A DNA stretch of 51,911 nucleotides. It comes from Candidatus Faecaligallichristensenella faecipullorum. Lineage in GTDB: Bacteria > Bacillota > Clostridia > Christensenellales > Aristaeellaceae. Both the position numbers and the translations under genes were made by a program. The notes beneath the pieces are model-generated. The model was given only the letters and a program-made list of their open reading frames with translations. It had not been told where the DNA came from and ran no database searches. Shown piece after piece: positions 1 through 51,911 of this stretch. The stretch covers positions 1-51,911 of the forward strand of contig DVJW01000210.1 in the NCBI GenBank assembly GCA_018716505.1. Direction: 5' to 3'. Each line of letters opens with the position of its first letter. The first letter of the stretch is position 1.

Positions 1-111
1 CGCCGCTGCGGATTGAATATGAAGGGGCTGCGGCCCCTTCATGCATCCCCAAACGGGAAAAATAGGTTTGTCAATGGTCTGAAGGGGGCGCGGCTCAGCC
101 GCGCCCCCTTC
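1..111 (+). repeat. Dispersed multi-hairpin repeat, copy 1 (truncated by window start)
   Basis: CGCCGCTGCGGATTGAATATGAAGGGGCTGCGGCCCCTTCATGCATCCCCAAACGGGAAAAATAGGTTTGTCAATGGTCTGA plus a terminal hairpin at 81-111; matches the reverse complement of 51720-51840. Confidence 0.85.
81..111. terminator. GC-rich 14-bp hairpin downstream of mntP (GAAGGGGGCGCGGC-TCA-GCCGCGCCCCCTTC)
   Basis: Perfect inverted repeat 18 nt beyond the mntP stop; no strong T-run on the mntP side. Confidence 0.5.
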
Positions 112-128
112 CATTTTTCCCTCTCGAA

Positions 129-689
129 TTACGCCCCGCCGGTAAGGTGTTCGATCAGGATCTTGATGCCCATTAAAATCAAAATCACGCCCCCGGCCAG
201 CTCGGCCCGGGATTTGTATTTGCTGCCAAACACATGGCCCATTTTGACGCCCAGGGCCGACAGGACGAAGGTAATAACCCCGATAAAGCTCACGGCCGGG
301 GCGATGTTGACCTGCAAAAACGCAAAGGTTACGCCCACGGCCAGGGCGTCTATGCTGGTGGCCAAAGCCAAAGGCAGCATGGTTTTAAAGTCAAAGGCGT
401 CGTTAAGACACTCGCTCTCCTCCCGGGATTCCTTGATCATATTCAGTCCGATAAGCGCCAATAGCACAAAGGCGATCCAATGGTCAAAGCTGGTGATAAA
501 CGACTCAAACCGAACCCCCAAAAGATAGCCGATCAGCGGCATCAGCGCCTGAAAGCCGCCGAAATACAGCCCGGTGATCAGGGCGTGGCGCGGCTTCAGC
601 TGCTGAACCGAAAGGCCCTTACAGATGGCCACCGCGAAGGCATCCATGGAAAGCCCCAACGCGATAATAAAAAGTTCCAAAAGACTCAT
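129..689 (-). CDS. mntP: Putative manganese efflux pump MntP
   Basis: [26 protein letters not shown]... six-TM MntP-like protein; preceded by a yybP-ykoY leader. Confidence 0.93.
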
Positions 690-732
690 GCGTTTTCCTC
701 CTTTGTTGATCCACCCCGGTGCGTGGCGGCAT

Positions 733-770
733 AAAAAAAGACCTATCTGCCGCCTTGGAACAGATAAGTC
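733..770 (-). terminator. Riboswitch expression-platform terminator (AGACTTATCTG...CAGATAGGTCT-T7)
   Basis: 11-bp stem followed by TTTTTTT on the minus strand; its 5' arm overlaps the 3' strand of the aptamer P1. Confidence 0.88.
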
Positions 771-857
771 TCATCATTTCAAACAAAGCCAGGAGGCAGG
801 CCTCCAGTATGTTGACTTCGTTGCGTCCCCAAAAGGGCCGCCGACTACTCCCTTATT
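762..857 (-). ncRNA. yybP-ykoY (manganese) riboswitch
   Basis: Minus strand ATAAGGGAGTAGTCGGC...ACGCAACGAAGTCAACATACTGG...CTGGCTTTGTTTGAAATGATGAGACTTAT, with the recognisable GGGAGTAG and GTCAACATACT elements, upstream of mntP. Confidence 0.88.
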
Positions 858-862
858 TGACT

Positions 863-891
863 ATTATATAGGTGATTTTCCGCTTTGTCAA
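863..891 (-). promoter_or_regulatory. Sigma-A-type promoter for mntP (TTGACA-17-TATAAT)
   Basis: Perfect consensus hexamers on the minus strand, 17-nt spacer, placing the TSS at the aptamer 5' end. Confidence 0.85.
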
Positions 892-940
892 CCATGGCTC
901 GGGGAAATCCTGCCCTCGGCGCATGCCCTGGGCGCTTTGG

Positions 941-970
941 TTGACATTTTCCGGGCCCGCATGCTATACT
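941..970 (+). promoter_or_regulatory. Promoter TTGACA-18-TATACT for the NUDIX gene
   Basis: Near-consensus hexamers upstream of ORF 1013. Confidence 0.65.
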
Positions 971-1012
971 TTCCTTGATTTTACCCTCAGTACACAAAGG
1001 AGGATGTAAGCA

Positions 1013-1513
1013 ATGCCAGAAATCCGCGACATCTATACGCGTTCCGGCCAAAAGACCGGCCGCACATTCGTCAAGGGCGAAGCGCTGGCGCCAGGGGAAT
1101 ATTTTCTGCATGTTGTTGTCCTTTTGCAGGGACGGGGCGGAAAATATCTTTTACAGCAGCGCGCCTTGAACGCAAAGCATTTCCCCGGGCGTTGGGACGT
1201 AACCGGCGGCGGGGTGACCAGCGGCGAAGACAGCCGGGACGCCGCGGTGCGCGAGGTTCAGGAAGAGCTGGGGCTGACGTTCGATGCCGCGCAATTGGTG
1301 TATGGCGGGCGCATTTTGCAAAACGACGCCTATCATCTGGACATGTACGGCGCAAAGGGCGATTTTACCGAAGCGGACTGCAAATTCAACCCGCGGGAGG
1401 TCAACGCCGTGCGCCTGGCGGACTTTGATGAATTCGCCGAACTTGTCTCCTACAACAAGGACGACGCCTTTATGCGGCTGCAGGAGCACGTGCGCCGGCT
1501 TCTGGAAGGCTGA
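1013..1513 (+). CDS. NUDIX hydrolase (IPP isomerase-like subgroup)
   Basis: NUDIX box GGGVTSGEDSRDAAVREVQEELG; RBS AGGAGG. Confidence 0.88.
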   Translation: MPEIRDIYTRSGQKTGRTFVKGEALAPGEYFLHVVVLLQGRGGKYLLQQRALNAKHFPGRWDVTGGGVTSGEDSRDAAVREVQEELGLTFDAAQLVYGGRILQNDAYHLDMYGAKGDFTEADCKFNPREVNAVRLADFDEFAELVSYNKDDAFMRLQEHVRRLLEG

Positions 1514-1582
1514 AAATGTTTTTTTTCGCCCAACGGGCCGTGCGGTTGCGGGCGCGGACTGCGGATCAGCCCCGCCGGGGAA

Positions 1583-1611
1583 TTGACTTTTCCCCTTAAA
1601 CATGGTATGCT
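1583..1611 (+). promoter_or_regulatory. Promoter TTGACT-17-TATGCT for the thiamin operon
   Basis: Near-consensus hexamers immediately before the TPP aptamer. Confidence 0.7.
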
Positions 1612-1627
1612 GAATATAACTTCATAG

Positions 1628-1704
1628 TTGCGGGGGGACTCTTCGGAGTTGAGAAGGTAAAACCTGACCCTTTGAACCTGTTGGTTAATACCAGCGCAGG
1701 GAGC
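1628..1704 (+). ncRNA. TPP (THI element) riboswitch
   Basis: GGGGGGACTCTTCGGAGTTGAGAAGGTAAAACCTGACCCTTTGAACCTGTTGGTTAATACCAGCGCAGGGAGC contains the diagnostic TGAGA, GAACCTG and CCAGCGCAGGGA elements. Confidence 0.95.
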
Positions 1705-1734
1705 ATTGTTATTCATTCTCAAAAAAGAATTTGT

Positions 1735-1773
1735 AAGGATACTCGCTGCGCGGGGCAGCGGGTATCCTTTTTT
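1735..1773 (+). terminator. Riboswitch terminator (GGATACTCGCTG...CAGCGGGTATCC-T6)
   Basis: Strong stem plus T-run between the aptamer and thiD. Confidence 0.85.
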
Positions 1774-1789
1774 AGTTTGGAGGCAAAAG

Positions 1790-2581
1790 ATGAAAACAGC
1801 ATTGACCATCGCAGGCTCGGACTGCAGCGGCGGCGCGGGCATCCAGGCGGATATCAAGACCATGTCCGCCCTGGGCGTGTTTGGCATGAGCGTGATTGTG
1901 TCGGTGGTGGCGGAAAACACCAGCCGGGTGATCTCCATAGAGGACGTTTCCCCCAAGGTGATCGCGGACCAGATCGACGCGGTGTTTGAGGATATTGAGG
2001 TGGACGCGGTCAAGGTGGGCATGTTGTCCACCCCGGAGTGCATGAAGGCGGTGGCCCAAAAACTGAACCAGTATAAGCCCAGGCATGTGGTCATTGACCC
2101 GGTCATGTATGCCAAAAACGGCTGCCCGCTGATGCAGGAGAGCTCCATCGATACCCTGATTCAAACCGTAATTCCCCTATCCACCTTGCTTACCCCCAAT
2201 ATCCCGGAGGCCGAAAAAATCGCGGGCATGAAAATTGAAACCATTGAGCAAATGAAGCAGGCGGCCGTGAAAATCGCCTCCATGGGCGCGGGGGCGGTCC
2301 TGGTCAAAGGCGGCCACTATATGGGCGACGCCCAGGATGTGCTGTATGACGGAAAGGAATTTTATACCTTTGTTCAAAGGCGCATCGACACCAAAAACAC
2401 CCATGGCACCGGCTGCACCCTGTCCAGCGCCATCGCCTCTTATCTGGCCCTGGGCGAGGATCTGAAAGGCGCGGTGGAGAAGGCCAAGGCCTATGTCACC
2501 GGAGCCATTGAAAACGCCCTGGAGCTGGGCAAGGGCTGCGGCCCGACCCATCATTTTTTCCGGTTTTATCCATCCAAATAA
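1790..2581 (+). CDS. thiD: Hydroxymethylpyrimidine/phosphomethylpyrimidine kinase
   Basis: MKTALTIAGSDCSGGAGIQADIKTMSALGVFG; start trimmed from the ORF track to the ATG after GGAGG. Confidence 0.95.
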   Translation: MKTALTIAGSDCSGGAGIQADIKTMSALGVFGMSVIVSVVAENTSRVISIEDVSPKVIADQIDAVFEDIEVDAVKVGMLSTPECMKAVAQKLNQYKPRHVVIDPVMYAKNGCPLMQESSIDTLIQTVIPLSTLLTPNIPEAEKIAGMKIETIEQMKQAAVKIASMGAGAVLVKGGHYMGDAQDVLYDGKEFYTFVQRRIDTKNTHGTGCTLSSAIASYLALGEDLKGAVEKAKAYVTGAIENALELGKGCGPTHHFFRFYPSK

Positions 2582-2598
2582 CCAAGGAGGAAGCGCGC

Positions 2599-3264
2599 AT
2601 GAGCTTTATGGAAGAAGTGATCGCCGGTTCAAAGCCCCTTTGGGATGCGGCGGCCAACTCGGAATTTATCGAGCAAATGGGCAAGGGCACCTTGGACAAG
2701 GCGAAATTTTTGGACTATATGGTGCAGGATAGCCTGTATCTTCGGGACTATGCCCGCGCCTATGCCATGGCCATGTTCAAGAGCCATACCCTTCAGGAAA
2801 TCCAGGTCTTTTACTCGGTGCTGGGCTTTGTAAACGAGCATGAAAACGCCACAAGGCTGCGCTATCTTTCCGACGCCGGGCTGACCGACGCGGATGTGGA
2901 GAATATCCCCAAAAAGCCGGCCTGCGCGGCCTACACCGGTTTTCTCATCAAAACCGCCCAGGAGGAGGAGATTCCCGAAATCCTGATGGCGGTCATGCCC
3001 TGCATGTTGGGGTATTACGATGTGTTTGAGCGGCTGGTTCAGCGCTATCCTCAGGTTTTGGATTCCTACTTCGGCCCGCTGGTGCGCGATTACACCGCCC
3101 CGGGCTATGGCGAGAGCTGCAAAATTTGGACCGATTATTGCGAAAAGGCCTGCAAAGACCTGGACGCCGCGCGCAAGGAAAAGCTCAAGGAGATTTTCAA
3201 GGAAGCCAGCGCGCATGAACTCTATTTCTGGGAAATGGCAGGAGGAAAAGAAAATGAACAATAA
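2599..3264 (+). CDS. tenA: TenA-family thiaminase II / aminopyrimidine aminohydrolase
   Basis: TenA-like sequence within the thi operon (YMVQDSLYLRDYARAYAMA...). Confidence 0.9.
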   Translation: MSFMEEVIAGSKPLWDAAANSEFIEQMGKGTLDKAKFLDYMVQDSLYLRDYARAYAMAMFKSHTLQEIQVFYSVLGFVNEHENATRLRYLSDAGLTDADVENIPKKPACAAYTGFLIKTAQEEEIPEILMAVMPCMLGYYDVFERLVQRYPQVLDSYFGPLVRDYTAPGYGESCKIWTDYCEKACKDLDAARKEKLKEIFKEASAHELYFWEMAGGKENEQ

Positions 3265-4051
3265 TCAAATTGTGAGGGACAACGTGCCCTTGGTACATTG
3301 CATCACCAACTATGTCACGGTCAACGACGTGGCCAACGCGCTTTTGGCCTGCGGCGGCTCGCCCATCATGGCCGACGACATCGACGAGGTCTCTGAGATC
3401 ACCTCGATCAGCAACACCTTGGTCATCAACATCGGCACCCTGAACCGCCGCACCATGGCTTCCATGGTGCGCGCCGGAAAGACCGCCAATGAAAAGGGCA
3501 TTCCGGTGGTGCTGGATCCGGTGGGCGCGGGCGCGTCCGGCCTGCGCAACGAGGCGGTGGAAAACCTGCTGAAGGAAGTAAAGTTTGCGGTCATCCGGGG
3601 CAATCTGTCCGAGGTTTCCTTCATCGCGGGCCTCAAGGTCTCCACCCGGGGGGTGGATACCAGCGCGGCGGACAGCGGCAACGATCCGGTGGCCGTTTCC
3701 AGGGCGGTGGCCGAAAAGTTTGGCTGTGTGGCCGCCATCACCGGGGCGGTGGACGTGATTTCCGACGGCAAGCGCCTGGCCAGGATCCATAACGGCGTGG
3801 CCCAGATGGGCAAGATCACCGGCACCGGCTGCATGCTGTCCGGGGTCATCGGCGCGTATGTGGGCGCCTGCCCGGACGCCTTCTCGGCCACGGTGTCGGC
3901 CATAGCCTCCATGGGCATTGCGGGCGAGATGTCCTGGGCGGCGAACGGCGAGAAGGGCACCGGAAGCCTGCACATCGGCATCATCGACGCGCTCAGCCAA
4001 ATCGGCGATGAAACCATCGAAAAGCGAGGCCAGATCAGCTATGAAGGGTAA
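3254..4051 (+). CDS. thiM: Hydroxyethylthiazole kinase
   Basis: [42 protein letters not shown]; start trimmed to 3254. Confidence 0.95.
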
Positions 4052-4667
4052 TGTGGATTACAGCCTCTATCTGTGCACCGACCGGGGGCTGATGACCAGC
4101 CCCACCATAGAGGACAGCGTGGAACAGGCGCTCAAAGGCGGGGCCACGGTGATTCAGCTCAGGGAAAAGGATTGCTCCAGCCGGGAATTCTATGAGCTGG
4201 CCTTGCGGGTCAAGGCCATTACCCAAAGGTATAACGCGCCCCTTATCATCAACGACCGGGTGGACATCGCCCTGGCCGTGGATGCGGACGGGGTGCATGT
4301 GGGCCAGAGCGACCTGCCCTGTGCCGCGGTGCGGGCCATCATGGGGCCGGATAAAATCGTGGGCGTATCGGCTTCCAGCCTGGAAGAGGCGGTTCAGGCC
4401 CAAAAGGATGGGGCGGACTACCTGGGGGTGGGCGCCATGTATGCCACCAGCACCAAGGACGACGCTGAAATCGTGTCCATGGACGAGCTGAAGGCCATCC
4501 GCCGGACGGTGGACTTGCCCATTGTGGTCATCGGCGGCATCAACGCCCGCACCATCCCGAATTTCAAGCACATGGGCATCGAGGGCATTGCGGTGGTGTC
4601 GGCCATCGTGGCCCAGGCGGATGTGGAGGGCGCGGCCCGGGCGCTTTTGAAGCTATGGAAAGACTAA
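4041..4667 (+). CDS. thiE: Thiamine-phosphate synthase
   Basis: YLCTDRGL...VIQLREKD...[19 protein letters not shown]; start trimmed to 4041, overlaps thiM. Confidence 0.95.
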
Positions 4668-5323
4668 AGGGCATCAAGGGCGCGATCTTTGACCTGGACG
4701 GAACCTTGCTGGATTCCATGGGCATATGGGGCGAGATTGACCGAAGGTTTCTTGAGCGGCGGGGCATTGAGCTGCCGGAGGACTACATCGACGTCATGAA
4801 ATTCATGGAGTTCAACCGGGCCGCCGAATATACCATCCGGCGCTTTGGCCTGGATGAAACGCCCGAGGCGCTGATGGCGGAATGGACGCAGATGTCCCGG
4901 GAGGCCTATGCCCGGGAAATCGAGCTCAAGCCCGGAGTTCGGGCCTGTTTGGCGCGGCTGGCCCAAGCGGGGGTAAAGATCGCGGCGGCCACCTCGTGCA
5001 CCCAGGAGCTGTTTGTGCCGGCCCTGAAGCGGGGCGGGGTGTATGATTTGTTTTCCGCCTTTGCCACCACGGCCGAGGCCGGGGTGGGCAAACATTCGCC
5101 CGCGGTCTTTCTGTTGGCCGCCCAAAGGCTGGGCCTTGAGCCCCAAGCCTGCGCGGTGTTTGAGGATACCCTGCAGGGCGTCCTGACCGCGCGCGAGGCC
5201 GGATTCGCCACCGTCGGGGTATACGACGAATCCTCGGATGCCGAGCAGGAAGACATCCGCCGCCAGGCCAACTTCTATATCCGTTCTTTTTTGGAGTTTG
5301 GGCCGCCATCAGGCGGCAAATAA
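4655..5323 (+). CDS. HAD-superfamily phosphatase (beta-PGM-like)
   Basis: [11 protein letters not shown] motif I; overlaps thiE by 13 nt. Confidence 0.88.
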
Positions 5324-5343
5324 TGCAGGGAAGGGTGAAAAAA

Positions 5344-6168
5344 ATGGAGTTCAACCTGCGCGAACAGGCGCTTCAAAAGACCATGATCGCCGCCCATCGG
5401 GGGATATCCGGGGGCAATATCCCGTGCAACACCTTGGACGCCTTTGACGCGGCCCTGTATCAGGGCGCGGATATGATTGAGCTGGATGTGGCCGCCTCGA
5501 AGGATGGCCAGCTCTTTGTGTTCCATCCGGGCATGGAGCCCGCCCATCTGGGCAGCGCACGGCTGATTCGCGATATGACCGCGCAAGAGGTGGGGGAACT
5601 GGGCTTTTTGAACCAGGACAATGTGCCCAGCGGCCATAAGATCAACACCTTGGATCAGGCGTTGGAGCACTTGAAAGGCCGCTGCTATATCAATATTGAT
5701 AAGTTTTGGGAGAACGTGGAGCCCATCACCCGGGCCGTTCGCCGTCATGGCATGACCGGCCAGATTCTGGTCAAGACCGCGCCCAATGAGGCCATCTTTG
5801 ACCAGATGGAGCGCCTGGCGCCCGAGCTCAACTACATGCTGGTGATCAAAGAGCGCGACGGGTACAGCATGCGCCTGCGCGACCGGCCGCTCAACTATGT
5901 GGGCGCAGAGGTGCTGTTTGAAAGGGAGGACGCGCCGGTGGCCTCCGGGGCCTATATAGAGGAAATGCACCGAAATGGGCTGTTGGTCTGGGCGAACGCC
6001 ATTGTGTACGACCGCCGGGCCGTGCTGGCCGCGGGCCATAACGACGATATCTCGGCCATCGGCCGTGCGGACGAAGGCTGGGGATGGCTCTTGGATAAGG
6101 GCTTTGACATCATTCAGACCGATTGGCCGCTGGCCCTGCGCCTGTATATGCAGAAACGTGCAAAATAA
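5344..6168 (+). CDS. Glycerophosphodiester phosphodiesterase family protein
   Basis: AAHRGISGGNIPCNTLDAFDAALYQGADMIELDV. Confidence 0.85.
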   Translation: MEFNLREQALQKTMIAAHRGISGGNIPCNTLDAFDAALYQGADMIELDVAASKDGQLFVFHPGMEPAHLGSARLIRDMTAQEVGELGFLNQDNVPSGHKINTLDQALEHLKGRCYINIDKFWENVEPITRAVRRHGMTGQILVKTAPNEAIFDQMERLAPELNYMLVIKERDGYSMRLRDRPLNYVGAEVLFEREDAPVASGAYIEEMHRNGLLVWANAIVYDRRAVLAAGHNDDISAIGRADEGWGWLLDKGFDIIQTDWPLALRLYMQKRAK

Positions 6169-6178
6169 GGCAAATAAG

Positions 6179-6227
6179 AACCGCCATGAACCGGAGCCAA
6201 AGCGCATCCGGACATGGCGGTTTTATT
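6179..6227. terminator. Bidirectional terminator between convergent GDPD genes
   Basis: AACCGCCATG...CATGGCGGTTTTATTTTT. Confidence 0.75.
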
Positions 6228-6228
6228 T

Positions 6229-6873
6229 TTATCCCTGAATCTCCTTGCGCAGCCGCAGGGCCAGGCGCGGCGTCCGGCTGGTGATGTTTTTCACCCCGGC
6301 GCGGAGAAAGCGGGCGATGGCCTGCTCCTCGGAGACCGTCCAAAGGGAGAGGCGCTCCGGGCTTTGGGCCAGCAGTTCCTCCGTCACCCGGGCGTAATCC
6401 ATATTCAGGACGGAAAAGCCCTTTTCCGAAAGGCCGGCGAAGGGATGGGCCCGGTCGGAAAGCTGCTCCTCATTGTACCAGACCGTGACGCCCTGCTCCA
6501 GCGCCCAGGGGATTTCCGGGTCGCTGACGCTGCCGGTTATCAAATAGCGCCCCTCAAAGCCGCAGCGCGCGGCCAACTCCGCCGCCGCCCGAACCAGGCC
6601 GGGCGCCTTTAAATCCACATTGACCCTCAGCCCCTCATGGAGCAGCGCTTCCCGAAAGCAGTCCTCCAAGGTGGGATAGCGCACCCCCGGCTCGGGCTCG
6701 TTGTGGGTCAAAATCAGTTGGCCGTCCTGCCCGCGCACGTCCACCTCAATCATCTCCGCGCCGCATTCGGCCAGAGCGCGGATGCTCTCCAGGGTGTTGG
6801 GTACGGTGCCCTCGGCGCCCGCGTGGGCGGTAATCAAAGTCTTGGGCTTGAGGCTCATGAAAGATCCCTCCAT
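6229..6873 (-). CDS. Glycerophosphodiester phosphodiesterase family protein
   Basis: TAHAGAEGTVPNTLESIRALAECGAEMIEVDVRGQDGQLILTHNE. Confidence 0.88.
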   Translation of the reverse strand: MEGSFMSLKPKTLITAHAGAEGTVPNTLESIRALAECGAEMIEVDVRGQDGQLILTHNEPEPGVRYPTLEDCFREALLHEGLRVNVDLKAPGLVRAAAELAARCGFEGRYLITGSVSDPEIPWALEQGVTVWYNEEQLSDRAHPFAGLSEKGFSVLNMDYARVTEELLAQSPERLSLWTVSEEQAIARFLRAGVKNITSRTPRLALRLRKEIQG

Positions 6874-6900
6874 TTTGCGTTGAGGAAAGGCGGAAAAATA

Positions 6901-7479
6901 TTATTGCCGCCCGGCTTGGTCATTTTCGGTCAATTCACGGATCACCTTGCAGGGATTGCCCACGGCCAGGCTGTTGGGCGGAATATCCTTGGTGACCACG
7001 CTGCCCGCGCCGATGATGCTGTTCGCCCCGATGGTCACCCCGGGCAAAACCAGCGCGCCGGTGCAGATCCAGACATTGTCGCCGATATGCACCGGATGGG
7101 TGTATTCCAATCCCTCCAGGCGCTGCTTTACGTCCATGGCGTGCTCCTCGGTGATGATGCACACATTGGGCGCGATAAACACATTGTTCCCGATGGTGAT
7201 CTTGCCGCTGTCCATCAGCTTGCAGTTGACGTTTATGAAGCAATTGTCGCCCAAGGTGGTGTTGTAGCCATAGGTGCAAAACAGCGGCTGCTCCACCACG
7301 CAGTTTTCCCCGGTTTTGCCCAGAATCTCGCCAATGGCGGCCCGGCGGCCGTCGCGGTCCAGCGGATCCATGTTGTTGTATTGATATAATTTTCGAACCG
7401 TCACGTCTCGGTCCGCGGCCAGCTCCGGATCGCCGGGCTGATAGAGCATTTCGGCATAGGATTTTTCCCTTTCGGTCAT
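6901..7479 (-). CDS. Sugar O-acetyltransferase (maltose/galactoside acetyltransferase family, left-handed beta-helix)
   Basis: MTEREKSYAEMLYQPGDPEL...; hexapeptide repeats. Confidence 0.92.
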   Translation of the reverse strand: MTEREKSYAEMLYQPGDPELAADRDVTVRKLYQYNNMDPLDRDGRRAAIGEILGKTGENCVVEQPLFCTYGYNTTLGDNCFINVNCKLMDSGKITIGNNVFIAPNVCIITEEHAMDVKQRLEGLEYTHPVHIGDNVWICTGALVLPGVTIGANSIIGAGSVVTKDIPPNSLAVGNPCKVIRELTENDQAGRQ

Positions 7480-7699
7480 GGATAGCCCTCCTTCTTATAG
7501 ATGGTTAAAGCGCTTGAAATTTCGTTGGATTAATTCAAATTGGACGGGGAATTGATAACATATGGTCTTGGGCGGCTTCTCAAAGATCGTTGTTCCCGTT
7601 CTTTGAAGAGTTGCGCCGCAGTTTATACCCGGCGATACAGGTTCATAGAGGGTTGGAGCAAACCAGTTCGTTCAAATCCAGAGGTAAATGCAAATTTAG

Positions 7700-7739
7700 A
7701 AAAACGGCGTACACTCCCATAAGAAATGTACGCCGTTTA
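7700..7739 (-). terminator. Terminator downstream of tRNA-Arg
   Basis: Minus strand AAACGGCGTACA-TTTCTTATGGGAG-TGTACGCCGTTTTT. Confidence 0.8.
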
Positions 7740-7815
7740 TGGTGTGCCTGACAGGATTTGAACCTGCGGCCTTCTGAGTCGGAGTCAGACACTCTATCCA
7801 CTGAGCTACAGGCAC
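7740..7815 (-). tRNA. tRNA-Arg (CCG anticodon), 3' CCA encoded
   Basis: GTGCCTGTAGCTCAGTGGATAGAGTGTCTGACTCCGACTCAGAAGGCCGCAGGTTCAAATCCTGTCAGGCACACCA folds as a cloverleaf; anticodon loop CTCCGAC. Confidence 0.93.
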
Positions 7816-7943
7816 ATACACCACAATCAACTCACGTTTAGATATTATAGCAAGAACATCGCCCAAAATCAAGCCCCATGGGCCGGAAAATCAAAAATAT
7901 TGTTTTGATCCTTCCGATTTTACCGAACTGCAGCAAAAATACA

Positions 7944-7972
7944 TTGACATTTTAGGGAAATTCCTGTATAAT
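7944..7972 (+). promoter_or_regulatory. Promoter TTGACA-17-TATAAT for the HelD-like gene
   Basis: Perfect consensus with 17-nt spacer. Confidence 0.85.
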
Positions 7973-8027
7973 ATTTTTCCTTTCTCAAAATAGATTCACA
8001 GAACGACAACCAATGGAGGTGTTTCCC

Positions 8028-10247
8028 TTGGCGGAGCTGAATCATCCCGACGCGCCGGCCGAGCTGGCCCATCTGAAACAGACTTTGGATTTGATCGCCC
8101 GTGAGCAGGTGGTGGCCCGCGATGAGCTTAGCCGCGCCACCGAGGAACTGAATGTGGCGCGCAAGTACGACCCGGATGCCCTGCCGCTGAGGGAAATGCT
8201 GTACGCCCGGGCCAATCAGTCGGTGCGCAACCTGGAAAAGGCCTATCTGCGCCCCTACTTTACCCGGGTGGATTTTATCGAGGCCCAGGATCAGGTGAAG
8301 CGCGAGTATTATATCGGCCGCTATGGCGTGATGCACAGCGACACCCTGGAACCCGAGGTCATCGACTGGCGCAGCCCGGTGGCCAATCTGTACTACTCGG
8401 GCCAGGTGGGCCCCATGCACTATGTGACCCCGGACGGGGATATGCAGGGCGAGCTCACCTTAAAGCGCCAATTCGGCATTGAGGACAGCAAGCTTTTGAC
8501 CATCTTTGACACCGGGGTGGTGTCCCAGGATGCCTATCTTCAATCGGTGCTGGGCGCGGTGTCTGGGGACCGGCTTCGGGAAATTGTAACCACCATTCAG
8601 GCCGAACAGAACTATGTCATCCGCCATCCGCTGAACGTGCCGCTGGTGGTGCAGGGCGTGGCCGGCTCGGGCAAAACCACCATTGCCCTGCACCGCATTG
8701 CCTACCTCTTATACACCTTCCAGGATAAGCTCCAGCCCGAGCACATGATGATCCTGGCCCCCAATCCGCTGTTTTTGAACTATATTTCCGGGGTTTTGCC
8801 GGATTTGGGGGTGGAGCGGGTCAAACAGACCACCTTCCCGCTGCTCATGGCCGAGTGGTTGGGCAAGGCCCTGCCCAAGACGGAAAAGGCCGACACCCTG
8901 GAACATCAGCTGGCCATGGCCCCCGAGGAGCGGGAACGGGCCGCCCAAATCGCCCATGTCAAGGGGTCGCTGGAGATGGAGGCGCGCCTCAACGCCTGGC
9001 TGGACAAATTTGAGGAGCGGTTGGTGCCTGAGGGCGATCTGCTGTTCGGCCCGGTCCGGCTCTACAGCCGGGATCAGCTGCGGGATTGCCTGCTCAAGGA
9101 TTTGAAGCCCTTCCCCCTGGAGCGGCGCGTCAAGGAGTTTAAAAAGATCCTGACCCGCAAGGTCAAGGAGGCGGCCAATAAGGTCATCGAATGGCTGATG
9201 GAGGAATGCGAGCGCAGGGTGGAGCGGCTGATGGCCACCCTGCCCAACGACGAGGCCCGCCGCGGCCGCATCCGCGCCCTGTATGACAGCCGGGATCAGC
9301 GCATTCAGCAATCCAAGGATCAGATCAAGCCCTATATCAAGCAGGTGTTGGACAGCTTTCCCTCGCTGCAGCCCTTGGATTGCTATCGGGCCTTCTGGCA
9401 GGATCAGTTGGACAGCACGGACGAAGATCTGCGCGCCGCGGCCCAATATACGGTTCAGCGGCTCAAGGCCAAGCGCCCCAGCGTGGACGCCGAGGACGCC
9501 GCGCCCCTGGCCATGATGGCCATGCGGTTGATTGAGTTGAGCCGCATGGATGTGCGCCATATCGTCATCGACGAGGCCCAGGATTTTAGCCCGCTGGAAT
9601 TTATGCTGCTCAGGCGCATGTCCCGGGATGCCTCCATGACCGTGGTGGGGGATCTGATGCAGGGGGTGCACGCCTGGCGCGGGCTCACCGATTGGAAACA
9701 GCTCACCGACGGGGTTTTTGAGGGCAAGGCGGTGCAGCACTATCTGGTGACCAGCTACCGAAACACCGTGGAAATCATGAACTGCGCCCTGAGGGTGGCG
9801 CGCAACCGGCCCACCCCGGGCCAGAGAGAGGCCAAGCCGGTGCTGCGCCATGGGCCCGAGCCCGAGTTTATCGCCTTTAAAACCGCGGATCAACAGGCCG
9901 CGCTGGTGGCTGAAATTATCCGCAAATGGCGGGAAGAGGGCATGACCACCATCGCGGTGGTGGACCGCACCGAAAAGCAGCTTTCCGCCTTGATGAAGCG
10001 CCTGCCCAAGGATTTGAATATCCGCCTGTTGGATGTGAACGACGAAAGCTATTCCGGCGGCATACTGGCCGCGCCCGCCAGCTCGGTCAAGGGCCTGGAA
10101 TTCGACGGGGTGATCATGGCCGATTTGAGCGAGGATCATTTTCAGGATCAGGAGCTGGACGCCCGGCTGCTGTATGTGTGCCTGACCCGCCCGCTGCACC
10201 GGCTGGCCGGGCTGTACCGGGGGGAACTCACCCCGCTGCTGAAATAA
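8028..10247 (+). CDS. HelD/UvrD-like superfamily I helicase (RNA polymerase-associated HelD family)
   Basis: Walker A QGVAGSGKTTIALHRIAYLLY, DEAQDFSPLE; GGAGGTG precedes a TTG at 8028, so the start is probably TTG rather than ATG 8013. Confidence 0.85.
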   Translation: MAELNHPDAPAELAHLKQTLDLIAREQVVARDELSRATEELNVARKYDPDALPLREMLYARANQSVRNLEKAYLRPYFTRVDFIEAQDQVKREYYIGRYGVMHSDTLEPEVIDWRSPVANLYYSGQVGPMHYVTPDGDMQGELTLKRQFGIEDSKLLTIFDTGVVSQDAYLQSVLGAVSGDRLREIVTTIQAEQNYVIRHPLNVPLVVQGVAGSGKTTIALHRIAYLLYTFQDKLQPEHMMILAPNPLFLNYISGVLPDLGVERVKQTTFPLLMAEWLGKALPKTEKADTLEHQLAMAPEERERAAQIAHVKGSLEMEARLNAWLDKFEERLVPEGDLLFGPVRLYSRDQLRDCLLKDLKPFPLERRVKEFKKILTRKVKEAANKVIEWLMEECERRVERLMATLPNDEARRGRIRALYDSRDQRIQQSKDQIKPYIKQVLDSFPSLQPLDCYRAFWQDQLDSTDEDLRAAAQYTVQRLKAKRPSVDAEDAAPLAMMAMRLIELSRMDVRHIVIDEAQDFSPLEFMLLRRMSRDASMTVVGDLMQGVHAWRGLTDWKQLTDGVFEGKAVQHYLVTSYRNTVEIMNCALRVARNRPTPGQREAKPVLRHGPEPEFIAFKTADQQAALVAEIIRKWREEGMTTIAVVDRTEKQLSALMKRLPKDLNIRLLDVNDESYSGGILAAPASSVKGLEFDGVIMADLSEDHFQDQELDARLLYVCLTRPLHRLAGLYRGELTPLLK

Positions 10248-10291
10248 ATTCGGGATATGGCCCGGAACGTGTCGAACAAGCCGGCATGCTG

Positions 10292-10321
10292 TTTCCCCCC
10301 GGCTTTGCCGGGGGATATTTT
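10292..10321 (+). terminator. Terminator after the HelD-like gene
   Basis: CCCCCCGGCTTTGCCGGGGG followed by ATATTTTT. Confidence 0.7.
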
Positions 10322-10359
10322 TATGGAAAAACTTAAGCCGGTATGATACAATCATGGGG

Positions 10360-10480
10360 CAAAGATAAAAACGCAACGCAGGCGCAAAACGCCTGTAGAG
10401 CCGGTAGGTAGCCCGGCCGCACCGAAAGGTGTAAGTAACCCTCCCTCCTTGGGTCGTCCGTTCTTTGCGGGGATAAAACG
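10360..10480 (+). ncRNA. yjdF-type structured leader (azaaromatic-sensing riboswitch class)
   Basis: GATAAAAACGCAACGCAGGCG...GAGCCGGTAGGTAGCCCGGCCGCACCGAAAGGTGTAAGTAACCCTCCCTCCTTGGGTCGTCCGTTCTTTGCGGGG immediately upstream of a YjdF/DUF2992 ORF. Confidence 0.82.
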
Positions 10481-10496
10481 TTAAGGAGGAATGGTC

Positions 10497-10913
10497 ATGG
10501 ACAGAGTATCGGGCGCGCTGACGGTTTTTTTCGAGGATCCCTTCTGGGTAGGCGTTTTTGAGCGCATATCCGGGGAAAGGCTTGCCGTATGCAAGGTGAC
10601 CTTTGGATCAAGCCCCAAGGACAACGAGGTATACGCCTTCATCCTGAAACATTACCGCGGCCTTCGATTCAGTCCGGCTGTGGCAGCCGCCGTAAAGGAA
10701 ACCGCCCATAACCCCAAAAGGGTGAGGCGCCAGGTGCGCAGGCAGGTAGGCAATACCGGCATCGGCACCAAATCGCAGCAGGCGTTGAATTTACAGCGGG
10801 AGCAGTTGAAAACCGAACGCAAAGCGGTCTGCCGGGAACGCCGGGAGGCGGAGCAGGAGCGGCGGTTTGAACTGAAACAGCAGAAAAAGAGAGAGAAGCA
10901 TAGGGGCAGATAA
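10497..10913 (+). CDS. yjdF: YjdF family protein (DUF2992)
   Basis: MDRVSGALTVFFEDPFWVGVFER...C-terminal KR-rich tail; start after AAGGAGGA. Confidence 0.88.
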   Translation: MDRVSGALTVFFEDPFWVGVFERISGERLAVCKVTFGSSPKDNEVYAFILKHYRGLRFSPAVAAAVKETAHNPKRVRRQVRRQVGNTGIGTKSQQALNLQREQLKTERKAVCRERREAEQERRFELKQQKKREKHRGR

Positions 10914-10937
10914 CGCCGCTCCGTGCTTCTCCCCAAG

Positions 10938-10973
10938 CGCCGGCGCCCTTGAAGCGGGTTCCGGCGTTTTTGC
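10938..10973 (+). terminator. Terminator downstream of yjdF
   Basis: CGCCGG...CCGGCG-TTTTT. Confidence 0.65.
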
Positions 10974-11030
10974 TTGCCATTCGCGCCCGGGCCGCTTATA
11001 ATGGAAGAAAAAATAAGGGAGGTCTTCCCA

Positions 11031-12089
11031 GTGAACAACGAAATTCAGCAGGTTCGCGCCTTGATGGCGCAAAAGCCCAGGGCGAATCTGGGCTTTTTTC
11101 CCACCCCCTTTTATAAGCTGGAACGCATGAGCCGGGAATTGGGCGTTGAGCTGTATATCAAGCGAGACGATTTTTCGGGCATGAGCCTTTTTGGGGGCAA
11201 CAAAATCCGAAAGCTGGAATACCTGATGGGCGACGCCCTGGATAAGGGCTGCGATACCGTGTTTACCTATGGGGCCACCCAGTCCAATCATGCCATGCAG
11301 ACCGTGACCGCGGCCCGCAAACTGGGGCTCACGCCCATTCTGTATCTGAACGCCTATGTGGAGCCCGATGAGAACGACATTCGCGCCAACATGCTGTTGG
11401 ATCGGGTGCTGGGGGCCCAGATGCATATCGTCAAGGGCCTGGACGGGGAAACCGAGGCCCAGACCGAAGCAAGGTGTGTGGAATTGGGCCATCAGCACGC
11501 CCAAAGGCTGGAGGCCCAGGGCCACAAATGCTATGATATCCCCCTGGGCGGGGCCAGCGTGGTGGGCAGCGCGGGCTTTATCGGCGGCTATGCCGAGCTG
11601 ATGGAGCAGTGCGCGGACATGAACCTGGAACCGGATCATCTGTTTTTGGCCACCGGAACCGGCGGCACCTTGGCTGGCCTGGTGGCCGGGCGCGCGATGC
11701 TGGGGGGCGGCCCCCGGATTGTCGGGGTGGCGGTGAGCGAAAAGGGCCCGGAGTATGAAAAGAAGTGCGCCAATTTAGCCAACGGGGCCCTGGAATGGCT
11801 GGGCGCTCCGGCGCGGGTGGAGGATTCGGACTTTACCGTGGATCGGGGCTACTTTGCCCCGGGCTATGAGCAGCCCAATGAGCGGGCCACCAGGGCCATC
11901 CGCATGCTGGCCCGGATGGAAGGGCTGATTACCGATCCGGTGTATACCGGAAAGGCCCTGGCCGGACTTCTGGGCGCGGTGGAATCCGGCCAGCTGGCCC
12001 AGGGTAGCCGGGTGGTATTCTGGCATACCGGCGGGGCCACCGCCCTGTTCGCGGAAAGAGAGATTCTGGGCGATTTGTCCCAGGCCTGA
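11031..12089 (+). CDS. PLP-dependent D-cysteine desulfhydrase / ACC deaminase family protein
   Basis: PTPFYKLERMSRELGVELYIKRDD..GGNKIRKLEYLMGDAL; GTG start 11031 preceded by GGGAGG. Confidence 0.88.
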   Translation: MNNEIQQVRALMAQKPRANLGFFPTPFYKLERMSRELGVELYIKRDDFSGMSLFGGNKIRKLEYLMGDALDKGCDTVFTYGATQSNHAMQTVTAARKLGLTPILYLNAYVEPDENDIRANMLLDRVLGAQMHIVKGLDGETEAQTEARCVELGHQHAQRLEAQGHKCYDIPLGGASVVGSAGFIGGYAELMEQCADMNLEPDHLFLATGTGGTLAGLVAGRAMLGGGPRIVGVAVSEKGPEYEKKCANLANGALEWLGAPARVEDSDFTVDRGYFAPGYEQPNERATRAIRMLARMEGLITDPVYTGKALAGLLGAVESGQLAQGSRVVFWHTGGATALFAEREILGDLSQA

Positions 12090-12260
12090 TTTGTCCGCCC
12101 ATCCCGGGCAATGGATAAAAACCGCGCTGAATTTGGCCCCTTGGCTGTACAGCGCGCGGCGGATTCGCTATAATGAAAACAGCAAAACGCCCGCGGGGGT
12201 TGCGTTTCCCTTGGGGAAACCGCTCCCGAAAGGGCGCGCATAGAAAGGCGTCTGAAAGCG

Positions 12261-14339
12261 ATGGAACAAAAGGCAAAGTGGATTTGGATTCAGGAGAGCC
12301 GCCCCAATCAGTGGGTGGAGATGGAGCGCAAGTTTGATTTGGAAGCCCAGCCCCAGAGCGCGGTGGCTGAAATTGCGGTGGATTCCAAGTATACCCTGTG
12401 GGTAAACGGCACGCTGTGCGTGCTGGATGGCGGGCTCAACCGGGGCCCGGAGTGCGGAAAGGGCTATATCGACCGGATATCCCTGGCCCGCTATCTGAAG
12501 CAGGGGGAAAATACCCTGCGCCTTATGGTATGGTATTGGGGCAACGAGGGCCGCAACAACGAGGACAGTGGACATGGCGGCCTTTATTTCCAGATGGAAA
12601 TCGATGGGGAAACCCGTTTGGTCAGCGATCATACCTGGGCCGCCCGCCTGTGCCCGGGCTATCAGGAGACCGGGAAGCCCCTGCCCGCCTATCTGTACGG
12701 TGGTCATAACGTGGGTTACGACGCCCGCAAGGCCGATGAAGCGGCCCCGGAAACCTGGCCCAGGGCGGTGGAACTGGGCGAAATGGGCTGCGCGCCCTTT
12801 GGCGAGGCCGAGCCCCGCCCGGTGCCCATGATGGCCTTTGACAAAATCCGGCCCTTTACGAAGATTCAGCGCCAAGCGGGCAAGTGGGTGTGCGATCTGC
12901 CCTACGCCTGCCAGTCCCAGCCTTATTTTAAGCTGCGCGCGCCCGAGGGCAGGATGGTGGACGTGCGCACCGATCGCTACACCGTGAACGGCGGCCCCGG
13001 GGATGAAATGCATCAGTATAACGGCCACCGGGTGGAATATATCACCCGTTCCGGCGAGCAGGAATTCGAGGCCTTTAACTGGATGTTCGGGGAAAAGATG
13101 ATCTTTACCTTTGACGAAGGGGTGGAGCTCATCGAGGTGGGCTATCGGGAGAGCGGCTACGACACCCGGGTAATGGGCAGTTTCCACACCGGGGACGGCC
13201 GGATCAACCGCCTGATGGATAAGTGCTGCCGCACCTTGATCAACTGCATGCGCGACAACTTCATGGATTGCCCGGATCGGGAGCGCGGCCAGTGGATCGG
13301 GGACGTGAGCGTGCAGACCCCCCAGGTGTTTTACCTGTTGGAGCAAAACGCGGTCATGCTCATGCGCAAGGCCATATCCGACTTTTTCCGCATGCGCCGG
13401 GGCGATGTGCTGGTGGGCAATGTGCCGGGCGTGTGCTATGGCGAGCTGCCGCCCCAATCCCTGTGTGCGGTGAGCGAATGGGGCATGCTGGCCCAATACT
13501 ATGCCTTCACCGGGGACAAGACCGCGCTGAGGCAGGGCTTTGAGCCCACCGTCGCCTACCTCAAACTCTGGGATATGCAGCAGGACGGCCTGGTGGCCCC
13601 CCGAACGGGCAATTGGCGCTGGTTCGACCATCTGGAACATATCGACGAGCCGGTGCTGGAAAACGCCTGGTATTATTCCGCCCTGAAATTTGCCCGCCAT
13701 ATGGCCGATGAACTGGGCGTTCACGATCACGACGCCCTGCTGGAAGGCCGCATGAAGTCCATTGCCGCGGCCTATGACAAGGCCTTCTGGAAGGGCGACC
13801 GCTATCAGAGCGGGGCATATACCGACGACCGGGCCCAGGCCATGGCGGCCCTGAGCGGATTGGCCTCGGAGGACAAATATCCAGCCCTGATCTCGGTGTT
13901 GGAGCATGTTCAGGAGGCCACCCCCTATATGGAGGCCTTTGTGCTGCTGGCCATGTGCGAGATGGGCGGGGGCAAGGCGGCCATGGCGCGCATGATGGAC
14001 CGCTATGGCGACTTGATTGACAACGAAAACACCACCCTGTGGGAGGACTTCCACATCCTGGGCACGCATAACCACGCCTGGAGCGGCGGCCCGGCCACCT
14101 GCCTCATGCGCTGCGCGGCCGGCATCGTGCCCGAGGGCGCGGGCCAATATCTGATCCGTCCGGTGGATATGGGCTTGAAGGCCTTTGAGGCCGCCATGTT
14201 CACCCCCTGGGGGAAGCTCAGCGTGCGCCTGGAAAACGGAATTTATTTCGTCAAGGCCCCGGAAGCGCTGTCTTTGCGCTTTGACGAGCGCATGGCGGGC
14301 GGCGCGCGCATCGCGGTGGAAATGGAGGCCGTGCAATGA
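12261..14339 (+). CDS. GH78-like alpha-L-rhamnosidase family protein, no obvious signal peptide
   Basis: DNFMDCPDRERGQWIGDVSVQ, (alpha/alpha)6-barrel-like core. Confidence 0.8.
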   Translation: MEQKAKWIWIQESRPNQWVEMERKFDLEAQPQSAVAEIAVDSKYTLWVNGTLCVLDGGLNRGPECGKGYIDRISLARYLKQGENTLRLMVWYWGNEGRNNEDSGHGGLYFQMEIDGETRLVSDHTWAARLCPGYQETGKPLPAYLYGGHNVGYDARKADEAAPETWPRAVELGEMGCAPFGEAEPRPVPMMAFDKIRPFTKIQRQAGKWVCDLPYACQSQPYFKLRAPEGRMVDVRTDRYTVNGGPGDEMHQYNGHRVEYITRSGEQEFEAFNWMFGEKMIFTFDEGVELIEVGYRESGYDTRVMGSFHTGDGRINRLMDKCCRTLINCMRDNFMDCPDRERGQWIGDVSVQTPQVFYLLEQNAVMLMRKAISDFFRMRRGDVLVGNVPGVCYGELPPQSLCAVSEWGMLAQYYAFTGDKTALRQGFEPTVAYLKLWDMQQDGLVAPRTGNWRWFDHLEHIDEPVLENAWYYSALKFARHMADELGVHDHDALLEGRMKSIAAAYDKAFWKGDRYQSGAYTDDRAQAMAALSGLASEDKYPALISVLEHVQEATPYMEAFVLLAMCEMGGGKAAMARMMDRYGDLIDNENTTLWEDFHILGTHNHAWSGGPATCLMRCAAGIVPEGAGQYLIRPVDMGLKAFEAAMFTPWGKLSVRLENGIYFVKAPEALSLRFDERMAGGARIAVEMEAVQ

Positions 14340-15484
14340 ACGTCCAGCAGGCCATGGCCCGCTGCTGGGCCGAGATTGATTTGGATAAGCTGCTCGACAA
14401 CTATCGAAACGCCCAAAGCGAAATCGTGAACGGGGCGCGCATCATCCCGGTTTTGAAGGCCAACGCCTACGGCATGGGCGCCCTGCCCGTGGCCCGCGCG
14501 CTGGCCTCGGCCGGGGCAAACCTGTTCGCGGTGGCCGCCTTCCGGGAGGCCATGGAGCTCAAGGCCGGGCTCAAGGCCGATGTGCTGGTCATGGGCATGA
14601 CCGGGGACGCGGAACTTTGGGAGGCGGTGGACAACGGGGTAATCGTGACGCTGTTCAGCGTCCATCAGGCCCGATTGCTGAGCGAAGCCGCCCAAAAGCT
14701 TCAAAAACCCGCCCGGGTGCACCTGAAAATCGATACCGGACTGCACCGGCTGGGCTTTGCCCCGGACGAGGCGGTGGGCCAGATTCAGGAAATCGCCCGG
14801 ATGCGGGGCATACAAATCGAGGGCATGTACAGCCATCTGGCCCTGCGCAATGAAGAGGAGGACGCCCGGCAGTTTGAAAGGCTGACCTCGGTTCAAAGGG
14901 CGCTGGAGGAAAAGGGAATTTCGGTGGGCATGATGCATCTGGACGACAGCATCGGCATGGTGCGCCATCCCGAGTATCAGCTGGACGCGGTGCGCATCGC
15001 GGCGTATCTGTTCGGCGTCACGCCCTATCGCTATGCCCATCCCGAAAAGGTCAACGCCATTTGCACCCTGAAGGCGCGCATTGCGGATATCCACTGGGTG
15101 GAGGCTGGCGAATGCGTGGGGTATGACGAGGATCATCCCCTGAAGCGCAAAAGCCGGGTGGCCACCCTGTGCGCCGGCTATGTGGACGGCTTTCCCCGGG
15201 TGGCCGAGGTGGGCTCGGTGGAAATTCTGGGCAGGCGCGCCCCGGTGGTGGGGCTGGTGTGCATGGATCAGATGATGGTGGATGTGACCGGTATCCCCGA
15301 AGCCGCGCCGGGCGGGGAAGCCATACTGTTGGGTTCCTCCATAAAGGTGGATGAGCTGGCCTCCTGGGCGAATCTTAACCGCAACGAGGCCTACGCGCGC
15401 ATCAACCGCCGGGTGCCCCGAATCTATAAACAGGCGGGCAAAGCGGATTTTGTGGTGGATTACATGACCGAAACCGGCCGGTAG
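14336..15484 (+). CDS. alr: Alanine racemase
   Basis: AEIDLDKLLDNYRNAQ...VLKANAYGMGALPVARAL; ATGA overlap with the upstream GH78 gene. Confidence 0.92.
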   Translation: MNVQQAMARCWAEIDLDKLLDNYRNAQSEIVNGARIIPVLKANAYGMGALPVARALASAGANLFAVAAFREAMELKAGLKADVLVMGMTGDAELWEAVDNGVIVTLFSVHQARLLSEAAQKLQKPARVHLKIDTGLHRLGFAPDEAVGQIQEIARMRGIQIEGMYSHLALRNEEEDARQFERLTSVQRALEEKGISVGMMHLDDSIGMVRHPEYQLDAVRIAAYLFGVTPYRYAHPEKVNAICTLKARIADIHWVEAGECVGYDEDHPLKRKSRVATLCAGYVDGFPRVAEVGSVEILGRRAPVVGLVCMDQMMVDVTGIPEAAPGGEAILLGSSIKVDELASWANLNRNEAYARINRRVPRIYKQAGKADFVVDYMTETGR

Positions 15485-15511
15485 GCTTCTATTTGGAAAG
15501 AGGGCAATTTC

Positions 15512-16711
15512 ATGACCGATGAACAACTGAAACAAGAGGCGCTGGCGCTGGCTCCCTGGCTGACGAAGACCCGGCGCGATTTGCATAAGATTCCGGAGCC
15601 CGGATTTGAGGAATTTGAGACCCAGGCCTATATCATGCGGGCCCTGGACGAGATGAAGATTCCCTATACCACCCATAAGACCTGGGTGGTGGGGCTGATT
15701 TCCGGGGCCAGGCCCGGGCGCACGGTGGCCCTGCGCGCGGATATGGACGGGCTGCCGTTAAAGGAGCCCGCGGGCTGCGGCTTTGCCTCCACCCATCCGG
15801 GCTACATGCACGCCTGCGGCCACGACGCCCATGTGACCATGGCCTTGGGCGCGGCCCGGCTGTTGAACGCCCATAAGGACGAGCTGGCCGGAAATGTGAA
15901 GCTGCTCTTTCAGCCCGCCGAGGAAACGGTGGGCGGCGCGCTGCCCATGGTGCAGGCCGGGGTGCTGGAAAATCCCCATGTGGACAAGGTGTTTGGGCTG
16001 CATGTGATGAGCCGCCTGCCCCTGGGTACGGTGGAGACCCGCTATGGCGCGCTGAACGGCTCCAGCGATGATGTCCAGCTGTTTATCCGGGGCAAGGCCG
16101 GTCATGGCGCCTATCCGGAAATGGGGGTGGATGGCATTGTGATCGCGGCCCAGGTGATCTGCGCCCTGCAAACCTTGGTGTCCCGAAGCGTGTCCCCCCT
16201 GGACAGCGCGGTGCTGAGCTTCGGCACCATTGAGGGCGGCAGCGCCAATAACGTGCTTTGCGGCGAGGTGAAGCTGCACGGCACCCTGCGCACCGTCAGC
16301 CCCAAAACCCGGGAGGCGCTGCTGCGGCGCATGGAGCAGATTTCCACCGGCATTGCCCGCTCCATGGGCGGGGATGCCGAGCTGGTCGTGGAGCCCGGTT
16401 ATTGCGCGCTGATCAATCACGACGCGGATGTGCGCCATATCCTGAACACCGCCACCCGGCTGCTGGGCAAGGAAAACGTGCTCCAAAAGCCCGAGCCCAG
16501 CATGGGCGTGGAGGATTTTTCCTATTTTATCGAACATACCCCGGGCGCGTTTTTCCATCTCGGATGCGCGGCCCCCGGGGAAAGCGAGGCCGCGCCGCTG
16601 CATAGCGTGGACTTTACCCTGGATGAGCGCTGTCTGCCCATCGGGGTGATGATGCACGCCGCGCTGGTCATGGAGGCGCTGGCCGAAATAGGAGAGGAGG
16701 AACAGGCATGA
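15512..16711 (+). CDS. M20-family amidohydrolase (N-acyl-amino-acid/hippurate hydrolase-like)
   Basis: RRDLHKIPEPGFEEFET...ACGHDAHVTMALGAARLL. Confidence 0.92.
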   Translation: MTDEQLKQEALALAPWLTKTRRDLHKIPEPGFEEFETQAYIMRALDEMKIPYTTHKTWVVGLISGARPGRTVALRADMDGLPLKEPAGCGFASTHPGYMHACGHDAHVTMALGAARLLNAHKDELAGNVKLLFQPAEETVGGALPMVQAGVLENPHVDKVFGLHVMSRLPLGTVETRYGALNGSSDDVQLFIRGKAGHGAYPEMGVDGIVIAAQVICALQTLVSRSVSPLDSAVLSFGTIEGGSANNVLCGEVKLHGTLRTVSPKTREALLRRMEQISTGIARSMGGDAELVVEPGYCALINHDADVRHILNTATRLLGKENVLQKPEPSMGVEDFSYFIEHTPGAFFHLGCAAPGESEAAPLHSVDFTLDERCLPIGVMMHAALVMEALAEIGEEEQA

Positions 16712-17505
16712 AACTGTTTTTGAGCGCGGATATCGAGGGTACCGCGGGGGTGGCCCACTGGGATGAGACCGAAAAGGGACGCTTCGGCTATGAGCATTTT
16801 GCCCGCCAGATGAGTCTGGAGGTGGCCGCGGCCTGTGAGGGCGCGATGGAGGCCGGATATGACGACATTCTGGTGCGCGACGCCCATGACAGCGCCCGGA
16901 ATATCGACCCCGAGCTGCTGCCCGAATGCGTGCGCATCTTCCGGGGCTGGGGCAGCGATCCTTTGAGCATGATGTCCGGGCTGGACGGGAGCTTTGACGC
17001 GGTGGCCTTTACCGGGTATCATTCCCCGGCCAGCAGCCCGGAGAATCCGCTTTCCCACACCATGAACCTTAAAAACAACTATGTCCTGATCAACGGCCAG
17101 GTGGCCAGCGAGCTGATGATCAACAGCCTGACCGCGGCCTATTATCATGTGCCGGTGGCGTTTGTGAGCGGGGATCAGGGATTGTGCCATTGGATGAATT
17201 TGACGAGCCCCAATACCGTGACCGTGCCGGTGAGCCAGGGCGTGGGCAATGGCTCCATCTCCATTCATCCCCGCGTGGCGGTGAAGCGCATCCGCGAAGG
17301 CATGAAAGAGGCGCTGTGCCGCCCGGGCGTGGATTGCCGCTTCCCCCTGCCCGAGCGCTTCCAGGTGGAGATCAACTTCAAGGACCACAATCGGGCGCGC
17401 AGCGCCGGGTTTTACCCGGGCGTCCGCCAATTGGACAGCAAGCGCGTGGAGTTCGAAACCAAGGATTATATGGACGTGCTGAAGTTTTTCCATTTTGTGC
17501 TGTAG
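16708..17505 (+). CDS. dppA: M55 D-aminopeptidase DppA family
   Basis: MKLFLSADIEGTAGVAHWDE...DAHDSARNID...TGYHSPA. Confidence 0.9.
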   Translation: MKLFLSADIEGTAGVAHWDETEKGRFGYEHFARQMSLEVAAACEGAMEAGYDDILVRDAHDSARNIDPELLPECVRIFRGWGSDPLSMMSGLDGSFDAVAFTGYHSPASSPENPLSHTMNLKNNYVLINGQVASELMINSLTAAYYHVPVAFVSGDQGLCHWMNLTSPNTVTVPVSQGVGNGSISIHPRVAVKRIREGMKEALCRPGVDCRFPLPERFQVEINFKDHNRARSAGFYPGVRQLDSKRVEFETKDYMDVLKFFHFVL

Positions 17506-17528
17506 TTTTTTCGATGAGAGGATGAAAG

Positions 17529-17569
17529 AAAATCCCCTGTCCCGCTGGTTGCGGGACAGGGGATTTTTG
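17529..17569. terminator. Bidirectional terminator between dppA and the carboxyltransferase gene
   Basis: AATCCCCTGTCCCGC-TGGTT-GCGGGACAGGGGATTTTTG. Confidence 0.92.
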
Positions 17570-17606
17570 TTTAAGCAAAACGGTTTGCCGGCTCGCGCCT
17601 CAGCCG

Positions 17607-19004
17607 TTACACCGGCATGACCTTGTTTTCCTTGTCAAGCAGCGAGTTGTCCAGCTTCAGGCTTTCGGCCTGGCGGTACTCAAAGTACTTGGTGGCCACC
17701 TGCGGGAACAGGGCGTAGCTCAAAACGTCCTCGTCCTGCTGGATGTACTGGCCGATTTCCTTGCGGTAGGATTCCAACTCGGGCTTCAGCAGGTCGGCCG
17801 GGCGCTGGGTGATGACCTTGGCGTCGCCGATGACCTTCTTGCGCACGTCCGGGTTGACCTTGCCGGGCAGCCGGCCATACTCGCCGCGCAGCAGGCCCTG
17901 GGACTCCTTGGGGTTCATCTTGTAGCGCTCGCCGGTGAGCACGTTCATCACCGCCTGGGTGCCCACGATCTGGCTGGTGGGGGTGACCAGCGGCGGATAA
18001 CCGAAGTCCTCGCGCACCCGCGGCACCTCGGCCAGCACCTCGTACAGCTTGTCCGCGGCGCCCGCCTGCTTGAGCTGGTTGATCAGGTTGCTGAGCATGC
18101 CGCCCGGAACCTGATACAGCAAGGTGTTGATATCCACCGAGAGCACCTTGGGATCCAGGAAGCCGTCCTTCTTGAGCCGGTCGGCCACGCCCCTGAAGTG
18201 CTTGGCGATGTCGTTGAGCAGGTTGAGGTCCAACCCGGTGTCATACTCGGTGCCCTGAAGGGTGGCCACCAGCGGCTCGGTGGCCGGCTGGCTGGTGCCG
18301 TTGCCCAGGGGCGAGAGCGCGGTGTCCACGATGTCCACCCCGGCCTCAATGGCCTTGAGCAGCACCATATCGCCGGTGCCCGAGGTGTTGTGGGTGTGCA
18401 GCGCGATGGGCACCTTGACCGAGGCCTTGAGCTTCTTGACCAGGCTGTAGGCCTTGTAGGGCAGAAGCAGGTTGGCCATATCCTTGATGCAGATGATCTG
18501 CGCGCCCATCTTTTCCAGCTCCACCGCCAGCTTGACGAAATACTCCTCGCTGTGCACCGGGCTCTCGGTGTAGCTCAGGGCCACCTCGGCGGTGCCGCCG
18601 TATTTCAGGGTGGCGTCGATGGCGGTCTTCATGTTGCGGGTGTCGTTGAGGGCGTCGAAGATGCGGATGATGTCAATGCCGTTTTCAATGGACTTCTTGA
18701 CGAACTCCTCCACCACGTCGTCGGCATAGTGCTTGTAGCCCAAGAGGTTTTGACCGCGCAGCAGCATCTGCAGCTTGGTGTTGGGCAGGGCCTTGCGCAG
18801 TTTGCGCAGCCGCTCCCAGGGATCTTCGTGAAGGAAGCGCAGGCAGCTGTCAAAGGTGGCGCCGCCCCAGCATTCCAAAGAGAAATAGCCTACTTTATCC
18901 AATTTTTCGCAGGCGGGCAACATCTCGTCCAGCCGCATACGGGTGGCGGCCTGAGACTGATGGGCGTCGCGCAAAATGGTTTCTGTAATTTTGACCTTAG
19001 CCAT
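17607..19004 (-). CDS. oadA: Oxaloacetate decarboxylase alpha / transcarboxylase 5S-type carboxyltransferase
   Basis: ITETILRDAHQSQAATRM...ECWGGATFDSCLRFLHEDPWERLR. Confidence 0.93.
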   Translation of the reverse strand: MAKVKITETILRDAHQSQAATRMRLDEMLPACEKLDKVGYFSLECWGGATFDSCLRFLHEDPWERLRKLRKALPNTKLQMLLRGQNLLGYKHYADDVVEEFVKKSIENGIDIIRIFDALNDTRNMKTAIDATLKYGGTAEVALSYTESPVHSEEYFVKLAVELEKMGAQIICIKDMANLLLPYKAYSLVKKLKASVKVPIALHTHNTSGTGDMVLLKAIEAGVDIVDTALSPLGNGTSQPATEPLVATLQGTEYDTGLDLNLLNDIAKHFRGVADRLKKDGFLDPKVLSVDINTLLYQVPGGMLSNLINQLKQAGAADKLYEVLAEVPRVREDFGYPPLVTPTSQIVGTQAVMNVLTGERYKMNPKESQGLLRGEYGRLPGKVNPDVRKKVIGDAKVITQRPADLLKPELESYRKEIGQYIQQDEDVLSYALFPQVATKYFEYRQAESLKLDNSLLDKENKVMPV

Positions 19005-19049
19005 GTTGTTCTCCTCCTTACATGGAACTTGGGATACCCGGGCGCGCCC

Positions 19050-20474
19050 TTAGCCGAACAGCTGCAGGAACACGCCGGCCGCCACGGCCGAGCCGATAAC
19101 GCCGGCCACGTTGGGGCCCATGGCGTGCATCAGCAGGAAGTTGCCCGGATCTTCTTTCTGGCCCACCACCTGGGAAACGCGGGCGGCCATGGGCACCGCC
19201 GAAACGCCGGCCGAACCGATGAGCGGGTTGATCTTGCCGCCGGTGAACCAGTTCATGATCTTGGCCACCACAACGCCGCCCACGGTGCCGAAGCCGAAGG
19301 CGAACACGCCCAGGAAAATAACCTTGATGGTATCGCCATCCAGGAAGGTGGAGCCGTTGGCCGTGGCGCCCACGGTCACGCCCAGGAAGATGGTCACAAT
19401 GTTCATGAGCTCGTTCTGGGCGGTCTTGGAGATGCGGTCCACCACGCCGGTAACCCGCATCAGGTTGCCCAGCATCAGCATGCCGATCAGCGGCGCGGCG
19501 TCAGGCAGCAGGAAGGAGACCAGCAGGGTAACCACGATGGGGAAGATGATGGTCTCGGTCTTGGACACCGGACGCAGCGTATCCATCCGGATCAGGCGTT
19601 CCTTCTTGGTGGTCAAAAGCCTCATGATGGGCGGCTGGATCACCGGCACCAGCGCCATGTAGGAATACGCGGCCACCGCGATGGGGCCCAGCAAATGAGG
19701 AGCCAGCTTGGTGGTGACGAAGATGGCCGTGGGGCCGTCCGCGCCGCCGATGATGCCGATGGCGCTGGCTTCCCGGGCGTCAAAGCCAAACAGAATGGCC
19801 ACGGTGAAGGCAAAGAAGATGCCGAACTGGGCGCCCGCGCCCATGAGCAGGCTCTTGGGGTTGGCGATCAGCGGGGCAAAGTCGGTCATCGCGCCCACGC
19901 CCATGAAGATCAGCGGGGGATAGATGCCCAGCTTGACGCCCTGATACAGGTAATAGAGCAGTCCGCCGTTGGAGGTCTCCACCCGGTAGACCATTTCGCC
20001 CGCCGCGTTGACGCCCGCGATGACTTCCTTGTTCTTAAGCGCTGCATCGCTGAGCGCTTTGGCATAATCAGTGAGCGCATATTCAGTGTAGACGGGGTTG
20101 CCCATCATGCCCGCCAGGGGCAGGTTGGCCAGCAGCATGCCGAAGGCGATGGGCAACAGCAGCAGCGGCTCAAACTGTTTGACGATGGCCAGATACAGGA
20201 GTACGCAGGCAATGGCGATCATCACATACTCCTGCCAGGTGGCGTTGGCGAAGCCGGTGCTCTGGGCGATGCCGGTCAGGGCCTCCATGACGTTTATGTC
20301 GTAATTGATTTCGTTTTCATCTTGCGTGGCGGTTTCGGCTGCGGCCGGGGCTTGCGTCGCCAGGGGATCGGCCGTGGGAGCCGCGGCTTCTTCAGCCAGC
20401 GCCATTACCGGCGTCAGGCACAGCAGGATGAGCAGCAGCGCGAGAGCGCGCGCAAACGTATGGTTCTTGTTCAT
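19050..20474 (-). CDS. oadB: Na+-translocating decarboxylase beta subunit with N-terminal signal-like extension
   Basis: GVGAMTDFAPLIANPKSLLMGAGAQFGIF...GIIGGADGPTAIF; N-term MNKNHTFARALALLLILLCLTPVMALAEE. Confidence 0.93.
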   Translation of the reverse strand: MNKNHTFARALALLLILLCLTPVMALAEEAAAPTADPLATQAPAAAETATQDENEINYDINVMEALTGIAQSTGFANATWQEYVMIAIACVLLYLAIVKQFEPLLLLPIAFGMLLANLPLAGMMGNPVYTEYALTDYAKALSDAALKNKEVIAGVNAAGEMVYRVETSNGGLLYYLYQGVKLGIYPPLIFMGVGAMTDFAPLIANPKSLLMGAGAQFGIFFAFTVAILFGFDAREASAIGIIGGADGPTAIFVTTKLAPHLLGPIAVAAYSYMALVPVIQPPIMRLLTTKKERLIRMDTLRPVSKTETIIFPIVVTLLVSFLLPDAAPLIGMLMLGNLMRVTGVVDRISKTAQNELMNIVTIFLGVTVGATANGSTFLDGDTIKVIFLGVFAFGFGTVGGVVVAKIMNWFTGGKINPLIGSAGVSAVPMAARVSQVVGQKEDPGNFLLMHAMGPNVAGVIGSAVAAGVFLQLFG

Positions 20475-20521
20475 TCTGTCATCCTCCTAAAGGCGTTATA
20501 TCGTTGGGGCTGCGTTCTCGA

Positions 20522-20929
20522 TTATTGCAGCGCAACCAGCGCGTCGCCGGAGTTGACCTGCGCGCCTTTGGAGGTCATAACGCTGGCCACCACGCCGTCG
20601 CGGGGTGCCATGATCTCGTTCTCCATCTTCATGGCTTCCAGGATCAGCAGCACGTCGCCCTTTTTCACCGACTGGCCGCCGGAAACCTTGATGTCCATGA
20701 TGGTGCCGGGCATGGGGGCCTTGATGGTCTCGGCGCCGGCCGGGGCGGCCTTGGGCGCGGGGGCCGGGGCGGGCTTGGCGGCCGGCGCCGGGGCGGCCTT
20801 GGGCGCGGGGGCAACGGCGGCGGGGGCGGCCGGAGCGGCCGGAATGGGGGCGGCGGAAGCGCCCGCGCCGATTTCTTCGACTTCAACCTCGTAAGAAGTG
20901 CCATTTACCACGATCTGAAACTTGCGCAT
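20522..20929 (-). CDS. Biotin carboxyl carrier subunit with Ala/Pro-rich linker
   Basis: Biotinylation motif LEAMKMENEI; Pro/Ala-rich linker. Confidence 0.93.
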   Translation of the reverse strand: MRKFQIVVNGTSYEVEVEEIGAGASAAPIPAAPAAPAAVAPAPKAAPAPAAKPAPAPAPKAAPAGAETIKAPMPGTIMDIKVSGGQSVKKGDVLLILEAMKMENEIMAPRDGVVASVMTSKGAQVNSGDALVALQ

Positions 20930-20980
20930 GATAAAATCCTCCTCAAAATTCTCTATCGCCAGATGTGAAAAGAATTTGCT

Positions 20981-21337
20981 TTAATAGCGGCTGTAGACCT
21001 GCTCCTGACGGGCGGTTCTGCCCCAGGCGCCGCTGCGGCGCACCGAGCGCACCACCAGGGCCTTGCCGGTCTTTTGCTCATAGGCCATCAGCGCGGCGGT
21101 AATCACCGCCACCAGCTCAGCGTCATCCTGATAGGAAACTTCCTCGGTCAGGATTTCGGGAACCGGCTCCGGCACCGGAGCGGGGGCCGGGGTATCGCGT
21201 TTGCCTGAGTTCACGCTTTCAAAGATCTTGCCCATCAACGAGATGAGAATGATCAGGATAATCAGGCCCAGGAACACAATACCCATGCCCACCAGCGCCA
21301 CTTTGCCGCTGAAGGCCAGCTGTTCAATAACGCTCAT
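20981..21337 (-). CDS. oadG: OadG-family gamma subunit
   Basis: Single N-terminal TM, typical C-terminal AYEQKTGKALVVRSVRRSGAWGRTARQEQV. Confidence 0.85.
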   Translation of the reverse strand: MSVIEQLAFSGKVALVGMGIVFLGLIILIILISLMGKIFESVNSGKRDTPAPAPVPEPVPEILTEEVSYQDDAELVAVITAALMAYEQKTGKALVVRSVRRSGAWGRTARQEQVYSRY

Positions 21338-21378
21338 AAAATCTCTGCCTCCCTTTTATCCTAATGACCCAAAGGCCA

Positions 21379-22863
21379 TTACAGCGGCAGATTGCCGTGC
21401 TTTTTGGAGGGGCGCACATCGCGCTTGGAGGATAGCATGGAAAGGGCCGCGGCCAGCATCTGCCGGGTGGCGGCGGGCTCGATGACGTCGTCCACATATC
21501 CGCGCAGCGCGGCGTTCATGCCGTCGGCCACCTTGTCCTGATATTCCTGCTCCAACTCGGCGCGCTTGGCGATGGGATCCTTGGCGGCTTTGAGCTCGTC
21601 CTCGCTCAGGATCTGCACCGCGGCCGGCGCGCCCATGGGCGAAATCACAGCGCCCGGCCAGGCGTATACCATATCCGCGGCCGCGCGGGAAGCCATGGCC
21701 GCGTAGCCCATGCCGATGGCGTTTCCGGTGATGACCGCGATGCGCGGGGCCGTGGTGTCCGCGTAAGCGAACATCAACTGCGCGCCGGCGCGGGCGATAT
21801 CGCCCTGGCTGCATTTACAGGAAAGCTTCATGCCCTGGGTATCCACGAAGCTGATCACCGGGATGCTGAAGGCGTCGCACATCCGGATAAAGCGGGCGGC
21901 CTTGCGCGCGCCGGTAACGGTTAAGCGGCCCTCGTCGGCCTGGGGCTGGGTGGCCACAAAGCCCACCGTGCTTCCGCCTATGCGGCCCAGGGCGGTGAAC
22001 ATCTCCGGGGCATATCCGGCCTGGAGCGTCAAAAGATCATGGTTGTCCGCCAAAGGCGCGATGACCTCCGCCATATCGGCCACCACGTCCAACGAAGCCA
22101 ACTCCACCACATCGCGGTTGAGGTCGTCGGCAATGGTGGGATCCAGGGGCGGCTCTTCCAAATTGTTCTGGGGCAGCATGGAAAGCACCTTGCGGGCCAG
22201 CAAAATAGCCTCTTCATCGCTCCCGGCGCTCATGTGCGCCGCGCCCGAGGCGGCCTGGGCCTCCATTCCGCCCAACTGCTCGGCCGTTACCTGTTCCCCC
22301 GTGGCGGCCGAAACCACCTGCGGGCCGTTTACGAACTGACGGCCGTTCTTGCTGGTGATGACCAGGTCGTTCATCTGGGCACACATGGCCGCGCCGCCCG
22401 CGCAGGGCCCCAATATCAGCGCGATCTGGGGCACCACGCCCGAAAGCGCCGCGGTGCGCGCCATGATCTGGGCATAGGCGTTCAAAGCGTCCGCGCCTTC
22501 GGTCAACCGGGCCCCCGCCGAATCGCACAGCGCCACCACCGGGGCGCCGGTCTTTTCGGCCAGGTCCATCACCTTGAGCACCTTGCGCGCGTGCGCGGCG
22601 CCCACGGAACCGCCTTTAACGGTAAAGTCCTGGGCATAGACATACACCGGGTTGCCCTCGACCATTCCGTAGCCGGTCACAACCCCCGACGCCTCCGCAA
22701 AGGTCTCCAATTCTACGAAGCTGGCTTCGTCCAAAAGACGGGCGATGCGCTCACGGGCGGTCAGCTTTCCGGCGGCCTTCTGCTTGGCGATGCTGGCTGC
22801 GTCGCCGTCCAGCAGCGCCTGCCTGCGCTCGCGAACGAGCGGCAGATTGCGTTCCACACTCAT
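21379..22863 (-). CDS. mmdA: Acyl-CoA carboxyltransferase (MmdA / transcarboxylase 12S-type)
   Basis: KLTARERIARLLD...VYAQDFTVKGGSVGAAHARK...GGAAMCAQ. Confidence 0.92.
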   Translation of the reverse strand: MSVERNLPLVRERRQALLDGDAASIAKQKAAGKLTARERIARLLDEASFVELETFAEASGVVTGYGMVEGNPVYVYAQDFTVKGGSVGAAHARKVLKVMDLAEKTGAPVVALCDSAGARLTEGADALNAYAQIMARTAALSGVVPQIALILGPCAGGAAMCAQMNDLVITSKNGRQFVNGPQVVSAATGEQVTAEQLGGMEAQAASGAAHMSAGSDEEAILLARKVLSMLPQNNLEEPPLDPTIADDLNRDVVELASLDVVADMAEVIAPLADNHDLLTLQAGYAPEMFTALGRIGGSTVGFVATQPQADEGRLTVTGARKAARFIRMCDAFSIPVISFVDTQGMKLSCKCSQGDIARAGAQLMFAYADTTAPRIAVITGNAIGMGYAAMASRAAADMVYAWPGAVISPMGAPAAVQILSEDELKAAKDPIAKRAELEQEYQDKVADGMNAALRGYVDDVIEPAATRQMLAAALSMLSSKRDVRPSKKHGNLPL

Positions 22864-22998
22864 CGGTTATCCCTCCATACGCCAACAATATTTTAATAAT
22901 CAAATTGTCGCCAATTTCACCTATTCTACGTTGGGCTCCCTATCCCTGCCAAGCCGTGAACTTTTTTGTGTTAACTTCTTTGTTCCTTAATTTATACA

Positions 22999-23010
22999 CA
23001 AACCGGTTTG
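22999..23010. promoter_or_regulatory. Perfect 12-bp palindrome CAAACCGGTTTG, candidate operator
   Basis: Perfect dyad in the AT-rich divergent region between mmdA and the ZorA-like gene; partial site ACAAAACCGGC follows. Confidence 0.4.
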
Positions 23011-23235
23011 GTTTATTGACACAAAACCGGCAAAAAATTGTCGAACAAAATGAAGGATTTCCACGCCCGCAAGTCGAATAAAATCCGTTGTATATTTATG
23101 TGTGTATATGGCGGACCCGCCGGCGAGAAAAAGTTTCTCTTTTCCCGATTGAACCGGAGGGCGGCACGGTTCGTCTAAAGCATATTTACAGCTTTACAGA
23201 CATGCAAACCCCATCATAGAAAGGATGCGAAAGGA

Positions 23236-24813
23236 ATGGGAGATTTCACCGCAACGCTTACCACGTTTCTACAGGATGCCGCGAATATGCTGGTTTATGT
23301 GGCGATCGTGGTGCTGTTTATCTTTGGATGCCTGAAATGCGTCGCGCCGGTGGTCAAAAACCGTCAGATTTTGCGCAGGGCGATTCGCAATTTGAAGGGC
23401 GGCGAGGGAAAGCGCTCCTGGCGGGAAGATAACTTCCTGGGCAAGGGCAGCCTGATGGCCCATTGGAGCGAGTATCTGGCCAACCTGTTTTTTGCGGACG
23501 GGGAATACCATAACCCGGCCAATGTGGAAGACTACATCAACGAGGAAACCGTTATAATTGACCCGGGCCATTCGGATATGGCCGGAGCCTTTCCGGGGCT
23601 CATGGTGTCGTTGGGCTTTTTGGGGACCTTGATTGGTATGTCCATGGGCATGAGCAATATCGACCTGTCCAGCTCCGAAAAGGTTATGGAGGGCATCCAG
23701 ACCTTGATCCCGGGCATGCGGTATGCCTTTATGACCTCCATTGTGGGCGTGGTTGGATCCATCACCTTTTCCTTGGTGACCTGCTGGGTGAACAGCGGAA
23801 CCCAGCGCACCCTCAACAGCTTCTATCACGCGTTGCGCACCGGCGCGGGCGTGGTCTCGGTGGATCCCATGACCCAGATCGCCATTTATCAGCAGGAACA
23901 GACCGCGATCCTGCAGAACCTGGCCACCGATGTTCAAAAGACCTTGCCCGCCAAGATCAACGCGGTTATCAAGCAGAACATGGAGCCCATGCAGAGCAGC
24001 CTGGACAACTTCATCACCGCCACCAGCCGCGAGCAGGTGCGCGGCATTGAGCGCATAGTCGACCGCTTTGTGGGCAACATGGACGACGCCCTTCAGGGCC
24101 AGTTCGAGAACCTGGGCGCCACCATGCGCGAGGCCTGCAAATTTCAGCAGGATATGGGCGCCACGGTGCGCGATACCTTAAACGGCGTAAACGAGGTGGC
24201 CCGCAGCATCAGCCAGGTGCAGCAGGTTTCCCAGAACATGATTGTAAAGTTCGACAACTACATCAACAAGCTGGGCGGGGCCCAGATTCAGTTGGACGAC
24301 GGTTACGACAAATTGGCCAGCACGGTTCAGCATATGGACGCGGCCAGCCGCCAGCAGGCCGAATACCTGAAGCTGGTGAGCCAGTATCAGACCGAGATGC
24401 AGTCCATGATCGCCGAATTCACCCAGGCCGCCCAGCAGTACACCCAGGCGGTGCAGGAGGTTACCAAGGGTTCGGCCGCGGCGCTGGACAAGGTCTCCGG
24501 AAACCTTCAGCGCAACAGCGAGGTGTTGGGCCAGAGCCACAATGCCTTTGTCAACAGCATCAACAAGGATTTGGAACATACCTTCGATGTGTTCGACGAC
24601 AACATGGTCAAGGTGACCGACCAGCTCAGCCGGGTGGTGGCCGATATTCGCGCCGCGGTGGGCGATTTGCCCCGGGTGATCGACGACGCCAACCGCCGCT
24701 ATGCCGACCAGCTGGATCAGCTGATCATAACCCTTCAGCGCGCTCAGGCCGGGTTGGAAGACGCGGCCTACCGGCTGTATCCTGACGGGGGCCATGCAAG
24801 GAGGAGAGACTAA
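23236..24813 (+). CDS. ZorA/MotA/TolQ/ExbB-type channel subunit with ~300-aa C-terminal coiled-coil-like tail
   Basis: TM segments incl. AGAFPGLMVSLGFLGTLIGMSMG and AFMTSIVGVVGSITFSLVTCW; long helical tail. Confidence 0.82.
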   Translation: MGDFTATLTTFLQDAANMLVYVAIVVLFIFGCLKCVAPVVKNRQILRRAIRNLKGGEGKRSWREDNFLGKGSLMAHWSEYLANLFFADGEYHNPANVEDYINEETVIIDPGHSDMAGAFPGLMVSLGFLGTLIGMSMGMSNIDLSSSEKVMEGIQTLIPGMRYAFMTSIVGVVGSITFSLVTCWVNSGTQRTLNSFYHALRTGAGVVSVDPMTQIAIYQQEQTAILQNLATDVQKTLPAKINAVIKQNMEPMQSSLDNFITATSREQVRGIERIVDRFVGNMDDALQGQFENLGATMREACKFQQDMGATVRDTLNGVNEVARSISQVQQVSQNMIVKFDNYINKLGGAQIQLDDGYDKLASTVQHMDAASRQQAEYLKLVSQYQTEMQSMIAEFTQAAQQYTQAVQEVTKGSAAALDKVSGNLQRNSEVLGQSHNAFVNSINKDLEHTFDVFDDNMVKVTDQLSRVVADIRAAVGDLPRVIDDANRRYADQLDQLIITLQRAQAGLEDAAYRLYPDGGHARRRD

Positions 24814-25931
24814 TGCGCTATACCGGACGCCGCAGAGGGCGCGCGTCGCGGGAGGTTGGAAACAACAACCACTGGATTTCGTTTTCCGACCTGATGAGCG
24901 CGTTGCTCTTGGTAATTGTGCTGATTATGTTTTACAGCATCTATCAGTATGTGGATATGTTGGAGTTGGCCACCGCTGATCTTTTGGAACAGCAGGGGCT
25001 TTTGGAAGCAAAGGAACAGGAGCTTAGAGAGAATCAGGACAAGCTCACCGAAAGCGAAGAACTGCAGGTGACCCAGGCCGCGAAGCTGCTGCTTCAACAG
25101 CAACAGCTGGAGGAAGCCCAGGCGCTTCTGGCTCAGCAGAGAGAGGAATTGAGCCAGATTCAGACCCAGGTCAGCGAACAGCAGATTCAACTGGACGAGT
25201 CCAAAAGGCAGCTGGACGCCTTGGTGGGCGTAAGAACCCAGATCATCGCGTCGCTGAGCTCGGCGCTCAGGGAAGCCAATGTTACGGCCAGCGTGGATCC
25301 GGTCTCCGGCGCCATTACCATGGACAGCGGGGTGTTCTTTGACCTGGCCAGCTCGGAACTCAAACAGTCGGGCAAGGACTTCCTGGATCAGTTTATGCCG
25401 GTCTATCTGGAGGTTTTGCTCAGCGATGAGAACATTCAATATGTGAGCGAGGTCATCGTGGAAGGGCATACCGATACCACGGGCACCTATATGAGCAACC
25501 TGGCGCTGTCCCAGGAGCGGGCGCGGGCGGTGGCCGAGTACATTCTGAGCGACAGCTATACCGGAATCTCGTCCGAGACCAAGGAAAAACTCAGGGGGAT
25601 CATCGCGGCCAACGGGCGCTCTTACAGCGATCCCATATTGAATGAAGATGGATCGGTCAATATGGAGGCCTCCAGGCGCGTGGAATTTAAGTTCAGGCTC
25701 AAGGATGAGGAAATGATCGAGCAGATGCGCAGCATGCTGGAACAGTTGGGCACCACGCCCACGGTGGAACCCACGGCCCAGGCAACCGCCGAGGCCCAGG
25801 CGACGCCCGCACCCGAGGCGGCGGCGACGCCTGAGACAGTTCAGCCCACGCCCGAGGCGGCGGCTACGCCCGAGGCGGCCCAGGCCACACCCGAGCCTGC
25901 GCCAGAGGCAACGCCCGCGCCAGCGGCGTAG
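24813..25931 (+). CDS. ZorB/MotB-like single-TM protein with coiled coil, OmpA-type domain and Pro/Thr/Ala/Glu-rich tail
   Basis: NNHWISFSDLMSALLLVIVLIMFYSIYQ; VIVEGHTDTTGTYMSNLALSQERARAVAEYIL. Confidence 0.85.
   Translation: MRYTGRRRGRASREVGNNNHWISFSDLMSALLLVIVLIMFYSIYQYVDMLELATADLLEQQGLLEAKEQELRENQDKLTESEELQVTQAAKLLLQQQQLEEAQALLAQQREELSQIQTQVSEQQIQLDESKRQLDALVGVRTQIIASLSSALREANVTASVDPVSGAITMDSGVFFDLASSELKQSGKDFLDQFMPVYLEVLLSDENIQYVSEVIVEGHTDTTGTYMSNLALSQERARAVAEYILSDSYTGISSETKEKLRGIIAANGRSYSDPILNEDGSVNMEASRRVEFKFRLKDEEMIEQMRSMLEQLGTTPTVEPTAQATAEAQATPAPEAAATPETVQPTPEAAATPEAAQATPEPAPEATPAPAA
25770..25928 (+). repeat. Low-complexity repeats encoding (A)TPEA-rich tail of the ZorB-like protein
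   Basis: Recurring ACGCCCGAGGCGGCGGC-like units. Confidence 0.75.
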
Positions 25932-25959
25932 TCGGGTCAAGGGGAAAGGTTTAACGGCC

Positions 25960-25992
25960 TGGGGCGCCGGCATGGCCGGCGCCCCAGTTTTG
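25960..25992 (+). terminator. Strong hairpin between the ZorB-like gene and GH78
   Basis: CTGGGGCGCCGGC-ATG-GCCGGCGCCCCAG-TTTT. Confidence 0.75.
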
Positions 25993-26018
25993 GCTAAAGA
26001 AACAGGAGGGGAATAGGG

Positions 26019-28667
26019 TTGTTAAAGTTATCGGATCTGACGGTGGAGTATCGAAAGTCGCCTCTGGGATTGGATGAGCCCAAGCCGCGATTCAGCTGGA
26101 AGCTCAGCGCCACCGCGCGGGATGTCATGCAGGCCGCCTATCGCATTGAGGTGGTTCGGGAACGGGACGAAAAGGTGGTTTGGGACAGCGGCCGGGTGTC
26201 CAGCCGCCAGAGCGTGCTGGTGGAATACGAGGGACTGCCGCTGGAAAGCTGCACCCGCTATCGCTGGCGGGTGCGTGTTTGGGATAAGAGCGGCCGGGAC
26301 GTGGGCTATAGTCAGGAAGCGTTTTGGGAAACCGGATTGATGAGACCAGAGAATTGGCGCGCCCAATGGATTACCCAACCCGACCAGGGCGACATCACCA
26401 AAATGCAGCCGCTGCCCATGTTCCGAAAAGGTTTTCGCCTGTCCGGCCGGGTGCGGAAGGCCCGGCTGTATGCCTCTGCGCTGGGCATTTATGCCCTGTT
26501 CATCAACGGCGAGCGGGTGGGAGAGGATCTGTTCGCGCCCGGATGGACCAGCTACAAAACCCGGATTCAATATCAGACCTATGATGTGACCTCGATGCTG
26601 GCCGAGGGCGAGAACTGCCTGGGCGCCATAGTGGCTGACGGCTGGTATCGGGGCTATCTGGCCTATAAGGATCAGCGCAATGTGTTCGGCGACCGGTTGG
26701 GCCTGATTGCCCAGCTTCAGATCTCCTATGAGGACGGCAGCACCGAGGTGGTGGTGACCGACGGAAGCTGGAAGACCACCACGGAAGGTCCCTTCCGTCA
26801 GGCGGATTACTATATGGGCGTTCATTACGACGCGCGCATGGAAATTCCGGGCTTCATGCGCCCGGGATTTGAGGATGGGCTGCTCAAAAATGCCGAACTT
26901 TTGGTGCATGATGTCAAGTTGCTCACCGCTCAGCGGGATCATCCGGTGCGCCGCCAGCAGATCCTGACCCCGGTTCAGGTTATCAAGACCCCCAAGGGCG
27001 AGACCCTGTTGGATATGGGCCAAAACATGGTGGGCTGGATTCGGTTTAAGGTCCGGGGCCCTGAGGGACATACCGTGCGCATCACCCACGGCGAGGTGCT
27101 GGACAAGGACGGAAACTTCTATAACGATAACTACCGGCTGGCGGTGTCGGAAATTCAATACACCTTAAAGGCCGGCGGGGAACAGAGCTTTGAGCCGGAC
27201 TTCAGCTTTTTTGGCTTTCGGTATGTGAAGCTGGAGAATTGGCCCTGCGAGATCAAGCGGCACGACTTTGAGGGCGTGGTGCTGCACAGCGATATCGAGG
27301 CCACGGCGGGCTTTGAATGTTCGGACGAGCGGGTCAACCAGCTGGAGCACAACATCCTATGGGGGCAAAAGGGCAATTTTGTGGACGTGCCCACCGACTG
27401 CCCCCAGCGGGACGAGCGGCTGGGCTGGACCGGGGATGCCCAGATTTTTGCCCGCACCGCCTGCATCAATATGGACAGCGCCCTGATGCTCAGCGAATGG
27501 CTCAAGGATTTGGCCGCGGATCAGCGGGAGGACGGCGCGGTGCCCCATGTGGTGCCCCAGGTGTTGAGCCCGGAGAGCTATGGCGGCGCGGCCTGGGGCG
27601 ACGCGGCCGTGATTGTGCCCTGGGTGCTGTATACCTGCTACGGGGATGTGCGGGTGCTCAGACAGCAGTATGAGAGCATGCGCGCCTGGATGGAATATGT
27701 GCGGGATCAGTGCGAGGATTATCTCTGGACCACCGGCTTTCAGTTCGGGGATTGGCTGGGCCTGGACGCCAAGGAAGGCGATTATGTGGGCGCCACCGAC
27801 AAGGCCTATATTGCCACCGCCTACTATGCCTACTGCGCCTCCATTATGGAGCGGGTGGCCGATGTGTTGGGCAAGGAACTGGACGCCATGCGCTATAAGG
27901 CGCTGCACCGCAATATCCTGCGCTCCTTCAGGCGGGAATATGTGACGCCCAACGGGCGCTTGGCCGTGCGCACCCAGACTGCCCATGTGTTGGCGCTCTA
28001 TTTTGACCTGGTGGAGAGCGAGCACAGGGAGCGGGTGATGCGGGATTTGGTGGAGCTGCTCCACGAACGGGGCGACCATTTGTCCACCGGATTTGTGGGC
28101 ACGCCGTATCTGTGCCTGGCCCTCACCGAGGGTGGGGCGCACGACGTGGCGGCCAAGGTGTTTTTACAGACCGACTACCCCTCCTGGCTGTATCCGGTGA
28201 CCAAGGGCGCCACCACCATGTGGGAGCATTGGGACGGCATGAAGCCGGACGGCAGTTTCTGGAGCCGTGATATGAACTCCTTTAACCACTACGCCTACGG
28301 GGCCATTGGCGAATGGATGGTGCGCGCGGTGGCCGGATTGGATTTGAGCAGTCCGGGCTATGCCACGCTGCTGCTGCATCCGCGCCAAACCGAGGGATTG
28401 AATTTTGCCTCGGCCTGGCAGAAGACGCCCTATGGCCGGGCGCGCTGTGGTTGGCGCGTGGGTCAGGGGAAGATGGAGGTTTCCTGCGTGGTGCCGGGCG
28501 GCGCCACGGCCATGCTGGTGCTGGAAGGCGCGCAATTGGATGAGGTCCGGGAGAGCGGACGGCCGCTGGCCAAGGCGGAAGGCGTGGGCCAGGCGCTTCA
28601 ATCCGAAGGCGACGTGCTGGTTTCGCTGCAATCCGGACAATACGTGTTTACCTATCCCGCCAAATGA
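26019..28667 (+). CDS. GH78 alpha-L-rhamnosidase
   Basis: TTG start after GGAGGGG; LSDLTVEYRKSPLGLDEPKPRFSWKL..., VDVPTDCPQRDERLGWTGDAQIF. Confidence 0.93.
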   Translation: MLKLSDLTVEYRKSPLGLDEPKPRFSWKLSATARDVMQAAYRIEVVRERDEKVVWDSGRVSSRQSVLVEYEGLPLESCTRYRWRVRVWDKSGRDVGYSQEAFWETGLMRPENWRAQWITQPDQGDITKMQPLPMFRKGFRLSGRVRKARLYASALGIYALFINGERVGEDLFAPGWTSYKTRIQYQTYDVTSMLAEGENCLGAIVADGWYRGYLAYKDQRNVFGDRLGLIAQLQISYEDGSTEVVVTDGSWKTTTEGPFRQADYYMGVHYDARMEIPGFMRPGFEDGLLKNAELLVHDVKLLTAQRDHPVRRQQILTPVQVIKTPKGETLLDMGQNMVGWIRFKVRGPEGHTVRITHGEVLDKDGNFYNDNYRLAVSEIQYTLKAGGEQSFEPDFSFFGFRYVKLENWPCEIKRHDFEGVVLHSDIEATAGFECSDERVNQLEHNILWGQKGNFVDVPTDCPQRDERLGWTGDAQIFARTACINMDSALMLSEWLKDLAADQREDGAVPHVVPQVLSPESYGGAAWGDAAVIVPWVLYTCYGDVRVLRQQYESMRAWMEYVRDQCEDYLWTTGFQFGDWLGLDAKEGDYVGATDKAYIATAYYAYCASIMERVADVLGKELDAMRYKALHRNILRSFRREYVTPNGRLAVRTQTAHVLALYFDLVESEHRERVMRDLVELLHERGDHLSTGFVGTPYLCLALTEGGAHDVAAKVFLQTDYPSWLYPVTKGATTMWEHWDGMKPDGSFWSRDMNSFNHYAYGAIGEWMVRAVAGLDLSSPGYATLLLHPRQTEGLNFASAWQKTPYGRARCGWRVGQGKMEVSCVVPGGATAMLVLEGAQLDEVRESGRPLAKAEGVGQALQSEGDVLVSLQSGQYVFTYPAK

Positions 28668-28689
28668 GCGTGGACGGTTGAAAATAAGC

Positions 28690-28735
28690 AAAAAGGGAGC
28701 CGCCGCAAAGGGTGAATTGCGGCGGCTCCCTTTTC
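28690..28735. terminator. Bidirectional terminator
   Basis: AAAAAGGGAGCCGCCGCAA...TTGCGGCGGCTCCCTTTT. Confidence 0.88.
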
Positions 28736-28745
28736 ATTGGGCCGT

Positions 28746-29939
28746 TTATTTGGTCAGGCCATATTCCTGGGCCAGCGCCCGGAAGGCGGGCAGCGCGTTT
28801 TGAATCAGGGAAGTCTTTACGCAATAGGCGATGCGCACATAGCCCGGGCAGCCGAAGTCGTCCCCGGGCACCAGCAGCAGCTCGTACTTTTTGGCCCGCT
28901 CGAAAAAGGCGTTGGCGTCTTTTTCCGGGGATTTGACAAACAGGTAGAAGGCGCCGTCGGGTTTGACGCAGGAATAGCCCATTTCGGTCAGGCCGTTGTA
29001 CAATAGATCCCGGTTGGTGCGGTAGAAGGACATATCCGAGGTCAGATCCGCGCACCGGCCCACCAGGAACTGGAACAGGCTGGGCGCGCACACATAGCCC
29101 AGGGCCCGGCCCGCGCCGCACACCGCGGCGTAGATGGCCTCCCCGTCCTGCATCTTGTTGGATACCGCCACATAGCCGATGCGCTCGCCGGGCAGGGAAA
29201 GCGCCTTGCTGAAGGAGTAGCACACCAGGCAATTGTCATAGTAATTGATGAGGAAGGGCACCTGAACCCCGTCGTACACGATTTCCCGGTAGGGCTCATC
29301 GGTAATCAGGTAGATGGGGTGGCCATACTCTGCGGATTTTTCGCGCAAGAGATCGCACAAAGTGACGATGGTGGCCTCCGAATACACCACGCCCGAGGGG
29401 TTGTTGGGGGAGTTGATGATGACCGCCTTGGTGCGCTCGTTGATGAGCGCCTTAAAGGCTTCAAAATCAATTTGGAAATCCGGCTCCCGGGCGGGCACAA
29501 CCTTGAGGCTGGCCCCGTTGCATTCCACAAAAACCTGGTATTCGGTGAAATAGGGGGCGAAGGTGATGAATTCATCCCCCGGGCAGCTCAACGCCCGGCA
29601 GCAGATGCTGATGGAGGCCGCGGCGCCCACGGTCATGTACAGGTGGTTGGCCGTGAGCTGGGTGCCGAAGCGGCGGTTCAGGGACTTGGCAATGGTGTCG
29701 CGCACCCCGAAATCCCCCTGAGCCGAGGTATAGCCGTGTAAAACCACCGGATCGGTGTTTTGGATCAGGTCCAACAGGGTCTCCTTCACCGCCTCGGGCG
29801 CGGGTACATTGGGATTGCCCAGACTGAAATCAAACACCTTGTCCGCGCCGATTTCGGCCGAGCGCACCTTGGCATATTCGAAAATTTCCCGGATGATGGA
29901 GCGCTTGCTGCCCAGGGCGTACATTTGCTGTGAATACAT
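28746..29939 (-). CDS. PLP-dependent aminotransferase class I (aspartate aminotransferase-like)
   Basis: FSLGNPNVPAPEAVKETL...INSPNNPSGVVYSE...YSFSKALSLPGERIGY. Confidence 0.92.
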   Translation of the reverse strand: MYSQQMYALGSKRSIIREIFEYAKVRSAEIGADKVFDFSLGNPNVPAPEAVKETLLDLIQNTDPVVLHGYTSAQGDFGVRDTIAKSLNRRFGTQLTANHLYMTVGAAASISICCRALSCPGDEFITFAPYFTEYQVFVECNGASLKVVPAREPDFQIDFEAFKALINERTKAVIINSPNNPSGVVYSEATIVTLCDLLREKSAEYGHPIYLITDEPYREIVYDGVQVPFLINYYDNCLVCYSFSKALSLPGERIGYVAVSNKMQDGEAIYAAVCGAGRALGYVCAPSLFQFLVGRCADLTSDMSFYRTNRDLLYNGLTEMGYSCVKPDGAFYLFVKSPEKDANAFFERAKKYELLLVPGDDFGCPGYVRIAYCVKTSLIQNALPAFRALAQEYGLTK

Positions 29940-30039
29940 AAAGGTTTCCTCCTTATTCCATGATTCTGGGGAATCATATCATTTGTCGCGGGAAGCGCGG
30001 CTTACGATTGTCCAAAAATGCAGTTTGTGGATCCAATCG

Positions 30040-31041
30040 CTATACCACATTTTTCATAAAGCGGAAGGTAAACCGGCTGCCCTCGCCCGAACGGCTGGTT
30101 ACGCTCAGGCTGCCGTTTTGAGCGTTCACAATGGCGTAGGACATGGCCAGCCCAATGCCCACGCTGTCCTCGCTGGCGTTCTTGCCGCGATAGAACCGCT
30201 TAAAGATATGGGGCAGATCTTCCTTGTCGATGCCCTCGCCGCTGTCCTGAATCGCGATTTCGGTAAACAGCGCGGTTTCGGCGTAGCGTATTTGGATTTC
30301 GCCGCCCTCGGGGGTGTGCTCCATGCAATTCTTGAGCACATTCAAAAGCGCTTCGACGGTCCATCGCGCATCCGCCGACAGCATGGCCGAATCCTCGCCG
30401 GACAAGGTCAGGCGCTGGTTTTTCAAGTCCATGGGGATCAGCAGCGGTTCCAACGCCTTATCGATAAACCGGCGCGCGGGAAGCCGTTCGCTTTTAAATT
30501 CCACCACCCCGGCGTCCAGGCGGCTGAGCTTTAAGATCGAGGTCACCAGCCACTCCATGCGCTCGGTTTGCGTCTGGAGCCGCCGGGCGAACTGATTCCG
30601 CTTTTCCTCGGGCAGATCGGGATTTTTCAGCAGGTCGGCCATCACCGCAATGGAGGTGAGCGGGGTTTTGAGCTGATGAGAAATATCCGAAAGCGAATTC
30701 ATCAGGCTGTTTTTCTCGTGTTCCAGGCGCTGATTCTGGGTGGTCAGGGTGTGGGCCAGCTTGCTGATTTCGCTGCGCAGGATGCTCAATTCGCCCTCAA
30801 AGTTGGAATGCAGCGGGGCCAGGGCGTCGCCCTGGGCGACGGCCCGCACCATGGCGGCCATTTCCTCCAGGCGGCGATAGCGCCAAAACAGGAACACGCC
30901 CATCAAGATGCCCAGCGCGGCCATGACGGCAACAAAAACCCAGCCCGCCCAAAGGGAGCTTGGAAAGATGAGCGCCGCGCCCAGGACGGCGAGCAGCGCG
31001 TAGCCCAGAGCCAAAAGCAGAATTTCACGATTGCGGATCAT
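30040..31041 (-). CDS. Sensor histidine kinase, two closely spaced TM helices
   Basis: DISHQLKTPLTSIAVM H-box; GEGIDKEDLPHIFKRFYRG. Confidence 0.9.
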   Translation of the reverse strand: MIRNREILLLALGYALLAVLGAALIFPSSLWAGWVFVAVMAALGILMGVFLFWRYRRLEEMAAMVRAVAQGDALAPLHSNFEGELSILRSEISKLAHTLTTQNQRLEHEKNSLMNSLSDISHQLKTPLTSIAVMADLLKNPDLPEEKRNQFARRLQTQTERMEWLVTSILKLSRLDAGVVEFKSERLPARRFIDKALEPLLIPMDLKNQRLTLSGEDSAMLSADARWTVEALLNVLKNCMEHTPEGGEIQIRYAETALFTEIAIQDSGEGIDKEDLPHIFKRFYRGKNASEDSVGIGLAMSYAIVNAQNGSLSVTSRSGEGSRFTFRFMKNVV

Positions 31042-31714
31042 GATTTTCCCCCACCCGATAGCCCAGTCCACGCACGGTTTGGATGATCCGTGGGTTCTGG
31101 ATATCGTCTTCCAGCTTTTCCCTGAGCCGCTTGACATACACGGTCAGGGTATTATCGTTGACAAAATCCCCGGCCACGTCCCAGATCTCCTCCAAAAGCC
31201 GGGCGCGGGTGAACACCTGACCCGGGTTTTTCAAAAAGGCCAACAGCAACCGGTATTCCATGGCCGTGAGCGAGATCTCCTTGTCCCCCTTAAACACCTT
31301 GGCCCGGGCCGGATACAGGTGAATGTTGCCCACGCTCAGCACCTCTTCGGCGTTTTTTTGATACCGGCGCATGACCGAGCGGATTCTGGACAACAATTCG
31401 CGCACCCGGAAGGGCTTGGCGATATAATCGTCCGCCCCCATATCCAGGCCCTGCACCACGTTGAGCTCCCCGTCGTAGGCGGTCAGGAAGATCACCGGAA
31501 TATCGCTCTTTCCCTTGATTTCCCCGCACAGACCGTAGCCGCTTCCGTCCGGAAGGTTGAGGTCCAACAGCGCCAGATCAAAGCTCTCCCGCTCCAACAG
31601 CGTCCGGGCCTGGGACAGGGTATAGGCCTGGGCAACCGAATAGCCTTCCTGGCCCAAAGTGTAGCAAAGCCCATCGGAAATGGCGTGATCGTCCTCGGTC
31701 AGCAGTATGCGCAT
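31025..31714 (-). CDS. OmpR/PhoB-family response regulator
   Basis: MRILLTEDDHAISDGLCYTL...TVRGLGYRVG; start trimmed to 31714. Confidence 0.92.
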   Translation of the reverse strand: MRILLTEDDHAISDGLCYTLGQEGYSVAQAYTLSQARTLLERESFDLALLDLNLPDGSGYGLCGEIKGKSDIPVIFLTAYDGELNVVQGLDMGADDYIAKPFRVRELLSRIRSVMRRYQKNAEEVLSVGNIHLYPARAKVFKGDKEISLTAMEYRLLLAFLKNPGQVFTRARLLEEIWDVAGDFVNDNTLTVYVKRLREKLEDDIQNPRIIQTVRGLGYRVGENHDPQS

Positions 31715-31756
31715 AAAATTCCTCGAAACCTCCTTGGCCGCCGTCCGGCCATATAA

Positions 31757-31792
31757 AACATGCCGGACACCCTTTTGGATGCCCGGCAAGGG
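31757..31792 (-). terminator. Terminator after ispH-S1
   Basis: Minus strand GCCGGGCATCC-AAAA-GGGTGTCCGGC-ATGTTTT. Confidence 0.6.
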
Positions 31793-31825
31793 GATAAACG
31801 TTTGATTTGTGGGGAAAGCTTGCGC

Positions 31826-33850
31826 TTACACCTCGGGCAGCTCATCTTCACCGGCGATGGCGAACTCATCCAACGAATTGGTGTTGTCCTCCAGCGCCTC
31901 GTCCTCCAACACCTCGCGGATGGACAGGCTGATGCGCTTGGCCTCGGTGTCCACGCTCAGAATCTTCACCCGGATCACATCGCCCACCTTCACCGCATCC
32001 TCCACCTTGGCGATGCGGGTCGGCGCGCACTGGGAGATATGCACCAGGCCATCCAGGCCGGGCTCCAGCTCCACAAAGGCGCCGAAGGTGGTGATGCGAA
32101 CCACCTTGCCCTCCACCACGCTGCCCACCGCGTATTTCTCGCCGGCAACGTCCCAGGGACGGGGCTGGGTGGCCTTGTAGCTCAGGGAAATGCGCTCCTT
32201 TTCGGGATCCAGCGACAGAATCTTGACCGGAATCTTCTGGTTCACCGATACCACGTCAGAGGGCTGCTTTACACGGCCCCAGCTCAGGTCGGTGATATGC
32301 ACCAGGCCATCCACGCCGCCGATATCCACGAAAACGCCGAAGCTGGTCAGACGGCGCACAATGCCCTCCACCACTTCGCCCTCTTTGAGGGTGGCCCAAA
32401 CGGCCTTTTTCTTTTCGGCTTCTTCGGCCAACAGCACGGCCTTGCGGGAGCAGACGATGCGCTTCTTGGCTTTGTCCACTTCGATGATCTTGAGCTTCAT
32501 TTCCTTGCCCACGAAGTCCTCGATCTTTTCGACGTAGTGCTTGGAAAGCTGAGAGGCCGGGATGAACGCGCGAATGCCCATGACATTGGCGATCAGGCCG
32601 CCCTTGACGGCCTCCTTGCCCACGCCATCCACATATTCATCGGCTTCGCTCTTGGCGACGATGGCGTCCCAGTTCTTGCGGTTCACGATATTGCGCTGGC
32701 TCAAGAGCACGTTGCCCTCGCCGTCGTTTACCTTGACCACTTCGACCTCGATCTCGTCGCCAACTTTGACATCGGTCGAGGAGAGGTCAGACTTTTTGAC
32801 CAGACCGTCAGCCTTGTAGCCTACATTGACGCAAACTTCGTCATCGGTGATCTGGACTACAGTGCCAACGATGGTCTGTCCGGGGCGAATCTGCACCAGA
32901 GTCTTTTCCACATCGGCCATGAAGTCAGACTCTGCCATGGTCTCGGCGGGTTCCTGAGAAGCGATTTCGGCAGTGTCGACGGCCTGATCCTGTTTCTCGA
33001 TGTCGTTCATTCGTGTTACAACCTCCTTAAATGTACCATCCGGCGTGGAAGCGCCGGCTGTAATACCGATGGAATCCCCCGGGAGGATTGTAAGGCGCTT
33101 TGCCTCCTCCAGGGTTTGAACCAAATAGGTTCGAGGGCAAAAGCCGCTGCAAAGCGACTGAAGCTTTTGGGTATTGGAACTGTTCTTACCGCCCACAACC
33201 ACCATCACATCGACCTTTTTGGCGATTTCCACGGCCTCGGATTGGCGCTTGGCGGTGGTGGAACAGATGGTATTATGAATTTCAGGTTCGGTCACGCGCG
33301 CCTGAATAGCCGCGCATACCGAGGCAAAGCGCTCCTGGGTGATGGTGGTTTGAGCAACCACCAAGGGATGGAGCAGATTTTCAAGCCCCATGGCCTCTTC
33401 GGCGGAATACACCGCCCGGCCCAATGCCCGCGCCCAGCCCAGGATTCCCTGGACTTCGGGGTGGCTGGCCTCGCCCACCACGATCACCGCGCGGCCCTGA
33501 CTGGAAGCTATATCGGCCAGGTCGTGAATGCGCTTCACAAAGGGGCAGGTGGCGTCCTCGATCAAAAGACCGCGGGCCTTCAGCGCCTCCATTACCGCGC
33601 GTCCCACCCCGTGGGAGCGGATAATCACCCGGCTGTCCGCGGGAATTTGGTCTGCTTCCTCCACCGGAAGCACCCCACGCGCCGCCAGGGAGGAGACCAC
33701 CTCCGGGTTATGGATAATCGGGCCCAGGGTATAGACCCGCTCCGCCTGACCCGACAGGCGCCCGGCGACCTCAACGGCCCTGCGCACCCCGAAACAGAAT
33801 CCGGCGTGGCGGGCTACGATCACCCGCCGCTTTTCATTTTCCCCGTTCAT
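31826..33850 (-). CDS. ispH: Fused IspH (HMBPP reductase) - ribosomal protein S1 (four S1-like domains)
   Basis: N-term VARHAGFCFGVRRAVEVA...; C-term S1 motifs GIVRRLTSFGVFVDIGGVDGLVHITDLSW, GKVVRITTFGAFVELEPGLDGLVHISQ. Confidence 0.93.
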   Translation of the reverse strand: MNGENEKRRVIVARHAGFCFGVRRAVEVAGRLSGQAERVYTLGPIIHNPEVVSSLAARGVLPVEEADQIPADSRVIIRSHGVGRAVMEALKARGLLIEDATCPFVKRIHDLADIASSQGRAVIVVGEASHPEVQGILGWARALGRAVYSAEEAMGLENLLHPLVVAQTTITQERFASVCAAIQARVTEPEIHNTICSTTAKRQSEAVEIAKKVDVMVVVGGKNSSNTQKLQSLCSGFCPRTYLVQTLEEAKRLTILPGDSIGITAGASTPDGTFKEVVTRMNDIEKQDQAVDTAEIASQEPAETMAESDFMADVEKTLVQIRPGQTIVGTVVQITDDEVCVNVGYKADGLVKKSDLSSTDVKVGDEIEVEVVKVNDGEGNVLLSQRNIVNRKNWDAIVAKSEADEYVDGVGKEAVKGGLIANVMGIRAFIPASQLSKHYVEKIEDFVGKEMKLKIIEVDKAKKRIVCSRKAVLLAEEAEKKKAVWATLKEGEVVEGIVRRLTSFGVFVDIGGVDGLVHITDLSWGRVKQPSDVVSVNQKIPVKILSLDPEKERISLSYKATQPRPWDVAGEKYAVGSVVEGKVVRITTFGAFVELEPGLDGLVHISQCAPTRIAKVEDAVKVGDVIRVKILSVDTEAKRISLSIREVLEDEALEDNTNSLDEFAIAGEDELPEV

Positions 33851-34040
33851 GGCGTCTGACTCCCCGCCTGTTGGTTACAGCTTACTACATAACAAGAATT
33901 ATTTCGCGTTTCATTATATAATTCCTGCAAGTTTGGAAATTATACATAAATTTAACAATAAAAATCGGCTTTTGACCCATTTCACCGGGAAACAGGCGCG
34001 CCTGGACCGGCGCAAACGCAGAAACGCAGGAAAAACTTCA

Positions 34041-34643
34041 TCAATGCCCGGGCAGGGATTTCCGCTCGGGCTCCAGCGCCCAAAGCGCCTCGCTTAACCG
34101 GGTGGTGGTTTCCGAAATGAGCTTGGAATCCAATTTGGGCGCGCGCTCCAGGGCGATGGGCGATCCGATAATCAGGCGGTTTTTCCTGAACAACCGGTAG
34201 CCGTCGATGTACACCGGAACCAAGGTGGCCCCGCTCTTGAGCGCGATGAGCGACACCCCGTTTTCCATCTTCATATGGCCCTTGGACAGATCCCGGGTGC
34301 CCTGGGGAAAGATGCCCAGCACCTCGCTTTCCTTGAGCACCGAAAGGGAGGAGCGGATGGCGTTCATGTCCGAACCGCCCCGATCCACCGGGAACGCGCC
34401 CAGAGAGCGGAACAACCGATTAAAGAACTTGCCCGAAAACAGCTCTTTCTTGGCCATAAAGTGAATCGGGCGCTTGAACCCGATGGCCACGGCGATGGGG
34501 TCGCGCAGGGAAATATGGTTGCCATACACGATCAGCGCCCCGGTTTCGGGCACATGCTCCCGGCCCACCACCTCCATGGGAAACAGCAGGCGCAGGGCGT
34601 TGCAGGCCAAGGCATGGGCGAAGCGGTAGAATTTTTCGTTCAT
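34041..34643 (-). CDS. plsC: 1-acyl-sn-glycerol-3-phosphate acyltransferase
   Basis: VYGNHISLRDPIAVA (H-box variant); FPQGTRD. Confidence 0.9.
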   Translation of the reverse strand: MNEKFYRFAHALACNALRLLFPMEVVGREHVPETGALIVYGNHISLRDPIAVAIGFKRPIHFMAKKELFSGKFFNRLFRSLGAFPVDRGGSDMNAIRSSLSVLKESEVLGIFPQGTRDLSKGHMKMENGVSLIALKSGATLVPVYIDGYRLFRKNRLIIGSPIALERAPKLDSKLISETTTRLSEALWALEPERKSLPGH

Positions 34644-34649
34644 AGGCGC

Positions 34650-35327
34650 TTATCCCCCTATTTTTTCTCGAAGCAGGGCCTCGGCCGCTTCCACCACCTG
34701 CTCGATATCCATGCCGGTGCTGTCCAGCTTGACCGCGTCCTCAGCCCGGCGGAGGGGGGAGGCGGCCCGGTGGGAATCGTTGTAATCCCGCTCCAGCATC
34801 TGGCGCTGAAGGGCCTCAAACTCCACCTCTTCGCCCTTTTGTCTGAGCTCCTCAAACCTGCGCCGGGCGCGCTCATGGGCCGAAGCGGTCAAAAAGATTT
34901 TTAAAGTGGCGTCGGGCAGCACCGCGGTGCCGATGTCCCGGCCATCCATGACCACGCTGCGCTGGCTGGCCATTTCGCGCTGCATGGCCACCAGGCGCTC
35001 CCGCACCTCGGGAATGGCCGCCACCTGGGAAGCGGCCGGAGAGACGGGGTTCTCCCGAATGGCCTCGCTCACATCCTGACCGTTTAAAAGCACCCGCTGG
35101 CCCGCGTCGGTGAAGCGGATTTCAATGTCGATTTCATCCAATAGCGGGATCACCTGATCCTTGGCGCTGGGCTGGGCCCCGGCGTTCAATACATACAGCG
35201 CCACCGCCCGGTACATGGCCCCGGTATCCAGATAGGTGATCCCCAATCGCTGGGCCAGCGCCCGGGCAATGGTGGATTTTCCGGCCCCGGAGGGGCCGTC
35301 AAGGGCAATGGAAAAGCGTTGATTCAT
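34650..35327 (-). CDS. cmk: Cytidylate kinase
   Basis: IALDGPSGAGKSTIARALAQRLGITYLDTGAMYRAVAL. Confidence 0.95.
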   Translation of the reverse strand: MNQRFSIALDGPSGAGKSTIARALAQRLGITYLDTGAMYRAVALYVLNAGAQPSAKDQVIPLLDEIDIEIRFTDAGQRVLLNGQDVSEAIRENPVSPAASQVAAIPEVRERLVAMQREMASQRSVVMDGRDIGTAVLPDATLKIFLTASAHERARRRFEELRQKGEEVEFEALQRQMLERDYNDSHRAASPLRRAEDAVKLDSTGMDIEQVVEAAEALLREKIGG

Positions 35328-35349
35328 ATTTTGCTTGCTCCTTACTCAA

Positions 35350-35778
35350 TTATATGGCACGATGGCCCAGTCCGATGGCCACCTCGTTTAAGTGCAGTAG
35401 TCCGATGCCGAAGAATATGGCCACGGCAATGTTGTTGCCCGAGCGGGCGATGCCGATTTTTCCGCCCACGTTTAAGCCGATGGCCTTGGTCATCACCTGA
35501 GAAAGGGCCTCGCGGGTGGCCCCGGCCACCGATCCTTCCTCATGATAGGCGGTGTCCGAAATCACGCCCTCGCGCTTGGCCGCCACCACCGCGCGCTCCA
35601 CGATGCGCATGACCGAGGAGATAAACTCGCCGCCGTAGTCCACGGCCGCGGCCTTGACGCCGTCCTGCATGAGCTCCAGCTTGAGCTGTTTTTCCTCTTC
35701 CCGGGTGCGCGACATGCACATGAGCACCGCGGCACGGGACACGGTCCGGCTTCCGCTGATATTGGTATCCATATTCAA
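35350..35778 (-). CDS. HutP-family protein
   Basis: HEEGSVAGATREALSQVMTKAIGLNVGGKIGIARSGNNIAVAIFFGIGLLHLNEVAIGLGHRAI. Confidence 0.82.
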   Translation of the reverse strand: MNMDTNISGSRTVSRAAVLMCMSRTREEEKQLKLELMQDGVKAAAVDYGGEFISSVMRIVERAVVAAKREGVISDTAYHEEGSVAGATREALSQVMTKAIGLNVGGKIGIARSGNNIAVAIFFGIGLLHLNEVAIGLGHRAI

Positions 35779-35813
35779 AGCCTCCTTTGGGGGCGCGAGG
35801 CGCTCCCGCCCCT

Positions 35814-37052
35814 TTATCTTTCGAGGGCGCCGGCCGCCGCGCTTCCGGCCAGGGCCCCGGTGGAAAAGGCGATTTGCAGGTTAAACCCGCCGGTGAGCGC
35901 GTCCACGTCCAGCACTTCGCCCGCAAAGTACAGCGCGGGCGCGAGTTTTGATTCCATGGTGGAGGGGTTGACCTGTTTAACCGAAACCCCGCCTCGGGTG
36001 ATGATGGCCTCCTCCAGGGGGCGGAAGCGCTTTACCGTAAGGGGCAGATGTTTCAACAGGTTTTTCAGCGCGCCGCGCTGGGCCGCGGTCACCGAATGCA
36101 CCGGTTGGGCCGGGGAAAGGCCGGCAAGCCGCGCCATCATCAGGGCCAGGTTATGGGGGGCCAGGCCGTCCAGCACGCTGATCAGCTGCTTTCGGGACAT
36201 CTCCTTGAAATCCCGAAGCAGCCGGTTGTCCAACGTTTCCTCGCTCAGCGCGGGCTTCAAATCGATAAAGAGCGGCAGGCCCATGGGCTCGTCGGGCAGA
36301 TAGCTGGACAACGAAAGGCACAGCGGGCCGCTCAAACCGAAATGGGTAAACAACAGTTCGCCCAGCTCGGAAAAGATCTTTTTCTTCCCTTTATAGTAGT
36401 TGAGCGTCACGTTTTTCAGGGAAAGGCCCATGAGCTCGCCCGGCCATTCCTCCACGGTTTCCAGGGGAATCAGCGCCGGGCAGGGCGGAACGATATCATG
36501 GCCCAGGGACCGGGCGAAGGCATAGCCGTCCCCGGTGGAGCCGGTGGCGCTGTCGCTCTTGCCCCCGGTGGCCACGATCACCGCGTCCGCCTTCTGAATC
36601 GCGCCGCCCAGGTATTGGACGCCCGCCACCCGGCCGGATTGGAGGCAGAGCGCCTGGATTTCGCTGTTTAAACGGATATCCACGCCCCAACGCGTGAGCT
36701 CCCGCTCCAGGGCGCGGGTGATGTCGCTGGAGCGGTCCGAGGCCGGAAATACCCGGCCGCCCCGCTCCACCTTCAGCTTTACCCCCAGCGATTCCATCAG
36801 GGCCATCAGATCGCGGTTGTCAAAATGACTGTAAGCCGAATACAGAAACCGGGGATTGCGGGGAACATGGGCAAAAAAGCCGTCCGCATCCGCGTCGTTG
36901 GTCAGATTGCAGCGGCCCTTGCCGGTTATGTAGAGCTTTTTGCCCAGCTTTTCGTTGTGCTCGGCCAAGGTTACATGGGCCCCGGCCTTGCGGGCGCTCA
37001 GCGCGGCCATCATGCCCGCGGCGCCGCCGCCGATAACAATGATCTCCTTCAT
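35814..37052 (-). CDS. NAD(P)/FAD-dependent oxidoreductase (HI0933/BaiN-like)
   Basis: IVIGGGAAGMMAALSARKAGAHVTLAEHNEKLGKKLYITGKGRCNLTN. Confidence 0.92.
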   Translation of the reverse strand: MKEIIVIGGGAAGMMAALSARKAGAHVTLAEHNEKLGKKLYITGKGRCNLTNDADADGFFAHVPRNPRFLYSAYSHFDNRDLMALMESLGVKLKVERGGRVFPASDRSSDITRALERELTRWGVDIRLNSEIQALCLQSGRVAGVQYLGGAIQKADAVIVATGGKSDSATGSTGDGYAFARSLGHDIVPPCPALIPLETVEEWPGELMGLSLKNVTLNYYKGKKKIFSELGELLFTHFGLSGPLCLSLSSYLPDEPMGLPLFIDLKPALSEETLDNRLLRDFKEMSRKQLISVLDGLAPHNLALMMARLAGLSPAQPVHSVTAAQRGALKNLLKHLPLTVKRFRPLEEAIITRGGVSVKQVNPSTMESKLAPALYFAGEVLDVDALTGGFNLQIAFSTGALAGSAAAGALER

Positions 37053-37927
37053 TTTTCGCCCTGCACCCGCTCTTTATTCAGATAGACCTTATATTCGTCC
37101 CAGATATCTTCCAATTGATCGAAATACTGGGTGACCTGTTGCCGCCGGCGCTGGCCCAAAGCCACAATCAGCGCGTTGATGACCGAGAGCGGGGCGGCCA
37201 GCGAATCCACGAACGAAGCCATTTCGCTCTTGGCGGTCAGGCAGAGGTCGGCCGCCGAGTGCAGGGGGGAGAGCGGGCCGTCGGTTATGGCCACCAGGGT
37301 GGCGTTGCGGCTGCGGGCGAACTGCATGGCTTCCAGGGTCCGGGCCGAATAGCGGGGAAAGCTGATGCCGATGAGCAGATCGCCCTCGTCGATGCGGGAA
37401 AGCTGCTCGAACACATCGCTGATGCCCGAGGTCACCAGGTGCACATTTTTAAATACGAATTTTAAATAGTGGGTCAAAAATTGCGCCAGCGGCGCCGAGG
37501 CGCGCAGGCCCAAAACATAAATATCATTGGCGTTTAAAATGCGCTCCACCACATTTTCGAAGACTTGGACATCCAATTCGTCGATGGTGGACCGGATGTT
37601 TTGCATATCGGCCTTGAGCACCTTGGAGAGCACCTGGGTTTGATCCATATCCGAGGTCATCTCAAAGCGCTGGGAGGCGGTAAGCCGGTGGCGGATCAGT
37701 TCCTGGAGCGCCTTTTGCAGCTGGGGATAGCCTTCGTAACCCAGGGCTGAGGCAAACCGCACCACCGTGGACTCGCTTACCCCCACATACTCGCCCAAAC
37801 GGGAGGCGGTCATAAAGGCGGCCTTGTCATAGTGGCTGACGATGCATTCGGCGATGCGCCGGTGGCTTTTTGAAAGTTTTTTCCCGCTCTGATTCAATCG
37901 CTGAATGATCTCATGAGCGTTTTCCAT
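37049..37927 (-). CDS. RpiR/MurR-family transcriptional regulator (HTH + SIS)
   Basis: SHRRIAECIVSHYDKAAFMTASRLGEYVGVSESTVVRFASALGYEGYPQLQ; SIS domain. Confidence 0.92.
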   Translation of the reverse strand: MENAHEIIQRLNQSGKKLSKSHRRIAECIVSHYDKAAFMTASRLGEYVGVSESTVVRFASALGYEGYPQLQKALQELIRHRLTASQRFEMTSDMDQTQVLSKVLKADMQNIRSTIDELDVQVFENVVERILNANDIYVLGLRASAPLAQFLTHYLKFVFKNVHLVTSGISDVFEQLSRIDEGDLLIGISFPRYSARTLEAMQFARSRNATLVAITDGPLSPLHSAADLCLTAKSEMASFVDSLAAPLSVINALIVALGQRRRQQVTQYFDQLEDIWDEYKVYLNKERVQGEK

Positions 37928-38213
37928 GATGTTAATCCTCCTTGAAGGCGTTCATACTCCTGCCCTATTGTACGACACTTATGAAAAATTTGCAATAAGG
38001 AGCGGCGGATCCGGCAAATTTATTGGATTTTTCCGGATAAAGCCCATATGCTTGCATAATTGGTATGCAATTTTTCAAAATGAGCCATTGAACTGCCGAA
38101 GCGGGGAGAAAATTGAATATGAACTTTTACCCGGCCTTTTCCTGTTTTTCTTGACGGGGATTCAGGGGCATGCTATGCTGAAAAGACATAAGAACAAGAA
38201 AGGCATGAAACAG

Positions 38214-38873
38214 ATGAACCAAAGCAAAGCCTTTATTTTTGATATGGATGGGTTGCTCTTTGATACCGAAAACCTGGGCATACGCGCCTCCATCGAGGTG
38301 GGCAAGGCGCTGGGTTATCCCATCACCAGGGATCTGGTGTTGAAGGTCATCGGGGTGACCCATGCGGCCTGCGAAGCCACCTATCGCGCGGCCATTCCAC
38401 AGTTCGACGGCCAGCGCTTTTTCCCGGCCTTTGCCCAGTGGATGCAGGAAACCGTTAAAAAAGAGGGCTTGGGGATTAAAGAGGGGGTAAAGCCCCTGAT
38501 TTCTTTCCTGAGGGAAGGGGGATTTCCCTGCGCCCTGGCCTCGTCCAGCCCCATGGAATTGATTGAATTTTATCTCGAACGGGCGGACATGACCGGTTGG
38601 TTTGACCAGGTGGTGTCCGGGACCATGGTGAAAAGGTCCAAACCCGCGCCGGATATCTTCCTTTTGGCCGCCCGGAAGATGGGGGTGGAACCCGAACGCT
38701 GCATGGTGTTTGAAGATTCCATCAACGGGGTCAAGGCCGGCCGGGCCGCGGGCATGAGGGTTTGCATGGTGCCTGATTTGATTCCCTATACGCCGGATCT
38801 GGCCGGGTATGTGGATTGGCTCAAGCCCACGCTTCAGGCCGCGCTGGACAGTCTGAAGGAAGAAATGAAATAG
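38214..38873 (+). CDS. HAD-superfamily phosphatase (beta-phosphoglucomutase-like)
   Basis: AFIFDMDGLLFDTENLG...; start trimmed to 38214. Confidence 0.92.
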   Translation: MNQSKAFIFDMDGLLFDTENLGIRASIEVGKALGYPITRDLVLKVIGVTHAACEATYRAAIPQFDGQRFFPAFAQWMQETVKKEGLGIKEGVKPLISFLREGGFPCALASSSPMELIEFYLERADMTGWFDQVVSGTMVKRSKPAPDIFLLAARKMGVEPERCMVFEDSINGVKAGRAAGMRVCMVPDLIPYTPDLAGYVDWLKPTLQAALDSLKEEMK

Positions 38874-38965
38874 AAAAAACAGGCGGAGCTATTTCGTACA
38901 GGCGCGGCAGCAACGCAATGAGGACGCGGTTGGAGAGAAAAACTTTCCAACCGCATGGGCGTCGT

Positions 38966-39589
38966 TTAATTTTCGATACCGAGCAAGATGGTTTTAATCT
39001 GCCGGTTTATTTCCTCTTCGCTCATTTCTTTGGACATTAGCGGCTGAATGACCTCGCGGCTTTCTCTGATATGGGGCAGCGAGGTGGCCAGCGCGCCCGC
39101 CTTTTCGGTCTTGCCGCATTTCAAATATAAGAAGCAGAGCGCGGCCCGAATGGTCGCTTTTTGTTTTTCATTGATCGATAGCGGCAGTCCTTTTTCCATC
39201 AGGTCAATGGCTTCCTCGGATTTTCCCTGCAAGGCCAACACCCCGCCCAGCCCAAGCATCATATCGGGCTTGTTTGGGTATCTCAGCAAGGCGTCACGAT
39301 AAACCGTTTCGGCAGACTTGTAATCGCCGCTTTGCTGAAATTCCGTTGCCGTTTTATGAATGTTATACCGCGTTTGTTCCGAACGGATAGTATCCATGCC
39401 TATAAGCTCATCGATACTCGTTTCCAGTATATTCGCCAAAGCGGGCAAAAAGGTAATATCGGGATAGCTTTCCCCTCGTTCCCATTTTGAAACGCTCTGT
39501 GGGGTAATATGAAGGAATTCCGCAATATCCTCTTGCGTTAGATTTTTGGCGATGCGGAACCTTTTTAGATTTTCGGATAGATACAACAA
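38966..39589 (-). CDS. XRE-family HTH regulator with TPR-like C-terminus
   Basis: LSENLKRFRIAKNLTQEDIAEFLHITPQSVSKWERGESYPDI. Confidence 0.93.
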   Translation of the reverse strand: MLYLSENLKRFRIAKNLTQEDIAEFLHITPQSVSKWERGESYPDITFLPALANILETSIDELIGMDTIRSEQTRYNIHKTATEFQQSGDYKSAETVYRDALLRYPNKPDMMLGLGGVLALQGKSEEAIDLMEKGLPLSINEKQKATIRAALCFLYLKCGKTEKAGALATSLPHIRESREVIQPLMSKEMSEEEINRQIKTILLGIEN

Positions 39590-39725
39590 GACAACGCCGC
39601 CTTTCCATTGGATTTTTCTGTATTATACCTGCAAGCATGGCCGATGAGCAATGACGCGTTCGTTGATATCCATTCAACTTGGTAAAATAAGCATACCACA
39701 TACCTTTGGAAGGCAAACTTGAAAA

Positions 39726-39768
39726 AAGGATGCTGTTCTGGCAAACGGCATCCTCTTTTATCGCTGCG
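39726..39768 (-). terminator. Terminator downstream of the ORF 39803-41677 gene
   Basis: Minus strand AGGATGC...GCATCCTTTTTTC. Confidence 0.65.
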
Positions 39769-39802
39769 GAACGCCATCCCTTGATGCGTCCCGCCCTTTT
39801 TG

Positions 39803-41677
39803 TCAGAGCTCGCCTACGCCCATCTTTCGCAGCTCGCTTACGGCGTACAGCCTGAAGGCCGCAGGCCAGGCCACCAGCCAGTCGTTCATGGAACCGGGCG
39901 GGCAGGGAGCGGCAGTATTGTACCAGCGGCAATGCATGTAGGCCTCGTTTTGGCTGCCTTCGGGCCGCCACTTCCCCCGCACCATGGCCCCGCCCTCAGG
40001 GGTGACGCATTGAAGCGCGCCCCGCCACAGCATCCGGGCCCTCTTCAGCCAGACTTCTCCGCAGCCCGCCTGATATAGCCTCAACATGGCGGGCGCCGCC
40101 AGCGCGCCCCAGGGATCCAGGTGGTGATGCTGGGTGGAGACCGCGGTGGAGCCGGTGGTATGAAAGCCATAGCGCTTAAAGTCGCTCTCGGGCGGATAGG
40201 GCGCCTCGTAATGGAACATCCAGGAACAGAAATACACGCCGGCCTGTTGGGCGGATTCCAGATAGGATGGGTTTTGGGTGAGCGCATAGAGCTCCATGGC
40301 CGCCATGAGCATGGGGCCGGAGGTCTCCTTATCCACGCACACGGTGTCCAGGGCCCCGGCCGTGGCCATGAACTGGCTCAGATCTCTGTTTACATAAAAC
40401 GCAAACCCGCGCTCCGCCATTTCCAGATAGCGCGCCTCCCGGGTTTGGCGATAGGCCTCCAAAAGGCCCAAAACCGCAAAGGCCCCGATGGTGCCTCCGG
40501 TTTCCAGGGCGCGCCCATTTTTGTCGTAGGATTTTCCAAAGCCGTTCCGGCTGTCAAAATGGCCGGACAGGAAGTCGCATATGCCCAGCCCCACCGAACG
40601 GTAGTCCGGCCGCTCAATGCCCAGACCGGTCAAAAGCGCGTGGGCGCGCAGCAGCTCGGCCGCCCCAAAACCCAGATTGCACACATCCAGCGCCCCATCC
40701 GGTTTTTCGAAATGCACTTTTATGAGCCCATTTTCCAGCCGGGCATCCCGAACCCAATGATCCAAAACCGCAAGGCCCAGGGCCAGGGCCGAGTCATCGC
40801 CATCCAGCGCAAAGGATTCCAGCATCATGCGCGCAAACAGTGCGTTTTGACCGCACCAGCCCAGCTCAAAATGGGGCAGTTGTTGGAAGTCGTTGCGGTC
40901 AAGGCCGATGCAAAACAGCGGGCCGCCCTGGAAATTATACACCAGCCTGCGGGCAAAGCTCAGGCCCAGGCGCCACACCCGTTCAAAGGGCATGGAGGGC
41001 AGATCGAAGGGCTTTAATACCGCCATGGCCGCCTCCAGCGCCCCGGCCATGCCAAAGTTGGGCCATTTGGGCGCGCCCGTCCATAAATAGGCGGCAGCCC
41101 GGCGCGCCTGGCCCGGGGCAAGCTCAATGGAACGGTTCAGCGCCGGACCGTATTGATCGCGGTAGATATAGCTCACCGGGCCTTCGCCCATGGGATAGAT
41201 GAGTCGGTGAACCATGCAGCCGTCCTCCCCTCGCTCCATGGAGGCGGCGCAGTCCAGGGCCTCCTCCGATTCATCCGAGGCAAACAGCGCCAGGGCCGTT
41301 TCATCGTTTTCCGAGAGGGTGCAGCCCGGAACCCCGCCGCGCCGGGCGTCGAACACCCAGCTTGCGCCGTCGCGGGTCAGCCCCTTGGGCTCCAAACCCG
41401 AGCCCCAATGGTTTCCATTATAGAGCACGCAGGGCATGACGTAATGGCTATAGGCGAATTGGGCGCGCACCTGAATTTCGAACTGCAGGTTTAAGGGCGC
41501 ATCGGTGCGGTTGAGATAGGTGCGCTCCAAATAGATGATTCCCTGTCCGCGGGGCGTGATGTTTTGGCGGATTTCCAGCCGTTCATCCCGCCAAAGGCCT
41601 TGTCCGGCGGCTGGAGGCTGAAAGGATTGGCCGTCTGTCTGGTAGCTGGGCTCACAAATCTGGTAGGGCGTTTGCAT
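39803..41677 (-). CDS. Uncharacterised protein with six-hairpin (alpha/alpha) glycosidase-like features
   Basis: Long ORF with genome-like codon usage; recurring helical-repeat motifs (FGAAELLRAHALLTGLG..., FAVLGLLEAYRQTREARYLEMAERGF). Confidence 0.7.
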   Translation of the reverse strand: MQTPYQICEPSYQTDGQSFQPPAAGQGLWRDERLEIRQNITPRGQGIIYLERTYLNRTDAPLNLQFEIQVRAQFAYSHYVMPCVLYNGNHWGSGLEPKGLTRDGASWVFDARRGGVPGCTLSENDETALALFASDESEEALDCAASMERGEDGCMVHRLIYPMGEGPVSYIYRDQYGPALNRSIELAPGQARRAAAYLWTGAPKWPNFGMAGALEAAMAVLKPFDLPSMPFERVWRLGLSFARRLVYNFQGGPLFCIGLDRNDFQQLPHFELGWCGQNALFARMMLESFALDGDDSALALGLAVLDHWVRDARLENGLIKVHFEKPDGALDVCNLGFGAAELLRAHALLTGLGIERPDYRSVGLGICDFLSGHFDSRNGFGKSYDKNGRALETGGTIGAFAVLGLLEAYRQTREARYLEMAERGFAFYVNRDLSQFMATAGALDTVCVDKETSGPMLMAAMELYALTQNPSYLESAQQAGVYFCSWMFHYEAPYPPESDFKRYGFHTTGSTAVSTQHHHLDPWGALAAPAMLRLYQAGCGEVWLKRARMLWRGALQCVTPEGGAMVRGKWRPEGSQNEAYMHCRWYNTAAPCPPGSMNDWLVAWPAAFRLYAVSELRKMGVGEL

Positions 41678-41772
41678 GATGCGCGTCCTCCTGTGTAAAT
41701 TTTGTTTTCATCTTATCACGTCTGCTGGCTCGGGGCAAGATGGATTTGGCCGGGGTGGCGCGGGAAAAGAGA

Positions 41773-41784
41773 ATATGATATAAT
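41773..41784 (+). repeat. 12-bp direct repeat ATATGATATAAT (left)
   Basis: Identical to 41988-41999; flanks the hairpin element. Confidence 0.7.
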
Positions 41785-41786
41785 CA

Positions 41787-41987
41787 GGGTGTTGACAAAG
41801 TCAACACCCTTCGAAAAAATGAAATATTCATTTTTTCGAGTTGCATCATTTTCCTGTCACCTTCGGTGACGGCCGGAAAATGATAGAGGAAGCGGCCACT
41901 TGGGCCGCTCCTCGAACCGGCAAAGCCGGTTCTGCGGATTGAATATGAAGGGGCTGCGGCCCCTTCATGCATCCCCAGACGAAAAAG
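41787..41987 (+). repeat. Dispersed multi-hairpin repeat, copy 2 (six hairpins)
   Basis: Hairpins at 41787-41809, 41812-41838, 41845-41884, 41891-41909, 41914-41932, 41945-41968; spacers match copies 1 and 3. Confidence 0.88.
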
Positions 41988-41999
41988 ATATGATATAAT
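41988..41999 (+). repeat. 12-bp direct repeat ATATGATATAAT (right), contains candidate -10 for the nuclease operon
   Basis: Identical to 41773-41784. Confidence 0.7.
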
Positions 42000-42049
42000 T
42001 CCGTCAAAGCGATTTTTTGTACTTTATCATTTGGAGGCGCGGAAAGAGC

Positions 42050-42442
42050 ATGAAAAACGGTTCGGATTCCCCCGAGGCCCGGCTCAAGGCGTTGGCAGGG
42101 GCGCTGGCCGGATTGCGCGTGAGCGCCGTGCCCGGGGAATACGACCTGCATCAGATGGTTTTCAGGGCCCTGGTGCGCGCGGGCTATCAGCCCAGGCACG
42201 AGGTGGCCCTGGGGCCGAGATGCCGTATTGACTTTATGGTGGACGGCCTGGGCATCGAGATCAAGAAGGGCAAGCCCGTCCGGCGCGCGGTCATGGAACA
42301 GGCGGCCCGCTATCTGGAAAGCGGCCAATTGGAGGGCCTGCTGCTGGTGGTGGAGCGGTCGGCCAATCTGCCCGGGCGCATCCTGGGCAAGCCGGTTGTG
42401 GTGTTGGGGCTGAACCGTCTGTGGGGGGTGGCGCTGCCGTGA
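42050..42442 (+). CDS. Small PD-(D/E)XK-like nuclease
   Basis: HEVALGPRCRIDFMVDGLGIEIKKGK: D-x(n)-E-x-K signature preceded by a helix. Confidence 0.7.
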   Translation: MKNGSDSPEARLKALAGALAGLRVSAVPGEYDLHQMVFRALVRAGYQPRHEVALGPRCRIDFMVDGLGIEIKKGKPVRRAVMEQAARYLESGQLEGLLLVVERSANLPGRILGKPVVVLGLNRLWGVALP

Positions 42443-44205
42443 GGGAGGATTCGTTTTACCAGGAAGACCAGGAGGAAATGGACTTCCCGGCGGGTTATCC
42501 GGCGTACCTTCGGGAGGTGGGCCCGGCGGAGGAGACCTACGGTACCCTGAGCTACAACCGGCGCGGCAAGTGCTGGGTCATCAAGGGCGAGCCCTGTGTG
42601 ACCGAGCTGGCCAAGCGGCTGTTTCCGGGATGCGCGGGCAAGGGACGCGGGGTGGCGCGCTTTACCGCCCACAGGCGCATCATCGGGGATTTAAACTGGC
42701 TGATGCTGAGATATCCCCTGGAGATCAAGGAGAGCGACCGGGAAAAATGGGAGGAGGCCTTGCAGGACGCCCGGGCCTATGCGGTGCGCCGCGCCCAGAG
42801 CCTGCGCGCCCCGGCCCGGGTCACCCCGCCCGAGACCGCCTTTCGGGGCCAGCTCATGCCCTTTCAGCAGCAGGGCTTGGCCTTTTTGCTCAACAATCCG
42901 CGCGCGCTTTTGGCCGACGAGATGGGCCTGGGCAAGACGGTGCAGGCCCTGAGTTTGGTGGCCGCCACCGGGGGCTATCCGGTGCTCCTGGTCTGCCCGC
43001 CCCACCTGATCCGAAACTGGCAGCGGGAGGCCCAGCGCTTTCTGAGCCCCGAGGGCGGGCTCAGGGTGCATGTGCTGCGCGGGCTCACGCCCTATGAGCT
43101 GCCCGAGGCCGATTTCTATATCGTGCATTATTTGCTGCTGCGCGGATGGAAGCAGGCGCTGCCCAAGGCCGGGTTCCGCACCGTGATCTTTGACGAAATT
43201 CAGGAGCTCCGGCACGCGGGCACCGAAAAATACAGCGCGGCCAGCCTGATTTCCGACGCCTGCGACCGGGTGGTGGGGCTTTCGGGCACCCCGATTTACA
43301 ACAATGGCGGGGAGATTTGGAACGTCATCAACATATTGGACTTTCACTTCCTGGGGGATTGGGAGAGCTTTACCCGGGAATGGTGCTATGGATACAACAG
43401 CGCCATTGTGGCCAAGCCCGACCTTCTGGGCGAGCATCTGCGCCGGGAGGGCATGATGCTGAGGCGCACCAAGCAGCAGGTGCTTTCCGAACTGCCCCCC
43501 AAGCGGCGGCTGGTTCAGGAGATCGATTGGGACGACGAGCTATACAGGCAGCTGATGATCCCGGTGATCCAGCGGGCCAGGACCTTAAAAGAGGTGGACG
43601 ACGCCTCGCGGCGGGCGATTTTGGAGGATCAGATCAGCCAGGAGGAGCGGCAGGCCACCGGCATCGCCAAGGCCCCGTATGTTTCGGCCTTTGTGCGCAC
43701 CTTGCTGGACGGGGGCGAGAGCGTTCTTTTGTTCGCCCATCACCACAAGGTCATGGATCTGTATAAAAAGGAACTCAAGGCCTACCGCCCGGCCTTTATC
43801 ACCGGGCGGGAAAACGAAAAGCAAAAGGACGAGGCCCTGAACCGGTTTATGTCCGGCAGGACCAATTTATGCGTGATTTCCCTGAGATCGGCCAGCGGGC
43901 TCAATTTGCAGCGGGCCAGTTGCGTGGTGTTCGGGGAGCTGGACTGGTCGCCCGCGGTGCATTCCCAGGCCGAGGACCGGGCCCACCGCATTGGCCAGGC
44001 CGATTCGCTGCTCTGTTACTATCTGGTCAGCCCCAGGGGCTCGGATCAGGATATGCAGGAGGCGCTGGGGCTCAAGGTGAGCCAGTTTATTCAGCTCATG
44101 GGCGACGAAACCCCGGACGAGGAAAAGCAATGGATGGCCCAGAGTTCGGCCCGGGAGCATGTGCGCAGACTGGTGGAGCGCTTGACCGAAGGCGGCGATG
44201 GATAA
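42439..44205 (+). CDS. SNF2-family (SWI2/SNF2, SMARCAL1/HARP-like) ATPase
   Basis: LMPFQQQGLAFLLNNPRALLADEMGLGKTVQALSL; FDEIQELRH (DExx variant); SQAEDRAHRIGQ; probable GTG start 42439 overlapping the nuclease stop (GTGA). Confidence 0.92.
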   Translation: MREDSFYQEDQEEMDFPAGYPAYLREVGPAEETYGTLSYNRRGKCWVIKGEPCVTELAKRLFPGCAGKGRGVARFTAHRRIIGDLNWLMLRYPLEIKESDREKWEEALQDARAYAVRRAQSLRAPARVTPPETAFRGQLMPFQQQGLAFLLNNPRALLADEMGLGKTVQALSLVAATGGYPVLLVCPPHLIRNWQREAQRFLSPEGGLRVHVLRGLTPYELPEADFYIVHYLLLRGWKQALPKAGFRTVIFDEIQELRHAGTEKYSAASLISDACDRVVGLSGTPIYNNGGEIWNVINILDFHFLGDWESFTREWCYGYNSAIVAKPDLLGEHLRREGMMLRRTKQQVLSELPPKRRLVQEIDWDDELYRQLMIPVIQRARTLKEVDDASRRAILEDQISQEERQATGIAKAPYVSAFVRTLLDGGESVLLFAHHHKVMDLYKKELKAYRPAFITGRENEKQKDEALNRFMSGRTNLCVISLRSASGLNLQRASCVVFGELDWSPAVHSQAEDRAHRIGQADSLLCYYLVSPRGSDQDMQEALGLKVSQFIQLMGDETPDEEKQWMAQSSAREHVRRLVERLTEGGDG

Positions 44206-44218
44206 AGGAGGGAGGAGC

Positions 44219-45406
44219 ATGGAGCGGATCATCCTGCACTGCGACCTGAATAACTTTTACGCCAGCGTGGAATGCCTGGACAAGCCCGAATACAGGGACA
44301 AGCCGCTGGTGGTTTCCGGGGACGAGAAGCAGCGCAAGGGCGTGGTGGTGGCCAAGAACGGCCCGGCCAAGGCCCTGGGCATCAAGACCGGGGACACGGT
44401 TTTTCAGGCCCGGCGCAAATGCCCGGAGCTCATCGCGCTGCGGCCGGATTTTCCCAAATACCATCGCTATTCCCAGGCGGTGCGGGCGGTTTACGAGCGC
44501 CACACCGATCGAATCGAGGCCTTCAGCCTGGATGAATGCTGGCTGGATGTTTCGATGGAATGCAGGAATTTTGAACAGGGGCGCGTCTTGGCCGACCTTT
44601 TGCGCGCCGAAATCCGGGGCGAGCTGGGGCTCACCATATCGGTGGGCGTGTCCTTTACCAAGGTGTTCGCCAAGCTGGGCAGCGATATGAAAAAGCCGGA
44701 CGCCACCACGGTCATCAGCCGGGAGAACTTTAAGGAAAAGGTCTGGCCCCTTCCGGTGGGGGCGCTGCTCTATGTGGGCCCGGCCACCCAGGAGCGGCTG
44801 CATTCGGGCGGAATTCAGACGATCGGGGATCTGGCGCGCCAGAGCCCGTCGTTTTTGAGCTCCCTTTTGGGCAAGGCCGGGCAAACGCTTTGGATGAGCG
44901 CCAACGGGTTGGACGGCGGCGAACCCATGAAGAGCGCCCCGGCCAGCCGCTCCATGGGCGCCATGCTGACCCTGCCGGAGGATTTGACCCGGATGGATCA
45001 GGCGCGGCCGGTGATCTATGCCCTGAGCGACCGGGTGGCCGGCCAGCTCAGGAAGGAGCATCTCTGCGCCCGGGGGGTTCAGCTCACGGTCAAGAGCAAC
45101 GAGTTTCACAACTTTGACCGGCAGAAGCAGCTGCCCTCGCCCAGTCAGCTCTCGGGCGATCTGGCCGGCGCGGCCATGGAGCTGCTCAAGGGCAAGGATC
45201 TCTGGCTTCGGCCCATACGGCTGCTGGGGGTTCGGGCCATCGAGCTTCAGGACGAGGGCGCCCCGCGCCAGCTCAGCCTGTTTGAGGACGAGGCCGAGCG
45301 CAGCCGCCGCCAGGCCCTCACCGGAGCGCTGGACGCGCTCAGGGAAAAATACGGGCCCGGCATTATCCGGCGGGGCGTGCTGATGGAACACAAGGAAGAG
45401 CGGTGA
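44219..45406 (+). CDS. dinB: Y-family DNA polymerase (DinB/Pol IV-like)
   Basis: MERIILHCDLNNFYASVECLDKPEYRDKPLVVSGDEKQRKGVVVAKN...SLDECWLDVS; start trimmed to 44219 after GGAGGGAGG. Confidence 0.92.
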   Translation: MERIILHCDLNNFYASVECLDKPEYRDKPLVVSGDEKQRKGVVVAKNGPAKALGIKTGDTVFQARRKCPELIALRPDFPKYHRYSQAVRAVYERHTDRIEAFSLDECWLDVSMECRNFEQGRVLADLLRAEIRGELGLTISVGVSFTKVFAKLGSDMKKPDATTVISRENFKEKVWPLPVGALLYVGPATQERLHSGGIQTIGDLARQSPSFLSSLLGKAGQTLWMSANGLDGGEPMKSAPASRSMGAMLTLPEDLTRMDQARPVIYALSDRVAGQLRKEHLCARGVQLTVKSNEFHNFDRQKQLPSPSQLSGDLAGAAMELLKGKDLWLRPIRLLGVRAIELQDEGAPRQLSLFEDEAERSRRQALTGALDALREKYGPGIIRRGVLMEHKEER

Positions 45407-45435
45407 GGGCGCAAAGGCCCGGGAGGTGAAAGGGT

Positions 45436-46104
45436 ATGCAGCGCATTTTGGTGGTGGAGGACGACGCGGCCATCACCCGGCATTTATGCCCGCTTTTAAG
45501 AAGCGAGGGCTTTGAGGTGGAGGCCGCCCAAACCTTTGAGCAGGCCAGGCGGGCGATTGAGGGCAATCCGCCGGATTTGGCGCTGGTGGATCTGGCCTTG
45601 CCGGATGGGCACGGCTTTGCCCTGTGTCCGCTCTTGGGCCCGCCCTTGGATGTGCCGGTGATCTTTTTAACCGCGGCGGGTGACGAGGCCAGCGTGGTGG
45701 CCGGGCTGGGGCTGGGCGCGGACGATTATGTCATCAAGCCCTTTCGGCCCATGGAGCTGGTCTCCCGAATCAAAGGCGCCCTGCGCAGGCGGGGGCGGGC
45801 GGCCGCCCTGTACCGGGTGGGGGATTTGACCCTCAACGCGGCCAGCGCCACCCTTCAAAAGAGCGGGCGGGAGATCGCCCTGTCGGCCCTGGAATACCGG
45901 CTGCTGCTGATCTTTTTCAACCATCCGGGCCAGGTGCTCAGCCGGAACCGGCTGATGGGCGAAATCTGGGATTTGGCCGGGGACTATGTGAACGACAACA
46001 CCCTTACCGTGTACATCAAGCGGCTTCGGGAGAAGATCGAGGACGACCCGGCCCGGCCGCAGCGGATCAAGACCGTGCGCGGGCTGGGCTATAAATTGGA
46101 GTGA
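45436..46104 (+). CDS. OmpR-family response regulator
   Basis: MQRILVVEDDAAITRHLCPLL...TVRGLGYKLE. Confidence 0.92.
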   Translation: MQRILVVEDDAAITRHLCPLLRSEGFEVEAAQTFEQARRAIEGNPPDLALVDLALPDGHGFALCPLLGPPLDVPVIFLTAAGDEASVVAGLGLGADDYVIKPFRPMELVSRIKGALRRRGRAAALYRVGDLTLNAASATLQKSGREIALSALEYRLLLIFFNHPGQVLSRNRLMGEIWDLAGDYVNDNTLTVYIKRLREKIEDDPARPQRIKTVRGLGYKLE

Positions 46105-46108
46105 GCCC

Positions 46109-47113
46109 ATGCGGTTTCTTTTGAACCCCGAGATCCGGCGCTTTGCCGGGGGGTATGCCATGCTTTCCGTTTTGGCCTTTCTGTTGGGGCTTTTGATTGA
46201 TTTTTCCTGCGCGCTGTACGCCCTGGCGGTCTGTTTGGGGCTGGGGGCGGCCTTTTTCGCCTTCACCCAGGCGCGGTACAGGCGAATCCGGCGTCTGTCG
46301 GGCGAACTGGACCGGGTGTTGCACGCCGGGCTCTCCCTGGATTTTGTGCCCGACGAAGAGGGGGAATTGGCCTGTCTCAGGAGCGAGATCTATAAGCTCC
46401 TGGTCAGGCTTCGGGAGCAGGCCGAGGCCCTGGAAGGGGAAAAGCGCTATTTGAACGATTCGCTGTTTGACATATCCCATCAGCTCAAGACCCCCATGGC
46501 CTCGCTGCGGCTGATTGTAAGCCGGATGAGCCGCACGGAAGACGAGGGGGAGAGAAGCGCGCTGCTCATGGAGATGAACCGGATGTTGGGGCGGGTGGAC
46601 GACTTGACCGCCACGCTGCTCAAAATCGCCCGGTTGGAATCCGGCACGCTGACGCCCGGGCGCGCTCCGGTTTCGGTGCGGGCGCTGTTTGACCGGGCGG
46701 TGCAGCCGCTCTTGATTCCCATGGAGCTCAAAAACCTGTCGTTGATTCCCCGGATTGAGCCCGAGGCCTGCTTTGAGGGGGATTTGCCGCTCACCGCCGA
46801 GGCCCTGTTAAACCTCATCAAAAACAGCATGGATTACACCCCGGAGGGCGGCGAAATCCATTTTTCGGCGCGCCAAACCCCGCTGTTTACCGAACTCGTC
46901 CTGAGAAGCGGCGGCCCGGGAATCCCGGAAGACGAGCTGCCCCATATCTTTGAGCGCTTTTATCGGGGAAAGCATGCCTCGGGGGAAGGCGTGGGCATCG
47001 GGCTCTATTTGGCCGACCAGATTGTCAGGCGCCAAAACGGGGTGCTTCGGGCGCGCAACCCGAAGGGCGGGGGCGCGGAGTTTTCCATCCGGTTCTATCG
47101 GGGCGCAATCTAG
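46109..47113 (+). CDS. Sensor histidine kinase (intramembrane-sensing architecture)
   Basis: Two N-terminal TMs with short loop; DISHQLKTPMASLRLI; GVGIGLYLADQIV. Confidence 0.9.
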   Translation: MRFLLNPEIRRFAGGYAMLSVLAFLLGLLIDFSCALYALAVCLGLGAAFFAFTQARYRRIRRLSGELDRVLHAGLSLDFVPDEEGELACLRSEIYKLLVRLREQAEALEGEKRYLNDSLFDISHQLKTPMASLRLIVSRMSRTEDEGERSALLMEMNRMLGRVDDLTATLLKIARLESGTLTPGRAPVSVRALFDRAVQPLLIPMELKNLSLIPRIEPEACFEGDLPLTAEALLNLIKNSMDYTPEGGEIHFSARQTPLFTELVLRSGGPGIPEDELPHIFERFYRGKHASGEGVGIGLYLADQIVRRQNGVLRARNPKGGGAEFSIRFYRGAI

Positions 47114-47137
47114 CAATGTGACCATTCGCTTATTTTC

Positions 47138-47155
47138 CCTTCACTTCGCTGTCAC
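47138..47155 (+). promoter_or_regulatory. Candidate response-regulator box (CCTTCAC-TTCG-CTGTCAC)
   Basis: 7-4-7 direct repeat with 11-bp period, 11 nt upstream of TATACT (47167-47172). Confidence 0.45.
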
Positions 47156-47199
47156 CCGAGCGGCGGTATACTGAAAGCCGTAAGGAGGGTGCTTTACCT

Positions 47200-47880
47200 A
47201 TGGAAATTTTAAGATGCGAAGGCCTGAGCAAGGTATACGGCCAGGGCGAGGCCAGGGTGGAGGCCTTGAAAGAGGTGTCCTTTTCGTTGGAAAAGGGCTC
47301 GTTTACCGCCATTGTGGGCCCGTCCGGCTCGGGCAAGTCCACGCTTTTGCACATTTTGGGCGGGGTGGAAACGCCCACCTCGGGCAAGCTGTTTGTGGAC
47401 GGAGCCGATGTGTTTTCCAGGAACCGAACCCAGCTGGCCATCTACCGCCGCCGCCAGGTGGGATTGATCTATCAGTTTTACAATTTGATCCCGGTGTTGG
47501 ACGTGACCGAGAACATCTTGATGCCCCTGCGGCTGGACGGGCGCAGGGCCGACCCCGGGCATTTGAAGGAACTCATGCGGTTTCTGGGCCTGGAACAGCG
47601 CGCCCGTCATCTGCCCAGCCAGCTTTCCGGCGGCCAGCAGCAGCGGGTTTCCATTGGCCGCGCCCTCATCAACGCCCCGGCCGTGGTGCTGGCCGACGAG
47701 CCCACCGGCAACCTGGACAATGAAAACAGCCGCCGGATCGTGGAGCTTTTAAAGGCCTCCAACCGAAAATACCACCAGACCTTGGTGGTCATCACCCATG
47801 ACGAGGAAATCGCCCTGCAGGCCGGGCGCATCCTGCGCATGGAGGACGGGCGCATCGTCTCGGACGAGCGGCTGGATTAG
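47200..47880 (+). CDS. ABC transporter ATP-binding protein (MacB/LolD/BceA-like)
   Basis: GPSGSGKSTLLHILGGVETPTSG; LSGGQQQRVSIGRALINAPAVVLADEPTGNLD. Confidence 0.94.
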   Translation: MEILRCEGLSKVYGQGEARVEALKEVSFSLEKGSFTAIVGPSGSGKSTLLHILGGVETPTSGKLFVDGADVFSRNRTQLAIYRRRQVGLIYQFYNLIPVLDVTENILMPLRLDGRRADPGHLKELMRFLGLEQRARHLPSQLSGGQQQRVSIGRALINAPAVVLADEPTGNLDNENSRRIVELLKASNRKYHQTLVVITHDEEIALQAGRILRMEDGRIVSDERLD

Positions 47881-47892
47881 GGGGGACGAGCC

Positions 47893-50124
47893 ATGTGGAA
47901 GCTGTATTCACTGAGCCATATCCGCCACAACCGGGCCTCCAGCCTGGGCATAGCCGGGTGTACCCTGGCCGCCTGTCTGCTCATCACCTGTCTATGTCTG
48001 GTGTTTTACAACATCTGGGCCGACGAGGTGCGCCGGGTGATCCTCACTGAGGGCCCGGCCCACGCGGTGTTGACGGGGGATTTTTCGGATGAAACCGTGG
48101 AGGCGATTGAGCGGCGGCCCGAGGTTAAAAGCGTGACCCGAAGCGCGGGCCAGACCCCGGCGTTGAACATCGAGCTCAACAACATGCGCGAAACCTATAA
48201 GGTCATGCCCGAATTGGCCGGACTGGCCGGCGTTCCGGCGGATTCCGGCTTTTTGGTTTATCATGACCGGCTGCTGTCCGCCTATTTGGTGCCCACCCCC
48301 CAAGGCCTTTCCGTCCGGTCGCTGATGGTCATCGGCTATATGGGGGCGGTGCTCTTGTGCTGCGCCACCTTGATCTTGATGCTCAAGAACGCCTTTTTTG
48401 TCTCCATGTCCAGCAGGCTTCATCAACTGGGCATATTGGAGAGCGTGGGCGCGACCCCCAAACAGCTCAGACAGGCGCTGTACAGCGAGTGCGCGATTTT
48501 GTGCCTGCCCGCCGTGGCGCTGGGCCTGGGTTTGGGGGTGTTGGCCAGTTGGGGCTTTGTGGGCTATCTGGCCAGCGTGGCCAATCCCATCAACCAGGTG
48601 GATCTTCAATATCAGTTCAGCTTTTGGGCGATGGGGGCGGCATTGTTGGCCACGCTCATCACGGTTTGGCTGTCGGCCGTGATTCCGGCGCGCAGGCTCA
48701 GCCGCATCAGCGCCCTGGAGGCCATTCGCAGCGGCGTCCAGCGCCCGGTGAAAAAGATGCGCCGGTACCGGGTGTTTTCCCGGCTGTTCGGGGTGGAGGC
48801 CGAGCTGGCCCGCAAGTCCATCTATGCCCGCAAGCGCCTGTTGCGCGCCGCGGCCTGGTCGCTGACCTTGGCTTTTTTGGGCCTTTGTGCGTTTTTAAAC
48901 GTGGAGGCCATTTCGGGCCTGAGCACCCAGCGGACCTATTTTGAGCGCTACCGGTCGCGATGGGATTTGATGGCCGCCCTGACCGAGAGCGGGGACGATT
49001 CCCGGATTTTGGGGCAAATCCGCTCCATTCCCGGGGTGGAGCGGGCCACCGCCTACCGCATGACCGTGGCGCGCGCCCGGGTGGACGGCACACTTTTGAG
49101 CGGCGAGGTCAAAGCCCTGGAGGATCCCTCGAGCCTTTCGGAAAGGCTGATTCCGGATGAGAGCGGGGCCCTCTGGCTGAAGGCGCCGGTTCTGGTGTTG
49201 GATGATCAAAGCTTTTTGGACTACTGCGCGGAAAATGGAATCATTCAAGGGGAATCGGGCGCGCTGATCGTCAACCGGATCGCCAACGGCGAGCGGGACG
49301 AGGTGCACAACCGGCTGTATTGGCCCTATCTGGCGGAGGAGACGGGCCTGTCCCTTCCGCTCTATGAGAGCGGGCGCAAGGATGAGCCCTTTGCCATTTT
49401 GGAAATCGCGGGCTTTGTGAGCGAGCCGCCCGAGCTCCGGCAGGAATTTGAGGAGGACGCCCTGGTGGTGGTGATGTCCGAAAGCCTGTATGATTCGATG
49501 AAAGACCGCTTTCCGGCGCCCTACGCCGCGGCCCTGGAAAAAGCCCCGCTCAATCCCACCGAGCGCTTTTCCATCCGCAACCGGGTGTACAATGTGATCG
49601 CGGAATCGGAACAGGAAATTGAGGGCATACAGGATCAGCTATCCGCGCTGCTGCCCCAGGGCACGGTCATCGAAAACCGCCTGGCCGCCCAGCGGGACGA
49701 CGCCACCATGCGATGGGGCATACGCGTGATTATCAGCGCCCTGGCCTGCCTGCTGGCGCTCATCGGGCTGAGCAGCGTGTTCGCGGTTTGCTTGAGCCAG
49801 ATACAGCAGCGCAGGCGCGAGTTTGCCCGCTATCTGTCCGTCGGGCTAAGTCCCGGGGGCATGGTCAAGATCCTCGTCATGGAAGGCTTGCTCATGGGAT
49901 TAAAGCCCCTTTTGATCGGGCTGGTGGTCAATATTCCGCTGACCGCGCTGATGCTCAATGCGGCCTGGATTTCCGTTCCGGCCTATCTTTCCAGCGCGCC
50001 GGTGGGCTTTATCCTGGGCTTCATGGCGCTGGTGCTGGTCATGGTGGGGCTGGCCAGTTATCTGGGCGGACGCAAAATCCTGAGGGGCAATTTAATGGAG
50101 GCCCTCAAGGACGACGCGCTGTAA
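47893..50124 (+). CDS. ABC transporter permease (FtsX/BceB-like)
   Basis: Multiple TM segments, LHQLGILESVGATPKQLRQALYSE FtsX motif, large extracytoplasmic domain. Confidence 0.9.
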   Translation: MWKLYSLSHIRHNRASSLGIAGCTLAACLLITCLCLVFYNIWADEVRRVILTEGPAHAVLTGDFSDETVEAIERRPEVKSVTRSAGQTPALNIELNNMRETYKVMPELAGLAGVPADSGFLVYHDRLLSAYLVPTPQGLSVRSLMVIGYMGAVLLCCATLILMLKNAFFVSMSSRLHQLGILESVGATPKQLRQALYSECAILCLPAVALGLGLGVLASWGFVGYLASVANPINQVDLQYQFSFWAMGAALLATLITVWLSAVIPARRLSRISALEAIRSGVQRPVKKMRRYRVFSRLFGVEAELARKSIYARKRLLRAAAWSLTLAFLGLCAFLNVEAISGLSTQRTYFERYRSRWDLMAALTESGDDSRILGQIRSIPGVERATAYRMTVARARVDGTLLSGEVKALEDPSSLSERLIPDESGALWLKAPVLVLDDQSFLDYCAENGIIQGESGALIVNRIANGERDEVHNRLYWPYLAEETGLSLPLYESGRKDEPFAILEIAGFVSEPPELRQEFEEDALVVVMSESLYDSMKDRFPAPYAAALEKAPLNPTERFSIRNRVYNVIAESEQEIEGIQDQLSALLPQGTVIENRLAAQRDDATMRWGIRVIISALACLLALIGLSSVFAVCLSQIQQRRREFARYLSVGLSPGGMVKILVMEGLLMGLKPLLIGLVVNIPLTALMLNAAWISVPAYLSSAPVGFILGFMALVLVMVGLASYLGGRKILRGNLMEALKDDAL

Positions 50125-50177
50125 ACGAAGGAATCCAGGTTTTTCCTTGCGGGCCCGGGCTGCCTGTGTTAAAATAG

Positions 50178-51710
<1,533 letters not shown>

Positions 51711-51717
51711 GCCAAAG

Positions 51718-51911
51718 AACGGGCGGGAAACCTTGTGTGGGTTTCCCGCCCGCTCAGACCGTTGACAAACCTATTTTTCTCGTTTGGGGATGCATGAAGG
51801 GGCCGCAGCCCCTTCATATTCAATCCGCAGCGGCGGCATGTACGCCGCGAGGAGCGGCCCAGGTGGCCGCTTCCTTTATCATTTTCTGGCCGCTGCCGAA
51901 GGCAGCAAGAA
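51718..51911 (-). repeat. Dispersed multi-hairpin repeat, copy 3 (truncated by window end)
   Basis: Reverse complement matches copies 1 and 2; hairpins at 51720-51752, 51794-51817, 51830-51848, 51853-51871, 51892-51906. Confidence 0.88.

What the first reader, a model, noticed from the sequence alone, without database searches (positions are those of the whole stretch)
41787..41987. Dispersed multi-hairpin element whose stems change sequence but stay paired while spacers are conserved
Copies 2 and 3, and the visible part of copy 1, share near-identical inter-hairpin spacers: ATTCAATCCGCA, GAGG, TCCTYTATCATTTTCYGGCC, GATGC. Stems at homologous positions differ wholesale yet remain complementary. 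In one orientation: GAACCGGC-TTT-GCCGGTTC (copy 2) vs GCGGCG-GCATGTA-CGCCGC (copy 3); GTCACC-GAA-GGTGAC vs GCTGCC-GAA-GGCAGC. Copies 1 and 3 also each carry a different but perfect terminal hairpin (GAAGGGGGCGCGGC stem vs GGGCGGGAAACC stem) before the same TCAGACCRTTGACAAACC spacer. This is opposite to ordinary decay of a repeat and points to selection for structure, or to exchangeable hairpin cassettes. I do not recognise it as a named repeat family; novelty is unverified.
Basis: seen in the sequence. Interest (0 to 1): 0.75.

Follow-up and report, generated by a model that had tools for sequence, protein, structure and literature searches.

The report
Mobile hairpin repeat that duplicates terminators
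The repeat is a small, gene-less jumping DNA element, present at about 120 places in this Clostridia genome, that inserts at the hairpins which stop transcription and copies the whole hairpin to both its sides; it appears to be moved by an IS1182-family transposase that reads the shape of its target rather than its sequence.

Summary
The repeat is real: its own genome holds about 120 loci. [quoted passage not shown] Most copies sit at intrinsic-terminator hairpins and are flanked by a direct duplication of the complete hairpin; the duplication length (16-37 bp) follows the hairpin, base to base. The 'different but perfect terminal hairpins' of copies 1 and 3 are therefore host terminators. The same termini flank IS1182-family transposase genes in related Christensenella-like Clostridia. 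Four intact ISs there, and eight of eight plasmid IS1182 relatives with similar termini, also duplicate a whole terminator hairpin; an empty site (379/379 identical, one hairpin) shows this directly in one case. Published IS1182-family targeting (IS1272/TnSha1) deletes the hairpin; duplication was only a hypothetical branch of a published model. The transposase was not found in the assembled (84% complete) genome, and the role of the interior hairpins is open. Copy 2 itself is atypical: a 12-bp non-hairpin duplication and a truncated right end.

The parts
41785..41987 (+). MITE copy 2 (right end truncated by about 20 nt relative to full copies)
   Evidence: full copies end ..ATAGGTTTGTCAATGGTCTG
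41773..41784 (.). left copy of a 12-bp direct repeat ATATGATATAAT (target duplication, not a hairpin)
   Evidence: read directly
41988..41999 (.). right copy of ATATGATATAAT
   Evidence: read directly
41785..41810 (+). left terminal inverted repeat, itself a hairpin CAGGGTGTTGAC-AAA-GTCAACACCCT
   Evidence: the IS left ends have the same design
41811..41839 (+). second hairpin TCGAAAAAATGAA..TTCATTTTTTCGA
41845..41884 (+). outer stem ATCATTTTCC/GGAAAATGAT enclosing hairpin GTCACC-TTC-GGTGAC (41856-41870), then conserved GGCC
41886..41913 (+). hairpin GAGGAAGCGGCC..GGCCGCTCCTC (covaries between genera)
41914..41932 (+). exchangeable hairpin cassette GAACCGGC-AAA-GCCGGTTC between conserved CTCCTC and TGCGGAT linkers
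41945..41968 (+). hairpin ATGAAGGGGC..GCCCCTTCAT
1..81 (+). MITE copy 1, right part only (contig start), ending in TIR ..TTTGTCAATGGTCTG
82..110 (+). host hairpin AAGGGGGCGCGGC-TCA-GCCGCGCCCCCTT directly abutting the right TIR, followed by a T-rich stretch
   Evidence: read; same layout as the two-ended copies
51755..51911 (-). MITE copy 3, starting with TIR CAGACCGTTGACAAACC, cut by contig end
51720..51752 (+). host hairpin CGGGCGGGAAACC..GGTTTCCCGCCCG, beginning 10 nt after the stop of the arabinofuranosidase-like gene (50205-51710) and ending 2 nt before the TIR

Best explanation
The repeat is a non-autonomous transposon (MITE) moved in trans by an IS1182-family transposase of the subgroup with CAGACYG-TGACAAA termini. 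SHOWN: the element has terminal inverted repeats shared with such ISs; most copies sit exactly at the base of a terminator hairpin; the complete hairpin is duplicated, so duplication length equals hairpin length; in a plasmid relative the empty site has one hairpin. [quoted passage not shown] gap repair then copies the hairpin on both sides. The downstream copy keeps the T-run, so a working terminator would remain and the MITE would become part of the 3' untranslated region. The interior hairpins are kept as hairpins by selection on structure and/or exchange of cassettes between copies; their role is not established.
For: Among 34 two-ended copies, 28 have a detectable direct repeat. All 23 repeats of 16-37 bp fold as hairpins (shuffle p <= 0.01) with 0-3 nt unpaired at either end; five are short (6-9 bp) (sequences). 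A stem of >= 8 bp begins within 0-2 nt of 71% (53/75) of right ends and 63% (45/71) of left ends, against 1.6% of random positions; 10-12 nt further out it is 0-3%. MITE ends in G026 give 54% and family IS/MITE termini 70%, controls about 1%. The terminal motif is multi-copy in many same-family genomes. PF13751 (IS1182-type) genes in G076, G104, G168, G096 and G031 lie beside such termini; NF033551 transpos_IS1182 at E about 1e-128 and 1e-131. Intact ISs L327, L331, L333, L334 carry exact 31, 22, 25 and 32-bp hairpin duplications. Eight of eight plasmid ISs with these termini do so too (L368-L374, L382; one, L368, with a 1-nt difference). Empty site: 379/379 identity with one hairpin in four Providencia plasmids, and 97.4% in Rhizobium anhuiense for another IS. 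A second MITE family with an unrelated interior shares termini and targeting (L262, L273).
Against: No IS1182-family gene or fragment was found in the own genome; it is 84% complete and broken at repeats, so this is weak. Copy 2 and at least five other copies have short, non-hairpin duplications. L329, L332 and L335 have different hairpins on the two sides, possibly assembly joins or recombination. No transposition was observed. The same-family genomes compared were from other genera, so there is no empty site for a MITE copy itself.
Confidence: 0.86

Rival explanations
1. It is a structured non-coding RNA gene or cis-element spread in many copies; the hairpins flanking it are part of the RNA.
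For: Strong fold and covariation with conserved linkers across genera.
Against: The flanking hairpins differ at every site and are direct repeats of each other. Termini are shared with transposase-bearing ISs. No Rfam family reaches its gathering score; best hits are far below it. Transcription and function are untested, so an RNA role of the interior is not excluded.
Confidence: 0.06
2. The hairpin flanks are coincidental: the MITE prefers intergenic 3' ends, which are rich in terminators, and recombination duplicated them.
For: Terminators are common between genes, and some copies lack hairpin duplication.
Against: The junction is within 0-2 nt of the stem base, and the excess disappears 10-12 nt away. 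Length follows the hairpin. Plasmid ISs in other phyla show the same, and the empty site has a single hairpin.
Confidence: 0.03
3. The variable stems inside the element evolved only by swapping ready-made hairpin cassettes (gene conversion, nested insertion), with no selection for pairing.
For: Two unrelated cassettes at one position are each shared between genera. MITEs insert into MITE hairpins (L155, L166, L171, L094).
Against: Small compensated steps also occur: the AACCGG, GGACCGG and CCGCCGG series, a single compensated G-C to A-U pair in L186, and a closing C-G to U-A change in 12 of 38 copies.
Confidence: 0.3

Closest known systems
IS1272 / TnSha1 (IS1182 family; PMC5678879, PMC4923244)
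   Same: IS1182-family transposase; targets hairpins, often transcription terminators, without sequence consensus; junction at the stem.
   Different: IS1272/TnSha1 delete or replace the stem-loop and make no duplication. Here the whole hairpin is duplicated, the outcome drawn only as hypothetical pathway b in Fig. 13 of PMC5678879.
Other IS1182-family members said to target palindromes (Siguier et al., as cited in PMC4923244 and PMC5678879)
   Same: Same transposase family and palindromic targets.
   Different: The review itself was not available here; those papers say it gave no detailed data. Whole-hairpin duplication may already be noted in ISfinder, which I could not check.
IS1549 / IS1634 (long variable direct repeats; PMC2266710) and IS1202 group (TSD >15 bp; PMC10132070)
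   Same: Unusually long duplications, variable in length in IS1549/IS1634.
   Different: Other transposase families; no hairpin rule is reported and no target was found for the long-TSD IS1202 group.
Prokaryotic MITEs (QMITE2, RUP, SPRITE; PMC10969869)
   Same: Short, gene-less, TIR-bounded, multi-copy, hairpin-forming; nested insertions.
   Different: GC-rich multi-hairpin interior conserved across genera; terminators as target; duplication defined by hairpin length.

Membership tests
MITE (non-autonomous IS derivative) | short, no transposase gene, terminal inverted repeats, target duplication, many copies | tested here: met
   about 225 bp, TIRs, 28 of 34 two-ended copies with direct repeats, 122 loci
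IS1182-derived MITE | termini shared with an IS1182-family element | tested here: met
   CAGACCRTTGACAAA termini beside PF13751/NF033551 transposases in five same-family genomes; the left end is a self-hairpin in both
IS1182-derived MITE | matching transposase in the same genome | tested here: inconclusive
   none found in G000, but it is 84% complete in 236 contigs, many broken at repeats
IS1182-derived MITE | mobilised by that transposase | not testable with these tools
   needs a transposition assay
IS1272-type stem-loop-replacing transposition | hairpin is the target | tested here: met
IS1272-type stem-loop-replacing transposition | target stem-loop deleted, no duplication | tested here: not met
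   whole hairpin duplicated; empty site has one copy
Rfam structured RNA | match above a gathering score | tested here: not met
Classical IS with fixed-length TSD | one duplication length | tested here: not met
   16-37 bp, following the hairpin
IS1202 / IS1634 long-TSD groups | their transposase | tested here: not met
   the associated transposase is IS1182; IS1634 model far below cut-off

The most novel reading that the evidence does not exclude
A widespread clade of IS1182-type transposases uses the extruded hairpin (cruciform) itself as target, cutting at the two feet of the stem, so that target duplication length is set by the hairpin and not by the enzyme; MITEs that use it have evolved interiors made of exchangeable hairpins, which serve as further landing sites and travel as cassettes between copies and genera.
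Probability: 0.35. Interest if true: 0.75.

Novelty: new variant of a known kind. Interest (0 to 1): 0.62.

Why it matters
Target duplications are normally a fixed few base pairs set by the geometry of the transposase. Here the length tracks the hairpin from 16 to 37 bp, which is simple to explain only if the enzyme sees a folded target. That makes a direct, cheap test of structure-directed transposition possible, and may explain some 'long variable' duplications that lack a model (PMC2266710). It is also a way for a selfish element to insert beside genes while leaving a complete terminator on each side, and it creates long structured 3' untranslated regions at many genes of a genome.

Tried and rejected
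Rfam scan: nothing above the gathering score. Autonomous copy in the own genome: none. G026's four PF13751 ISs have different termini (GGCGGTGTTGC..) and are each interrupted by another IS, so they are not the source. L304 looked like an IS but had only a decayed interior. IS1634 and IS1202 were considered for the long duplications; the transposase found is neither. More distant IS1182 relatives with TGTTGAAAAAG-type termini (L376-L378) showed no hairpin duplication, so the rule belongs to a subgroup. Gene-orientation statistics around insertions were unreliable (longest-ORF picks in GC-rich DNA) and were not used. MAFFT misaligned the first inner hairpin between genera, so only its outer two pairs were counted. 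The Agrobacterium plasmid locus (L380) was fetched but left out of the analysis.

Full report
WHAT IS THERE. The window (contig C115 of a 2.93-Mb, 236-contig, 84%-complete genome) carries three copies of a dispersed repeat: 1-81, 41785-41987 and 51755-51911. The outer two are cut by the contig ends, as are many other copies, as expected when an assembly breaks at repeats. Three module patterns give 66, 85 and 63 hits and none with reversed control patterns, clustered into 122 loci. The relatives that supplied named records are Candidatus Pullichristensenella and other Clostridia MAGs, so the host belongs to a Christensenella-like Clostridia family. It was not identified further.

ANATOMY. Aligned copies show a left terminal repeat that is itself a hairpin (CAGCGTGTCGAAAAAGTCGACACGCTG or CWGGGTGTTGACAAAGTCAACACCC), a second AT-rich hairpin, then four GC-rich hairpins joined by conserved linkers. 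The right terminal repeat is ..TTTGTCAAYGGTCTG or ..TTTTTTGACAGTCTG, the imperfect inverse of the left. Typical length is 225 bp; longer forms carry extra hairpin modules. The copy-2 strand folds at z about -13 as DNA and -12 as RNA.

TARGET. Printing both flanks of the 34 copies with both ends shows the key fact. On each side lies the same hairpin, different at each site, and often the right copy runs into a T-run. Of 28 copies with a detectable direct repeat, 23 have one of 16-37 bp. All 23 fold as hairpins, with 0-3 unpaired nucleotides at either end. L099 and L193 add two hairpin pairs that differ by an indel or an inverted loop. Five copies have 6-9 bp duplications. A stem of at least 8 bp begins within 2 nt of 53/75 right ends and 45/71 left ends, against 1.6% of random positions, and the excess disappears 10-12 nt away. 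In the window, the hairpin at 51720-51752 starts 10 nt after the stop codon of an arabinofuranosidase-like gene and abuts the terminal repeat of copy 3; the hairpin at 82-110 abuts copy 1. Copy 2 is an exception. It has a 12-bp duplication ATATGATATAAT (41773-41784, 41988-41999), lies between two outward-reading frames, and lacks about 20 nt of the right end.

RELATIVES AND MOBILISER. Related elements occur in other genera of the family. In the nearly complete genome G026 they again carry hairpin duplications. The terminal motif CAGACYRTYGACAAAG, with at most one mismatch, is multi-copy in many genomes of the family with controls near zero, and almost always abuts a hairpin. IS1182-family transposase genes (PF13751) lie next to such termini in G076, G104, G168, G096 and G031. 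Named loci confirmed this, with NCBIfam NF033551 at about 1e-128 and 1e-131. Four intact ISs have exact hairpin duplications of 31, 22, 25 and 32 bp; three others have different hairpins on the two sides. No transposase was found in the window's own genome.

BEYOND THE FAMILY. IS1182 relatives on complete plasmids with the same kind of termini, from Clostridium, Sphingobium, two Rhizobium plasmids, Salinivibrio, Providencia, Bacillus and a further Rhizobium, all have the terminator hairpin on both sides: eight of eight (L368 with a 1-nt difference). For the Providencia IS the joined flanks with a single hairpin match four other plasmids over 379/379 bases. This is a true empty site and shows that the second hairpin arose with the insertion. 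A Rhizobium anhuiense plasmid gives a second empty site at 97.4%. IS1182 members with other termini (L376-L378) do not show it.

HOW IT MOST LIKELY WORKS. Shown: the target is a hairpin and the duplication is the hairpin. Inferred: joining at the 5' feet of the stem on both strands of an extruded cruciform, then gap filling. This is pathway b of the model drawn for IS1272 in PMC5678879, where the observed outcome was the opposite (stem-loop removed), as it was for TnSha1 in PMC4923244. Because the two feet are neighbours on a four-way junction whatever the stem length, one enzyme geometry can give 16- to 37-bp duplications. In many copies the downstream hairpin keeps the T-run, so a terminator should remain and the MITE would be carried in the 3' untranslated region; transcription was not tested.

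THE INTERIOR. On 38 interiors from two genera the structure pairs in 96.5% of cells, with 11 covarying pairs and 104 both-side changes (shuffles 32 +/- 5; slid partners at most 11). Shuffles do not model relatedness, and a change inherited by many copies is counted many times. At the third hairpin, two unrelated cassettes recur between the same linkers in different genera, while smaller compensated variants also exist. Some MITEs are inserted in hairpins of other MITEs (L155, L166, L171, L094).

COMPARISON AND VERDICT. Works like: structure-directed IS1182-family transposition. Member of: MITE (features met) with IS1182-type termini (met; transposase absent from the assembled genome; mobilisation untested). 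Not a member of the IS1272-type stem-loop-replacing mode (deletion tested, not met). The papers I could search did not describe whole-hairpin duplication as an observed outcome. The main IS review was not held and ISfinder could not be consulted, so priority is unverified. New variant of a known kind.

Noticed in passing
window 1622-1719 (+): TPP riboswitch above Rfam gathering score.
   Followed up: no
window 10355-10477 (+): azaaromatic (yjdF) riboswitch above Rfam gathering score.
   Followed up: no
L262 (G000 C80), L273 (G000 C47): A second MITE family with an unrelated interior but the same kind of termini, also flanked by a duplicated terminator hairpin.
   Followed up: partly
L192, L193: The two flanking hairpins have loops inverted relative to each other (e.g. 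TTAT versus ATAA), as if one hairpin flipped after or during insertion.
   Followed up: no
L321 (G076 C90): A MITE and an IS1182 element at the same terminator, with hairpin copies between and beside them.
   Followed up: partly
L279, L282, L284, L286 (G026): Four near-identical IS1182-type copies, each apparently interrupted by another IS, with different termini from the MITE.
   Followed up: partly
long MITE forms such as L092, L160, L176: Extra hairpin modules of 80-240 nt inserted in the ATCATTTTCC/GGAAAATGAT stem or between hairpins, recurring in many copies.
   Followed up: no
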